Shown: one piece after another, positions 1-46,978 of the stretch | How the letters are laid out: each line of letters begins with the position of its first letter | Numbering within the stretch: position 1 is the stretch's first letter | Origin: Actinomycetes bacterium | GTDB lineage: Bacteria > Actinomycetota > Acidimicrobiia > Acidimicrobiales > Acidimicrobiaceae | Length of the DNA stretch: 46,978 nt | Assembly (NCBI GenBank): GCA_021799875.1 | Contig: JAJYZP010000009.1 | Coordinates: 1-46,978, forward strand | Reading direction: 5' to 3' | Translations under genes and position numbers: made by a program | The notes under the pieces: model-generated | The model's database searches: none | What the model was told of the DNA's origin: nothing | Seen by the model: the letters and a program-made list of their open reading frames with translations, nothing else

Positions 1-277
1 CAGCGCCCGGATCGAGATCTAATGTTGCACCTTGCAAGCGTGTGACCGAGCCACTGGGCACAACGAAGACCAGATCATCATAGGTCACGGTCATATCGCC
101 ATCAGAGATATCACTGAGCTCTTCAAAGTAAACGTCATAGGTATAACTCGAACCGTTATCACCGTTGACTTCAATCCAGAGTCCGAGCAACTCAGGATCC
201 GGCTCCGCCGAACGTGCATCTTTAACCGCTGCAAGTGCATCTTGTGACACGGACAGAATCGTCTTTACATCATCCAC
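1..277 (-). CDS. NifU/IscA-like Fe-S cluster assembly protein (3' part cut by window edge)
   Basis: Reading from GTG at 277 towards position 1 gives about 92 open codons. The product contains GLWIEVNG, SSYTYDVYF, DDLVFVVPSGSV and LQGATLDLD. This pattern matches the IscA/HesB-like N-terminal domain of actinobacterial NifU-family proteins, which carry or transfer Fe-S clusters in the cytosol; the C-terminal Cys-x-x-Cys NifU domain would lie outside the window. The start is supported by GGAAGG about 11 nt upstream of GTG and by an in-frame stop further upstream with no ATG between. The gene is divergent from the ATP-grasp gene at 328, with only 50 bp between them. Family assignment is by recognition of the motif pattern, not a search. 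Confidence 0.7.
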   Translation of the reverse strand, partial: MDDVKTILSVSQDALAAVKDARSAEPDPELLGLWIEVNGDNGSSYTYDVYFEELSDISDGDMTVTYDDLVFVVPSGSVTRLQGATLDLDPGA

Positions 278-293
278 GTGCTGTTGATCCTTC

Positions 294-310
294 CGAGACT
301 CTAGGTCTCG
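294..310. promoter_or_regulatory. Perfect inverted repeat between divergent genes (operator candidate)
   Basis: CGAGAC-TCTAG-GTCTCG has 6-bp perfect arms and a 5-bp centre. It sits in the 50-bp gap between the NifU-like start (277) and the ATP-grasp start (328), where a dimeric regulator could reach both promoters. No regulator is identified; function is inference from position and symmetry. Confidence 0.3.
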
Positions 311-327
311 TCTACTAGCCCCCTATC

Positions 328-1614
328 ATGGTAGTTGAAGTGAATAAAATCCTCTTAGTCTTGCCGTCAAAGAGCTATCGAAATCAAGCTTTCTTCGATG
401 CAGCACGGTCTCTTGGGGTCGCCGTGACGGTCGTAACCGATCAACCGTACCCTTACGGCTTCGGAGACAACGTTCTCGTAGCAGACCTCGATCGCCATGC
501 ACTCGAAGGAGCCACGGAGCGGCTCCTCGCTCAAATCGACTCTTCCCAGTACGATGCGGTTGTCGGCGTCGACGACTCCTCGACACTGCTCGCTGCATCC
601 CTCGCACAGCGTCTAGGCCTTCCTTCCTCTTCGCCGGAAGCCCTTGCAGCATCGTCTAATAAGGAGTTAATGCGCAAGCGGCTCGGGATCGTCGAGGCAT
701 CACAACCTCGGTGGTTGACGGTTGACCCTACAGACCCCGACCAAAGTGTGAACGAGATCGCAGCAAAGTTCGGAACCGGTCCAGTTGTCATCAAACCTCT
801 ATCTCTCTCACAGTCCCGTGGAGTCATTCGGGCCAACAACGAAGCCGAGCTGTACGATGCTCTCTCACTCACCGCTAGCGTCAATCGCCACTACGGTCAC
901 GAAGGGGAACCGCTACTTGTTGAGGAGTACATTGAGGGTCGCGAAGTAGTTCTCGAGGGGATGTTGAACGCACAGAAACTAGTGACTCTCGCTATCTTCG
1001 ACAAGCCGGAGCCACTCACCGGGCCCTACTTCGAGGAGACCATATACCTTACCCCAACCAACCTTCCCGACGCACAGTCCAAGGAGCTTCATCGAATACT
1101 TGAGCACTCCTGTCGCTCGCTCGGGCTGAGTCTCGGCCCTATCCACGCAGAGTTCCGCCTCACTGAAGACGGTCGACCGTATCTCATCGAACTTGCAGCC
1201 CGCACCATTGGAGGGCTCTGCTCAAAGACGCTCCGCTTCTCGACCGGAGAGACCCTAGAGCATCTTGTTATTCTCAATGCGCTCGGCGCCGAGACCCACC
1301 ACAGCGAACAAGGACGATCTGCGGCTGGCGTGGTGATGCTGCCCACACCGGCAAGCGGCATTTTCCAGGGCCTGCGTAATCTCGATGAGATCAAGAGCAT
1401 TCCCTTCGTCGAGGAGGTTGACATCACGGCGCCGATTGGGAGCGAAGTATTTGCACCACCGCTCTCCGAACAGTACTTGGGCTTTGTATTCGTACGCGCA
1501 CCCGGGAGACAAGCGGCGCTGCAGTCCCTCAGGGCCGTACTACGGGTCGCCTCGGTAGAGATCGAGACGGCCCCAACGCATCGATCTGAGAACGTTGCGC
1601 ACGGTGAACAGTAA
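328..1614 (+). CDS. ATP-grasp carboxylate-amine ligase family protein
   Basis: The 428-aa soluble product has an N-terminal pre-ATP-grasp Rossmann-like domain (about 1-110, starting KILLVLPSKSYR) followed by an ATP-grasp fold. Visible elements are VVIKPLSLSQSRGV (about 150-165), EEYIEGREVVLEGML (about 200) and the metal-binding segment HAEFRLTEDGRPYLIELAAR (about 270-290). The C-terminal third resembles the extra domain of amino-acid ligases of the BacD/BtrJ type. Such enzymes join a carboxylate to an amine through an acyl phosphate; the substrate cannot be told here. It starts a co-directional run, with the radical SAM gene 18 nt downstream, so a joint pathway is plausible. The start could instead be GTG at 340 (Val5); neither has a clear Shine-Dalgarno. 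Confidence 0.8.
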   Translation: MVVEVNKILLVLPSKSYRNQAFFDAARSLGVAVTVVTDQPYPYGFGDNVLVADLDRHALEGATERLLAQIDSSQYDAVVGVDDSSTLLAASLAQRLGLPSSSPEALAASSNKELMRKRLGIVEASQPRWLTVDPTDPDQSVNEIAAKFGTGPVVIKPLSLSQSRGVIRANNEAELYDALSLTASVNRHYGHEGEPLLVEEYIEGREVVLEGMLNAQKLVTLAIFDKPEPLTGPYFEETIYLTPTNLPDAQSKELHRILEHSCRSLGLSLGPIHAEFRLTEDGRPYLIELAARTIGGLCSKTLRFSTGETLEHLVILNALGAETHHSEQGRSAAGVVMLPTPASGIFQGLRNLDEIKSIPFVEEVDITAPIGSEVFAPPLSEQYLGFVFVRAPGRQAALQSLRAVLRVASVEIETAPTHRSENVAHGEQ

Positions 1615-1620
1615 GCACCA

Positions 1621-1626
1621 TAGGGT
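1621..1626 (+). promoter_or_regulatory. Possible leaderless -10 element (TAGGGT) for the radical SAM gene
   Basis: TAGGGT is followed by 6 nt and then the GTG start at 1633, so transcription would begin at or next to the start codon. The intervening AGAGGT is too close to GTG to act well as a ribosome site. No good -35 was found, and the gene may equally be read from the upstream promoter. Confidence 0.3.
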
Positions 1627-1632
1627 AGAGGT

Positions 1633-3117
1633 GTGCGCTTCCTTCTGATTTCATCGTACGACCTCGGCCGACAACCACAGGCAGCCGCAGAGCTTGCCGG
1701 ACTTTTGAGCACGCGCGGACACACTCTCGCAATTATCGATCTCTCACTTACCAGCCACATCCAAGCTCAACTAGTTTCGGCGTGTCACCACTTCAAACTC
1801 GACCCAGCAGCCACGGATGACCCTTGGCTCTCCTTACTGCAGGGCTGCGACGGCATTGTCGTCTTTGTCTCAATGCTGACCTCGGCGACGCTTGCCCGGC
1901 AGCTACTTGAGAACTTCAACGAGATCGTAGGTCTTCGATCTCGAATCGCCTTCACCGGCCTTTACGCCTCTTCACTCAACGATCTCCTCGAGAATTGCGA
2001 CTTCGGTGAGACCTATGTTCACAACGGCCGCCAATCCAATGACCTCATCGGCTGGCTAGAAGGCAGTGAGCAACCGACGCTGGGTGACGCTAACACGAAA
2101 GAAGGGTCCTATCGGCCCAAAAGAGATCTCCTTCCCCGACTTGAGCTCTATAAAACCATCACGATCGGTTCGCAGACGAAGATCACTGGATCTCTCGACA
2201 CCACAGTCGGCTGTCGTCACCGCTGTCGGCACTGTCCGATACCGAGTATCTTCGATGGGCGGATTCAGGTCCATTCGCTCGAATCGATCATGGACGACAT
2301 TGACAACCTTGTGAGTGCCGGTGCGAAACATCTCTCTTTCGGAGACCCTGACTTTCTCAATGCTCCAGTTCACGCGCGCAAGGTCATCGCAGAGCTCCAT
2401 CGTCGCCATCCAACTGTCACCTTCGACGCAACCGTGAAGGTCGAACACATCATCCGACATCAAGACCTCTGGTCGGAGATGGCCGACGCTGGATGTCTCT
2501 ACGTAACTTCAGCGATTGAATCGTTCTCGCCCCACGTACTGCGCATCCTCGACAAGGGCCACACCCCATCCGACCCGCAACGAGCTGCCAATATCCTCGA
2601 TCGCCATGGCATCGGACTCCACCCCACCTTCGTTCCATTCACACCGTGGACGACCGAGCAAGACATCTTTGACATACTTACATTTCTCATTCAGAATGAT
2701 CTCACGTCCGTTGTCGAGCCGGTTCAGCTTGGCATACGACTTCTAATCCCGCCTAATTCACTGCTGCTCGAGGTTCCTGAGGTCACCGCTGTACTCCAAG
2801 GCTTCGACGCCACACGACACACCTACCACTGGTTTAACGAGGACGCTCGTCTCGACCGGTTAGCCAATCTCATCGGAGAGATTACCTCTCGTGGGGCGGA
2901 GCGAGGAGCAGCTTATAGCGATACCATCGATGAGGTCATCGAAGCCGCAGAAGATGTCCTGGAACGTAAGTTCGTACGTCCTCCAGTTCAGGTGCGCACA
3001 GCCCTCTCAGTCGTATCCTCGGAGCCATGGTTCTGCTGCTCAGAACCGACCGACAATCAACGAGGGGCCCTCGTCGGTCTTCGACCGAGATCCCTTGGTG
3101 CTTCTCGTTCCGCTTGA
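1633..3117 (+). CDS. CCSEP-tailed radical SAM protein (CUAEP/CCAEP-tail family)
   Basis: This 494-aa protein has an N-terminal B12-binding-like Rossmann domain (RFLLISSYDLGRQP; about 1-150) and a radical SAM core with CRHRCRHC (Cx3Cx2C, about residue 196), which binds the [4Fe-4S] cluster that cleaves SAM. SFGDPDFLN and VTFDATVKVEHI follow. Near the C-terminus lies EPWFCCSEPTDNQ. This matches the C-terminal signature after which the CUAEP/CCAEP-tail radical SAM (seleno)proteins are named, here with Cys-Cys and Ser for Ala. The reaction of this family is not known to me. It sits between an ATP-grasp ligase and a UvrD2-like helicase with gaps of 18 and 3 nt. Start GTG fits the conserved N-terminus. 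Confidence 0.85.
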   Translation: MRFLLISSYDLGRQPQAAAELAGLLSTRGHTLAIIDLSLTSHIQAQLVSACHHFKLDPAATDDPWLSLLQGCDGIVVFVSMLTSATLARQLLENFNEIVGLRSRIAFTGLYASSLNDLLENCDFGETYVHNGRQSNDLIGWLEGSEQPTLGDANTKEGSYRPKRDLLPRLELYKTITIGSQTKITGSLDTTVGCRHRCRHCPIPSIFDGRIQVHSLESIMDDIDNLVSAGAKHLSFGDPDFLNAPVHARKVIAELHRRHPTVTFDATVKVEHIIRHQDLWSEMADAGCLYVTSAIESFSPHVLRILDKGHTPSDPQRAANILDRHGIGLHPTFVPFTPWTTEQDIFDILTFLIQNDLTSVVEPVQLGIRLLIPPNSLLLEVPEVTAVLQGFDATRHTYHWFNEDARLDRLANLIGEITSRGAERGAAYSDTIDEVIEAAEDVLERKFVRPPVQVRTALSVVSSEPWFCCSEPTDNQRGALVGLRPRSLGASRSA

Positions 3118-3120
3118 CAG

Positions 3121-5193
3121 ATGACCGACGATCGAACCATCCATCAGGACTTGCTGGCATCTCTCGACGAAGAGCAGCGACTCTGTGTGACTGAACCCTC
3201 TCCAGCTCTCTGCATCGTCGCACCAGCGGGCTCAGGGAAGACAACGGTTCTCACCCGACGAATTGCTTATCGAGTCAAGACACGGGCCGCACAAGCAAGT
3301 CGTATTCTTGCGATCTCCTACACCCGCGCCGCAGCGTATCAACTCAAACGTCGTACCGAGGAGCTCCTCGACGGCCAAAGTATTCAATCCGGCACCTTGC
3401 ACTCGATCGCGCTACAGTCACTCAAGCGGCACTGGGCCTATCGAGGTATGCGTGCACCCTCGGTCCTGGAGCGAAAAGAGTCGCTGATCGCCCTCGCCGT
3501 TGAAGAAACCGGAGCCTCTCGGTCATCACCTGACCAAAGTGAATCGCTACCCGGCTCCCAACAGAGCGTTCGAGCAGCGATGGAGATCATCGGCCTTGCC
3601 CAAGCTGCAGGCCTGACCCCGGAGACACTCACCGAGAGCGATAGGATTCGTTTTCTACTCGATCGACTTGATCCGAGCGCTATCAGGAGCATCTTCGTGC
3701 GCTACGAGCAGCTCAAGAGGGAACGCAACCTTCTCGACTTCGACGATATCCTCTCATCCTGCGCTACTGCGCTCGCGGAAGACGAACAGTTCGCTGCCGG
3801 TGAACGCTTTCTCTACCGTGAGCTCTACGTCGATGAGTTCCAAGACATGAGTCCAGCACAGGTGCATGTACTTCTCGGTTACCTTGGCGAGAGAGACAGA
3901 GTCACGATCGTTGGAGATCCTCGCCAAGCCATCTACGGCTTTAGCGGTTCCGACCCCAATCTCATGGAGGAGATGCGCTCCAACTTTCCTGACATGAAGA
4001 TGATTCAACTGACCAAGAACTATCGTTGCACTCCAGAGATCCTTATCAGTGCCAACAGTCTCCTGAGAGAGCTCCCCAACGACCTAGTCGGGTCACCAGG
4101 TTCTGCCACTCGACCGACACAACCAAGTTCTCGACCGCAAATCTTCGCCGCAGAGGACGAGCTCGAGGAGACGACGATAGCCGTACGGCATATCAAAGAA
4201 CAGCTCTATCGAGGAGTCTCCCCACGCGCTATCGCAGCGTTGGCGCGCACGCATCACGTCCTGCAACCGCTCCGTGTCGCACTCCATCGTGCATCGATTC
4301 CTTACCACACTTCTGAGAGTACAGACCTTTCAACCGCCGATGCTGCCCGCACAGCGCTTCAGGAGATCACCTACTCACAGCATCCCCAATCGCTGAGCGA
4401 GCTACGAGATATCTTGGAGTCGCACCTCGACGGTAGCGCACCGTATACAGTCTCGCTGGAGGCGATCCACCGGCTCCACGAAGCCGTCGCACGAGCCCGA
4501 CGAGAAGACTCTACACTCACGCTGAGTGAATTCATCGAGCTCTATGAAGCAGGAGCCTTCGACACGATCGCTCGCTCTCAAGGCATTACCCTGAGCACCT
4601 TCCACAGAGCAAAAGGGCTGCAATGGCACCACGTTCACTTGCTCGGCGTCGAAGACGGGCTCGTTCCACACAGTCACGCTCGCACCGCAGCCGCTCTTGC
4701 GGAAGAACGTCGCCTTCTCTACGTGGCTATGACGAGGGCGACGAACTCGCTCGTGATCACTCACGCTGAGTCCCGGGTTTTCCACGCTCGCTCCCAGCGT
4801 CGACGACGATCTCCATTCCTCGACGCCCTAAGTCCAACTGAACCGGTCCAGGCGCATCGCGAGCAAGACCTAGGCACAACCCTGACGGCTATCGAGGAGA
4901 CTCTCGGCGGTACACGAGAACTGCGCACTCTCCGGCGCTACCAGGCGCTCGAACGGTGGAGGATTCAGGCCGCTCGAGCAGCTCGGGTCAGTCCCACTTC
5001 AGTTCTCAACACCAAAGCGTTGCGCAAACTCTCGTTAGACGATTCGCTCAAAGACGAAGGAGAGCTTGCACGTCGAATCGACCAGGAATCCGTTCGCTCA
5101 TCTCGTCACCGCCGAGAGCTACTCCATCTACTCATGGAGCTCGATCACGAAGAGTACGACCTTTCCGATACGTATCGAGCCCAAAACCATTGA
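3121..5193 (+). CDS. uvrD2: UvrD2-like SF1 DNA helicase with C-terminal HRDC domain
   Basis: The 690-aa product is a superfamily 1A 3'-5' DNA helicase. It shows the Q-motif/Walker A region CIVAPAGSGKTTVLTRR (about 30-46), motif II VDEFQDMSP (about 238), motif III GDPRQAIYGFSG (about 267), NYRC (motif IV), a motif V region STFHRAKGLQWHHV and motif VI LLYVAMTRAT. After the motor, RRYQALERWRIQAARAARV through ALRKLS (about 600-640) is an HRDC domain, the layout of mycobacterial UvrD2 (about 700 aa); the four-Cys zinc motif of UvrD2 is not seen. Start ATG is only 3 nt after the radical SAM stop and has no Shine-Dalgarno, so translational coupling is likely. Confidence 0.88.
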   Translation: MTDDRTIHQDLLASLDEEQRLCVTEPSPALCIVAPAGSGKTTVLTRRIAYRVKTRAAQASRILAISYTRAAAYQLKRRTEELLDGQSIQSGTLHSIALQSLKRHWAYRGMRAPSVLERKESLIALAVEETGASRSSPDQSESLPGSQQSVRAAMEIIGLAQAAGLTPETLTESDRIRFLLDRLDPSAIRSIFVRYEQLKRERNLLDFDDILSSCATALAEDEQFAAGERFLYRELYVDEFQDMSPAQVHVLLGYLGERDRVTIVGDPRQAIYGFSGSDPNLMEEMRSNFPDMKMIQLTKNYRCTPEILISANSLLRELPNDLVGSPGSATRPTQPSSRPQIFAAEDELEETTIAVRHIKEQLYRGVSPRAIAALARTHHVLQPLRVALHRASIPYHTSESTDLSTADAARTALQEITYSQHPQSLSELRDILESHLDGSAPYTVSLEAIHRLHEAVARARREDSTLTLSEFIELYEAGAFDTIARSQGITLSTFHRAKGLQWHHVHLLGVEDGLVPHSHARTAAALAEERRLLYVAMTRATNSLVITHAESRVFHARSQRRRRSPFLDALSPTEPVQAHREQDLGTTLTAIEETLGGTRELRTLRRYQALERWRIQAARAARVSPTSVLNTKALRKLSLDDSLKDEGELARRIDQESVRSSRHRRELLHLLMELDHEEYDLSDTYRAQNH

Positions 5194-5531
5194 CACCGAC
5201 CTCCTCGTTGCTCGAACATCACAACCGTACTGTCAACTCGACGTCACGGTAGCTACCGTCAGACCTCAACGAGCAAGAACCATCGAAGAATCTACGAAGA
5301 TGACTGCCGAGTGAAACGGTCCAAATCTTTCTCGGTAGGGCGGTCCACCAACCAGCCACATTGCAGGCCTTCCCTACAGAGCGCAGCCCATCTCTCGCCG
5401 TGGTCGGTTGTACCGATCGAGACCTACCTCATTGAGCTCGTACCACGCTGATCTTTCCGTACAGCTCAACACCGAGCACCGTTCTGAGCACTCTCACAGA
5501 GCTACGTCTGCGGTCGTAACTCCGCACTCCA
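5194..5531. other. Gene-free interval with a 14-bp palindrome
   Basis: No ORF here looks like a protein. The only structure seen is the perfect palindrome ACGGTAGCTACCGT at 5246-5259, without a T-run, so it is not an obvious terminator. The interval separates convergent uvrD2 and rarA. Confidence 0.5.
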
Positions 5532-6782
5532 TCACTCAATCCTTGGAGTTGGCAAGAGATTGGAGAGGAGATCACTAGGCACCTGTGGGGGAAGGTTACT
5601 ATCACTCGACCGACGGGTTGCACTCGACCCCGTCGGAGCGCGACCAAAACGCTCCTCGATCGCTCGAATCCCACCACGAAGATGCTCGGGCACTCCTGCT
5701 GACTGCGTTCGATAGGCTTCTTGGAGGGCAACCTCGATAGCGTCGTAGGCAAGTCGAGACTTGGGGAGCGACGACATCGTAATGACTGCGTGCGCAAGCG
5801 TCACCCGCGCCTCGGGCATACCAATGCGCTCTACCAGAGCAAACGTTGCATTAGCAACGGCGAGAGCTTGATTGTGGTGAGGACCTATGTCCTCAGAGGC
5901 GAAGATCGCTATCCTGCGAGCAATGAAACGTGGCTCCTCACCAGCAACGATCAAACGAGCAAGCCAGTAGAGCGCTGCACGCGTATCAGAGGCTCGCATC
6001 GACTTAATGAGCGCCGATGTGAGCTCATAGTGTGTCGTGGCGTCGATGCCTTTCCACGCCACAAGCTCGTGGGTCTCGACATCACTGTCTCCGAGCTCAA
6101 GCGGCTGATCCTGAGATGCACCCCTCATCGTTCTCGCCCGCAATGCCACAGACTCCAAGATCGAGAGGGCCCGTCGTCCGTCGCCATGAGCACCCGCAGC
6201 GATGGCGTCAAGCAGTTTCTCCGATACCGTCACCCTCTCGTGAAGGGCGCCTCGGCGAATGATCTCTCTCACATCACCACCCGGCAACGCTTCGAGCTCG
6301 ATCACCGAAACTCTCGAGAGGAGGGCGGGAACCAGCGTTACGTACGGGTTCTCGGTCGTTGCTCCTAGCAAACTGAAGACTCCGTCTTCCAATGGAGCGA
6401 GCAGCGCGTCTTGCTGCACCTTAGAGAACCGATGGATCTCATCAATGAAACAGACCGTTATCTGCCCCTGGGTCCGAGAGCGATTCGCTGCCTCGGCAGC
6501 TACAGCTTTGACATCTTTCACCCCGGAACTCGTGGCAGAGAGCTCCACAACGTAAGCTCCGAGCTCTCGGGCTACGAGTCGAGCGATCGTTGTCTTCCCG
6601 ACGCCAGGTGGACCAGCGAAGATGACCGCACACTGCCGCCCCCCTTCGATCACTCTTCGCAGAAGACTCGATTCGCCCAACACGGCTCGATGTCCGACGA
6701 CATCCTCTAGTCGCTGCGGACGAGCCCGGGCAGCAAGAGGGGCGACAGATCTGTCATCTGAGAACTCAAAAAGCGTATCCAC
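5532..6782 (-). CDS. rarA: Replication-associated recombination protein A (AAA+ ATPase)
   Basis: The 416-aa product is a RarA/MgsA/WRNIP1-type clamp-loader-related AAA+ ATPase acting at stalled replication forks. It has FAGPPGVGKTTIARLVA (Walker A, about 54-70), FIDEIHRFSKVQQDALL (Walker B and sensor region, about 112-128), GATTENPY (sensor 1) and the C-terminal tetramerisation domain with SLPKSRLAYDAI and PEHLRGG. Length is slightly under the usual 420-450. Start GTG has GGAGG 8 nt upstream. It is monocistronic by position, facing uvrD2. Confidence 0.93.
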   Translation of the reverse strand: MDTLFEFSDDRSVAPLAARARPQRLEDVVGHRAVLGESSLLRRVIEGGRQCAVIFAGPPGVGKTTIARLVARELGAYVVELSATSSGVKDVKAVAAEAANRSRTQGQITVCFIDEIHRFSKVQQDALLAPLEDGVFSLLGATTENPYVTLVPALLSRVSVIELEALPGGDVREIIRRGALHERVTVSEKLLDAIAAGAHGDGRRALSILESVALRARTMRGASQDQPLELGDSDVETHELVAWKGIDATTHYELTSALIKSMRASDTRAALYWLARLIVAGEEPRFIARRIAIFASEDIGPHHNQALAVANATFALVERIGMPEARVTLAHAVITMSSLPKSRLAYDAIEVALQEAYRTQSAGVPEHLRGGIRAIEERFGRAPTGSSATRRSSDSNLPPQVPSDLLSNLLPTPRIE

Positions 6783-7157
6783 CCCTGCTACCTCCGCCTC
6801 GATACACCTCTGCGCCGGCTAACACCATCTCAACCTTCTTGAACCATGGCACTCGAATCGTTCGCACGCGGCTCTCACGTCGTCACCAAAGACAACCTAA
6901 TGCTGCCGAACGTTGCACCACCCTTCCTCATACAAGCGACCGAGGAGCGTGCAGGCGTAACGACCCTTCAAGACCTTCGTTGCCCTTTACCGCCCTCAGC
7001 ACCGTCTCGCGCTGAGAGAATCGGCCACCAGCGACACCCCAGATGCTCGTGAGGTGCGGGCCTATCGCACACCATCCCAGCTCTACAAATGTTCACCTAG
7101 GAAGCTGGGAATCCAAGGAACTGCGCTCAATCTCTCGTTATCGAGTGTTGAGTACAT
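6783..7157. other. Gene-free interval between rarA and the ferredoxin gene
   Basis: Short ORFs occur on the plus strand but none has protein-like composition or a convincing ribosome site. I see no RNA gene, repeat or terminator hairpin with a T-run. Confidence 0.5.
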
Positions 7158-7400
7158 CTACGGTTTCGCCTCACGCAGGACACGGAATGCGAGCCTCGGA
7201 CAGAGATGCTCGACCCTCTTCGCCAATGCAACCTCGTCCGCCGTGCCTAACTCACTGTGGTTCACGATCGGATAGCCCCAATCGTCAAAAGAGAGAAGCT
7301 CTGGTAGTAGCTCAACGCAGTAGCCATAACCATCACAGCGAATAGGGTCGATCTGAATTCGCAAGCGACGGCGTGACGTCCCTCTAGTGCCGCCGGACAC
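7158..7400 (-). CDS. Single-cluster ferredoxin
   Basis: The 80-aa product contains IQIDPIRCDGYGYCVELLPEL and, near the C-terminus, HLCPRLAF. This is the pattern of small actinobacterial 3Fe-4S/4Fe-4S ferredoxins with three visible cluster cysteines (CDGYGYC and the CP near the end). It is the last gene of the minus-strand operon and overlaps the NuoF-like gene by 17 nt (GTG at 7400 inside the upstream gene), so it is probably translationally coupled. It would carry electrons between the NuoF-like flavoprotein and the b-haem membrane protein; that pairing is inference. The start is uncertain because no strong Shine-Dalgarno is seen. Confidence 0.8.
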   Translation of the reverse strand: MSGGTRGTSRRRLRIQIDPIRCDGYGYCVELLPELLSFDDWGYPIVNHSELGTADEVALAKRVEHLCPRLAFRVLREAKP

Positions 7401-8685
7401 GCTGGCCTACCGCATCGTCATCGTTGTTACCAACTCGGGGAACCTCGGGAATGATCCCGTAGTCCACTCTTGTACAGCCCCGATGCACGTGATCGTCGAG
7501 CTCCTCCTCACAGGTATGCAGCACCGACTGAACGAGCTGCGAGAAGCCATCTGGCATTGAGCATGCACCCCTACCAGGGAGCTGTCGTGTTCTCTCCCAG
7601 ATTCGTACGATCGAACCCTCGCCTCCTCTAACGATTGATTCGAGCTCTGAGGCGATACTTGGCAGTCCGAACTTACATGGGCCACACTGTCCCGCGCTCT
7701 GCGACCCTAGATAGCGCACTACTCTCATGGCCTCCCTTACCATGCATGCGTCGGAAGGGAAAGCAACGAGAACTCCTGCTCCCAAGCGAAGAGATGTCGA
7801 TGGAATGCGTTCCAAGGGAGTCGAGCGCAGAGTGTTCGAAATTCGCTGGAAAGACCCGAAGTAGCCACCGACGAGCAGTGTCAACTCGACCTCTGGCGGC
7901 TCCCCAGAGAGTGCAAGTACATCGTTGAGACTATGGGACGACTCAACCTCATAGACCACACCTCCCTTGCGAGTCCAAAAGGTCCCGAGATAGCTCAAGG
8001 TACCAGACCGAGACCCACTGCGGTCTTGATGATAGGCCTGAGCCAGGCGAGCAAGGGTCTCCACGTTCGAGATCAGCGTCGGTCGATTTCTCACTCCTTT
8101 GACAGACGGACGCGGTGGTTGGAATCTCGGCTGGCCGACTCCGCTATCAAGGAACGACACGAGCGAAGTCTCCTGCCCGCTCACAAAGCCTCCGTCGATC
8201 TCAACCAACCGTAGTGGCGGTACACGACTGTGATCTGGACGACGATCTACTGCCGCTTGCAAGTAGCCATAGAGGGTATCATCTTCGTGAATGCAGAGAT
8301 AAGACTCCCTGGCTCCAATTGCCGCACAGATAAGCTCCAAACCATCGAGGACGAGATGGGGATGAGTCCACAAGAGCACTCGATCTTTGTAAGAGAGCGG
8401 CTCCGACTCTGCACCATTCGCTACCACGATCGGCGAGCGACCTAAACGAGAAGCGCTCGAGACCGCGGAGATCTTGCGCGCAAGAGGAAACCCAGCCCCA
8501 CCTCGTCCCGCAATCGACCAGCGCTCCGCCAGTTCTGTGATCTCCTTCGGTTGCATTGTGGAGCTATCGAGATCCAAGCTTCCAAAGCACCGCGAGTGCT
8601 CAGAGAAATCGGTGGGGTCACCCTGGGCTGGCCTGCTGAGGCTACTCCACCCAACTCCACGCAAGTCATGACTGAGAATCGTCAC
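7384..8685 (-). CDS. NuoF-like (SLBB) NADH:acceptor flavoprotein subunit
   Basis: This 433-aa protein resembles the 51-kDa FMN/NADH-binding subunit of complex I in stand-alone form. It shows WSIAGRGGAGFPLARK (FMN/NADH glycine-rich segment, about 54-69), VVANGAESEPLSYKDR (about 83), FVSGQETSLVSFL, an SLBB-like middle, and a C-terminal Fe-S region with QCGPCKFG, GRGACSMPDG and a later Cys. No other Nuo genes adjoin it. Instead it lies between a ferric-reductase-like membrane protein and a ferredoxin, suggesting NADH oxidation feeding a b-haem/flavin relay. Start GTG has GGAAGG 9 nt upstream. The N-terminal 45 residues are not recognised. Confidence 0.82.
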   Translation of the reverse strand: MTILSHDLRGVGWSSLSRPAQGDPTDFSEHSRCFGSLDLDSSTMQPKEITELAERWSIAGRGGAGFPLARKISAVSSASRLGRSPIVVANGAESEPLSYKDRVLLWTHPHLVLDGLELICAAIGARESYLCIHEDDTLYGYLQAAVDRRPDHSRVPPLRLVEIDGGFVSGQETSLVSFLDSGVGQPRFQPPRPSVKGVRNRPTLISNVETLARLAQAYHQDRSGSRSGTLSYLGTFWTRKGGVVYEVESSHSLNDVLALSGEPPEVELTLLVGGYFGSFQRISNTLRSTPLERIPSTSLRLGAGVLVAFPSDACMVREAMRVVRYLGSQSAGQCGPCKFGLPSIASELESIVRGGEGSIVRIWERTRQLPGRGACSMPDGFSQLVQSVLHTCEEELDDHVHRGCTRVDYGIIPEVPRVGNNDDDAVGQRVRRH

Positions 8686-8769
8686 GTCGTTCAGCCTTCC
8701 ACTCTCGACCCTGGTCCACTCTGGCTAACCAACCAAGTCCAATGAAGTGAGCACCGACGCGCTCGGCGT

Positions 8770-9555
8770 CTACGAGTCACGAGAACCACCTTCTGAAGAT
8801 CTTGAGTCGTTCGGCTCGCCGGAAGAACCTTCATGCGTCGCCTCATGGGAGACCTGCTTCTGCGACCCAGAGGTTGAGACTGCAACGGAACGAGACGAAA
8901 CAAAGTGCGACGACCAAGAAGGAAGGAACGGGCCCCGATAGGCCCAGATCATCACGAGAGCTGGTACCGCCAGTGCCAGCGTCCCAAGTCCAAAACGGGC
9001 AAGTCGTGAACCGACATCACCGGAGAGCACTCGAGCCCAGACCGCCACCACCACAATCGCCAAGTTCACAAGATAGAAGATCTGCACGATGAGGAATTTA
9101 GAGTCAGTGCCAGTGCCAAGACCATGCACAACCCCTGCCACCCAGACCGGGTAAACCACGAAGTGGATGCACTTCCAAAGCGTCAGTGGCAGATGTTTAC
9201 GCAGCAGCGAGGTCACGACGACGGCTAGGAGGAGATCGAAGGCTGCGATCCCAAGTGCAAGATACAAGGGACGATAGGTCCTACCGAAAGGATCAAAGAT
9301 ACTCGTCCAACCCAAGTGGGTAAAGGGGTCTACGACGGCAGTAAGGATATGGACAGCGAGCATGACGGTGCCGAAGAGAGCGATGCCACGATGGAGCTCT
9401 GCATAGTGAATGCGTGGTCGCTCGATAGTTCGAAATCGTTCCGCCCCGAGCACCCCTAAGACCACCGCTGCCGTAATCAGCCCAAATGCGATAAGACCAC
9501 TCGATCGAGTAACGTACCACAACAGCTGTGAGGGGATCGCTATCGCTGCTGCCAT
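8770..9555 (-). CDS. Ferric-reductase-like b-haem transmembrane protein
   Basis: The 261-aa product has about six membrane helices. Two histidine pairs stand at haem-ligating spacing, H-x13-H in LHRGIALFGTVMLAVHIL and H-x12-H in CIHFVVYPVWVAGVVHGL, as in the ferric reductase/MsrQ-like transmembrane superfamily that moves electrons across the membrane through two b haems. The C-terminal 50 residues are Ser/Glu/Gly-rich and probably disordered. ATG at 9555 is chosen over TTG at 9588 because GGAGG lies 9 nt upstream; it overlaps the apbE end by 16 nt. No NAD or FAD domain is fused, so electrons must come from the neighbouring NuoF-like protein or ferredoxin. Confidence 0.82.
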   Translation of the reverse strand: MAAAIAIPSQLLWYVTRSSGLIAFGLITAAVVLGVLGAERFRTIERPRIHYAELHRGIALFGTVMLAVHILTAVVDPFTHLGWTSIFDPFGRTYRPLYLALGIAAFDLLLAVVVTSLLRKHLPLTLWKCIHFVVYPVWVAGVVHGLGTGTDSKFLIVQIFYLVNLAIVVVAVWARVLSGDVGSRLARFGLGTLALAVPALVMIWAYRGPFLPSWSSHFVSSRSVAVSTSGSQKQVSHEATHEGSSGEPNDSRSSEGGSRDS

Positions 9556-10529
9556 CGCTCCGACCCTCCGACCTCTGGTCTCGGCCAACCGTTTACGAAC
9601 TCCACGTGCCCCTCACGCGCTACGAAACGAGCTGGATAGCCCACCTCACTCAACAGCGTTCGTCCTCGCACGTCGTCAACGATCCCAGCTAGGGAGTAGA
9701 CATTCGCAAGAGCTGCACTGGGAGCCACCACGGAGACCGTTGCGAACTTCCCAGTACTGTTGTGACGCGTTCTCGGATCCACAATGTGTTCTCTGATCTC
9801 TTTCGTGCCCCTTCTACCTAGTCTCTCAATTGCTCTCCAACGCACCGAAGACGTGGCAACACCTCCACCGCTCAACTCGATTGCAAAGACGCTATCGGAA
9901 GGACTCCAAGTCGAACCACCATTCAGTGGCACAGCGATAGAGAAGCGCGTGCCCCCAGGCGACACTATGGCGATATCTCCGCCCAGGCCGACAAGGACAT
10001 CTATCCCATAGGACGAAGAGAGGACCGAAGCGATGCGATCGGCCCACAAGCCTTTTGAGATTGAGTGGAGATCGAACAGAGTCCCCCGTCGAAACGCCAC
10101 CGCCTGGTGCTCCTGATCCAATAAGACCGATCGGTAGCTCGTATCCCTCCTACGTTCGAGCAGCGACAAGGGACCGCCGATCGCATTCGAGTCCTCCCCA
10201 GGACCATACGCACGCCAGCGAAGTAGTTCGCCGCCCACCGTTGGATCGACGAGACCATCGGTAACCTCGGCCGCCCACAGCGCGAAGGAGAGCATCCCAT
10301 AGAGCTCGGGAGATACCTGATACCACCGCTGACCAGGCGAGACCGCTAGTCCACGGCGATGAAGCATACGCACCTCGGAATCTCGACGAAAACACGATGC
10401 AATGCCGTCGAGCAAGCGAATCTCTCGTTCTAGATCCGCAATTAAAGGCGAGGGAAACGCTGGCGCGCCTACCGCTACGTCCACGTAGGTCCCTAGAGCC
10501 TCAATCCGCTTCGCCGCTATGGTCGTCAA
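9540..10529 (-). CDS. apbE: FAD:protein FMN transferase
   Basis: The 329-aa product is an ApbE family flavin transferase, which attaches FMN to a Thr/Ser of acceptor proteins, typically outside the cytoplasm. Visible signatures are VDVAVGAP, FDLHSISKGLWADRIA, VGLGGDIAIV and HIVDPRTRHNS. I place the start at TTG 10529: GGAGG lies 8 nt upstream and the stop of the preceding small gene is 1 nt away. A GTG at 10544 would add five residues. The operon (anchor peptide, apbE, b-haem protein, NuoF-like, ferredoxin) indicates covalent flavin electron transfer, but no FMN-binding acceptor domain is encoded in this operon. Confidence 0.9.
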   Translation of the reverse strand: MTTIAAKRIEALGTYVDVAVGAPAFPSPLIADLEREIRLLDGIASCFRRDSEVRMLHRRGLAVSPGQRWYQVSPELYGMLSFALWAAEVTDGLVDPTVGGELLRWRAYGPGEDSNAIGGPLSLLERRRDTSYRSVLLDQEHQAVAFRRGTLFDLHSISKGLWADRIASVLSSSYGIDVLVGLGGDIAIVSPGGTRFSIAVPLNGGSTWSPSDSVFAIELSGGGVATSSVRWRAIERLGRRGTKEIREHIVDPRTRHNSTGKFATVSVVAPSAALANVYSLAGIVDDVRGRTLLSEVGYPARFVAREGHVEFVNGWPRPEVGGSERWQQR

Positions 10530-10530
10530 G

Positions 10531-10803
10531 CTACGACCCTCCACTCACAGCAGCCGGTGCCTGCGTCGACGGAGAGACCGTTGGCACCTGTGCCGTCGTC
10601 GACGGCGCAGCGCCGGAGTTCGTAGAGCTCGATGAGCTCGGTATCGACGACGGTGAGACCGCTGTCGTCGCCGTAGTGCTCGACGATTTCCCCGGGTCAA
10701 GCTTCCAAACTCCAACAGTGGCTATTCCGAAGGTCAACAACGTGTATCGCACAATTCGGCCAAGTGAGGCCGAGGCTCTCTCTCGAACCAAATGCCCTCT
10801 CAC
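10531..10803 (-). CDS. Membrane-anchored Ser/Thr/Pro-rich small protein, apparent remnant of an FMN-binding protein
   Basis: The 90-aa product has a basic N-terminus, one hydrophobic segment (about 19-33, YTLLTFGIATVGVW) and then a Ser/Thr/Pro/Ala-rich tail to the stop. GTG at 10803 has GAGG 9 nt upstream, and the stop is directly followed by apbE. Actinobacterial genes at this operon position often encode the same anchor and linker followed by an FMN_bind domain. Here the protein ends where that domain would start. Either it is a truncated relic, or a short anchor with another role. The ORF is supported by ribosome site, spacing and composition; function is inferred. Confidence 0.6.
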   Translation of the reverse strand: MRGHLVRERASASLGRIVRYTLLTFGIATVGVWKLDPGKSSSTTATTAVSPSSIPSSSSSTNSGAAPSTTAQVPTVSPSTQAPAAVSGGS

Positions 10804-10967
10804 AACTACCTACCTCTCCTCTTTCCCGTACTCTTCCACTATGAATGGCGACGCTGAGACCGAGATGATTGCAGCAATAAAACTTGCTCGTGGGCCCTAC
10901 TTGACTGAGGAAACGCTGAGAACTGAATCATCGATTCCGTGTACGCGCACGTCCAATAGTCGGTGGA

Positions 10968-11729
10968 CTACTCATTTCTCCGAGCTCGAAGCGTCTCGAA
11001 ATCAACGGTTACAAACAGTGCCTCAGCGGTTGCCGTCTCAACACCTTGAACCCTTGCCACTGCCGATGCGAAGTGCTTTCTCCCGTCGATTCGCTCCAAC
11101 CGGGCGCTGAACTCCACCTCGCTCCACAGCGGAGTCGGTCGACGATAGTCCACCGATAAGTGTGCAGTCATGGCAGGTTGACCAGCGAGCGACTGAGCAA
11201 GACCGCAGATCTCGTCAAATACGGCCGCCAGGAAACCGCCGTGTACGTATCCTGGAGGACCCTCGTAGGGAGATCCAAAGGTGACGCTGCCAATCACCAC
11301 CCACGAGTCGTCGACATCTCGCACAATCTGAACGACCACCGGAGGAGAGAGAGGGTTCTTTAACCCAATGAAAGGCGAGCGATCCAGAAAGGATTCGCTG
11401 TCCGCAAGAGCGACACCGGCCATCGTTGGCTTACCGGCATTCGACATTTGAGCTCGGGATAGGAGCGCCGCTAGGCCCTCTATGAGCTCCTCGGATCCCT
11501 CTAGATCGCCATCGGAGATCGACGAGTCTGATAGGAGCACTATCAACGAGCGCAAGACGGCAGCTAATCGAAGCACAGACCCTGGTCCGTCAATGAGAAC
11601 ACGCTGACCGTCCCCCGCAAGGTGCGCAAGCCACCCGGGTAAGACCGTAGCACCACCATCTGAGCTGGGTCGTTCCCGATCAAGTCGTGGTTCTTGCTCC
11701 TTCCCGTCGCCAGGACCGACCTCAGACAC
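10968..11729 (-). CDS. PaaI-type hotdog thioesterase family protein
   Basis: The 253-aa product ends in a hotdog fold (about 125-250) with GPPGYVHGGFLAAVFDEICG, the HGG motif of PaaI/acyl-CoA thioesterases, followed by TAHLSVDYRRPTPLWSEV and a last strand ALFVTVD. The first 110 residues are an unrecognised extension. It probably hydrolyses an acyl-CoA; the substrate is unknown. Start GTG lies inside the end of xth (8-nt overlap), which indicates translational coupling in a fabZ-xth-thioesterase operon. The tie between a lipid enzyme pair and a nuclease is positional only. Confidence 0.8.
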   Translation of the reverse strand: MSEVGPGDGKEQEPRLDRERPSSDGGATVLPGWLAHLAGDGQRVLIDGPGSVLRLAAVLRSLIVLLSDSSISDGDLEGSEELIEGLAALLSRAQMSNAGKPTMAGVALADSESFLDRSPFIGLKNPLSPPVVVQIVRDVDDSWVVIGSVTFGSPYEGPPGYVHGGFLAAVFDEICGLAQSLAGQPAMTAHLSVDYRRPTPLWSEVEFSARLERIDGRKHFASAVARVQGVETATAEALFVTVDFETLRARRNE

Positions 11730-12552
11730 CTAATGGACCTTGTAAGCTGCCCTCTTCGTTCGGAGCGGTGAACTCTATAACCACTGGAGCGTGATCGGAC
11801 GGCTTACGTCCGCTGGCGTCGACCTTCCGAGCATCTCGATCCACTCGGGCCGACCGCAGTGACGGAGCGAGACTCTCCGAGAGCAACACGAGATCGATTC
11901 TCATCCCAGAGTTCCTATGAAAAGCTCCGCCGCGATAGTCCCACCACGAGAATCCGTCGCGCTCAGGCTCGCAACGTCGATAGCTGTCAACGAGTCCAAC
12001 GGATACAATCTCCGAGAGTGCCTCACGTTCTGCCTCAGAGACGTGTGTCATCCCTTCGAGAGCCGACGGACTCCAGAGATCGCGATCACTCGGTGCGATA
12101 TTGAAGTCTCCTCCGACCACAAGAGGGGTCCCCTGTCCAGCAAAGATCCCGAGCTCTCCTTTGAGCTCTCTCAACCACGCGAGCTTGTAGCGATAGTGAG
12201 GATCATCGAGAGTTCGACCATTCGGGACGTAAACGCTCAGGACACGCAGCCCAAAAGTGATCGCTGACACTGCCCGTGTCTGACGTTCTCCGTCGAACTC
12301 GAGCGAGTCAACGCAGACCTTAGGCTCCTCGAGGCGATCTCGAGAGAGAATAGCGACTCCATTCCATTGAGACATACCGTGATGGTACGAGTGATAGCCC
12401 AGTTCTTGAAAGCGCAACTCCGGGAAGTCGTCAGAGCGCAACTTCGTCTCTTGCATCAAGAGCACATCGGGTCGATTCAGTTCAAGCCAGTCACAGACGT
12501 AGTCGAGTCGTGCCCGGAGCGAATTCACGTTCCAAGTAGCGAGCTTTACCAC
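11722..12552 (-). CDS. xth: Exodeoxyribonuclease III (AP endonuclease)
   Basis: The 276-aa product is an EEP-fold nuclease of the Xth/ExoA family for base-excision repair of abasic sites. It shows KLATWNVNSLRARL at the N-terminus, LLMQETKL (catalytic Glu), VVGGDFNIAPSDRDLW, FSWWDYRGGAFHRNSGMRIDL and the final KPSDHAPVVIEF with the catalytic Asp-His. All catalytic motifs of the family are present. Start GTG has GGAG about 9 nt upstream. It follows fabZ by 26 nt. Confidence 0.93.
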   Translation of the reverse strand: MVKLATWNVNSLRARLDYVCDWLELNRPDVLLMQETKLRSDDFPELRFQELGYHSYHHGMSQWNGVAILSRDRLEEPKVCVDSLEFDGERQTRAVSAITFGLRVLSVYVPNGRTLDDPHYRYKLAWLRELKGELGIFAGQGTPLVVGGDFNIAPSDRDLWSPSALEGMTHVSEAEREALSEIVSVGLVDSYRRCEPERDGFSWWDYRGGAFHRNSGMRIDLVLLSESLAPSLRSARVDRDARKVDASGRKPSDHAPVVIEFTAPNEEGSLQGPLGV

Positions 12553-12578
12553 TTCTGCACTCCAACCATCCCCATCCC

Positions 12579-12989
12579 TTATCCAATGACGAAAAAGAAC
12601 TCAACCTCGCACGCAGTTCTCGTGCCCACTTTCGCCACGCCGTAGCCCTTACCTGCTCTCGCCCTCAGCGAGCGCATCTCAACACTGAGATCTAAGGTCT
12701 CACCAGGACCAACCTGTGCTCGAAATCGTGCACGATCGATACCTCCGAAGAGCGGAAGCGTCTCTCGGTAAGCGTCAAGAGAGAGCACAGCACAGGCTCC
12801 AAGTTGAGCAAGAGACTCAACCATGTAGACCCCGGGCAAGGTTGGTCGACCCGGGAAGTGGCCGCGAAACACCTCAAGGGACTCCGGAGGCGTCCACCGA
12901 CCGACGGCAGACACACCGGGCACCACTTCGAGCACCTCATCAACGAGGAGGAAGGGTTCTCGATGCGGGATGAAGTCTCTCGGGTCCAT
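12579..12989 (-). CDS. fabZ: 3-hydroxyacyl-[ACP] dehydratase FabZ-like
   Basis: The 136-aa single hotdog protein carries IPHREPFLLVDEV and GHFPGRPTLPGVYMVESLAQ, the FabZ signature with catalytic His in GHFPGRP and the acidic residue in MVESLAQ. It would dehydrate 3-hydroxyacyl-ACP in fatty acid synthesis. It heads a three-gene minus operon. The start ATG lacks a Shine-Dalgarno but stands exactly 6 nt after TAGCGT, suggesting a leaderless transcript. Confidence 0.85.
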   Translation of the reverse strand: MDPRDFIPHREPFLLVDEVLEVVPGVSAVGRWTPPESLEVFRGHFPGRPTLPGVYMVESLAQLGACAVLSLDAYRETLPLFGGIDRARFRAQVGPGETLDLSVEMRSLRARAGKGYGVAKVGTRTACEVEFFFVIG

Positions 12990-12995
12990 TTCACC

Positions 12996-13001
12996 ACGCT
13001 A
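12996..13001 (-). promoter_or_regulatory. Possible leaderless -10 element (TAGCGT) for fabZ
   Basis: On the minus strand TAGCGT, then 6 nt, then the fabZ ATG. This fits the TANNNT-N6-start pattern of actinobacterial leaderless genes. A clear -35 was not seen. Confidence 0.35.
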
Positions 13002-13308
13002 CCGCGACCTCGCTCCTGACCCACCCCCACGACACAGCCATCCGCAGTTCTCTCCGAGCCGAACACGTTACTCTGTCCAAAGTCAGCGCTTGAAACATTG
13101 GCCGCACCGCCGATCAAGCTAGAGACAACACACGTCCAAGGATACAAGACCCCGTAGGGCAGATATCTTCAGGTTGGATCTCACAAAGCTTTCCTAGAGA
13201 CCGAAAACGATCCCTTCGATGACCTCAGGGTTGAAACTCCATCACGCCAACTCATTCCGCATTGCCAGCACGCTCTGCCCTATCGAGCCCATCGATCGAC
13301 GAGCGGGC
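13002..13308. other. Gene-free interval downstream of kgd
   Basis: No credible gene. A GAGCCC/GGGCTC inverted repeat with a 14-nt loop (13286-13311) overlaps the kgd stop but is not followed by a T-run, so terminator function is doubtful. Confidence 0.4.
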
Positions 13309-16300
13309 TCACGGCACGGTTTGGACGAGAGCCCTCTGCAAGAGGTCGTCTTGTTCAAGCTTGTGCATCGCGTGGAGGCCGGTCGCCGGAGATCCCGCCG
13401 ACGCACGAGCCACGTGTCGCAACGAGAACCGATCACGGGTACTTGCATGGAGGCGCTCATGAACGAAGTTCCATGCACCCATATTCTCCGGCTCTTCTTG
13501 TAGCCATACCACCTCAGAGGCGCTCTGATACTTATCCAATATGGCGGCGATCTCCGTTTCGGGCCAAGGAAAGAGCTGCTCAACTCGAATAATCACGCTC
13601 GAAGGAATTCCACTGCCGTCACGCTCCGCCGCATCTCGGACGCTCATAGCATCGTACGCCACCTTTCCCGAGCAGAGTACGATCCTGCGTACCTCACGAT
13701 CCGGCCGCTGCTGCCGGTCATCGAGAATCGGGTAGAAGCCACCCGAAGTAAACTCGTCAATGGAGGAACGTGACTGCCGAGCTCGCAAAAGCGATTTGGG
13801 CGAAGGGACCACAAGCGGTCGCTTCACGCTACGAGCCACCTGTGCACGTAGCAGGTGAAAGAACTGAGCCGCCGTAGTTGGGTTCGCAATTGCGAGATTT
13901 GCGCCCGATGCCAAGGATAAGAAGCGCTCTACCCGAGCCGACGAGTGCTCCGCCCCTTGACCCTCGTAACCGTGCGGAAGGAGTAGCACCAGACCAGAGT
14001 GTTGACCCCACTTGTCCTCAGCCGCAGCAAGAAACTGGTCAATGATGATCTGCGCACCGTTAGCAAAATCACCGAACTGGGCCTCCCAGCAGACCAATGC
14101 ATCGCGCTGGATCAGTGAGTACCCGTATTCGAACCCTAGGGCTGCGTACTCAGAGAGCAGAGAGTCGTAGATCATAAAACGACCGCCACGGTCGGCTCTC
14201 AAATGCACGCCATCGTAGTCCCGTAACGCCATGAGTGGCACCGTTACCTCACCAGAGTGGTAGTCGATCAACGCAGCATGGCGATGGGAGAAGGTGCCCC
14301 GACGAGAGTCCTGACCCGCAAAGCGAATATCACGGCCATCGAGGAGAATCGAACCAAAGGCCAAAGCTTCCCCAAGAGACCAGTCCACAATTCCTTCCTT
14401 GAACAGTTCTCCACGTTGCTCAAACTGCTTGAGCAGCTTGGGGTGAATCGTGAACCCCGAGGGAACGGCCGTGATCATCGGTACAAGAAAGTCCAAGGCC
14501 TCCCTTGAGTAGGCAGTATCGACCGGAGTCAGCGCTATGTTCGCTGGTCGAGCGGGAGGCAGAACCGTTGGAGCGGGGGCAGAGGAGGAGCGAGTCTCAT
14601 CGAGAGCCCTCTGAAGCCGGTCTAAGAAGTCATTGAGTGCCTTCTCCTCGTCGGCGACGGTGATGTCTCCCCGCCGGACCAGGCTCTCACCGTAGAGCTT
14701 GCGTACTGAACGATGCTTCTCAATGATGGCGTACATCAACGGATGGGTGTAGCTAGGCTCGTCTCCCTCATTATGTCCGTGACGTCGGTAACAGATCATG
14801 TCAACGACAATGTCTTTACGGAAACGCTGTCGATAGGCAAAGGCCAGCCGTGCGACACGAACCACGGCCTCGGGATCATCACCATTGACGTGGAGGATCG
14901 GCGCTTGAACGGTCTTCGCGACATCGGTTGCGTAAAACGATGATCGCGCCTCCCAGGGATTGGTGGTAAAGCCAACTTGATTATTGATGACCAGGTGCAC
15001 CGTTCCACCGGTCCGATAACCTCGCAGTAACGAGAGATTCAGTGTCTCGGCCACCACGCCCTGACCCGCAAATGCTGCATCGCCATGCACCAAAATCGGC
15101 AAGACCGGGAACTCCCCAACATTGCCGTAGATATCCTGCTTGGCTCTGGCGATGCCCTCGACTACCGGATCCACCGCCTCTAAGTGAGACGGGTTCGAAG
15201 AGAGCGTTACGTGAATCTCGTGACCCGTACGGCCGGTAAAATCTCCGACGAATCCCTTGTGGTACTTTACATCTCCTGAACCTTGAACACTATCGGGATC
15301 GACATCACCTTCAAACTCTCGGAAGATCTCGCCGTAACTCTTGCCAACGATGTTGGTCAGAACGTTGAGTCGTCCTCGATGGGCCATTCCCACAACCGCT
15401 TCCGGCAGACCTTCGGCGCCAGCCAGGGAGAGAACCTCGTCCAAGAAGACGATAGCAGACTCAGCTCCTTCCAAACCGAAGCGTCGCTGGCCGATGTAGC
15501 GCGTCGATAGAAACTTTTCAAAAGCTTCCGCCGCATTTAAGCGCTCAAGAATGTAGAGCTTCTCTTCCTTCGTGAGGTTCCACCCCACACCTTCTATCTG
15601 ACTCTGAATCCAGGCCTTCTCCTCGGGAATCTGAATATGCATATACTCGATCCCAATAGTTCGACAGTAAGCGTCGCGCAAGATACCCAGGATTTTATCG
15701 AGCGTCAAAAAGGCATGACCAGCAAGATAGTCGGTGAAGAACTCGCGCGCCAGATCCCAGACCGTCAACCCGTATGTGGCAGGATCCAACTCCGGCGACA
15801 TCTCCGGCTGCTGGAGACCCAAAGGATCCAGAACTGCTATCAGGTGTCCTCGAACCCGGTAGTTGTTAATTAAGGTCTGGACGTGAACCTGCTTTTCGAA
15901 CTCGCCAGAGCGATCGCCACCACCCAAGTTCTGATGATCCTCCAGCCATCTCACCGGCGGGTACGGGATGTGAAGGGAACTGAAGATTTCCTGGTAGAAG
16001 TCTCCATCTACGAGTAGATCGTGCGTTCTTTTCAAGAAGAGGCCCGACTCGGCTCCTTGAATAATGCGATGATCATAGGTCGAAGTAAGGGTCACCGTCT
16101 TCGAAACTCCGAGATTCGCCAGCGTCCTGGGGTCAGCTCCAGCGAAAGTCGCTGGGTACGTCAGAGACCCAACCCCAACGATCAGCCCTTGCCCTGCCAT
16201 CAACCGAGGGACAGAGTGTTCAGTTCCGATCGTTCCGGGGTTCGTGATGGTTACTGATGCGCCAAGAAAATCATCAGGAGTGATAGAGCCCGTCCGGACC

Positions 16301-17115
16301 TTAGTGATCAGTCGATCGTACGCTTCAACGAATCCTGCAAAATCGAACAGGTCCGCCTCTTTGATAACCGGCACCAGAAGCGAGCGCGATCCATCGGACT
16401 TCTCGAGATCGACGGCGATCCCTAAGTTGAGTCGGTCATGACGAATAACACCGGGGTTGCCCTTCCCGTCTGCGTCAGAGACGAAGGACGCATTCATCGC
16501 GGAGATCTCTGACAGAGCCCGCACGATCGCATAACCAATGATGTGTGTGAAGCTGACCTTGCCACCACTTGTACGAGAGAGCTGATTGTTGATGATGGTT
16601 CGATTGACCTCAAGCAACTTTGCAGGAATCGTACGAACCGAGGTCGCAGTCGGCACTTCAAGGGACTTAACCATGTTCGCAACGACTCGTGCGGAGGCGC
16701 CTCGGAGAACCTTGGCAGAAGATGCAGGGGTGCCCTGGTTTGAGAGATTGGTGACAGGAGTCTGATTGCTATCGAATCTCGGCCCTGACTCAGCAAGTTC
16801 AGGCTCAGTCATGGCACCATTATTCTGAACGGTGCTCGTGTTTGGGACCGTGCTCGAGTTAGGGACGGCGCTAGGAACGGTCGGCTCCTCGCTCGCGATC
16901 GTACCTGCCAACTCCCTGCTCTCCAGCGGCGGCGAACTCGGCTCTAATCCCGGCATCGAACCGCCGTGTGGTATGTCGCTTCGGATACTTTGGAAGTAGC
17001 GTCTCCAACTCTCCCCTACCGAGTTGGGTGAACGGAGAAACTGCTCGTACATCTCCTCGACGAGCCAGTCATTTGGACCGAAGGAGTTTGCGGCGGAAGC
17101 TTTGGTGTCAGACAC
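13309..17115 (-). CDS. kgd: Multifunctional 2-oxoglutarate decarboxylase/dehydrogenase (E2-E1 fusion)
   Basis: The 1268-aa product has the Kgd layout known from mycobacteria. The N-terminus SFGPNDWLVEEMYEQFLRSP is an E1 recruitment helix, followed by a Ser/Pro/Thr-rich linker, an E2-like succinyltransferase domain (about 120-350) with STYDHRIIQGAESGLFL, and a ThDP-dependent E1 domain with GMAHRGRLNVLTN, HGDAAFAGQGVVAETLNLS and NNQVGFTTN. There is no lipoyl domain, as usual for this family. It acts at the 2-oxoglutarate step of the TCA cycle. I choose GTG at 17115 instead of the longest ORF start (TTG 17181) because homologues begin just before SFGxNxWLV and TAGCAT lies 7 nt upstream. Confidence 0.93.
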   Translation of the reverse strand: MSDTKASAANSFGPNDWLVEEMYEQFLRSPNSVGESWRRYFQSIRSDIPHGGSMPGLEPSSPPLESRELAGTIASEEPTVPSAVPNSSTVPNTSTVQNNGAMTEPELAESGPRFDSNQTPVTNLSNQGTPASSAKVLRGASARVVANMVKSLEVPTATSVRTIPAKLLEVNRTIINNQLSRTSGGKVSFTHIIGYAIVRALSEISAMNASFVSDADGKGNPGVIRHDRLNLGIAVDLEKSDGSRSLLVPVIKEADLFDFAGFVEAYDRLITKVRTGSITPDDFLGASVTITNPGTIGTEHSVPRLMAGQGLIVGVGSLTYPATFAGADPRTLANLGVSKTVTLTSTYDHRIIQGAESGLFLKRTHDLLVDGDFYQEIFSSLHIPYPPVRWLEDHQNLGGGDRSGEFEKQVHVQTLINNYRVRGHLIAVLDPLGLQQPEMSPELDPATYGLTVWDLAREFFTDYLAGHAFLTLDKILGILRDAYCRTIGIEYMHIQIPEEKAWIQSQIEGVGWNLTKEEKLYILERLNAAEAFEKFLSTRYIGQRRFGLEGAESAIVFLDEVLSLAGAEGLPEAVVGMAHRGRLNVLTNIVGKSYGEIFREFEGDVDPDSVQGSGDVKYHKGFVGDFTGRTGHEIHVTLSSNPSHLEAVDPVVEGIARAKQDIYGNVGEFPVLPILVHGDAAFAGQGVVAETLNLSLLRGYRTGGTVHLVINNQVGFTTNPWEARSSFYATDVAKTVQAPILHVNGDDPEAVVRVARLAFAYRQRFRKDIVVDMICYRRHGHNEGDEPSYTHPLMYAIIEKHRSVRKLYGESLVRRGDITVADEEKALNDFLDRLQRALDETRSSSAPAPTVLPPARPANIALTPVDTAYSREALDFLVPMITAVPSGFTIHPKLLKQFEQRGELFKEGIVDWSLGEALAFGSILLDGRDIRFAGQDSRRGTFSHRHAALIDYHSGEVTVPLMALRDYDGVHLRADRGGRFMIYDSLLSEYAALGFEYGYSLIQRDALVCWEAQFGDFANGAQIIIDQFLAAAEDKWGQHSGLVLLLPHGYEGQGAEHSSARVERFLSLASGANLAIANPTTAAQFFHLLRAQVARSVKRPLVVPSPKSLLRARQSRSSIDEFTSGGFYPILDDRQQRPDREVRRIVLCSGKVAYDAMSVRDAAERDGSGIPSSVIIRVEQLFPWPETEIAAILDKYQSASEVVWLQEEPENMGAWNFVHERLHASTRDRFSLRHVARASAGSPATGLHAMHKLEQDDLLQRALVQTVP

Positions 17116-17122
17116 GCCCTCT

Positions 17123-17128
17123 ATGCTA
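17123..17128 (-). promoter_or_regulatory. Possible leaderless -10 element (TAGCAT) for kgd
   Basis: On the minus strand TAGCAT precedes the chosen GTG by 7 nt. A second AT-rich candidate (TTATAA, 17147-17152) lies further upstream and would give a short leader. Neither has a clear -35. Confidence 0.3.
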
Positions 17129-17249
17129 GCGAAACTCGTCCAAATTTTATAATCTTCCAGGCTTGAATTCGAACCTAGCAACGACCCTCATACACGACGA
17201 TCGTTCGTGTAAATACTCAAGCGTCAACGTTTTTGGTCGAAGCTCAACT

Positions 17250-17492
17250 ATGTCACTCATTCAGCAGACACAGACGTCTGTCTTTACTTCTCGAGGGGTC
17301 CGTCGACGAGTCGAGCCCGGGGAGGGCAACGTGTGCTCAAAATGCGGAGATCCAATCAAGTTCTCCTCAAAGGTGCCAACGCACCAAATCATCGCCAACG
17401 TCTACGAGAACGGCGTCTGGAAGCGTGTCGAACACTTCCACGAGGACTGCTACTTCGCTGCGGGCAACCCATACGGCTCCGCCAGAGAGTAG
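17250..17492 (+). CDS. Small conserved Cys/His (zinc-binding-like) protein
   Basis: The 80-aa product has CSKCGDPIKFSS in the middle and EHFHEDCYFAAGNPYG near the end, so a C-x2-C knuckle plus a His/Cys pair could bind one zinc ion. I recall similar short actinobacterial proteins but no function. ATG 17250 is preferred because the conserved-looking sequence begins there; an upstream in-frame start at 17163 would add 29 residues that do not look conserved. It diverges from kgd, with about 135 bp between the starts, so the two may share regulation. No strong Shine-Dalgarno. Confidence 0.6.
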   Translation: MSLIQQTQTSVFTSRGVRRRVEPGEGNVCSKCGDPIKFSSKVPTHQIIANVYENGVWKRVEHFHEDCYFAAGNPYGSARE

Positions 17493-17612
17493 GAGAACCG
17501 TACTTTCAAGCTAGTCCAGGGTTTGCCCAGGGCCTCTCTACCATACGTTTCAGCCCCTCGAGCGATTCCTCGGCTACGCTAGAGCCACCGTCAAACTCGA
17601 GAGGGGCACTGG

Positions 17613-18428
17613 TTGACTCAGAACTCCACTGCGTCGCGCCACAACGGAATCGAGCGCTACGCTCTCTCGAACCAACCTGGATCAGAGATCCAGTTCGTCT
17701 TAGTTCATGGGGCTATGGATCGAGGATACTCGATGAGAAAGCTCGCTTCACACTTACAACCCTCCTCTTCCGTCATCACCTACGACCGAAGAGGATATGC
17801 CCACTCAAGCGTGAGCGACAGAGTAGCACCTATCGAAGAACTCTCCTTCGGCGCACACGTTGAGGATCTTTGCGCTATGGTCGCAGAGCAACCCTCGATC
17901 GTCTTCGGCCACTCAATCGGTGGGACCATAGCCCTCAATCTCGCTAGTCGGCAACCGGAGAATCTCCTTGGCGTCGTGACGTACGAGTCACCACTTCTCA
18001 GTGAACCATGGTGGCCACAGACTTGGCTTTTGGAAGGCGAAACAGAGCTCTCTGACGATGTGAGCGCATACGAGGAGCGAGCGGAGCGTTTCATGATTAC
18101 GGTACTCGGTGAGAACCGATGGAACCGACTACCCCTCAGGACACGTCAAACACGCAAGACAGAGGGACGGACCATGATCGCCGAGATGATCTCTGCCCGC
18201 TGGCCCAGCGCAACGACGAACTTTCAAGCTATCAAAGTACCCACAATCTCAGCCGTCGGTCAGTACGCAACTCGACGCCATCGAGAAGCACAAGCTACCA
18301 TTTTGTCAATGCTTCCCGAAGCTACCGGAGTCTGTGTTCGTGATGCAGATCATGGCGCTCACCTCTCGCACGCTAGAGCCCTTGCGGAGATTCTCAATGG
18401 ACTCGCTCGCGACCTCGGTTACCACTAG
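17613..18428 (+). CDS. Alpha/beta hydrolase
   Basis: The 271-aa product is an alpha/beta-hydrolase-fold protein. It has the oxyanion strand FVLVHGAMDRG (about 28-38), YDRRGYAHSS, the nucleophile elbow FGHSIGG (about 95-101, Ser nucleophile) and a late His in DADHGAHLSH. An acidic residue is expected near VPTISAVGQYATR but cannot be assigned. Substrate unknown. Start is TTG, supported by GAGG 8 nt upstream and by the N-terminal length. It opens a + run with two SDR genes and an acyl-CoA synthetase. Confidence 0.8.
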   Translation: MTQNSTASRHNGIERYALSNQPGSEIQFVLVHGAMDRGYSMRKLASHLQPSSSVITYDRRGYAHSSVSDRVAPIEELSFGAHVEDLCAMVAEQPSIVFGHSIGGTIALNLASRQPENLLGVVTYESPLLSEPWWPQTWLLEGETELSDDVSAYEERAERFMITVLGENRWNRLPLRTRQTRKTEGRTMIAEMISARWPSATTNFQAIKVPTISAVGQYATRRHREAQATILSMLPEATGVCVRDADHGAHLSHARALAEILNGLARDLGYH

Positions 18429-18455
18429 ACCCCGCCGCGCGGGTAGAACTACGAG

Positions 18456-19235
18456 ATGAACGAATCGACAGATCAATCGCGTTACCTCATCCTCGGAGCA
18501 ACGGGTTCTCTTGGAAGCGCTACGGTAGCAAAGATCGTGCAACGCGACACGAAGGCATGCCTGCTCCTGCAGGGTCGAACCCAAGTTGGCCTCGACCGTC
18601 TCTGTAGCGAGCTTCCACCACAAATCTCTACCACCACCGTCGTTGCGGATGCTTCGGAGCCCATGGACTTCGAGTCCGCTATCTCAGAGTTAGTTCACCG
18701 AGACAACGGAACCTATCTCACCGGCGCAGTCAACGCCATCGGATCGCTCGCCTTGAAGCCGATAACGCGCTTGAGTCTCGACGAGTTCAGAACCACCTTG
18801 GACGTAAATCTCATTAGCACTTTTACCATGATCCGTCTTGCTGCACCCATGATGACACGCACAGCTGGCTCGATCGTAGCGATCTCCTCAGCAGCAGCTG
18901 GGATCGGAATGGCCTCGCACGAAGCGATAGCAGCCGCCAAAGCTGGAATTGAGGGCCTCGTACGCGCAAGCGCAGCATCGCTCGGACGTTCTAATATCCG
19001 AGTCAATGCGGTTTCACCCGGACTCTTTGATTCAAACCTCTCGTCTGCTCTTATTGCTGACCCCACGGCTTTGAAGGCGTCCCTTGCCCTTCATACGCTC
19101 AAGCGGGTCGGACAGGCCGCCGATGTCGCTTCCGTGGTCGACTTTCTACTCGGGCCCGAAAGCACCTGGGTAACGGGAGCCGTCCTACCCGTAGACGGAG
19201 GACTACGTTCCCTGCACACACGACCCACGCTCTAA
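18456..19235 (+). CDS. SDR-family oxidoreductase lacking the canonical catalytic tyrosine
   Basis: The 259-aa product has the SDR cofactor motif ILGATGSLGSA (about 10-20), NAIGSLALKPI, SIVAISSAAAGIG and IRVNAVSPGLFDSNL. In classical SDRs the catalytic Ser is followed by Tyr at +13 and Lys at +17. Here the second Ser of AISS is followed by SHEAIAAAK, which puts Ile at +13 and keeps Lys at +17. Known SDR subfamilies share this change, but the usual hydride-transfer chemistry then needs another acid/base or is lost. It starts 28 nt after the hydrolase gene. Confidence 0.85.
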   Translation: MNESTDQSRYLILGATGSLGSATVAKIVQRDTKACLLLQGRTQVGLDRLCSELPPQISTTTVVADASEPMDFESAISELVHRDNGTYLTGAVNAIGSLALKPITRLSLDEFRTTLDVNLISTFTMIRLAAPMMTRTAGSIVAISSAAAGIGMASHEAIAAAKAGIEGLVRASAASLGRSNIRVNAVSPGLFDSNLSSALIADPTALKASLALHTLKRVGQAADVASVVDFLLGPESTWVTGAVLPVDGGLRSLHTRPTL

Positions 19236-19286
19236 GGACCTAGCATTGAGACCGGCTTGTCTGAGCGTTGATAGGAAAGGATCTTC

Positions 19287-20213
19287 ATGAAGATCGCAAT
19301 GACTGGTGCACATGGCCTCCTTGGGCGCGCCCTTACGCAAAAACTCGTCGAACGAGGACACCAAATCCAATCTGTCGCTCGAATCACGCTCGCCCAAGCG
19401 GCAGGACGCAACGGGCCGTGGTGGGACCCTATCGCAGGAAAGGCAGATCTCTCCAGTACCGTTCCCTTCGACGCAGTCATTCACCTCGGCGGTGAACCGA
19501 TAGCCGCGCGAAGATGGAACAGGGACGTAAAGGAGAAGATTCGGCTCTCGCGCACGATCGGCACGCAGGGAATCGTCGACGCTATCAACGCGCTACCTAC
19601 CCCTCCAAAGGTTCTCATCTCAAGCTCGGCCATCGGTTTTTACGGAGATCGTGGTTCGGAAGCTGTCGACGAAGACGCTACCGCAGGAAGCGGCTTTCTC
19701 GCCGAGGTCTGCAAGGAGTGGGAGGAGGCAGCGACCCACCTTAGCGGGGGCGCCGATGCGCCAAGATTGGTCACGCTCCGAACCGGAATCGTCCTGGCAC
19801 CAGATGGCGGCTTTCTCGCCAAGGCCGGACTCCCATTTCGATTTGGGGTAGGTGGAAAGATCGGAGACGGTGAACAATACGTGAGCTGGATTCACATAGA
19901 TGACCACGTAGCAGCGGTCATCGAGCTCCTCGAGTCGACTGATCTTCAAGGACCGTTTAATCTCACTGGACCGACACCGGTGACCTATGCTGCCTTCGCT
20001 GCAGCGATGGGTCGGGTCCTGCATCGCCCAACGGTCTTTACCGTACCGAAGGGAGCGATAGAGCTCATGCTAGGGAAAGAGATGGCTCGTGAGACGGCTC
20101 TCATCTCGCAACGAGTTCTTCCAAGACGTCTCCGAGAGGCCGATATTCCCTTTCGTTTCCATACCATCGATGACGCTCTCGGGTCGCTCTTCCGAGGTAC
20201 GGATCACAAATAA
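19287..20213 (+). CDS. TIGR01777-family (SDR39U1-like) epimerase/oxidoreductase
   Basis: The 308-aa protein starts MKIAMTGAHGLLGRALT, an extended-SDR nucleotide-binding motif. VIHLGGEPIAARRW, LISSSAIGFYGDRG (catalytic YxxxK replaced by a YGDRG-type motif) and VSWIHIDDHVAAV follow, all hallmarks of the YfcH/SDR39U1 group. Cofactor is likely NADP(H); the substrate of the family is not established. Start ATG has GGAAAGG about 6 nt upstream. Length is typical (about 300). Confidence 0.88.
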   Translation: MKIAMTGAHGLLGRALTQKLVERGHQIQSVARITLAQAAGRNGPWWDPIAGKADLSSTVPFDAVIHLGGEPIAARRWNRDVKEKIRLSRTIGTQGIVDAINALPTPPKVLISSSAIGFYGDRGSEAVDEDATAGSGFLAEVCKEWEEAATHLSGGADAPRLVTLRTGIVLAPDGGFLAKAGLPFRFGVGGKIGDGEQYVSWIHIDDHVAAVIELLESTDLQGPFNLTGPTPVTYAAFAAAMGRVLHRPTVFTVPKGAIELMLGKEMARETALISQRVLPRRLREADIPFRFHTIDDALGSLFRGTDHK

Positions 20214-20223
20214 GCCCACCTAC

Positions 20224-20252
20224 TTGCAGTCGAGGACGGGTCACACTACCCT
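20224..20252 (+). promoter_or_regulatory. Sigma70-type promoter giving a leaderless transcript of the acyl-CoA synthetase gene
   Basis: -35 TTGCAG (20224-20229), 17-bp spacer, -10 TACCCT (20247-20252), then 6 nt and the ATG at 20259. The gene has no Shine-Dalgarno, which agrees with a leaderless mRNA. The spacing is ideal; not tested. Confidence 0.5.
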
Positions 20253-20258
20253 TAGCCC

Positions 20259-21875
20259 ATGGAAGTCGCACACACCCAGGGAACGACATCGCAGGCCCTG
20301 CTCAACGAGACGATCTCTGCGAGCTTACGATCGACTGTAGAGCGCTTCGGCGACCGTGAGGCGATCGTCTCACCAGGTCAAGGCGTTCGCTACTCCTATC
20401 GAGACTTCGACTACATGACCGACGAAGTCGCACGATCGTTGCTCGCCCTCGGACTAACCAAAGGAGATCGGGTCGGCATCTGGGCTCCAAACCTCGCTGA
20501 GTGGACGCTCATCCAGTACGGAACCGCTCGGGTCGGCATCATTTTGGTCACCATCAACCCCGCCTACCGGCGCAATGAACTCGCCTATGCATTGGAGCAG
20601 TCCGGCTGTAAGGCGGTCTTCACACTAACGAGCTTTAAAAGCTCAAACTACCAAGAGATGCTGCACGAAGTCGCACCGTCGATCTCGGGTCTACAGACGG
20701 TCATCTACTTCGACACCGAGAGTTGGCATGAGTTTCTCAGCGCAGGCAAGACGACCGAGATCGAAGCAGTTCACGCAATCGAAGCATCGTTGAACCCGAG
20801 CGATCCTATCAACATTCAGTACACCTCTGGAACCACAGGTAGCCCCAAGGGCGCAACGCTCTCCCACACAAACATCATCAACAACGGGTACTTCGTTGGA
20901 GAGCTCTGTGGATACGACCAGAACGACCGCGTCTGCATACCGGTTCCGTTCTACCACTGTTTTGGAATGGTCATGGGCAACCTTGCCTGCACAACTCATG
21001 GAGCAACCATGGTGATTCCTGCACCATCTTTTGAACCGGCCACCACACTGCGCACGGTTGAATCTGAACGATGCACCTCGCTCTACGGTGTTCCAACCAT
21101 GTTCATTGCCGAACTATCCCTCGAGAACTTCAACTCTTACGACCTCACCTCCCTGCGCACCGGGATCATGGCGGGATCTCCATGTCCGGCTGAGGTCATG
21201 CGACGGGTCATCGACGAGATGCACATGTCTGAAGTCACCATCTGCTACGGAATGACTGAGACCTCGCCGGTCTCTTGTCAAACAACGACCGACGATCCCT
21301 TCGAGAAGCGCATCGGGACCGTCGGACGAGTCGGTCCACATCTCGAAGTCAAGATCATCGACCCGACTGGATCGACGCTCGAGCGAGGAGCCATCGGAGA
21401 GCTCTGCACGCGTGGATACTCGGTAATGGTGGGTTACTGGGGCGAGCCTGAGCTCACCTCTCACGCTATCGACCCTGACGGTTGGATGCACACCGGTGAC
21501 CTGGCAATCATGGATGACGAAGGATACGTCAGCATCGTCGGCCGGATCAAAGACCTCGTGATTCGCGGTGGAGAGAACCTCTACCCGCGAGAGATCGAGG
21601 AGTTTCTCTACACCTTCCACAAGATAGAAGACGTTGCGGTAGTAGGGGTACCGGACCCCCTCTACGGCGAGGAGCTCGTGGCGTGGATCAAGCTCAAGGC
21701 AAATGAGCACTCCACAGAGGAAGAGATACGTTCCTACTGTCGTGGTTCTATCTCCCACAATAAAGTGCCCCGCTACATCAAATTCACGGACCAACTCCCC
21801 ATGACCGTGACGGGCAAGGTTCAGAAGTACCTCATGCGGGAGGCCTCGATCAAAGAGCTGAACCTGACCTCCTGA
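20259..21875 (+). CDS. AMP-forming fatty acyl-CoA synthetase
   Basis: The 538-aa member of the ANL adenylate-forming superfamily has the P-loop-like [17 protein letters not shown] (about 189-205), [10 protein letters not shown] (about 330), [25 protein letters not shown] (about 410-435) and the C-terminal catalytic Lys in [14 protein letters not shown]. It activates a carboxylic acid, probably a medium or long-chain fatty acid, to its CoA thioester via an acyl-AMP. No membrane segment is seen. Its own promoter precedes it, so it need not belong to the SDR transcript upstream. Confidence 0.9.
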
Positions 21876-22061
21876 ACTGCTCTCTCGCTCTCAGTTAAGA
21901 GCGCTGAAACCCGTCAAATGTCCGAGCCCGTGAGGCTAGAGCTGGTGAGCGATAGAAACGTTGCTGAATGATTCACACGATCTCCATCGGATAGGCCCAC
22001 TAGCATCAATCCTTATAGAGACTGTACTGCACTCATACCCGATCTCTTCGAAGGACGACTT

Positions 22062-22784
22062 TTGACGATCTCAACCCCAGTGCTCAGCGAACGATTAACT
22101 GCGGTTCTGGCACCATACGCTCCCCCAATCGGCATTAGCTTCCACTCCACCACGACCGAGCTCACTCGCTTCAATGCCTCTAAACCGATCGCCACGCCGG
22201 ACGGTCGAACGGGCTCGGTTCCGGCTGGATGTGTATTTTGGATGAGAGCGGTCGATTCCCTCTTTGCAACGGTCGCCTCCGATCACGCCAACTGCTCCGT
22301 TGGTAGTTTCACTCACGGACTACTCTCCCTTGAGGAGGCCGCTCAAGGGGATGACGTCGCCACGCTGCTCAGGAGCGAATGGGTCGCACCGGAGGACTTC
22401 TCACGGATCGCCCACGTAGACCAACGACCCAAAGAGATCACCTACGGTCCACTCGATCACTACGACCAGGTAGCAGATGTCGTCCTACTCAGGATCAATG
22501 CGAAGGCGTTGATGTTAGTTCACGATGCTTGGCCTGCTCTACGCATCGAAGGTAAGCCACAGTGTCACATCGTTGCGCTCGCACTCGAATCTGGCACAGT
22601 AGCGGCAAGCGTCGGCTGCATGCTGTCTCGAACCCGAACGGGCATGGGGCCTGAAGAGCTGACGTTAGCGATCCCAGGTTCTATCCTGCACGAATTTTTA
22701 GACGCGCTCGAAAAGACGACCAAAGTCGATAGCACCGTCGCAGCCTACGCAGCACGCGATTCTCTTCGCTTCAGTACGCCCTAA
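22062..22784 (+). CDS. DUF169 family protein
   Basis: The 240-aa soluble product matches the DUF169 pattern: PPIGISFH near the N-terminus, PAGCVFWMRAVDSLFATVASDHANCSVGSFTHGL (about 50-85), VVLLRINAKALMLVHDA and a final ELTLAIPGSIL. The two cysteines in the CxxW...HxxCxxG part are typical of the family and could bind metal or an Fe-S centre; this is not shown. Function of DUF169 is unknown. Start TTG has GAAGGA 6 nt upstream. Confidence 0.85.
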   Translation: MTISTPVLSERLTAVLAPYAPPIGISFHSTTTELTRFNASKPIATPDGRTGSVPAGCVFWMRAVDSLFATVASDHANCSVGSFTHGLLSLEEAAQGDDVATLLRSEWVAPEDFSRIAHVDQRPKEITYGPLDHYDQVADVVLLRINAKALMLVHDAWPALRIEGKPQCHIVALALESGTVAASVGCMLSRTRTGMGPEELTLAIPGSILHEFLDALEKTTKVDSTVAAYAARDSLRFSTP

Positions 22785-22834
22785 CGACCGAGAGATGAGC
22801 AGCAGAGAACTTCGACCGATACGAGGTTAGAGAG

Positions 22835-24232
22835 ATGTCGAAAGACACAGATACACCGGACAGATCGAGCGACAAGATCCAACAGGCGAAGCGGCTAGCC
22901 GAGCTAGCGAGCGCTGGCGCGTCGCTCGGATCCAAGACGATTCTGCATCGCGCCAGGCTCGCTACTCAACCCAAGGATCGCCGACAACAGCTTCAAGCGG
23001 AGTATCAGATCAAAACTGCGCAGGAGGTCCGAGCACGGCTCGGCAACATGCGCGGCGTCTTTATGAAGCTAGCCCAGATGGCAAGCTATGTTGACGAACG
23101 CGTTCCTGCCAATATGCGAGAGGCCCTCGCACAACTCCAGATGGATGCGCCACCAATGCAGTGGAAGCTCGCACGAGAGGTCCTCGAAACCTCGCTTGGA
23201 AGAACTGTTGAGAGCTGCTTCGATGAGATCGACGAGGAGCCCATCGCTGCAGCATCGATCGGTCAGGTCCACCGAGCAATCACCACTTCCGGTCAACAAG
23301 TTGCAGTCAAGATTCAATATCCCGACGCTGCTGCTGCAATCTCAGCGGACCTTAGAAACACGCCACTTCTGGCGAAGATCTTGAAGTCTTTCTTCCCGTC
23401 GATGGAGACCGCAGAGATGACCCAAGAGCTCAGAGAGCGCTTCTTGGAGGAACTCGACTACCGACACGAAGCATCTATCCAGCGACGATTCGCTTCATAC
23501 TACGACGGACACCCAACCATTGTCGTGCCAAAAGTCATCGATCACCTAACCTCTGACGCGGTGCTCACAAGTGAGTTCATAACTGGCCAGACCTTTAAGG
23601 AGATCTGCCAAGCATCACAGACAGAACGTGACAGAGCTGGCGAGACGCTCTTTCGGTTCGTCTTCCGCTCCCTCTATCAGATGAACCTCTTTAACGGAGA
23701 TCCTCATCCGGGCAACTACATCTTTCTCGGCAACGGCCGTGTCGCGTTTCTAGACTTCGGCTTCTCTCGCTCCTTCTCATCGAGTGAGCTCAGCATCTTC
23801 GAGTCGCTCGTCCAGAGCATGGTCGTCACGCACGACCTCCATCACTTCCGCAACCAGGCGGAGCGAGCTGGCCTACTCATCAACAGCGGATCACTAACCG
23901 ACGAAGCGATCGCATCGTACTTCGAGATCTTTTACGAGATCGTCAGCTGCGATCGACCTCTGCGCATCTCACCGGAGTACTGCTCTGCAGTGCTGTCCCG
24001 CAGCTTCTCTAACGACCATGCGATCGCATCATCTTTGAACGTACCTCGCTCGTTCGTTGTCATACAGCGGATCAACATGGGACTCTATGCAATTCTTGCT
24101 GCTCTCGGTTCCGAGGTCAACTGGCGCAAAGTTGCCGAGGAGATCTGGCCCTTCACCCTCTCCCCAGCCTCAACGCAGATCGGAGCGGCGGAGGTTGAGT
24201 GGCTTGATGCGAAAAAACGATCGGAGCGTTAA
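22835..24232 (+). CDS. ABC1/AarF/UbiB-family atypical kinase
   Basis: The 465-aa protein has the UbiB-type N-terminal motif KLAQMASYVDERVP (the family KxGQ-like segment, with A for G), the nucleotide-loop region IGQVHRA, the catalytic Lys in VAVKIQYPDA, and FNGDPHPGNYIFLGNG plus VAFLDFGFSR (catalytic loop and metal Asp). Such ATPases support isoprenoid lipid/quinone biosynthesis or lipid homeostasis. No transmembrane C-terminus is obvious. Start ATG has GAGG 8 nt upstream. It ends 1 nt before the stop of the convergent gene on the other strand. Confidence 0.88.
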   Translation: MSKDTDTPDRSSDKIQQAKRLAELASAGASLGSKTILHRARLATQPKDRRQQLQAEYQIKTAQEVRARLGNMRGVFMKLAQMASYVDERVPANMREALAQLQMDAPPMQWKLAREVLETSLGRTVESCFDEIDEEPIAAASIGQVHRAITTSGQQVAVKIQYPDAAAAISADLRNTPLLAKILKSFFPSMETAEMTQELRERFLEELDYRHEASIQRRFASYYDGHPTIVVPKVIDHLTSDAVLTSEFITGQTFKEICQASQTERDRAGETLFRFVFRSLYQMNLFNGDPHPGNYIFLGNGRVAFLDFGFSRSFSSSELSIFESLVQSMVVTHDLHHFRNQAERAGLLINSGSLTDEAIASYFEIFYEIVSCDRPLRISPEYCSAVLSRSFSNDHAIASSLNVPRSFVVIQRINMGLYAILAALGSEVNWRKVAEEIWPFTLSPASTQIGAAEVEWLDAKKRSER

Positions 24233-24233
24233 G

Positions 24234-24689
24234 TCACAAGCGAGTTCCTCGTAAGGTGTCCACGCAACCGTGAATAATTTCGTTTGCGTCGACGAAGACC
24301 GGGAGGTCGAAGACGAAGGATCGAATAGCGAGAGGTTGCGCAGCAAGAGCCAGTGCCGTTGCCGTCATTGGAATCTCCTCCGTGAGCTCGGCGTAGAGAA
24401 ATTCGAAGGTGAATGCGCCACCATCGACGGGGAACCAGCGCCGTGTCGTTCGTGCAGCAAGCTCAGCGACGTCTACCACCTCGGCGGCGGACGCGCCTGA
24501 CTGAGCAACCCGTACGATCAGCAGACCGCTGCCGGCCTGACCAAGTCGGCGATGCAGCCGAAGTCGTTCCTCAAGCAACACAAGCCCCGCACCTGGAGAT
24601 GGGCTCGATCCTCGAAGAAAACGGGATCGTGCAGCGACAGGCTGAACCTCGAGGCGATCGAGGTCTGATGAGACCGGAACGATACTCAC
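24234..24689 (-). CDS. Conserved-looking protein of unknown function, possibly 5'-frameshifted
   Basis: The 151-aa product is not recognised. It is soluble, Leu/Ala/Arg-rich, with protein-like composition (RRWFPVDGGAFTFEFLYAEL, FVFDLPVFVDANEIIHG). The only in-frame start is GTG 24689, but the same frame continues open upstream as QLKFGEWPPIGFYVSNALPR, which also looks like protein, until an in-frame TGA next to ATG 24775. One extra A in the AAAA tract at about 24762-24765 would join that ATG (MSEK) to this frame and give about 180 aa. So the gene is either shorter than its relatives, frameshifted, or contains a sequence error. Confidence 0.5.
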   Translation of the reverse strand: MSIVPVSSDLDRLEVQPVAARSRFLRGSSPSPGAGLVLLEERLRLHRRLGQAGSGLLIVRVAQSGASAAEVVDVAELAARTTRRWFPVDGGAFTFEFLYAELTEEIPMTATALALAAQPLAIRSFVFDLPVFVDANEIIHGCVDTLRGTRL

Positions 24690-24803
24690 GAGACGACCGA
24701 TACGAGGGAGGGCATTCGAGACATAGAAGCCTATCGGTGGCCACTCCCCAAACTTGAGCTGCTTTTCTCACTCATAGTGAGGATCGAAACCGCTCCTCAA
24801 CGA

Positions 24804-25292
24804 TCATCGATACCGATACTCTCGTTTCATCTCAGGCTCTTTGAAGACGACCGAACGCACCGTCCCACGATCGATCTCGACGTCCCAAACCGACCCCTTC
24901 GAAGACAAGATCGGTTCTGGAAGGGCTAGTACCTGACGGCCCACGAGTAGCTCTACTATGGCAGGCACGACATTACCGTGCGAGCAGACGGCATAGACAC
25001 CTTCTTCTTCAAGACCCATGAGGAAGCTCTCGAGCGCCACCAATGTCGTCGTTTCCGCCAAACGTTCATCTGGCTTGACCTCTAAACCGAGCTTCCTCCT
25101 CAAAGGCTCAAGCGTTTCAAGGCATCGTGGATACGGACTCGAGAAAAGCGCTGTGAACTTCACACTCCCGAGCAAATCTGCTAGCTCCTGAGCCTGTGTC
25201 AAGCCATCTGGAGCGAGGTGACGAGCACTATCGGTGTAGCTCCATGGTTCACGACGACCAGCTTTCGCATGTCGAATCACAAGTATTCGCAT
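24804..25292 (-). CDS. SixA-like histidine phosphatase
   Basis: The 162-aa product starts MRILVIRHAKAGRR, the RHG catalytic motif variant (RHA) of the SixA branch of the phosphoglycerate-mutase superfamily. SSPYPRCLETLEPL and VCSHGNVVPAIVELL supply the other active-site Arg, Glu and His. It could dephosphorylate a phosphohistidine protein or a small phosphoester; the target is unknown. ATG 25292 is preferred to GTG 25301, with GGTGG upstream and conservation starting at MRIL. Confidence 0.87.
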   Translation of the reverse strand: MRILVIRHAKAGRREPWSYTDSARHLAPDGLTQAQELADLLGSVKFTALFSSPYPRCLETLEPLRRKLGLEVKPDERLAETTTLVALESFLMGLEEEGVYAVCSHGNVVPAIVELLVGRQVLALPEPILSSKGSVWDVEIDRGTVRSVVFKEPEMKREYRYR

Positions 25293-25514
25293 ACTTACCA
25301 CCCCACTCCAACGAGCCAGGCGAAAAACGCACTAAGGCCTTAAGCAGAGATTACCCCTTTATCTCGCCCGAGTAAACGTCGACACGAAGCATTAATAGTC
25401 GCACTTCCCTGCTCGTTGACAAAAAGACCTTCACTCGCCGAAAGAGCGAAGCTCTCTTACAAAGCTCGCTACCCTGAAACCAGTGCACGCCAGAGAGAGC
25501 AAGGGTGGATCACG

Positions 25515-26468
25515 ATGTCCTCGGTTCTACCGCACCTAAGAGGAGATGGCGAACCGATCTTCATCGCATTGGACTTCAGTGCCCGCTCAAAACCAGCGCT
25601 CGGACGAAACACTATCTGGCTAGGTCTCTCGAGCAGCCTGCAACCGGATTCGTCCTTCACCGCAAACTTTTCCACAAGGGCGAGCGCACTGAACTATCTC
25701 CTCACTCTTTTTGAAGAGAGCGAGCTCACGCATCAGCAGATACACCTCGGCGTGGATTTCGGCACTGCGCTTCCCTCGAGGATTACCGAGGCCCTCTGCG
25801 ACAGCGGATCATCATCAGATCTTCACGAACCGTGGCATCTCTGGGACCAGATCTCCGATCTGATCACCGATCACAGCGATAACTCCAATAACCGATTCGA
25901 AGTTGCCGCCTACCTCAACAGATCGATCGGCGAGCACTACTTTTGGGGACTTCCCACGCCGAAACCGGCACTCCCACCGCCCTTGCAATCGTGGATCCTC
26001 CCTCTCTCCCCAAAGAGAACCGGGGACCAACTAAGAATCTGCGAACGAATAGCCCAAAGACAGGCCCGCAGCCGCATATCTTCGACCGCACAGCTCTACG
26101 GCGCAGGAGCAGTCGGCAGTCAAACGCTCCTCGGAATGGCGTTCCTCTCAAAGCTCACACGTGCAATCGACCACAGGTTCAATCTTTGGCCATTCCATCT
26201 CAACGGCCACCGAATTACCCTCTACGAGATTTGGCCCCGACTACTGGTGGGCCCGCAAGCGGCGAACTCATCGATGGCGTTCTCTTGCAACGATGAGTAC
26301 CAGGTCGTCATCTCTGCAGCGTGGATGAGGATGCACGACGGGCCCACCTCTGCACATGGTAAGACGGTTGTAGAACGTACGCCAGAGATCGGGGCTCGGC
26401 TCCGACGTGAAGGTTGGATTCTTGGTACCGATGCGCGCAACGTTTCGTTAGACGATACTGATCCGTGA
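25515..26468 (+). CDS. DUF429-like RNase H-fold protein
   Basis: The product (317 aa from ATG 25515) contains FIALDFSARSKPALGRNTIW near the start, then NNRFEVAAYLN, HYFWGLP, AQLYGAGAVGSQTLLGM and LYEIWPRL. I recognise this order from proteins of the DUF429 type that are often annotated near molybdopterin-guanine dinucleotide biosynthesis; the biochemical role is not established. A TTG at 25416 would add 33 residues but has no ribosome site, whereas ATG 25515 has GGTGG about 6 nt upstream. The MOSC gene 1 kb away is a weak contextual hint to molybdenum cofactor. Confidence 0.65.
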   Translation: MSSVLPHLRGDGEPIFIALDFSARSKPALGRNTIWLGLSSSLQPDSSFTANFSTRASALNYLLTLFEESELTHQQIHLGVDFGTALPSRITEALCDSGSSSDLHEPWHLWDQISDLITDHSDNSNNRFEVAAYLNRSIGEHYFWGLPTPKPALPPPLQSWILPLSPKRTGDQLRICERIAQRQARSRISSTAQLYGAGAVGSQTLLGMAFLSKLTRAIDHRFNLWPFHLNGHRITLYEIWPRLLVGPQAANSSMAFSCNDEYQVVISAAWMRMHDGPTSAHGKTVVERTPEIGARLRREGWILGTDARNVSLDDTDP

Positions 26469-26555
26469 GACGCGATCCGACCACGTGCACAACCGCTGCG
26501 AGATGAGCGATTCAAGAACGGCTCACTCCACGAGCAGACTCTCATGCAGGAATAG

Positions 26556-26894
26556 TTGTGTTGCAATGATGTTCACTGTAGCGTGAACGATATCGCTCGG
26601 CCAGCCGTCACGCTCTACTGGCGTCCTGGATGCCGATACTGCACGAAGCTTCGCCAAGGACTCGATCGTCTCGGCCTCACGAGAGTGGAGATCAATATTT
26701 GGGAAGATAACGACGGAGCGGCGGTCGTGCGCGGCATCGCAAATGGTAACGAGACCGTCCCAACCGTTATCGTAGGTGAGATTGGCTACGTCAACCCTTC
26801 GCCCGACCTCGTAGCTCGGCTCGTTCGTGACCAGATCGAACGGTCAACCAGTCATACGCAAGAGGAGTCAGGGCACTCCCCGACGACCCCATGA
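26556..26894 (+). CDS. Glutaredoxin/mycoredoxin family protein
   Basis: The product of up to 112 aa has VTLYWRPGCRYCTKLRQGL with a CxxC (CRYC) redox centre and NGNETVPTVIVG, the cis-Pro segment. This is the actinobacterial mycoredoxin-like glutaredoxin pattern, which reduces mycothiol or protein mixed disulfides. The start is uncertain: TTG 26556 has AGGAA 4 nt upstream, while GTG 26583 is closer to the usual N-terminus. An inverted repeat overlaps that second start. Confidence 0.85.
   Translation: MCCNDVHCSVNDIARPAVTLYWRPGCRYCTKLRQGLDRLGLTRVEINIWEDNDGAAVVRGIANGNETVPTVIVGEIGYVNPSPDLVARLVRDQIERSTSHTQEESGHSPTTP
26571..26588. promoter_or_regulatory. Perfect inverted repeat at the glutaredoxin start
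   Basis: GTTCAC-TGTAGC-GTGAAC, 6-bp arms, 6-bp centre. It includes the alternative GTG start (26583). It could be an operator or a small hairpin over the start codon; nothing in the sequence decides which. Confidence 0.25.
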
Positions 26895-26918
26895 GGGAGA
26901 CCGGTGGCGACCTTGATT

Positions 26919-26940
26919 AAAAAAAGAGTGCACTTCTTTT
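26919..26940. terminator. Possible bidirectional terminator between glutaredoxin and MOSC genes
   Basis: An A-run, GTGCAC palindromic centre and T-run form a near-symmetric A7-AGAGTGCACTTC-T4 structure in the 45-bp gap of two convergent genes. The stem is AU-rich and weak, so the call is tentative. Confidence 0.3.
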
Positions 26941-27596
26941 CAGCGGCGCGAGTCCAAGATATATTGACGAGCCGTTGGGTCAAGGTAGTCAAAGGCCGGT
27001 TCAAGCCGACCAAGTAACGAGCCATCGGTAGTCAAAGCTCGAAACATCAACCCAATAGTCACTCCGTGGCCAGGCTTCGTGGTAACGACGACTGGGTCTC
27101 CCTTCCCAATGAGACCACCGTGCACCACCTTCAGATAAGCTCCCGGACGACACTCCTTCCTGAAAGTCTTAATCCAGCCACTTCTTCCTACCCAGACCTG
27201 AAACGTACTGCAAGGGATTCTTGGCGAGGTCACTGAAAGTTCGAGGTCAGATCCAATCTTCCAAGACTCTCCTACTTCGGCCTCGGTCAAGTCCAAACCC
27301 TCGGTCGTGACGTTCTCGCCGAAGAAACCAGGTCGGGCCTCAATATCGTAGTTCTCGGCCCACCACCAATAATCTTCACTCGCGTACGCATAGACGGCCT
27401 GGTAGCGACCCCCATGAGCCTGCACATCGCAGATCCGGTCTCCAACAAGCCCAGAGAGGTCATCACCCGTTGGCTCTCTGACCTCGACCGTTCCTGCCAC
27501 TGGAAGCTTCTCTATCCCCGTTTGACCACTTTTGGCACCGATCGATCGAGCCGATCCAACGTTGACCGAAACTACCGCACCAGAGCGAGTATCCAC
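26940..27596 (-). CDS. MOSC-domain protein (YiiM-like)
   Basis: The product (218 aa from GTG 27596) is a YiiM-type MOSC protein: VSVNVGSARSI, GDRICDVQAHGGRYQAVYAYA, GFFGENVTTEGLDL, VTSPRIPCSTFQVWVG (the conserved Cys of MOSC domains) and KVVHGGLIGKGDPV. Members bind molybdenum cofactor and reduce N-hydroxylated compounds; the partner here is unknown. The longest ORF starts at 27698, but GTG 27596 has GAGG 5 nt upstream and gives the usual length. Confidence 0.85.
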   Translation of the reverse strand: MDTRSGAVVSVNVGSARSIGAKSGQTGIEKLPVAGTVEVREPTGDDLSGLVGDRICDVQAHGGRYQAVYAYASEDYWWWAENYDIEARPGFFGENVTTEGLDLTEAEVGESWKIGSDLELSVTSPRIPCSTFQVWVGRSGWIKTFRKECRPGAYLKVVHGGLIGKGDPVVVTTKPGHGVTIGLMFRALTTDGSLLGRLEPAFDYLDPTARQYILDSRR

Positions 27597-28016
27597 GACC
27601 GCCTCAATTCTTCTTCCTCCGGCACATAATCTCGGCCCAACGTTGCGAGTCGATCCGTTCTCGCTGCCAACCCAACTTCTAGAACCGCTCTCGAACAACG
27701 CCTCCCGGACCTCTCCTCGGCCCTACTGTACACGCTGAAAAGGGCGTGGTCCGTCGTTGTAGAAGGTAAGGGAACACAAAGTCACGTTGCACCGAGGGCC
27801 AATTCTCCGAGATCCCCTACAAGTCGCAGCCGAATGAATAAGGGTGCCTCTCTGTCCGATGCATCGCCATGATCATCATCGCTCACCGGGAGCCCGATAT
27901 GCACCCAATTGCCAACGATCCACCACACTGGGACCAGGGTAAACCCTCAGAGCTTCTTGCTGTAAGCGAGTATCCGCATCAGACCTCTACTCACTGGGTG
28001 ACCTGTAAGCGTTACG
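27597..28016. other. Gene-free interval between MOSC gene and tRNA-Arg
   Basis: No protein-like ORF, no repeat and no hairpin with T-run noticed on either strand. It should hold the MOSC promoter and the 3' end of the tRNA transcript. Confidence 0.5.
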
Positions 28017-28088
28017 TGCCCCCGGCAGGATTCGAACCTGCGCACATGGTTTAGGAAACCACTGCTCTATCCCCTGAGCTACGGGGGC
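28017..28088 (-). tRNA. tRNA-Arg (anticodon CCT)
   Basis: The minus strand folds into a full 72-nt cloverleaf. Acceptor GCCCCCG/CGGGGGC, D-arm GCTC/GAGC, anticodon stem GTGGT/ACCAT around loop TTCCTAA (anticodon CCT, reading AGG), 4-nt variable region GTGC, T-arm GCAGG-TTCGAAT-CCTGC, discriminator A. CCA is not encoded. Confidence 0.96.
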
Positions 28089-28322
28089 ATACCCGAAGTG
28101 AAGTGAAGCAAAGCAAACGAACTGCTCTCGGCCTCACACTTCGCCCAGTATCCTACGTCAAACTCCCCGCTCTGCGGTCAGTCCCGGCAATCTCTCAGTC
28201 AACTACACCCTCGAAAGAGCGCTTGTGGTTCACAATTCTGACCGTCGCCACACCTTTAGCTTCCAGTCATTTAGCACGTCCACGCAGTTCAAGCCGTCGC
28301 AAACCGTGACCGTGCCACCGCA

Positions 28323-28553
28323 CTAGCTGTCAAGTTCAAGATCGGCAACAATGGACTCAAGGTCGTCCTTCGTCGCACGTAAACGCTTTCGACACTCGCC
28401 GAGCAGTAACTGAGCTCGTCGAACCAGAACGGTTACATCATCGATACTGACCTCGTCAGCGCTCAGCCTCCCAACGATCTCTTGCAGCTCAGCTTTCAGT
28501 TCGTCGTATCCAAGGCCCGAGAAGTCTGCCTGCTCCGCCACCACATCTCCCAT
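28323..28553 (-). CDS. xseB: Exodeoxyribonuclease VII small subunit
   Basis: The 76-aa product has the XseB pattern GLGYDELKAELQEIVGRL followed by VSIDDVTVLVRRAQLLLGECRKRL and an acidic tail, two helices that coat the XseA arm. ATG 28553 is chosen over GTG 28565 because GGAGGGTGGT directly precedes it. Unusually it lies about 880 bp from the end of xseA, on the same strand. Confidence 0.88.
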   Translation of the reverse strand: MGDVVAEQADFSGLGYDELKAELQEIVGRLSADEVSIDDVTVLVRRAQLLLGECRKRLRATKDDLESIVADLELDS

Positions 28554-28565
28554 ACCACCCTCCAC

Positions 28566-29433
28566 GAAGCACTCTGAGCTTCCATTTTCCCTGCGCTACC
28601 GTTACCACATGTGGCGCCGCCACACACCCTACGCTCTCCGTTCGCTATGCTCATCGCTCCACAAGGCTAGCAAGCCATCGAACATGGTCAAAGACGCTCT
28701 AGATCTCAAGGATAGGTGTGAGAAGCGGAACGTTCTTGTAGTCACCGCTTAGAACCGCTCGTACTCTTGTCAAGCCTGCGCTAGCGAGTTCTGCTCAGCG
28801 TGGGCACTATCGATGAAGCGCTTCGCACAAGAGCTCTCCTGCAGTAGAGCCATCAATTCACAACGCATCGCAAGAGCATGCATCCTGCACTCCGAGAACC
28901 ACGAGTCCTCTCAGCGCCTCTATCTACTCCATCAAGCGAATCCGATTCAAATCGGCACAACGAAACGGTCGCAATGCCTGAATCGACACGTTCAACCGTT
29001 CGTAGCGACCCGGACGATGTTCTCGAACAGTGCTCAAGAGCTAAACTGCGACAGCACAGTTCTCATCGATCAAAGACCGTTCGATTTCAAGCTGATGCAT
29101 GCTTGCTACCCAAATGAGCGATCAACGTTTGCGCTACTCCTGCCTCCCGCACCTCTCAGATCCGATATCACAACAAGGTTGCTACTCTCCTCTAAATCCC
29201 GAGAGTCGCAAGGATCACGTAGTTCCCCCGCCACAACGTCTTCGATCCCCCAGGCGATGGTCTTACGAGACCAACAAAGAGTTGCAAGTCGCAGATTATC
29301 GCACGAGATCTCAATACGTAACGGTCTCGAACCAAAGACCTCTTCGACTTCGGTCCTACCTTCAGAAAGCCTCTTCGTTCCTCGTTACGTGGCGCTCCAA
29401 AGACCAGACAATACGGTGCAGGTAGACGAGACT
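28566..29433. other. Gene-free 870-bp gap splitting xseA and xseB
   Basis: The two ExoVII genes are normally adjacent. All three minus-strand frames I followed from the xseA end contain stops and give no recognisable protein. The long open + frame across this stretch (28813-29844) has Ser/Arg/Gln-rich, non-protein-like composition and overlaps xseA antisense. No IS end, tRNA or hairpin terminator was seen. Confidence 0.5.
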
Positions 29434-30792
29434 TTACAGAATCCTGGCGCTTCTCGTACCATCGCGAAAAATTACGGTCACAGGCTCCCCTGCTCCAACA
29501 TCTTTTGCCCGACGGACCATCTGACCCGCAGAGTTCTGCACAATGACGAAACCACGATCCAAGATCGATACCAGGTCTACACGAGCAAGTTCACGCTCAG
29601 CGACTGCGAGTTGATCTTCTTGAAAATCAATGATCCCCTCCAAACGACGTCGAAGAATACGAACGACTCCATCAAGACTCGAGAACTCGGACTGCATGCG
29701 TCTCATCGCACCGACATGAAGCCGGTTGGCAAGCGTGTCGAGTCGGTAGTGGGCTCGAGCTGGAAGCGAGGAGACTCGAGCCGCCAGCAGGCTCGGCACC
29801 AAGTCTGCCCACGTTGCCTCAGCTGCCACCTTTCCATTTGCTAGACGCACCGCTGCTACGGCGAGGGCAGTCAGTTCGTCGCTAAAGTCACCCACGCGCT
29901 CCACAAGCGCACCGGCAACACTTTGAGGAACATCGAAACTGGAGTGCGCAACTTCATCAATAAGGACCGAACCTCGATCTGTCGAGTGTCCAATTGCGCA
30001 GAGTACCGGCTTTGCGGCAGTTGCGACGGCCCGCACCACGTTCTCATCGTTAAAGATCGCAAGGTCCCCGGCAGAGCCTCCGCCACGAATTACAACGATA
30101 ACATCGCAATCGCTTGCGCTCGCATCCCTAATCGCCTGTGGGATCTCGACCTTTGCACTCTGTCCAGCTACGGATGAAGCAAAAAACTTGACCACGAACG
30201 CAAATCCACTCTGCCGTAACGGGCGCTCAAAATCACTCTTTACTGCCCCAACTGGCGAAGTCACAAGACCGACGCGAAGCGGAACCGTCGGAAGGGGAAG
30301 CTCCTTGTTCGATCGCCACACCCCTTCTGCCATAAGGGCCGCTCGAATCTCCGCGATCTTGATCATAGAGTCAACCCGAAGCGCCTGAACGTCGATATCT
30401 TCGACTTGGAACCTCATACTCCCGTAGCGCTCAGAGAGATTGAGGCGCCCCACGAATACGACCTCCAAATTGTTAGCAAGCTGCGAGAGCCCTTCGCGCT
30501 CGAGCGTTCGGCTGACTCGAACAACGACGGAGCTCCACATCACCGCGGGGAACTGTGCCAGTATCTCCTTAGAGGTCGTTCCGACGTCACGTCCCTGCAC
30601 TAGATCAAAGAATGCATGTCGATCGCGGGTCAACTTGTATGACGCAATGGTCGCCCGAACACGTAGGCGACGCTCGACGACCGGTTCAAGGGCTCCATGA
30701 ATCATCGACCAGAGACCAACGAGGTCGATCGTGGCGTCGTCGGAGTCGGAGTCGGAGTCAAAAGAACTGTGATGAAAGAGTCCAGCGGACAT
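29434..30792 (-). CDS. xseA: Exodeoxyribonuclease VII large subunit
   Basis: The 452-aa product has an N-terminal OB fold (VEPVVERRLRVRATIASYKL, VVFVGRLNLSERYGSMRFQVEDI) and the catalytic core with VGLVTSPVGAVKSDFE, DVIVVIRGGGSAGDLAIFNDE, VLCAIGHSTDRGSVLIDEVA and SFDVPQSVAGALVER, then a coiled-coil region and a GFVIV...D C-terminus. It degrades single-stranded DNA with XseB. The first 20 residues include a DSDSDSD stretch encoded by tandem 6-bp repeats (about 30738-30760), an unusual acidic N-terminus. ATG stands 6 nt after TAGGAT and has no Shine-Dalgarno. Confidence 0.92.
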   Translation of the reverse strand: MSAGLFHHSSFDSDSDSDDATIDLVGLWSMIHGALEPVVERRLRVRATIASYKLTRDRHAFFDLVQGRDVGTTSKEILAQFPAVMWSSVVVRVSRTLEREGLSQLANNLEVVFVGRLNLSERYGSMRFQVEDIDVQALRVDSMIKIAEIRAALMAEGVWRSNKELPLPTVPLRVGLVTSPVGAVKSDFERPLRQSGFAFVVKFFASSVAGQSAKVEIPQAIRDASASDCDVIVVIRGGGSAGDLAIFNDENVVRAVATAAKPVLCAIGHSTDRGSVLIDEVAHSSFDVPQSVAGALVERVGDFSDELTALAVAAVRLANGKVAAEATWADLVPSLLAARVSSLPARAHYRLDTLANRLHVGAMRRMQSEFSSLDGVVRILRRRLEGIIDFQEDQLAVAERELARVDLVSILDRGFVIVQNSAGQMVRRAKDVGAGEPVTVIFRDGTRSARIL

Positions 30793-30798
30793 GGATCG

Positions 30799-30804
30799 AT
30801 CCTA
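30799..30804 (-). promoter_or_regulatory. Possible leaderless -10 element (TAGGAT) for xseA
   Basis: On the minus strand TAGGAT, 6 nt, then ATG of xseA. No strong -35 was seen. Confidence 0.35.
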
Positions 30805-30949
30805 TGAGCTAGCTATGTGAGTAAGGCGGGCCGATGCGTCATGACGCGCGAATGAGACACTATCTTGGTATTGGAGATCTACATCTGTGATCGAGTCGAG
30901 CCGATAGGTAGTCCGCGTTGACATAGAGTTCTAGACAAGCGAGAAGCAA

Positions 30950-32089
30950 GTGCACCACACACCAATTGATGCCGTTACACTCCTCCTCCTTACCTCGACC
31001 TCAGCAATCATTTCTTTCGCCGCCTTCATAAGCGTTCACACCGCAAAGCTTCGTCGAAGCGCCCAAGCGTTCGTGATCGTGGGTAGTTTTTTTATCTCCC
31101 TGAAGTTCTTTCTCAGCGTGCTCTCACATACGGGCGAGGCCGCACTACTTCAGATTTTCCACCATGAGGCCGCGACCACCATTGTGAGCGTACTCCTGAT
31201 AGTCCTGGGCATCGGGAGAACCCTCCAAGCGCTCCACTCTGCTCCTGCGGACCAAGGACAGAGCATGCGGCTACATTTCCTGTCTCAAGCACTCAACGGT
31301 GTGGCTGGACTCACATCACTGGGGATACTCCTCGATGCCTCAACTGCTTCGACGATCGGGGAGTTACTCCTGGTCGCCGACATCGTCGTGTTGGTCGCTA
31401 CTAGCCGTCTCGCTTTCGAGTTGCCGGCCCGTCTCCGTGCTCTATCACCTCAGGGCGCGCCTACTGCCAACTCGAGAAGAATCTCGCGACCAGCGCTCTC
31501 GCTCTCAGGGCTACTCGTACTACTTCTCTTGGGCTCCCTCGTCATAACGCACTACAGATCAACGACGTTCACGACCCATGAGCTCGCCAACTCCTCTTCT
31601 CGCAATGGCTTGGGCCTGCAGCAGGTCTCGTCAGGTACATCTCTCTCCGACCTAGGATTCTCCGCCGGAATTCTGCCTCTGAACGGCGGGTCAGAGCTTC
31701 CGGTCCGCCTGCACTACGTCGGTCACAGCCAAGTTGGTAACCCAAATCTCCTCCAAGAGGTTCTCATCGACTTCTCAGCAACCCTAGGGCGCACCCATGT
31801 CGGACATCTCTCAATCAACGCTGAAGGCGTTCCCCAGCCTGATGGATCCTTTGCGCTCTCCAAATCGCTGGCCAAGCTGCAATTCGAGCTAGGAAACAAG
31901 ATCGGTTACGGTACGGCCACGTATCTATCCTCCCAGGCAGTGCGGGGCCGCATCACCTTCCCGCACAACCAGAGATACGACTTCACCATGTCTATCAACT
32001 CTGGACCCTCCAACGAGGTCAGCGGCGTATTTTCCCTCATCCACGTCGACAAAACCGACAGCGACACCGACGGAACGAGCCTCTCGTAG
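30950..32089 (+). CDS. Polytopic membrane protein with C-terminal extracytoplasmic domain, unknown function
   Basis: The 379-aa product has about six hydrophobic helices (roughly 7-28, 40-60, 73-95, 108-128, 134-153 and 181-201). A 175-residue polar domain follows, containing GILPLNGGSELPVRLHYVGHSQVGN and TFPHNQRYDFTMSINSGP, which looks beta-rich. No family is recognised. Cysteine and metal motifs are absent. Start GTG has a weak AGAAG upstream. It diverges from xseA by 157 bp and is followed by 1.1 kb with no clear gene. Confidence 0.6.
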   Translation: MHHTPIDAVTLLLLTSTSAIISFAAFISVHTAKLRRSAQAFVIVGSFFISLKFFLSVLSHTGEAALLQIFHHEAATTIVSVLLIVLGIGRTLQALHSAPADQGQSMRLHFLSQALNGVAGLTSLGILLDASTASTIGELLLVADIVVLVATSRLAFELPARLRALSPQGAPTANSRRISRPALSLSGLLVLLLLGSLVITHYRSTTFTTHELANSSSRNGLGLQQVSSGTSLSDLGFSAGILPLNGGSELPVRLHYVGHSQVGNPNLLQEVLIDFSATLGRTHVGHLSINAEGVPQPDGSFALSKSLAKLQFELGNKIGYGTATYLSSQAVRGRITFPHNQRYDFTMSINSGPSNEVSGVFSLIHVDKTDSDTDGTSLS

Positions 32090-32156
32090 AGCACAGCCTG
32101 TGATCCGCTTACGACCGCACCGCCTCGTGCCATCGAGGTTAGGGTCAGAGTCAAGC

Positions 32157-32697
32157 ATGACCCCACCTTCACAGATACCGACTATCTTTCCGAGACGCCT
32201 ACCTTGAATACCTCGAGAGAGGCTGCAGCAGGCACCTACTCACCATCGCTTCGGCCGGCACGTGCACCGTGGAGCCTGAGCGACTCGTCATCCAGCTGCA
32301 TCCTCACCCAGTTGCATTGGTACCAGAAATTAATCCGATCTCCGAAGCTGACGAGAGGACACCATGCTCCTACGAAATACAGGTGCTCCAACAACGACCA
32401 GTACCCCGAGCAACTCGACGACCAAGTAGCTGGAGACTGCCGACCGAAGAATCCTTCGGGGTTCGCTTATTCGCTCGATCGTTGAATTTCGATACTCGAG
32501 CTAACAATTCGCGATCCGTAAGGACAGGTCATCTATCGGAGTAGCTCCGACCTCATCCCAACTGTAAACGAAACCACCACCGTTTGCCCTCTCCCCATCG
32601 CCAACCTTGCGTCTCTAGAACGACGTGAGTTCAGCGATACTCCGGGCGACTCTAAGCCCATCGAACGATTCGAACAGGTCGATACAAACCTTTGAGA
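32157..32697 (+). pseudogene. Possible decayed protein gene (frame-broken)
   Basis: Several adjoining stretches look like protein but in different frames: MTPPSQIPTIFPRR from ATG 32157; a segment continuing through LTIASAG and TCTVEPERLVIQLHP to about 32540; and, after a shift, VIYRSSSDLIPTVNE through LERREFSDTPGD to TGA at about 32697. No single frame spans the region and no family is recognised. It could be a relic with two or more indels, or chance. Confidence 0.2.
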
Positions 32698-33159
32698 GAT
32701 TCATGACCCTTCAAGTTTGAATGACCAAAACCAACTCAACGGAGATTTCAAAAGGCTTGGACCGAGCCTCAGCAAGCCGAGCGCATCGATAGCTCCACCT
32801 CGAACATTTAAACAATCTTGTAAGAAAAACAGGAGATGTCTACCACAGAGCTTGCTCCACGATTCTCGACCAAGCACAGGCCCGGAATCGGCCGACTTTT
32901 GACGGCGGTTCACGTATCAAACACCACCGACGACTCCCTCCGCCGAAGGCGCAGCATCGGGCATGACCTTTCGAGACCCCGTCAGAACATCTCAAGACTT
33001 TCCAACACTCATCAAAGCTGTCATCGAGCCGAAGGACAAGTGGTGAAGTTCTCCAGAGGCCGAAACAGTGCTCATCGATTTTCAACTGACGCTCAGCACT
33101 TCATCGCTCATCAATCACACCACCATCGTGAGCCCAACCGACACCTACCAAAGACAGAA
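32698..33159. other. Gene-free interval downstream of the redox fusion gene
   Basis: No ORF with convincing composition or ribosome site. Together with the possible relic upstream this makes a 1.1-kb stretch (32090-33200) without an intact gene, the longest in the window. Confidence 0.4.
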
Positions 33160-33185
33160 GGTTGGGGTCTGCGAAAACCCCAACC
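33160..33185 (-). terminator. Hairpin terminator after the ferredoxin-GltD-flavodoxin gene
   Basis: 9-bp perfect stem GGTTGGGGT/ACCCCAACC with an 8-nt loop, 16 nt past the stop of the minus-strand gene, followed on that strand by TTCTGTCTTT. A GC-rich stem and T-rich tail fit a Rho-independent terminator. Confidence 0.6.
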
Positions 33186-33200
33186 TCCCATCCACGTAAC

Positions 33201-35663
33201 TCATACCTCCACCGACGGGGCGAGTGCTCGAAGTGTCTGTTCAATAGTTTCCAAAGCACGCCGAAGACCCTCATCGTCCGGATGTAAAGCAAGTTGCTCG
33301 ATCAATCTCGTCCTACTCTGCTCAAGCAGCATCTCATGCCCGTTGACGAAGTGTGCGAGCTCCTCCACTGCATTTTGCAGAGAAGACAACTGAGAACTCT
33401 TTGCCAAAAGAGCGATGACGTCGTCCGTCCGAGGAACGGGCTTGACCATATCGAAGAGCTGTGAGGAGAACGCTGCAACGGCACTCCTGTCGTTGAGTTG
33501 AGAGCTGAACGCCTGCTCTGCAACTACGTGAGCTCCATGCTCTTGCAACTGATTTCGCAGCTTTCTCAGTGTCGCTCGAGGATGCACACCGTAAGAACAA
33601 AAGGTAGCGATCTTGGTGGCACCAAGATTTGGGAGAGCTGCAACCGTCCCTCTGGTCGATCTTGCGGGACCGACTCCTGCAACAACGTAGCCTTGAACCC
33701 ACGTCCCCACCACAAAGAGATCGGCCGCCACGATCTCTCTCAGCCCAATGTCACAGAGACGTTTGGCAGTAACTACCGCCCCATGGTGCTCTAAGTCCTC
33801 TGCGAGCTCAAGAGCGAGCGTCTTCGTGTGCCCACCTGCACTGTCGTATGCAATGAGCACGGTCGCGACCTTCACCTCTCCAGCCAGGGAGACAGCGTGC
33901 GCCCGACGTGACATGATCGCTTCCGCTGCACGACGCCCCTGCGCCATGGCCTCCACAACCGACGACGGACCGATAAGGGCATCGCCAGCGACGTAAATAC
34001 CATCTTCGGTCCCAAGCGCTGCACCAAGTCTCCCGATCTCTCGAGCAAGGGACAGTCTGCCTACCGGACGATGGCGGGCAAAGGCAGGGGCACCGCCAGC
34101 AAGCAGCCCACTTGCCTGAAACTGCCGGTCCACCAGGTCCGGCACCGTACGATCCATCGGCTTCGTAGGAGCGAGACCCGTAAAGCTTGAATCGATCCGG
34201 TAACCCATTGCCATGACCACAAGATCGACCGCTTCGATAGCTTCACTCCCTTGCGTCACCTTTGGAAGCTTGTCCGCACGAGCTTGTGTCGTTGGGGCGA
34301 TATGAGCGAATCGAACACGACCGTCGTCGCCCTCGAGTCGGATCAGCGTGCGACGGAAACGAATATCAACCCCTTCGTCTCTCGCTTCACTGAGCTCATC
34401 GGGTCGCACCGGAGCAAACCGCTCATCCATCCAATCGAGACAGATCGCCTTTGCACCGAGTCTACGAGCAAGACGTGCGACGTCCATAGCCGTGTTACCT
34501 GCGCCTAGGACCAGTACGGTCGGGCCGTCTTCTCGGCGTCCATCCTCGAGGCCATCAAAGAGCGGAAATCGTTTTGACTGAGTCAGCGCAGCGAGGGCTT
34601 CGTTGAGGAACGTCGTAGCGTCGACGACGCCTTTGAGATCTCCACCGGTAACGGGTAACCGAAGTGCTGCACCAGCACCATGAGCGAGTAGAACGGCATC
34701 GTAGTGAGCCCGGAGGGATTCAACAAATTCCGACGTCACGGTCGTACCCTCGACGCAGCGGACTCCGGCGTCCTTCAACTGTTGCCATGGGCGATGAGAG
34801 ATCTGTCGAGGAAGCGTAAAGCCTGGAATCCCGTTGTGCAGGAGTCCTCCGAGTTCTGTCTCCTTCTCGTACACGGTTACCTGCGCGCCCGAGCGAACCA
34901 GTTCAAATGCCGCACCGATCCCGGCCGGCCCGGAACCAACCACCGCGACAGAGATGCCAGCTCCTCGAGCGTTCTCCTGAACGATCGGGGGCACCGCTGC
35001 GTTATCAGTGATAAACCGTTCAATCGCTCCAATAGCTACCGGAGTTCCGCCGGCGAGGGACCAAGTGCAAGCGCCTTCGCACTGGACCGCTTGATCACAT
35101 ACTCGAGAGCAGACATCGGGCAGAAAGCTCGTTCGGCGCAAGACGCTGTGTGCCTCGTCGAGGTCACCGTCACGAACCGCCGCTATGAACGACGGAATGT
35201 CGTTATGAACGGGGCAACCGCGCACGCAAGTAGGATCTGGGCAGCGAAGACACCGCTGAGCCTCCGCAAGTACGTCCGACCAGTTCAGAAATCCCGACCT
35301 GGTCTCTTCAACGTTCCCTTGTAGTTCCTTCACGACATGGTGAGAGACTTCAACCCTGGGAGCAACGAGGACCGGTCCGTCGACGGTGATGGCGCTAAAC
35401 GGACAGGTTCGCACGCACTGCCGACATCCGACACAGAGGGAGTCCTGCGCAACTGCGGTCCAACTCTTAAGCTCCATAGACAATGCGCCCGTTGGGCAGC
35501 GAACTACACACTCTTGGCATCCGGCACAGCGATCGGATAAGACGGTGACGTGAACTGATCCGGCGCCGGAATCGGTCGCTGACCCCGAAGGTGATACACG
35601 AGCTGTACCGGTATCGGAAGAGATGGTCGAGTTGTGATGAGATTGCAACTGCAGAAGCTTCAT
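33201..35663 (-). CDS. Ferredoxin-GltD-flavodoxin fusion oxidoreductase
   Basis: The 820-aa product combines four modules. About 40-95 has two [4Fe-4S] motifs (CAGCQECVVRCP and CVGCRQCVRTCP). About 135-200 is the Fe-S helical domain of glutamate-synthase small subunits (CLRCPDPTCVRGCPVHNDIP). About 235-600 has FAD (VAVVGSGPAGIGAAFE) and NAD(P) (VLVLGAGNTAMDVARLARR) Rossmann folds. About 605-745 is flavodoxin-like (LIAYDSAGGHTKTLALEL), then a helical tail. This suits an NAD(P)H-to-Fe-S/FMN electron switchboard. It follows the polyferredoxin gene by 12 nt with AAAGG 7 nt before ATG, so the pair is an operon; electron exchange between the two proteins is inferred. Confidence 0.85.
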   Translation of the reverse strand: MKLLQLQSHHNSTISSDTGTARVSPSGSATDSGAGSVHVTVLSDRCAGCQECVVRCPTGALSMELKSWTAVAQDSLCVGCRQCVRTCPFSAITVDGPVLVAPRVEVSHHVVKELQGNVEETRSGFLNWSDVLAEAQRCLRCPDPTCVRGCPVHNDIPSFIAAVRDGDLDEAHSVLRRTSFLPDVCSRVCDQAVQCEGACTWSLAGGTPVAIGAIERFITDNAAVPPIVQENARGAGISVAVVGSGPAGIGAAFELVRSGAQVTVYEKETELGGLLHNGIPGFTLPRQISHRPWQQLKDAGVRCVEGTTVTSEFVESLRAHYDAVLLAHGAGAALRLPVTGGDLKGVVDATTFLNEALAALTQSKRFPLFDGLEDGRREDGPTVLVLGAGNTAMDVARLARRLGAKAICLDWMDERFAPVRPDELSEARDEGVDIRFRRTLIRLEGDDGRVRFAHIAPTTQARADKLPKVTQGSEAIEAVDLVVMAMGYRIDSSFTGLAPTKPMDRTVPDLVDRQFQASGLLAGGAPAFARHRPVGRLSLAREIGRLGAALGTEDGIYVAGDALIGPSSVVEAMAQGRRAAEAIMSRRAHAVSLAGEVKVATVLIAYDSAGGHTKTLALELAEDLEHHGAVVTAKRLCDIGLREIVAADLFVVGTWVQGYVVAGVGPARSTRGTVAALPNLGATKIATFCSYGVHPRATLRKLRNQLQEHGAHVVAEQAFSSQLNDRSAVAAFSSQLFDMVKPVPRTDDVIALLAKSSQLSSLQNAVEELAHFVNGHEMLLEQSRTRLIEQLALHPDDEGLRRALETIEQTLRALAPSVEV

Positions 35664-35675
35664 GACAGTACCTTT

Positions 35676-37397
35676 CTAAGATGCAGCGTGCATGATGACG
35701 TAGAGGAAAGCTGCTCCGATGCCAAAGAGGAGCGGGAGCGCAAGAGTAACGATCCGAGTAACGGCCGGTCGTTGCGAGATGGGAAGCAGCTCACGATCGG
35801 CAATCTTCCACGTCGCCCAGATCGATGCAAGCATCCCGAGCACGATGACTACAACCTGAACCGCAACGATTCCCGGATTGGAGAGCAGTCGCGTGTTGTA
35901 GAGCGTCGAGTGCACCCCACCAGCACCGAAGAGGTTGCCAACATCTGGAATAATCCGAGACGCATGCTTGAAGAACTTCGGAAGCTGTCGCGCGAAGTAG
36001 TCCGCGCCAACGACCGGAATAAGCCCGTACATGAGAGGCATGAAGACCAGACGAAAGCTGCTCGTCTTGGTGATAAAGCTCTCAGAGGTCGCCGTTGAAC
36101 CCTTCGGATTGAGAAGGTTCGTACTCGCTTCGGAAGCATAGACCGGGATTGAAGAGACAACAGAAGCACGAGAGAAGGAGCTAGATGCCTGCGCGCCTGC
36201 GGTCACAGATGGCTCTAGGTCCGACGCCTGATAAACGGTTGTCGATGCGGCAACGTCCTCTTTCAGCAGGTAGCGCTGTGCAAGCTTGACAAGACCTGCT
36301 GTTCCAAGCGCAACAAGTCCAATAGTTCCGAGATAGTCAATGGGGTTCGGATACGCGAGACCGGTCACCTTATTCAACCAACCGTCGATAGTTGCGTAGA
36401 GAGTCGTAGCGTTCACCTGTTGAAAAACGACAAGCCCCCAGAGCAGCGCTACGGCCCATGCAACGTCTGCACGTCGCCGGGTCGGGGCGACTACCGAGGT
36501 CATTGGCTTTTGCAAGAAGAGCCCTATGTTTCCCTCCGGACAACCCTTATAGCACTCCGAGCAGAGCCCACAGGCAAGATTTGAGTCGGCCGAGCCTGGC
36601 CACGTATACCAAGGGCAGCCATACCCGTTGACTCCTCCTCGCATGCAGTCTTTGGTCGCACAGCTGAGGCAGAGTTCACGATCCTTGGTTCGATACCCAG
36701 CAACCGATCCCATTGCGCCAACTGTTCCAATCAAAGCTGTCAACGGGCAAAAGTACCGACAGAAGGTCCGACGTTCGAAGACCAAGAAAAAGAGCAGGGC
36801 GCTTGCTACGATACCGAGCACCATGAAGCTCGTTGCCCAGGGATTACCCGGACCCGCTATGTTGAAGTACTCCTCGATCCACGTGAGTACGATGAAAGAA
36901 CCTACGGAGATCAAGAAGCCATAGCGTGCGATCGGCTCAGGAAGTTTTCGTCCAAGACCAAGGCGGCGTTGGCTTCGGCGCCAAAATGCTCGACGTTGAA
37001 TCCACTCGGCGAAGCCTCCGAACGGACACATCACACACCACGCCCGACCGACGACCACCATCATGACGAAAACGAGACAGAACCAGATATACCAGGTAAT
37101 TGCGGTCCCGAAGTTGAGCCCTGGTACCACGGTTCCCAGGAGCCCCAAGATGATAACGAGCCAGAAAATGATCTGATTCGGAAGGATCATGGCAAATTGG
37201 AACTTCCGACTTCTCAGTACCCGCGCCACCTTCGGGTACTTGCTAATATCCCAGCCCTTCGGGGGGTCTGACGGGGCAAAGCGCTCCTGAACGCCAGTAC
37301 GAATCGCTGGTCGAAGCCGAATTGCGACCGCCACTGGATCGGGGGGCGGGGAAGACGTCGTCGATGATGTCTCACTGGGCCTCTCACGTAGTTCCAT
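35676..37397 (-). CDS. NosR/FixG-type membrane polyferredoxin
   Basis: The 573-aa membrane protein has about eight to nine helices with CVMCPFGGFAEW and CRYFCPLTALIG (the twin CxxxCP-type motifs of Fer4_5 membrane ferredoxins), then a cytoplasmic Cys-rich loop CLSCATKDC...CPWYTWPG...CGLCSECYKGCPEGNIG that can hold two clusters. C-terminal helices follow after a Ser-rich linker. Relatives such as NosR, FixG and RdxA move electrons across or along the membrane to respiratory or maturation enzymes. ATG has GGAGG 7 nt upstream. Transcription starts at the promoter at 37440-37469, overlapped by operator-like repeats of the divergent Rrf2 gene. Confidence 0.82.
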   Translation of the reverse strand: MELRERPSETSSTTSSPPPDPVAVAIRLRPAIRTGVQERFAPSDPPKGWDISKYPKVARVLRSRKFQFAMILPNQIIFWLVIILGLLGTVVPGLNFGTAITWYIWFCLVFVMMVVVGRAWCVMCPFGGFAEWIQRRAFWRRSQRRLGLGRKLPEPIARYGFLISVGSFIVLTWIEEYFNIAGPGNPWATSFMVLGIVASALLFFLVFERRTFCRYFCPLTALIGTVGAMGSVAGYRTKDRELCLSCATKDCMRGGVNGYGCPWYTWPGSADSNLACGLCSECYKGCPEGNIGLFLQKPMTSVVAPTRRRADVAWAVALLWGLVVFQQVNATTLYATIDGWLNKVTGLAYPNPIDYLGTIGLVALGTAGLVKLAQRYLLKEDVAASTTVYQASDLEPSVTAGAQASSSFSRASVVSSIPVYASEASTNLLNPKGSTATSESFITKTSSFRLVFMPLMYGLIPVVGADYFARQLPKFFKHASRIIPDVGNLFGAGGVHSTLYNTRLLSNPGIVAVQVVVIVLGMLASIWATWKIADRELLPISQRPAVTRIVTLALPLLFGIGAAFLYVIMHAAS

Positions 37398-37414
37398 GGA
37401 TCAACCTCCAAACA

Positions 37415-37431
37415 TTAAGTTATTCACTTAA
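37415..37431. promoter_or_regulatory. Inverted repeat operator 1 (Rrf2 site candidate)
   Basis: TTAAGT-TATTC-ACTTAA has perfect 6-bp arms, is AT-rich, and covers about +2 to +18 of the polyferredoxin operon transcript, an ideal repressor position. The linked divergent Rrf2-type gene makes that protein the natural candidate. Confidence 0.55.
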
Positions 37432-37439
37432 CGTCATGT

Positions 37440-37469
37440 AGTCTAACAGACATAAGAACTATACGTCAA
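37440..37469 (-). promoter_or_regulatory. Sigma70-type promoter of the polyferredoxin/flavodoxin-fusion operon
   Basis: On the minus strand -35 TTGACG (37464-37469), 18-bp spacer, -10 TAGACT (37440-37445), then about 36 nt leader to the ATG at 37397. It is the best -35/-10 match noticed in the window. Confidence 0.6.
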
Positions 37470-37474
37470 GTTCT
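37455..37474. promoter_or_regulatory. Inverted repeat operator 2 (overlaps -35 of the divergent operon)
   Basis: AGAACT and AGTTCT, perfect 6-bp arms separated by 8 bp. It covers the -35 of the minus-strand operon and the presumed -35 zone of the Rrf2 gene, so binding here could control both. Confidence 0.5.
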
Positions 37475-37478
37475 GCAC

Positions 37479-37484
37479 TATATT
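37479..37484 (+). promoter_or_regulatory. Leaderless -10 element (TATATT) for the Rrf2 gene
   Basis: TATATT, 6 nt, then ATG at 37491. There is no Shine-Dalgarno, so a leaderless transcript is likely. Confidence 0.45.
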
Positions 37485-37490
37485 TAAATC

Positions 37491-38423
37491 ATGGATATGA
37501 CCTTGTCGAAGAGAGGGGACTACGTCGTACGCTCCGCCTTGTGTCTAGCACGAGCGTATGAGTCGGGGGATTACAGAAAGATTCGCGAGGTCGTAGCCGA
37601 AATGGATGTGCCGCAGACCTTCGCATCCCAGATCCTTGCAGACCTCGTACGTGCCGGAATCGCTGATTCCAAGGCAGGCAAGGCCGGCGGCTATCGGCTT
37701 GCTCGTGATCCTATGGACGTATCGCTACTACAAATCGTTGAAGCTGGGGAGGGGCCTCTGCGCTCTGAGCGCTGTGCACTCGGAGAGGGGCCCTGCAGAT
37801 GGGAGAAGGTCTGCCCCCTCCACGAAACGTGGAGTGAAGCGACCGCATCGCTTCGCCGCACTCTCTCTGAGACCAGCCTGGCCGATATTGTCAAACGCGA
37901 TGAAGATCTCGAGCGGTCGGATCACGCTGTGCCGCTCGATTCCCATCGACACGGATCCCTCACACTCGAGCTCGTCGACTGGGTGCAGATAGAACTTCCG
38001 ACAGCTGTTGTATGTCAGCGATTGCAGCGCAACGAGTCCTGGATTACTAAAGCGGTGAAGGCCGGGTACAGCGATGCCGAAGGACTTCGTTGCACAATCG
38101 ACCAAGGTGGAACTGCCTGGTCGATCGCTGGGTCACCGGTTGTAGTGCTTGGGAGAGGAGGCACCAATACCGAGAGAGAACGCCAGCTCATCTGGGAAGC
38201 GGGCGGACGCCAAGGCGCCTCATCCCGCTTTGAAGGCTCACTGATCCTTCGAGAGATCGATGATGAAAGGACAGAACTTCGCCTAGCCGGCAAGTTCCGG
38301 CCACCACTTCTTCCAGCCAGTACGGATCGGGCTCTCACAGAACGATTAAGTCGCGCAACTCTCCGAACGACTCTACGAGAGATCGCAAAAGTACTGGAAA
38401 ACCGAACCGAGCGATCAGCCTAG
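37491..38423 (+). CDS. Rrf2-family Fe-S regulator fused to an SRPBCC-like C-terminal domain
   Basis: The 310-aa product begins with an Rrf2 winged helix (LSKRGDYVVRSALCLARAY; VPQTFASQILADLVRAGIADSKAGKAGGYRLAR). Three cysteines, C-x6-C-x5-C (ERCALGEGPCRWEKVCPL, about 93-107), match the cluster-binding loop of IscR/NsrR/RsrR regulators. Normal Rrf2 proteins end near 150 aa. Here a second domain (about 165-305) with FEGSLILREIDDERTELRLAG and a long C-terminal helix resembles SRPBCC/polyketide-cyclase folds, which bind hydrophobic ligands. It probably senses redox state or NO through the cluster and perhaps a ligand through the second domain; this is inference. It likely controls itself and the divergent redox operon. 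Confidence 0.8.
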   Translation: MDMTLSKRGDYVVRSALCLARAYESGDYRKIREVVAEMDVPQTFASQILADLVRAGIADSKAGKAGGYRLARDPMDVSLLQIVEAGEGPLRSERCALGEGPCRWEKVCPLHETWSEATASLRRTLSETSLADIVKRDEDLERSDHAVPLDSHRHGSLTLELVDWVQIELPTAVVCQRLQRNESWITKAVKAGYSDAEGLRCTIDQGGTAWSIAGSPVVVLGRGGTNTERERQLIWEAGGRQGASSRFEGSLILREIDDERTELRLAGKFRPPLLPASTDRALTERLSRATLRTTLREIAKVLENRTERSA

Positions 38424-38959
38424 GCCCACAAAGTCGTTGCGACTCCATCGACGCTTCGCGCCATATCTCGGTTGCTGCGTCCTACCACTCCCCCGGCGAC
38501 CCAACACGATCGGAACACGAGAGACTACCTTCGACCCACGCCACGTGAGAGCCTCGGTCACCGATACACTTTGACCATCGACAGCGATCGCACCACTAGC
38601 CCCATAGCTGCGCCTAGAGCCCATGGTCAGTGCTCAAAACATGAACGACCGCGGGGATCTGGCACACCTCGCTCGTGCTTCTTCCGTCTACCTCTCAGCA
38701 CCCTGCGCCACCAAGAGGCTCCAAGACCTAGCCTCCCACACGTCAAGAAACCGCCCTCGGCGACCATGACGCGATCCCCCACTGACAGAGGCTCAACTCT
38801 ACGGATCAGTCAGCCAGAGCGACGAGAGTTGGGGCGTCACCGAGTACTGACAGGATCTCGCCGCAGGCTTTTTGAAATTGATCAGCAGACCGAACGACGA
38901 GTTCTCAAACAGAGGTAGCGGCCGGAAAGGTCTTGAAGCGGATTACGTCTCCCAACTTG
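38424..38959. other. Gene-free interval between convergent Rrf2 and amt genes
   Basis: ORFs here (e.g. 38472-38918 on +) have Arg/Ser/Pro-rich composition unlike the neighbouring genes and no ribosome site. No T-tailed hairpin was found for either flanking gene. A relic gene cannot be excluded but nothing is recognisable. Confidence 0.4.
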
Positions 38960-40396
38960 TTACTCCAAAGTAATCTGTTGAACACTACCGCTGCCACCAG
39001 CCTGTTCTTCACCGACTTGCTCTACAACGTGCCCTGCTCCGATCGGCATGACGCGTCGCGCTAGATCAGATGGCTCAACCTGTTCCTCATGAATCGCTAG
39101 GTCACCGATCTCAAGCGTCTCATCGTCAAAGCGGAGCGGAGTAATCAATGCAACAATTTTGAGAAGCACGAAGGTTCCAAGTGCGCTCCACCCAATGACC
39201 CATGCTCCTGCGAAGAGCTGTAACACTACCTGCCAGGGATGACCATAGAAAAGGCCTTTGACCGAAACGGCCGAAGCCTTACCGATACCGAGATACTCGA
39301 TCATCTTCGGATCAGCAAAAAGACCCGTCATCACACCGCCCATGAGCCCCGCAAGCCCATGAGTGTGTATCACCCCAAGAGCGTCATCGACCTTCGCGAA
39401 GATCCACTTCGTAGCAAGCTTATTGAATGAGAACCACACGACGAACGAACCGATGATACCGATAGCGAGCGCGCCCCAACCATTGACATATCCGGCGGCC
39501 GGGGTGATACCAACGAGACCTACGATCATCCCGTTAATGGCACCAAGAAAGGTTGGCTTTCGATTCCTGCCGCCCATATCCATAAACACCCAGGTCAAAA
39601 GGGCTGCAGCAGTTGCTAGGTTGGTATTCAACACCGCACCCGCTGCGTCTGCCGAAGCAAAATACGGGTCGCCACCGTTGAATCCATTCCAACCAAGCCA
39701 AAGGATTCCTGCACCAACCGCCACGAGCAAGAGGTTGTTCGGCGCCGCTGCCTGACGGTCCTTCGCAAGCCTCGGGCCAATGACTGCTGCTGCCACAAAC
39801 CCTGTTACACCGGCCGAGAGATGGATGACATACCCTCCTGAGTAGTCAACGACCCCTTTCGCTGCAAAGTAGCCTCCGCCCCAGATCAGAAACGCGTTCA
39901 CCGAATAGACGCAGGTAGTCCAGAGCGGGACGAAAACCATCCAGGCTTTGAAACTCATGCGTCCCAAGACACTACCCAAGAAGAGCAGAGGCGTGATTGC
40001 TGCGAAGACGAACTGAAAGTAGACCAACGATGACTGCGGGAAGCGAAACTTTGGCATCAGACCAATGCCGCTCAAGAGAGGAATATTAGCTTGAGCCTCC
40101 TCCGACGCCTGCCCCAGCACCGGTCCTGGATGTCCAACGAACTGATCCAAAAATCCTCCCCCAAGATGCATTGGGGCACCAAATGACATCTTGAAGGCCC
40201 AGAGCACCCAGACGATGAGGACAGCAGCGAACGCCGAGAATGCCATCATCATCGTGTTGACGGCCCACTTCTTCTGAACGAGACCGCCATAGAGGACTGC
40301 CAAGCCCGGGAGGCTCATCAGGCCGACGAGTGTCGCCGCTGTCAGTTGCCAGGTGTTGTCACCCGCTGACAACCACGACGGATACGGGATGAGCAT
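38960..40396 (-). CDS. amt: Ammonium transporter Amt
   Basis: The 478-aa protein is an Amt/MEP/Rh channel with about eleven helices. It has LPGLAVLYGGLVQKKWAVNTMM at the N-terminus, VVDYSGGYVIHLSAGVTGFVAA (conserved Asp and first pore His), WLGWNGFNGG and VIHTHGLAGLMGGVMTGLFA (second pore His). It conducts ammonium into the cell. A C-terminal acidic cytoplasmic tail of about 55 residues exceeds the usual length. ATG is preceded by GAGGAAGAGCTC. No PII gene is adjacent in this window. A GlnR-like box lies upstream. Confidence 0.93.
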   Translation of the reverse strand: MLIPYPSWLSAGDNTWQLTAATLVGLMSLPGLAVLYGGLVQKKWAVNTMMMAFSAFAAVLIVWVLWAFKMSFGAPMHLGGGFLDQFVGHPGPVLGQASEEAQANIPLLSGIGLMPKFRFPQSSLVYFQFVFAAITPLLFLGSVLGRMSFKAWMVFVPLWTTCVYSVNAFLIWGGGYFAAKGVVDYSGGYVIHLSAGVTGFVAAAVIGPRLAKDRQAAAPNNLLLVAVGAGILWLGWNGFNGGDPYFASADAAGAVLNTNLATAAALLTWVFMDMGGRNRKPTFLGAINGMIVGLVGITPAAGYVNGWGALAIGIIGSFVVWFSFNKLATKWIFAKVDDALGVIHTHGLAGLMGGVMTGLFADPKMIEYLGIGKASAVSVKGLFYGHPWQVVLQLFAGAWVIGWSALGTFVLLKIVALITPLRFDDETLEIGDLAIHEEQVEPSDLARRVMPIGAGHVVEQVGEEQAGGSGSVQQITLE

Positions 40397-40900
40397 GAGC
40401 TCTTCCTCCTTCTGAGTACGAAGTCAATGCTCAACGCTACAAAAACTCTGTTTCTCCTCACTTACAGGTTTGTTACGAGCGTAAGAACTCATCAGAGCCG
40501 GAAGGAAAGGGACTCCATCTCTGTGGTCCTTCGTGCTGACCTCAGAACACACGACGGCGCGCAGCCTGACCCTCGTACCACCGTCGTCGTGACTGTCCTA
40601 CGCAAGCATGAGCCTCCGAGGTCGAACTGGATGAACTGCTCGTACCTGGAGTAACCAGAGGTCCTCCTCCCAGCAGACGGCTCCGTCAAGACCGATGAAC
40701 TCCCTGAGCCGACGAACCTCGCCATGGAGCACAAGCTCTCGTCACAGGCCCGCTCCTGCATCTTGCCATCTGGAAACAGTTGACTGAATTGGTTGCACTC
40801 TGTTCGACGCAATCTGCCCCACACTCAGCTTGACGCTCCGCACACCGTCGCCACCTCCATCTGCCTTGAACGCAAAGAGTGATAGATCACGTATTGGATC
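40397..40900. other. Gene-free interval between amt and the katG terminator
   Basis: Apart from the GlnR-like box near amt, short ORFs on both strands do not look like proteins and no RNA gene is recognised. Confidence 0.5.
40461..40476 (-). promoter_or_regulatory. GlnR-box-like site upstream of amt
   Basis: On the amt strand GTAAC-N6-GTAAG, centred about 70 nt before the start codon. Actinobacterial GlnR binds GTnAC-n6-GaAAC/GTAAC-type boxes upstream of amt and glnA genes; this has one mismatch in the second half. The regulator itself is not in the window. Confidence 0.45.
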
Positions 40901-40951
40901 AAAAAAACAGAGCGATAGGATCCGCTCAAGTGAGTCGGCCCTATCGCTCTG
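40901..40951 (-). terminator. Rho-independent terminator of the fur-katG operon
   Basis: 12-bp perfect stem CAGAGCGATAGG/CCTATCGCTCTG (40908-40919 with 40940-40951) and a 20-nt loop, followed on the minus strand by seven Ts. It lies 36 nt past the katG stop. Confidence 0.85.
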
Positions 40952-40986
40952 GCTCTATCATCGGAGCCTCGACCCCGACGATACGT

Positions 40987-43215
<2,229 letters not shown>

Positions 43216-43250
43216 TCATAGCTATGAGGCTCGATCCCTCGAGTCTGCAC

Positions 43251-43694
43251 TCATTCATCGAGTCTTGTCTTCTCCTGACACGAGGGACAGAGTCCCCAAA
43301 AGATCACTTCAGCCTCATCAATGGTGAATCCTTGGTCATCCACGACATCGAGACAGGGCTTAGCTCCTTTAACACAATCAACGTCAACGGTAGTCGAACA
43401 GGACCGACACACGAGGTGATGATGGTTATCATCAACCCTTTGCTCGTAGCGGGTCGCTGATCCAGCGGGTTGAATCCGCCGGAGTAGCCCCTTATCGGTC
43501 AGCGTGGTTAAAGTGTCGTAGACCGATTGTCGAGAGATCGTACCGATCTCATCTCGAACCAGTTGCTCGAGTTCGTCCGCCGTTCCATGCGGTTTCCGAT
43601 CAATAGCGCGCAATACCGCCAACCTCTGAGCTGTAACCTGCATGCGATGCTTGCGCAGCGCTATCGCATGGCTACTACTACCACTTTCGTCCAC
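43251..43694 (-). CDS. furA: Fur-family peroxide/iron regulator (FurA-like)
   Basis: The 147-aa product has a winged helix (HRMQVTAQRLAVLRAI; SRQSVYDTLTTLTDKGLLRRI) and a dimerisation domain with DDNHHHLVCRSC and a second CPSC, giving two CxxC pairs for structural zinc and His-rich regulatory metal site residues. In actinobacteria FurA represses itself and katG and is relieved by peroxide. GTG 43694 is chosen over TTG 43700 because TAAGGT lies exactly 6 nt upstream. Confidence 0.92.
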   Translation of the reverse strand: MDESGSSSHAIALRKHRMQVTAQRLAVLRAIDRKPHGTADELEQLVRDEIGTISRQSVYDTLTTLTDKGLLRRIQPAGSATRYEQRVDDNHHHLVCRSCSTTVDVDCVKGAKPCLDVVDDQGFTIDEAEVIFWGLCPSCQEKTRLDE

Positions 43695-43700
43695 AACCAA

Positions 43701-43740
43701 ACCTTAGCAGAGATTTTGGACTCTGTACAATCCTGTACAA
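43701..43740 (-). promoter_or_regulatory. furA promoter with tandem TGTACAA operator-like repeats
   Basis: On the minus strand -35 TTGTAC (43725-43730), 18-bp spacer, -10 TAAGGT (43701-43706), 6 nt to GTG. Two direct copies of the + strand heptamer TGTACAA (43724-43730, 43734-43740), exactly one helical turn apart, overlap the -35. They are probable FurA sites for autoregulation. Confidence 0.5.
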
Positions 43741-44167
43741 TATCGACTATCTGTCGCAGAACGCTCGCCGATCACACCGTCGAGATCTTCCATTGCGGTC
43801 GAAAATTCGTGTCAACGCTCCAAGACGCGACACCGCAACTGACGAGCAGTATCACTGATGGCCTCTACCAAGAGAGCTCTCAGCACTCGAACCTTGGTCG
43901 TTCACTCGATGACCAACGAAGTCAACCGGGACGTTTTCGAGAGCTCCGCATGTGAGAGAATCAACACAACGAAGGCGCCTGCCAGACCTTACTGGCAGGC
44001 GCCTTCGTGACACCGATCGTACAGAACTACAACGTTACGCTCCCGAGATTACCCTTTTGGCAGGTCGGTTCGAGGACAAGGAACGAGAGGGAGAGAGCTG
44101 CGTACAGGCCGTGATCAAGATCGATCAGTGGGGTGCGAGATCGCACGAGACCTAGGCCGGCATCGAT
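43741..44167. other. Gene-free interval upstream of furA, with a strong hairpin
   Basis: No credible ORF; the one recognisable structure is the 16-bp hairpin at 43970-44007. Confidence 0.5.
43970..44007 (-). terminator. Perfect 16-bp GC-rich hairpin, probable terminator of the DUF6069 gene
   Basis: CGAAGGCGCCTGCCAG and CTGGCAGGCGCCTTCG pair without mismatch around ACCTTA. On the minus strand it is followed by TTGTGTTGATT, moderately T-rich. It stands 160 nt after the DUF6069 stop. The long distance and lack of a pure T-run leave other roles (mRNA stabiliser, protein site) open. Confidence 0.4.
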
Positions 44168-44593
44168 CTAGCGAGCGGCAACGGCAGAGCGGTACATGAA
44201 TGGGATGTAGCCAGCTCCGACCGCGAGATGCATTACAATCAACGCAACCATTCCCGCAGTTGTCGTCGCCGCCAAGATCGGAAGTGCAAACGAAGCCACA
44301 AGGACTAAGGTTGCGATGACGGTCCACAGTGATGCTCCACTAGCGCTGCGCTTCTCCAGCAGCGAAAGCACCACCCAACCAAGAAGCGAAAAAAGTAGGC
44401 TCACGCCGACTATCTGGAAGACGCCCAAGGTTGAGGCAGACCCATTTCCAAAGCGATAGTCAAGATCGATACCGAGGACATGCACCTCGATTACCCAGAG
44501 GGCGACTGCACCAAAGACGCCGTTATGAAGTGCGAAAAGCCTCATCTTGGTGGAGCTTTGGATCTTGTTCTGTGCTTGCAGTACTGAGGTCAT
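44168..44593 (-). CDS. DUF6069-like four-helix membrane protein
   Basis: The 141-aa product has four hydrophobic helices (about 24-42, 57-79, 89-110, 113-134) and matches the small actinobacterial membrane proteins grouped as DUF6069 by length and helix layout; sequence recognition is modest. Function unknown. Start ATG has GGAG 7 nt upstream. It is divergent from the two-component genes by about 200 bp and may be their target. Confidence 0.65.
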   Translation of the reverse strand: MTSVLQAQNKIQSSTKMRLFALHNGVFGAVALWVIEVHVLGIDLDYRFGNGSASTLGVFQIVGVSLLFSLLGWVVLSLLEKRSASGASLWTVIATLVLVASFALPILAATTTAGMVALIVMHLAVGAGYIPFMYRSAVAAR

Positions 44594-44794
44594 CAGTTGA
44601 CTCCTTCATCGTGATACGATGCACGTCGCATCGGTACGGTGAAACCTAACGGCAACGATTCCACTCAACCATGACCTGGTGGGAGTGTTGTCAGCACCTC
44701 TCCATGACCTAGGTTGCTACTCCAACTGGAGTACGTGAATAACCACCTGAGGTCGTAGAAGCACCTTACGAAAATGGCCTACGCTGGAAGAGTC

Positions 44795-46063
44795 ATGTCC
44801 ACAGTTCCCCCCATCCAAACCGGCCCGAAGTGGCTCGTACCCGCCGGAACCACCTTTGCCGCTCTCCTCACCGTGCTCGGCGCGTATTTTGAGGCGTATC
44901 CGCAACATCACTATGCCGGACTCCATCTCGCTTCACACCTCCCAGTTATCGCTCTCCTCCTACCGCTCATGGGAGCACTTGGACTCACACTCGTACAACG
45001 AAGCGCCACCGGAGCCCTAGCGATAGCAGCACTGGCCTGTATGGCCTGGTCCCTGCTCGGCCAGCTCAACGGCGCAACACTCGTCCCCGTTCTCGTTGCC
45101 CTGTTTTGGCTCTCACGCGAGACGCCGTGGCGACAAGCTCTAGCACTCGCTCTTCCGTCGGCGATACTGCTGTGGGTGGTGAACGGTCTCTTTGGACCAT
45201 TTGGGTGGATTGGCGGACCAGGGCTCACGATGTGGCCCGAAATGGCAACAGCTCTTGCGCTCGGCGGAATCGTCTATGCACGCCGGCAGTGGCGGGCCGA
45301 GACTGCAGCTCGGCTCCACGATGCTGCAATCGCACGACAAGAGGAGGTGCAGCACATCATCGATCAGGAACGCATGCGTATCGCTCGAGAGCTACACGAT
45401 GTCGTTGCCCACTCCATGGCCATGATCAATATTCAAGCCAACGCCGCCCTCACCGTGATCCAGGACAACCCAAAGGCCGCAAGAGAATCAGTGGAGGAGA
45501 TCCGACAAGCGAGTAAGTCTGGGCTTCGAGAACTTCGAGCAATACTTGCCGTCATGCGCGACCCTGAACACGGCACACCAACCGAGGTGGTTCCTGACCT
45601 CTCGGCGATACGTACGCTGGTCGACGCAGTCACTGCCGCAGGTACCCCCACATCTCTCGTCGTTGACGAAGAGTATCTCGAACCCCCGGCACCGATCGCA
45701 CTGGCGACCTTTCGCATTATCCAGGAGGCTCTTACGAACGTCGTACGGCACGCAAGGGCAGCCGAGACCACGGTCACTATTCGACGGGTCGGTTCGTGCA
45801 TCCGATTAACGATCGCCAACGGTCCAGCAGCACAACGATCGATCTTTAACGAAGGGACTGGAGCGGGTATCATTGGCATGTCCGAACGCGCACGCTCGTT
45901 ATCTGGCACGTTCACGTCTGGCGTACTAGAGAACGGCGGTTTCGAGGTCACAGCAGAGCTCCCACTTCCGACTTCAAGTGGAACGTCTTTGCCCTTAGGC
46001 AACGAGAAAGCCGAGAGCGGTGAGCTCACTACCTCATTCGATCAAATGGCTCACCCATCGTGA
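44795..46063 (+). CDS. NarL-family sensor histidine kinase
   Basis: The 422-aa kinase has four to six N-terminal helices (to about 170), a short coiled coil, the HisKA_3 dimerisation box RIARELHDVVAHSMAMINIQA with phospho-acceptor His, and an HATPase domain with FRIIQEALTNVVRHARA (N box) and GAGIIGMSERARSL (G box). The signal is not evident; the sensor part is all membrane, as in DesK-like kinases. ATG 44795 is preferred to ATG 44774 because GGAAG lies just upstream. Its stop overlaps the response regulator start (GTGA). Confidence 0.9.
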   Translation: MSTVPPIQTGPKWLVPAGTTFAALLTVLGAYFEAYPQHHYAGLHLASHLPVIALLLPLMGALGLTLVQRSATGALAIAALACMAWSLLGQLNGATLVPVLVALFWLSRETPWRQALALALPSAILLWVVNGLFGPFGWIGGPGLTMWPEMATALALGGIVYARRQWRAETAARLHDAAIARQEEVQHIIDQERMRIARELHDVVAHSMAMINIQANAALTVIQDNPKAARESVEEIRQASKSGLRELRAILAVMRDPEHGTPTEVVPDLSAIRTLVDAVTAAGTPTSLVVDEEYLEPPAPIALATFRIIQEALTNVVRHARAAETTVTIRRVGSCIRLTIANGPAAQRSIFNEGTGAGIIGMSERARSLSGTFTSGVLENGGFEVTAELPLPTSSGTSLPLGNEKAESGELTTSFDQMAHPS

Positions 46064-46725
46064 TCCGGCTCCTTCTCGTCGACGACCAAGCACTCATTCG
46101 TGCCGGCCTCAAGGTTCTACTTCAATCAGCGGCCGACCTCGAGGTGGTGGCCGAGGCAGCAAACGGGCTTGAAGCTCTCGGACAAGTCCGCTCTCAGCAG
46201 ATCGACATCGTCTTAATGGATATTCGAATGCCAATCATGGATGGTATCGAAGCAACCAAAGCGATCTCAAGCGATCCGCAACTCCTCCAAACCCGCGTGA
46301 TCGTCCTGACCACCTTCGCGGAGGACGAGTACATCGTCGAGGCTATCCGAAGCGGCGCAAGCGGATTTCTAGTCAAAGATAGTGAGCCAAAAGAGCTCAT
46401 AGAGGCAGTTCGAGTGGTCCATCGAGGAGACGCCCTTCTCTCTCCAAGTGTCACACGAAGATTGATTGCCACAATCGCCAGCCGAGGCTCGTCATCACCG
46501 TTGAACGCCTCCGCGCTCGAGATTCTCACAGACCGAGAACGCGAGATCTTGTCACTCGTTGGATCAGGTCTCAATAATGACGAGATCGCCAAGACGCTCT
46601 ACCTGAGCCCATTGACCGCAAAGACCCATGTCAGCCATATCATGCTCAAACTTAAGGCTCGGGACCGCGCTGCGCTCGTTGTTATAGCGTACGAAACTGG
46701 ACTCGTTCGGCCATCGTTGTCATAG
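46060..46725 (+). CDS. NarL/LuxR-type response regulator
   Basis: The 221-aa product has a receiver domain (LLLVDDQALIRAGL; phospho-Asp in DIVLMDIRMPIMDG; VLTTFAEDEY; GFLVKDSEP) and a LuxR-type helix-turn-helix (LTDREREILSLVGSGLNNDEIAKTL...SPLTAKTHVSHIMLKL). It is activated by the kinase encoded just upstream (4-nt overlap). Targets unknown; the DUF6069 gene is the nearest divergent candidate. Confidence 0.95.
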   Translation: MIRLLLVDDQALIRAGLKVLLQSAADLEVVAEAANGLEALGQVRSQQIDIVLMDIRMPIMDGIEATKAISSDPQLLQTRVIVLTTFAEDEYIVEAIRSGASGFLVKDSEPKELIEAVRVVHRGDALLSPSVTRRLIATIASRGSSSPLNASALEILTDREREILSLVGSGLNNDEIAKTLYLSPLTAKTHVSHIMLKLKARDRAALVVIAYETGLVRPSLS

Positions 46726-46741
46726 CGCATGCGAGCCAACT

Positions 46742-46760
46742 ACGGCAGTCTGCCTGCCGT
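46742..46760 (+). terminator. Weak hairpin after the response regulator gene
   Basis: ACGGCAG-TCTGC-CTGCCGT, 7-bp perfect stem, 16 nt past the stop. No T-run follows, so termination is uncertain. Confidence 0.3.
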
Positions 46761-46790
46761 GCACCCGCAACTCACAGCAGCTCAGAAAAG

Positions 46791-46978
46791 TGAATCGGCC
46801 TGACTGTAGTGGTGACCCCTTCGCTTGGATCCCGCATACTGTCTTGGCCTAGTTCTTGACACGATCGTGCTCCTCGACTTCGCTTGGCGTCAAGTAGTCG
46901 AGCTCGCCAGGGAGTCGCTCCTCGTTGAACCAGGATACCCAACCCACAGGTGGCAATCTCGAGGTCGTCGAGCTCCTT
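46791..46978 (-). mobile_element. 3' end of an IS3-like insertion sequence (cut by window edge)
   Basis: The segment holds the end of an IS3-type transposase. Past its stop, the + strand sequence at 46791 begins TGAATCGGCCTGACTGTAG, an IS3-style TGA-initiated terminal inverted repeat candidate, so the element boundary is placed there. The partner end lies outside the window, so the boundary and any target duplication cannot be confirmed. Confidence 0.55.
46849..46978 (-). pseudogene. IS3-family transposase C-terminus with a one-base frameshift
   Basis: On the minus strand the frame to stop 46849 reads GWVSWFNEERLPGELDYL and TPSEVEEH, the C-terminal end of the DDE integrase core of IS3 transposases. 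The residues expected just before it, ELDDLEIAT, are present but in another frame. Removing one base from the CCC run at 46943-46945 joins them. So this copy carries a frameshift, or the run is a sequence error. Confidence 0.6.

Follow-up and report, generated by a model that had tools for sequence, protein, structure and literature searches.

A conserved Rrf2-SRPBCC regulator, membrane polyferredoxin, and flavoprotein fusion linked by predicted operators in Actinobacteria

A conserved three-gene unit

The window (the whole 46,978-nucleotide stretch of DNA analyzed here, contig JAJYZP010000009.1) carries a regulator, Reg, that joins an Rrf2 domain to an SRPBCC-like domain, together with genes for a membrane polyferredoxin, MemFd, and a ferredoxin-GltD-flavodoxin fusion, Gfus. 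The domains, the conserved pairing, the operators with their link to Rrf2 genes, and a local regulon are supported computationally. We tentatively read the genes as an autoregulated redox unit, in which an NADH/ferredoxin/flavodoxin-menaquinone electron-transfer module would be repressed by a cluster-bearing Rrf2-SRPBCC protein with a hydrophobic ligand; our confidence in this reading falls a little short of even. A preliminary description of the locus is confirmed as an observation, and its overall reading is supported because the second domain of Reg is SRPBCC-like, the pair has the domains assigned to it, the three genes form a conserved unit, and Reg is linked to the pair by specific operators. 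Two 23-bp dyads at the MemFd promoter are new in this analysis. The features are as follows.

33160 to 33185, minus strand: stem-loop GGTTGGGGT...ACCCCAACC downstream of Gfus, probable terminator
33201 to 35663, minus strand: Gfus; 2x[4Fe-4S] ferredoxin at the N terminus, Fe-S domain of GltD/DPD type, FAD/NAD(P) domains bearing an LDW motif, C-terminal flavodoxin-like domain (residues ~603 to 720), tail of no assigned domain
35676 to 37397, minus strand: MemFd; NapH/NosR-like membrane polyferredoxin, Fer4_5 core, extra C-terminal membrane region
37412 to 37434, no strand: predicted operator 1, ACATTAAGTTATTCACTTAACGT; one mismatch to the 23-bp consensus, just downstream of the MemFd -10
37440 to 37469, minus strand: MemFd-Gfus promoter-like site, TTGACG-18-TAGACT with TG before the -10 (extended -10), between and over the operators
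37463 to 37485, no strand: predicted operator 2, ACGTCAAGTTCTGCACTATATTT; two mismatches to the consensus, overlapping the MemFd -35 and the presumed reg -10
37491 to 38423, plus strand: Reg; Rrf2 DNA-binding domain (residues 1 to 140) and C-terminal SRPBCC/START-type domain (residues ~158 to 307), from Pfam, AF2, and VIA

Of 105 distinct MemFd loci, 99 have Gfus immediately after MemFd, and the remaining six stop at contig ends. Across 148 genomes, MemFd is present in 27/30 Reg-positive genomes versus 6/118 others (Fisher 1.3e-20), so the three-gene co-occurrence on which the preliminary description depended holds in this neighborhood survey. The unit is conserved in Actinobacteria that live in acid, and many of these share the MemFd-Gfus pair, the cultured Acidimicrobium ferrooxidans among them; in some lineages, a sensor kinase and response regulator adjoin the MemFd-Gfus pair in place of Reg. 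Phylogenetic profiling against POR, complex I, and RuBisCO did not account for the distribution. No MemFd relatives were found on viral contigs. Plasmid matches from Deinococcus, haloarchaea, and cyanobacteria were assigned to a wider membrane-ferredoxin group, as they are only 22-28% identical and the three examined had no adjoining Gfus. We found no paper on the MemFd-Gfus pair in the open-access literature; the one paper there that contains both "Rrf2" and "SRPBCC" concerns Streptomyces natural products and, judging by its title, has no bearing here.

Predicted operators tie Reg to the pair

The two dyads, ACGTNNAGT-N5-ACTNNACGT, lie on either side of the MemFd promoter and overlap it. (A simpler 14-bp half-dyad, ACTNNACGTNNAGT, was dropped in favor of the 23-bp form.) A site with at most two mismatches occurs in 34/47 intergenic regions versus 0.06 expected, and at least two sites with at most three mismatches occur in 30/47 versus 0.01 expected, chance statistics that are partly circular because the motif was derived from loci including the window. 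The operators ascribed to the unit are present, much above chance. A site lies upstream of MemFd in 68/71 loci with an Rrf2 gene, compared with 7/34 without one and 49/2100 (2.3%) random stretches. Among 19 loci in which Reg and MemFd are not arranged divergently, 17 still have the site upstream of MemFd; these 19 fell mostly outside the motif-derivation set yet are related by descent. In one genome (G050), the site occurs at both of the separated MemFd and reg promoters. In a scan of the window's genome, these two operators were the only pattern matches without mismatch, and the others were no more frequent than in the reversed-pattern control. Because sites persist where Reg has moved and no other genome site rises above background, the predicted operators indicate that Reg acts locally, as a regulator dedicated to the pair and its own gene alone.

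The other signals proposed for the unit fared less evenly. The extended -10 promoter-like site is supported by its position between the operators, but a pattern scan found such matches at no higher frequency here than in shuffled sequence. The stem-loop after Gfus is strong (z -4.5) and probably acts as a terminator, but an interruption breaks its U-tract, and it was not called by the pattern scan. The local regulon and a possible joint horizontal transfer lend support to the idea of a self-contained redox system.

MemFd and Gfus as a putative electron-transfer pair

MemFd (573 amino acids) contains two Fer4_5 stretches (1.8e-11), 12 invariant cysteines, and a membrane Fer4_5 core (PF12801, 44.2 bits versus 22) with invariant C121xxCP and C213xxxCP motifs. 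The membrane core and CX2-3CP motifs are shared with NapH, NosR, and RdhC, and further [4Fe-4S] cysteine motifs occur as in NapH and NosR. MemFd differs from these proteins in its extra C-terminal membrane region (conserved Y457/D466/R470/Q471/K474) and in having a GltD-like flavoprotein as partner, and it scores below the curated equivalogs (NapH/MauN, 27.1 versus 213; NosR, 15.4 versus 1000). As a correction to the earlier label "NosR/FixG-like", the protein has the NapH/NosR core but represents a family of its own. No NapG, NapF, or NosR FMN domain was recognized with MemFd. A model (pLDDT 75) gave no meaningful score against PDB folds, which is not evidence for a new fold, and no fold match was found for the C-terminal membrane region. 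The membrane segments of the NapH core have been proposed to be a quinol-oxidizing domain (PMC5928378).

Gfus (820 amino acids) contains Fer4_7, Fer4_20 (2.2e-33), Pyr_redox_2 (3.3e-22), and Flavodoxin_1 (1.9e-5, barely above the cutoff), in agreement with the fusion first described; the flavodoxin domain is common, not universal (65/90 complete Gfus proteins). Its Fer4_20, FAD, and NAD(P) domains resemble those of GltD, NfnL, and the N-terminal half of dihydropyrimidine dehydrogenase (DPD), with a best PDB match at 1.9e-67. The added N-terminal ferredoxin and C-terminal flavodoxin domains set it apart, as does a score below the curated GltD value (gltA, 262.6 versus 471.75). No GltB, NfnS, or DPD partner was recognized, and no NfnS-type subunit was seen as a recurrent neighbor in domain searches covering part of the neighbors. 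Nearly all Gfus proteins carry a D/E-W motif at the position of the basic NADPH residues of GltD, Nfn, and DPD, a replacement predicting NADH as the cofactor.

The pair can also be read as a low-potential electron supply. With ferredoxin and flavodoxin built into Gfus, the pair could run uphill, spending quinol or NADH plus the proton gradient to reduce ferredoxin/flavodoxin for biosynthesis, like Rnf/Fix. None of the four genomes of the window's family has POR-type oxidoreductases, which are alternative ferredoxin reducers; a 2-oxoglutarate dehydrogenase that forms NADH is encoded in the window; and the conserved charged C-terminal membrane region of MemFd could serve ion movement. However, the distribution of MemFd across the order shows no association with the lack of POR (p 0.77), these genomes encode a flavoprotein whose NAD-binding domain is of the FNR type, and 25/90 Gfus proteins lack the flavodoxin domain. 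Moreover, no Rnf/Fix subunits were recognized beside MemFd-Gfus among the recurrent neighbors, some of which were domain searched. We consider such a low-potential supply unlikely.

Reg combines an Rrf2 domain with an SRPBCC-like domain

Reg (310 amino acids) matches PF02082 (Rrf2) at residues 5-135 (E 2.3e-28), followed by ~150 further residues, and passes the Rrf2 family cutoffs (PF02082, 99.4 bits versus 30; TIGR00738, 98.8 versus 73.3). Its winged-helix domain, its cluster-ligand region, and dyad operators close to divergent promoters are features also of IscR, NsrR, RsrR, RirA, and SifR. For RsrR, too, a pair of sites lies between its own gene and a divergently oriented one, which encodes a regulator with a domain of NAD(P)-sensing type (PMC5015018). 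The putative cluster ligand set, C95-X6-C102-X5-C108-X2-H111, is kept in at least 50/51 family members. Reg departs from known Rrf2 regulators in its added SRPBCC domain, CX6C spacing, and distinct operator.

The preliminary description had proposed a second, ligand-binding-like domain, and this domain does prove SRPBCC-like. The AF2 model of the C-terminal half (pLDDT 89.6; order b-a-a-b-b-b-b-a) has the SRPBCC/START fold, and the VIA neighbors CoxG, ZhuI, and TTHA0849 tie at Z about 10, the fold being shared over about 130 residues. PF10604 (Polyketide_cyc2) matches the window's Reg weakly (E 0.09; 13.5 bits, below the gathering score of 27.4) and matches 11/51 family members, the best at E 7.5e-5; a sequence profile of the domain found no match among PDB sequences. 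The domain differs from CoxG in its fusion to a DNA-binding domain and in falling under the Pfam cutoff. Its likeness to CoxG is one of fold only. Menaquinone binding has been reported for CoxG (PMC13240472). SRPBCC folds as a class bind many ligands. The two-domain architecture is borne out in the window's Reg; at MemFd loci generally the SRPBCC domain is common, not universal. Some loci encode an Rrf2 protein without it and still keep the operator, and the domain is therefore dispensable for DNA binding.

That constancy of the operator also fits a response to NO, oxygen, or iron, with Reg as a functional IscR/NsrR-type cluster sensor, its SRPBCC domain a structural appendage, and the pair a stress-induced electron valve. 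The ligand set is close to the C-X5-C-X5-C-X2-H of IscR, and the closest solved structures include RsrR, IscR, and NsrR. Yet Reg scores far below every NCBIfam equivalog cutoff (NsrR, 37.8 versus 182; IscR, 58.6 versus 207.6; RirA, 49.5 versus 193; CymR, 43.1 versus 195), and no NO-detoxification or Fe-S assembly gene was recognized among the recurrent neighbors. The SRPBCC domain is retained in 67/69 Rrf2 proteins of the tree, which would be unlikely if it were useless, and its homologues, fused or separate, occur in 29/33 MemFd genomes versus 10/115 others. This explanation, too, seems to us rather unlikely. Least probable is that the domain binds another hydrophobic compound (a lipid, aromatic acid, or polyketide) and the pair donates electrons to an unlinked oxygenase or reductase: aromatase/cyclases (ZhuI, TcmN) and receptors of plant hormones are indeed among its structural neighbors, but no oxygenase or biosynthetic gene recurs widely nearby, and a polyferredoxin in the membrane is suggestive of the quinone pool.

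Proposed working of the unit

In the autoregulated redox unit that we favor, a Reg dimer, probably bearing a [2Fe-2S] or [4Fe-4S] cluster on C95/C102/C108/H111, would bind the two operators in the shared 93-bp intergenic region and repress, rather than activate, the MemFd-Gfus operon and its own gene. The FAD of Gfus would take hydride, presumably from NADH, and electrons may pass via up to four [4Fe-4S] clusters of Gfus to or from MemFd, with the tethered flavodoxin-like domain as a further carrier. MemFd, as a NapH-like membrane polyferredoxin, would exchange electrons with the menaquinone pool; MK-9(H8) occurs in A. ferrooxidans (PMC3035218). Complex I is present in every MemFd-positive genome, which would make a second path from NADH to quinone partly redundant. 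The SRPBCC domain may bind a hydrophobic effector reporting the membrane pool, menaquinone being a first guess, and the cluster state, the ligand, or both would signal redox imbalance and relieve repression. A quinone-sensing Rrf2 protein, SifR, has been described (PMC9218516). We are decidedly doubtful of a more specific version, in which Reg is a dual respiratory-chain sensor whose CoxG-like pocket reads menaquinone and whose Rrf2 cluster reads redox state, controlling an undescribed NADH/flavodoxin-menaquinone oxidoreductase.

Significance

The MemFd-Gfus pair would be a respiratory or ferredoxin-linked enzyme, unstudied as far as we could find, in many acidic-habitat Actinobacteria. An Rrf2 protein with an extra small-molecule domain would broaden a family in which a cluster or thiol reads most of the known signals. 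How the state of the membrane quinone pool is read from the cytoplasm is a long-standing question, for which this unit may offer a compact, testable case with defined, predicted operators.

Composition and conservation of the unit

The unit spans 33201-38423 on this contig, one of those making up a 2.47-Mb draft genome. Gfus lies downstream of MemFd on the same strand, separated from it by 12 bp, and Pfam matches bear out the preliminary description of the pair as a membrane polyferredoxin and a ferredoxin-GltD-flavodoxin fusion. The features are as follows.

33201-35663, minus strand: Gfus, 820 aa (Pfam Fer4_7, Fer4_20, Pyr_redox_2, and Flavodoxin_1)
35676-37397, minus strand: MemFd, 573 aa (two Pfam Fer4_5 matches)
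37412-37434, strand not given: operator 1, 1 mismatch to the dyad
37463-37485, strand not given: operator 2, 2 mismatches to the dyad
37469-37440, minus strand: promoter-like site of MemFd, TTGACG-18-TAGACT
37491-38423, plus strand: Reg, 310 aa (Pfam Rrf2 at residues 5-135), divergent from MemFd

MemFd was present in 33/148 genomes of the order and in 8/246 sampled across the phylum. Scanning a genome collection yielded 80 further loci, almost all from MAGs labeled Actinomycetes, Actinobacteria, or Acidimicrobiales/-aceae. As had been proposed, the three genes co-occur: Gfus immediately followed MemFd in 99 of 105 distinct loci (the other 6 were at contig ends), and MemFd was found in 27/30 genomes with a Reg-subfamily protein versus 6/118 others (Fisher 1.3e-20; genomes were counted by hand, and the subfamily threshold was one we chose at a gap in the score distribution). 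Variant loci include Rrf2 proteins without the SRPBCC domain beside MemFd (e.g., L057 and L061), an SRPBCC protein alone adjoining MemFd (L065), Reg placed downstream within the operon, and, where no Rrf2 gene was found, a PAS-type sensor kinase with a LuxR-type response regulator adjoining MemFd (L064).

A tree covered 69 Rrf2 domains, leaving out several fragments and short proteins having the N-terminal domain only; within it, the second domain was absent only from the G082 and G117 proteins. SRPBCC homologues, fused or separate, occurred in 29/33 MemFd genomes versus 10/115 others. Separate homologues of the Reg C-terminal domain were seen at L235 (5877-6428), L240, L243, L245, and L247; several separate copies adjoin a sensor kinase, a LuxR-type response regulator, or both, and the histidine kinase that was scanned (L243) is of GAF type.

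Each element of the unit belongs to a known superfamily. No curated equivalog definition fit Reg, MemFd, or Gfus, and neither an Rrf2-SRPBCC protein nor the MemFd-Gfus pair was found described in the open-access papers searched. Elsewhere in the window, a catalase-peroxidase-like gene, judged by sequence (40987-43206, minus strand), is immediately preceded on its own strand by a gene for a Fur/PerR-like regulator (43251-43700), and a NarX/NarQ-like sensor kinase (44774-46063, plus strand) is directly followed by a second same-strand ORF (46060-46725).

Domains and operators of the regulator

Pfam Polyketide_cyc2 matched the C-terminal half of the window's Reg weakly (E 0.09) and was matched by 11/51 family members (best E, 7.5e-5). 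In an AF2 model built from the 51 family sequences (mean pLDDT, 89.6), residues 159-307 form a strand, two helices, four strands, and a long helix. The structural neighbors of this part are SRPBCC/START proteins (Z = 10.2 for 2ns9 and 2pcs, 10.0 for 2d4r, 9.8 for Mycobacterium smegmatis CoxG 8uds, and 9.6 for ZhuI 3tfz), upholding the SRPBCC identity suggested earlier for the second domain; because the scores tie, they favor no one subfamily.

The N-terminal half was matched by structures of CymR, IscR, RsrR, and NsrR. The ligand set C-X6-C-X5-C-X2-H is one residue longer than that of IscR, C-X5-C-X5-C-X2-H (PMC9218516); C95, C102, and H111 are conserved in 50/51 family members and C108 in 51/51. 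The sole exception is a second Rrf2-SRPBCC copy on the opposite side of a MemFd-Gfus pair (L078 7014-7958, identical to L037 4884-5828), which is possibly cluster-free because C95, C102, and H111 are replaced.

By inspection, the shared reg/MemFd intergenic regions contain a 23-bp dyad, ACGTNNAGT-N5-ACTNNACGT. It was present at ≤2 mismatches in 34/47 regions (shuffles, 0.06), and two or more copies at ≤3 mismatches were present in 30/47 (shuffles, 0.01). Counted back from the end of the reg start codon, copies most often begin at 31-32 and 81-86 bases. For the window taken alone, its four hits at 3 mismatches would not stand out, so the case for operators rests on comparison between loci. The dyad lies upstream of MemFd in 68/71 loci with an Rrf2 gene versus 7/34 without, although several of the latter sit on contigs so short that an Rrf2 gene could have been missed; among random stretches of 280 bases, 49/2100 had the dyad. 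At loci with a nondivergent Reg, it persists at MemFd in 17/19, and each of the two separated promoters in G050 has a copy. The proposed operators hold up. At L039, an array of tandem half-site near-repeats (ACTAACCTCTAGTTCAGC) lies about 80-160 bases upstream of reg.

Operator 2 contains the -35 element of the MemFd promoter-like site and also covers a TATATT immediately 5' of the reg start, and the -10 element lies just before operator 1; this layout is that expected for repression of both genes. With a consensus tuned to these two sites, they were the only 0-mismatch matches in the window's genome, and one-mismatch matches were no commoner than those of a reversed-pattern control. The pattern matched at least once in 13/15 relatives, and only hits at the unit recur between genomes. 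Together, these comparisons point to Reg as a regulator dedicated to its own locus.

The redox pair

The nearest PDB relatives of Gfus are dihydropyrimidine dehydrogenase subunit A, NfnI alpha, and GltD. These relatives use basic (Arg-Arg type) residues for the NADPH phosphate, whereas the Gfus main clade has Asp/Glu-Trp. By the general behavior of Rossmann folds, the main clade is predicted to use NADH. Arg-Arg is kept in a diverged paralogous Gfus clade. The family alignment shows four [4Fe-4S] motifs with invariant cysteines, and 65/90 complete Gfus proteins have the flavodoxin-like domain.

MemFd shares its membrane core with NapH and NosR; the NapH membrane segments have been proposed to oxidize quinol (PMC5928378). 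MemFd has 12 cysteines invariant in the family alignment and conserved charged residues in its C-terminal membrane region, and its model (moderate confidence) gave no useful match in the PDB. A cyanobacterial protein encoded directly before cysK on a Pseudanabaena plasmid (L200 3495-6188) has an annotated cyclic-nucleotide-binding domain and also matches the MemFd ferredoxin core.

A diverged paralogous pair, about 40% identical, occurs at L066 (5728-9631), L067, L068, L069, and L070, with the Arg-Arg (NADPH-like) motif and without the flavodoxin domain in aligned members. A conserved gene precedes it; the one copy inspected, at L066, begins like a lipoprotein and matched nothing in Pfam. Neither an Rrf2 gene nor the operator was found at these five loci.

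Origin and proposed function

For a housekeeping marker, the window's 2-oxoglutarate decarboxylase/dehydrogenase, the best of six genomes was same-family G082 (67%); G124, which belongs to a different family, reached 64%. For the unit, G124 was far ahead of the window's own family: 73% versus 51-55% for MemFd, 72% versus 44-47% for Gfus, and 84% versus 55-56% for the Rrf2 domain. Set against this one marker, the identities suggest that the three genes were transferred horizontally together.

Complex I is present in every MemFd genome and is not replaced by the pair. Across the order, the distribution of the pair did not track RuBisCO or POR-type oxidoreductases. The absence of the latter from 4/4 genomes of the window's family leaves room for a rival reading in which the pair supplies low-potential electrons.

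The domain content, pairing, operators, and local regulation are supported by computation. In the mechanism that we propose, Reg would carry a cluster and repress the unit, and a hydrophobic effector would act on it. Menaquinone is a low-probability guess for this effector, prompted by the membrane partner, the quinone of Acidimicrobium ferrooxidans, which is menaquinone (PMC3035218), and the fold resembling CoxG, reported as menaquinone-binding (PMC13240472). Through Gfus and MemFd, electrons would pass from NADH via Fe-S clusters to menaquinone.
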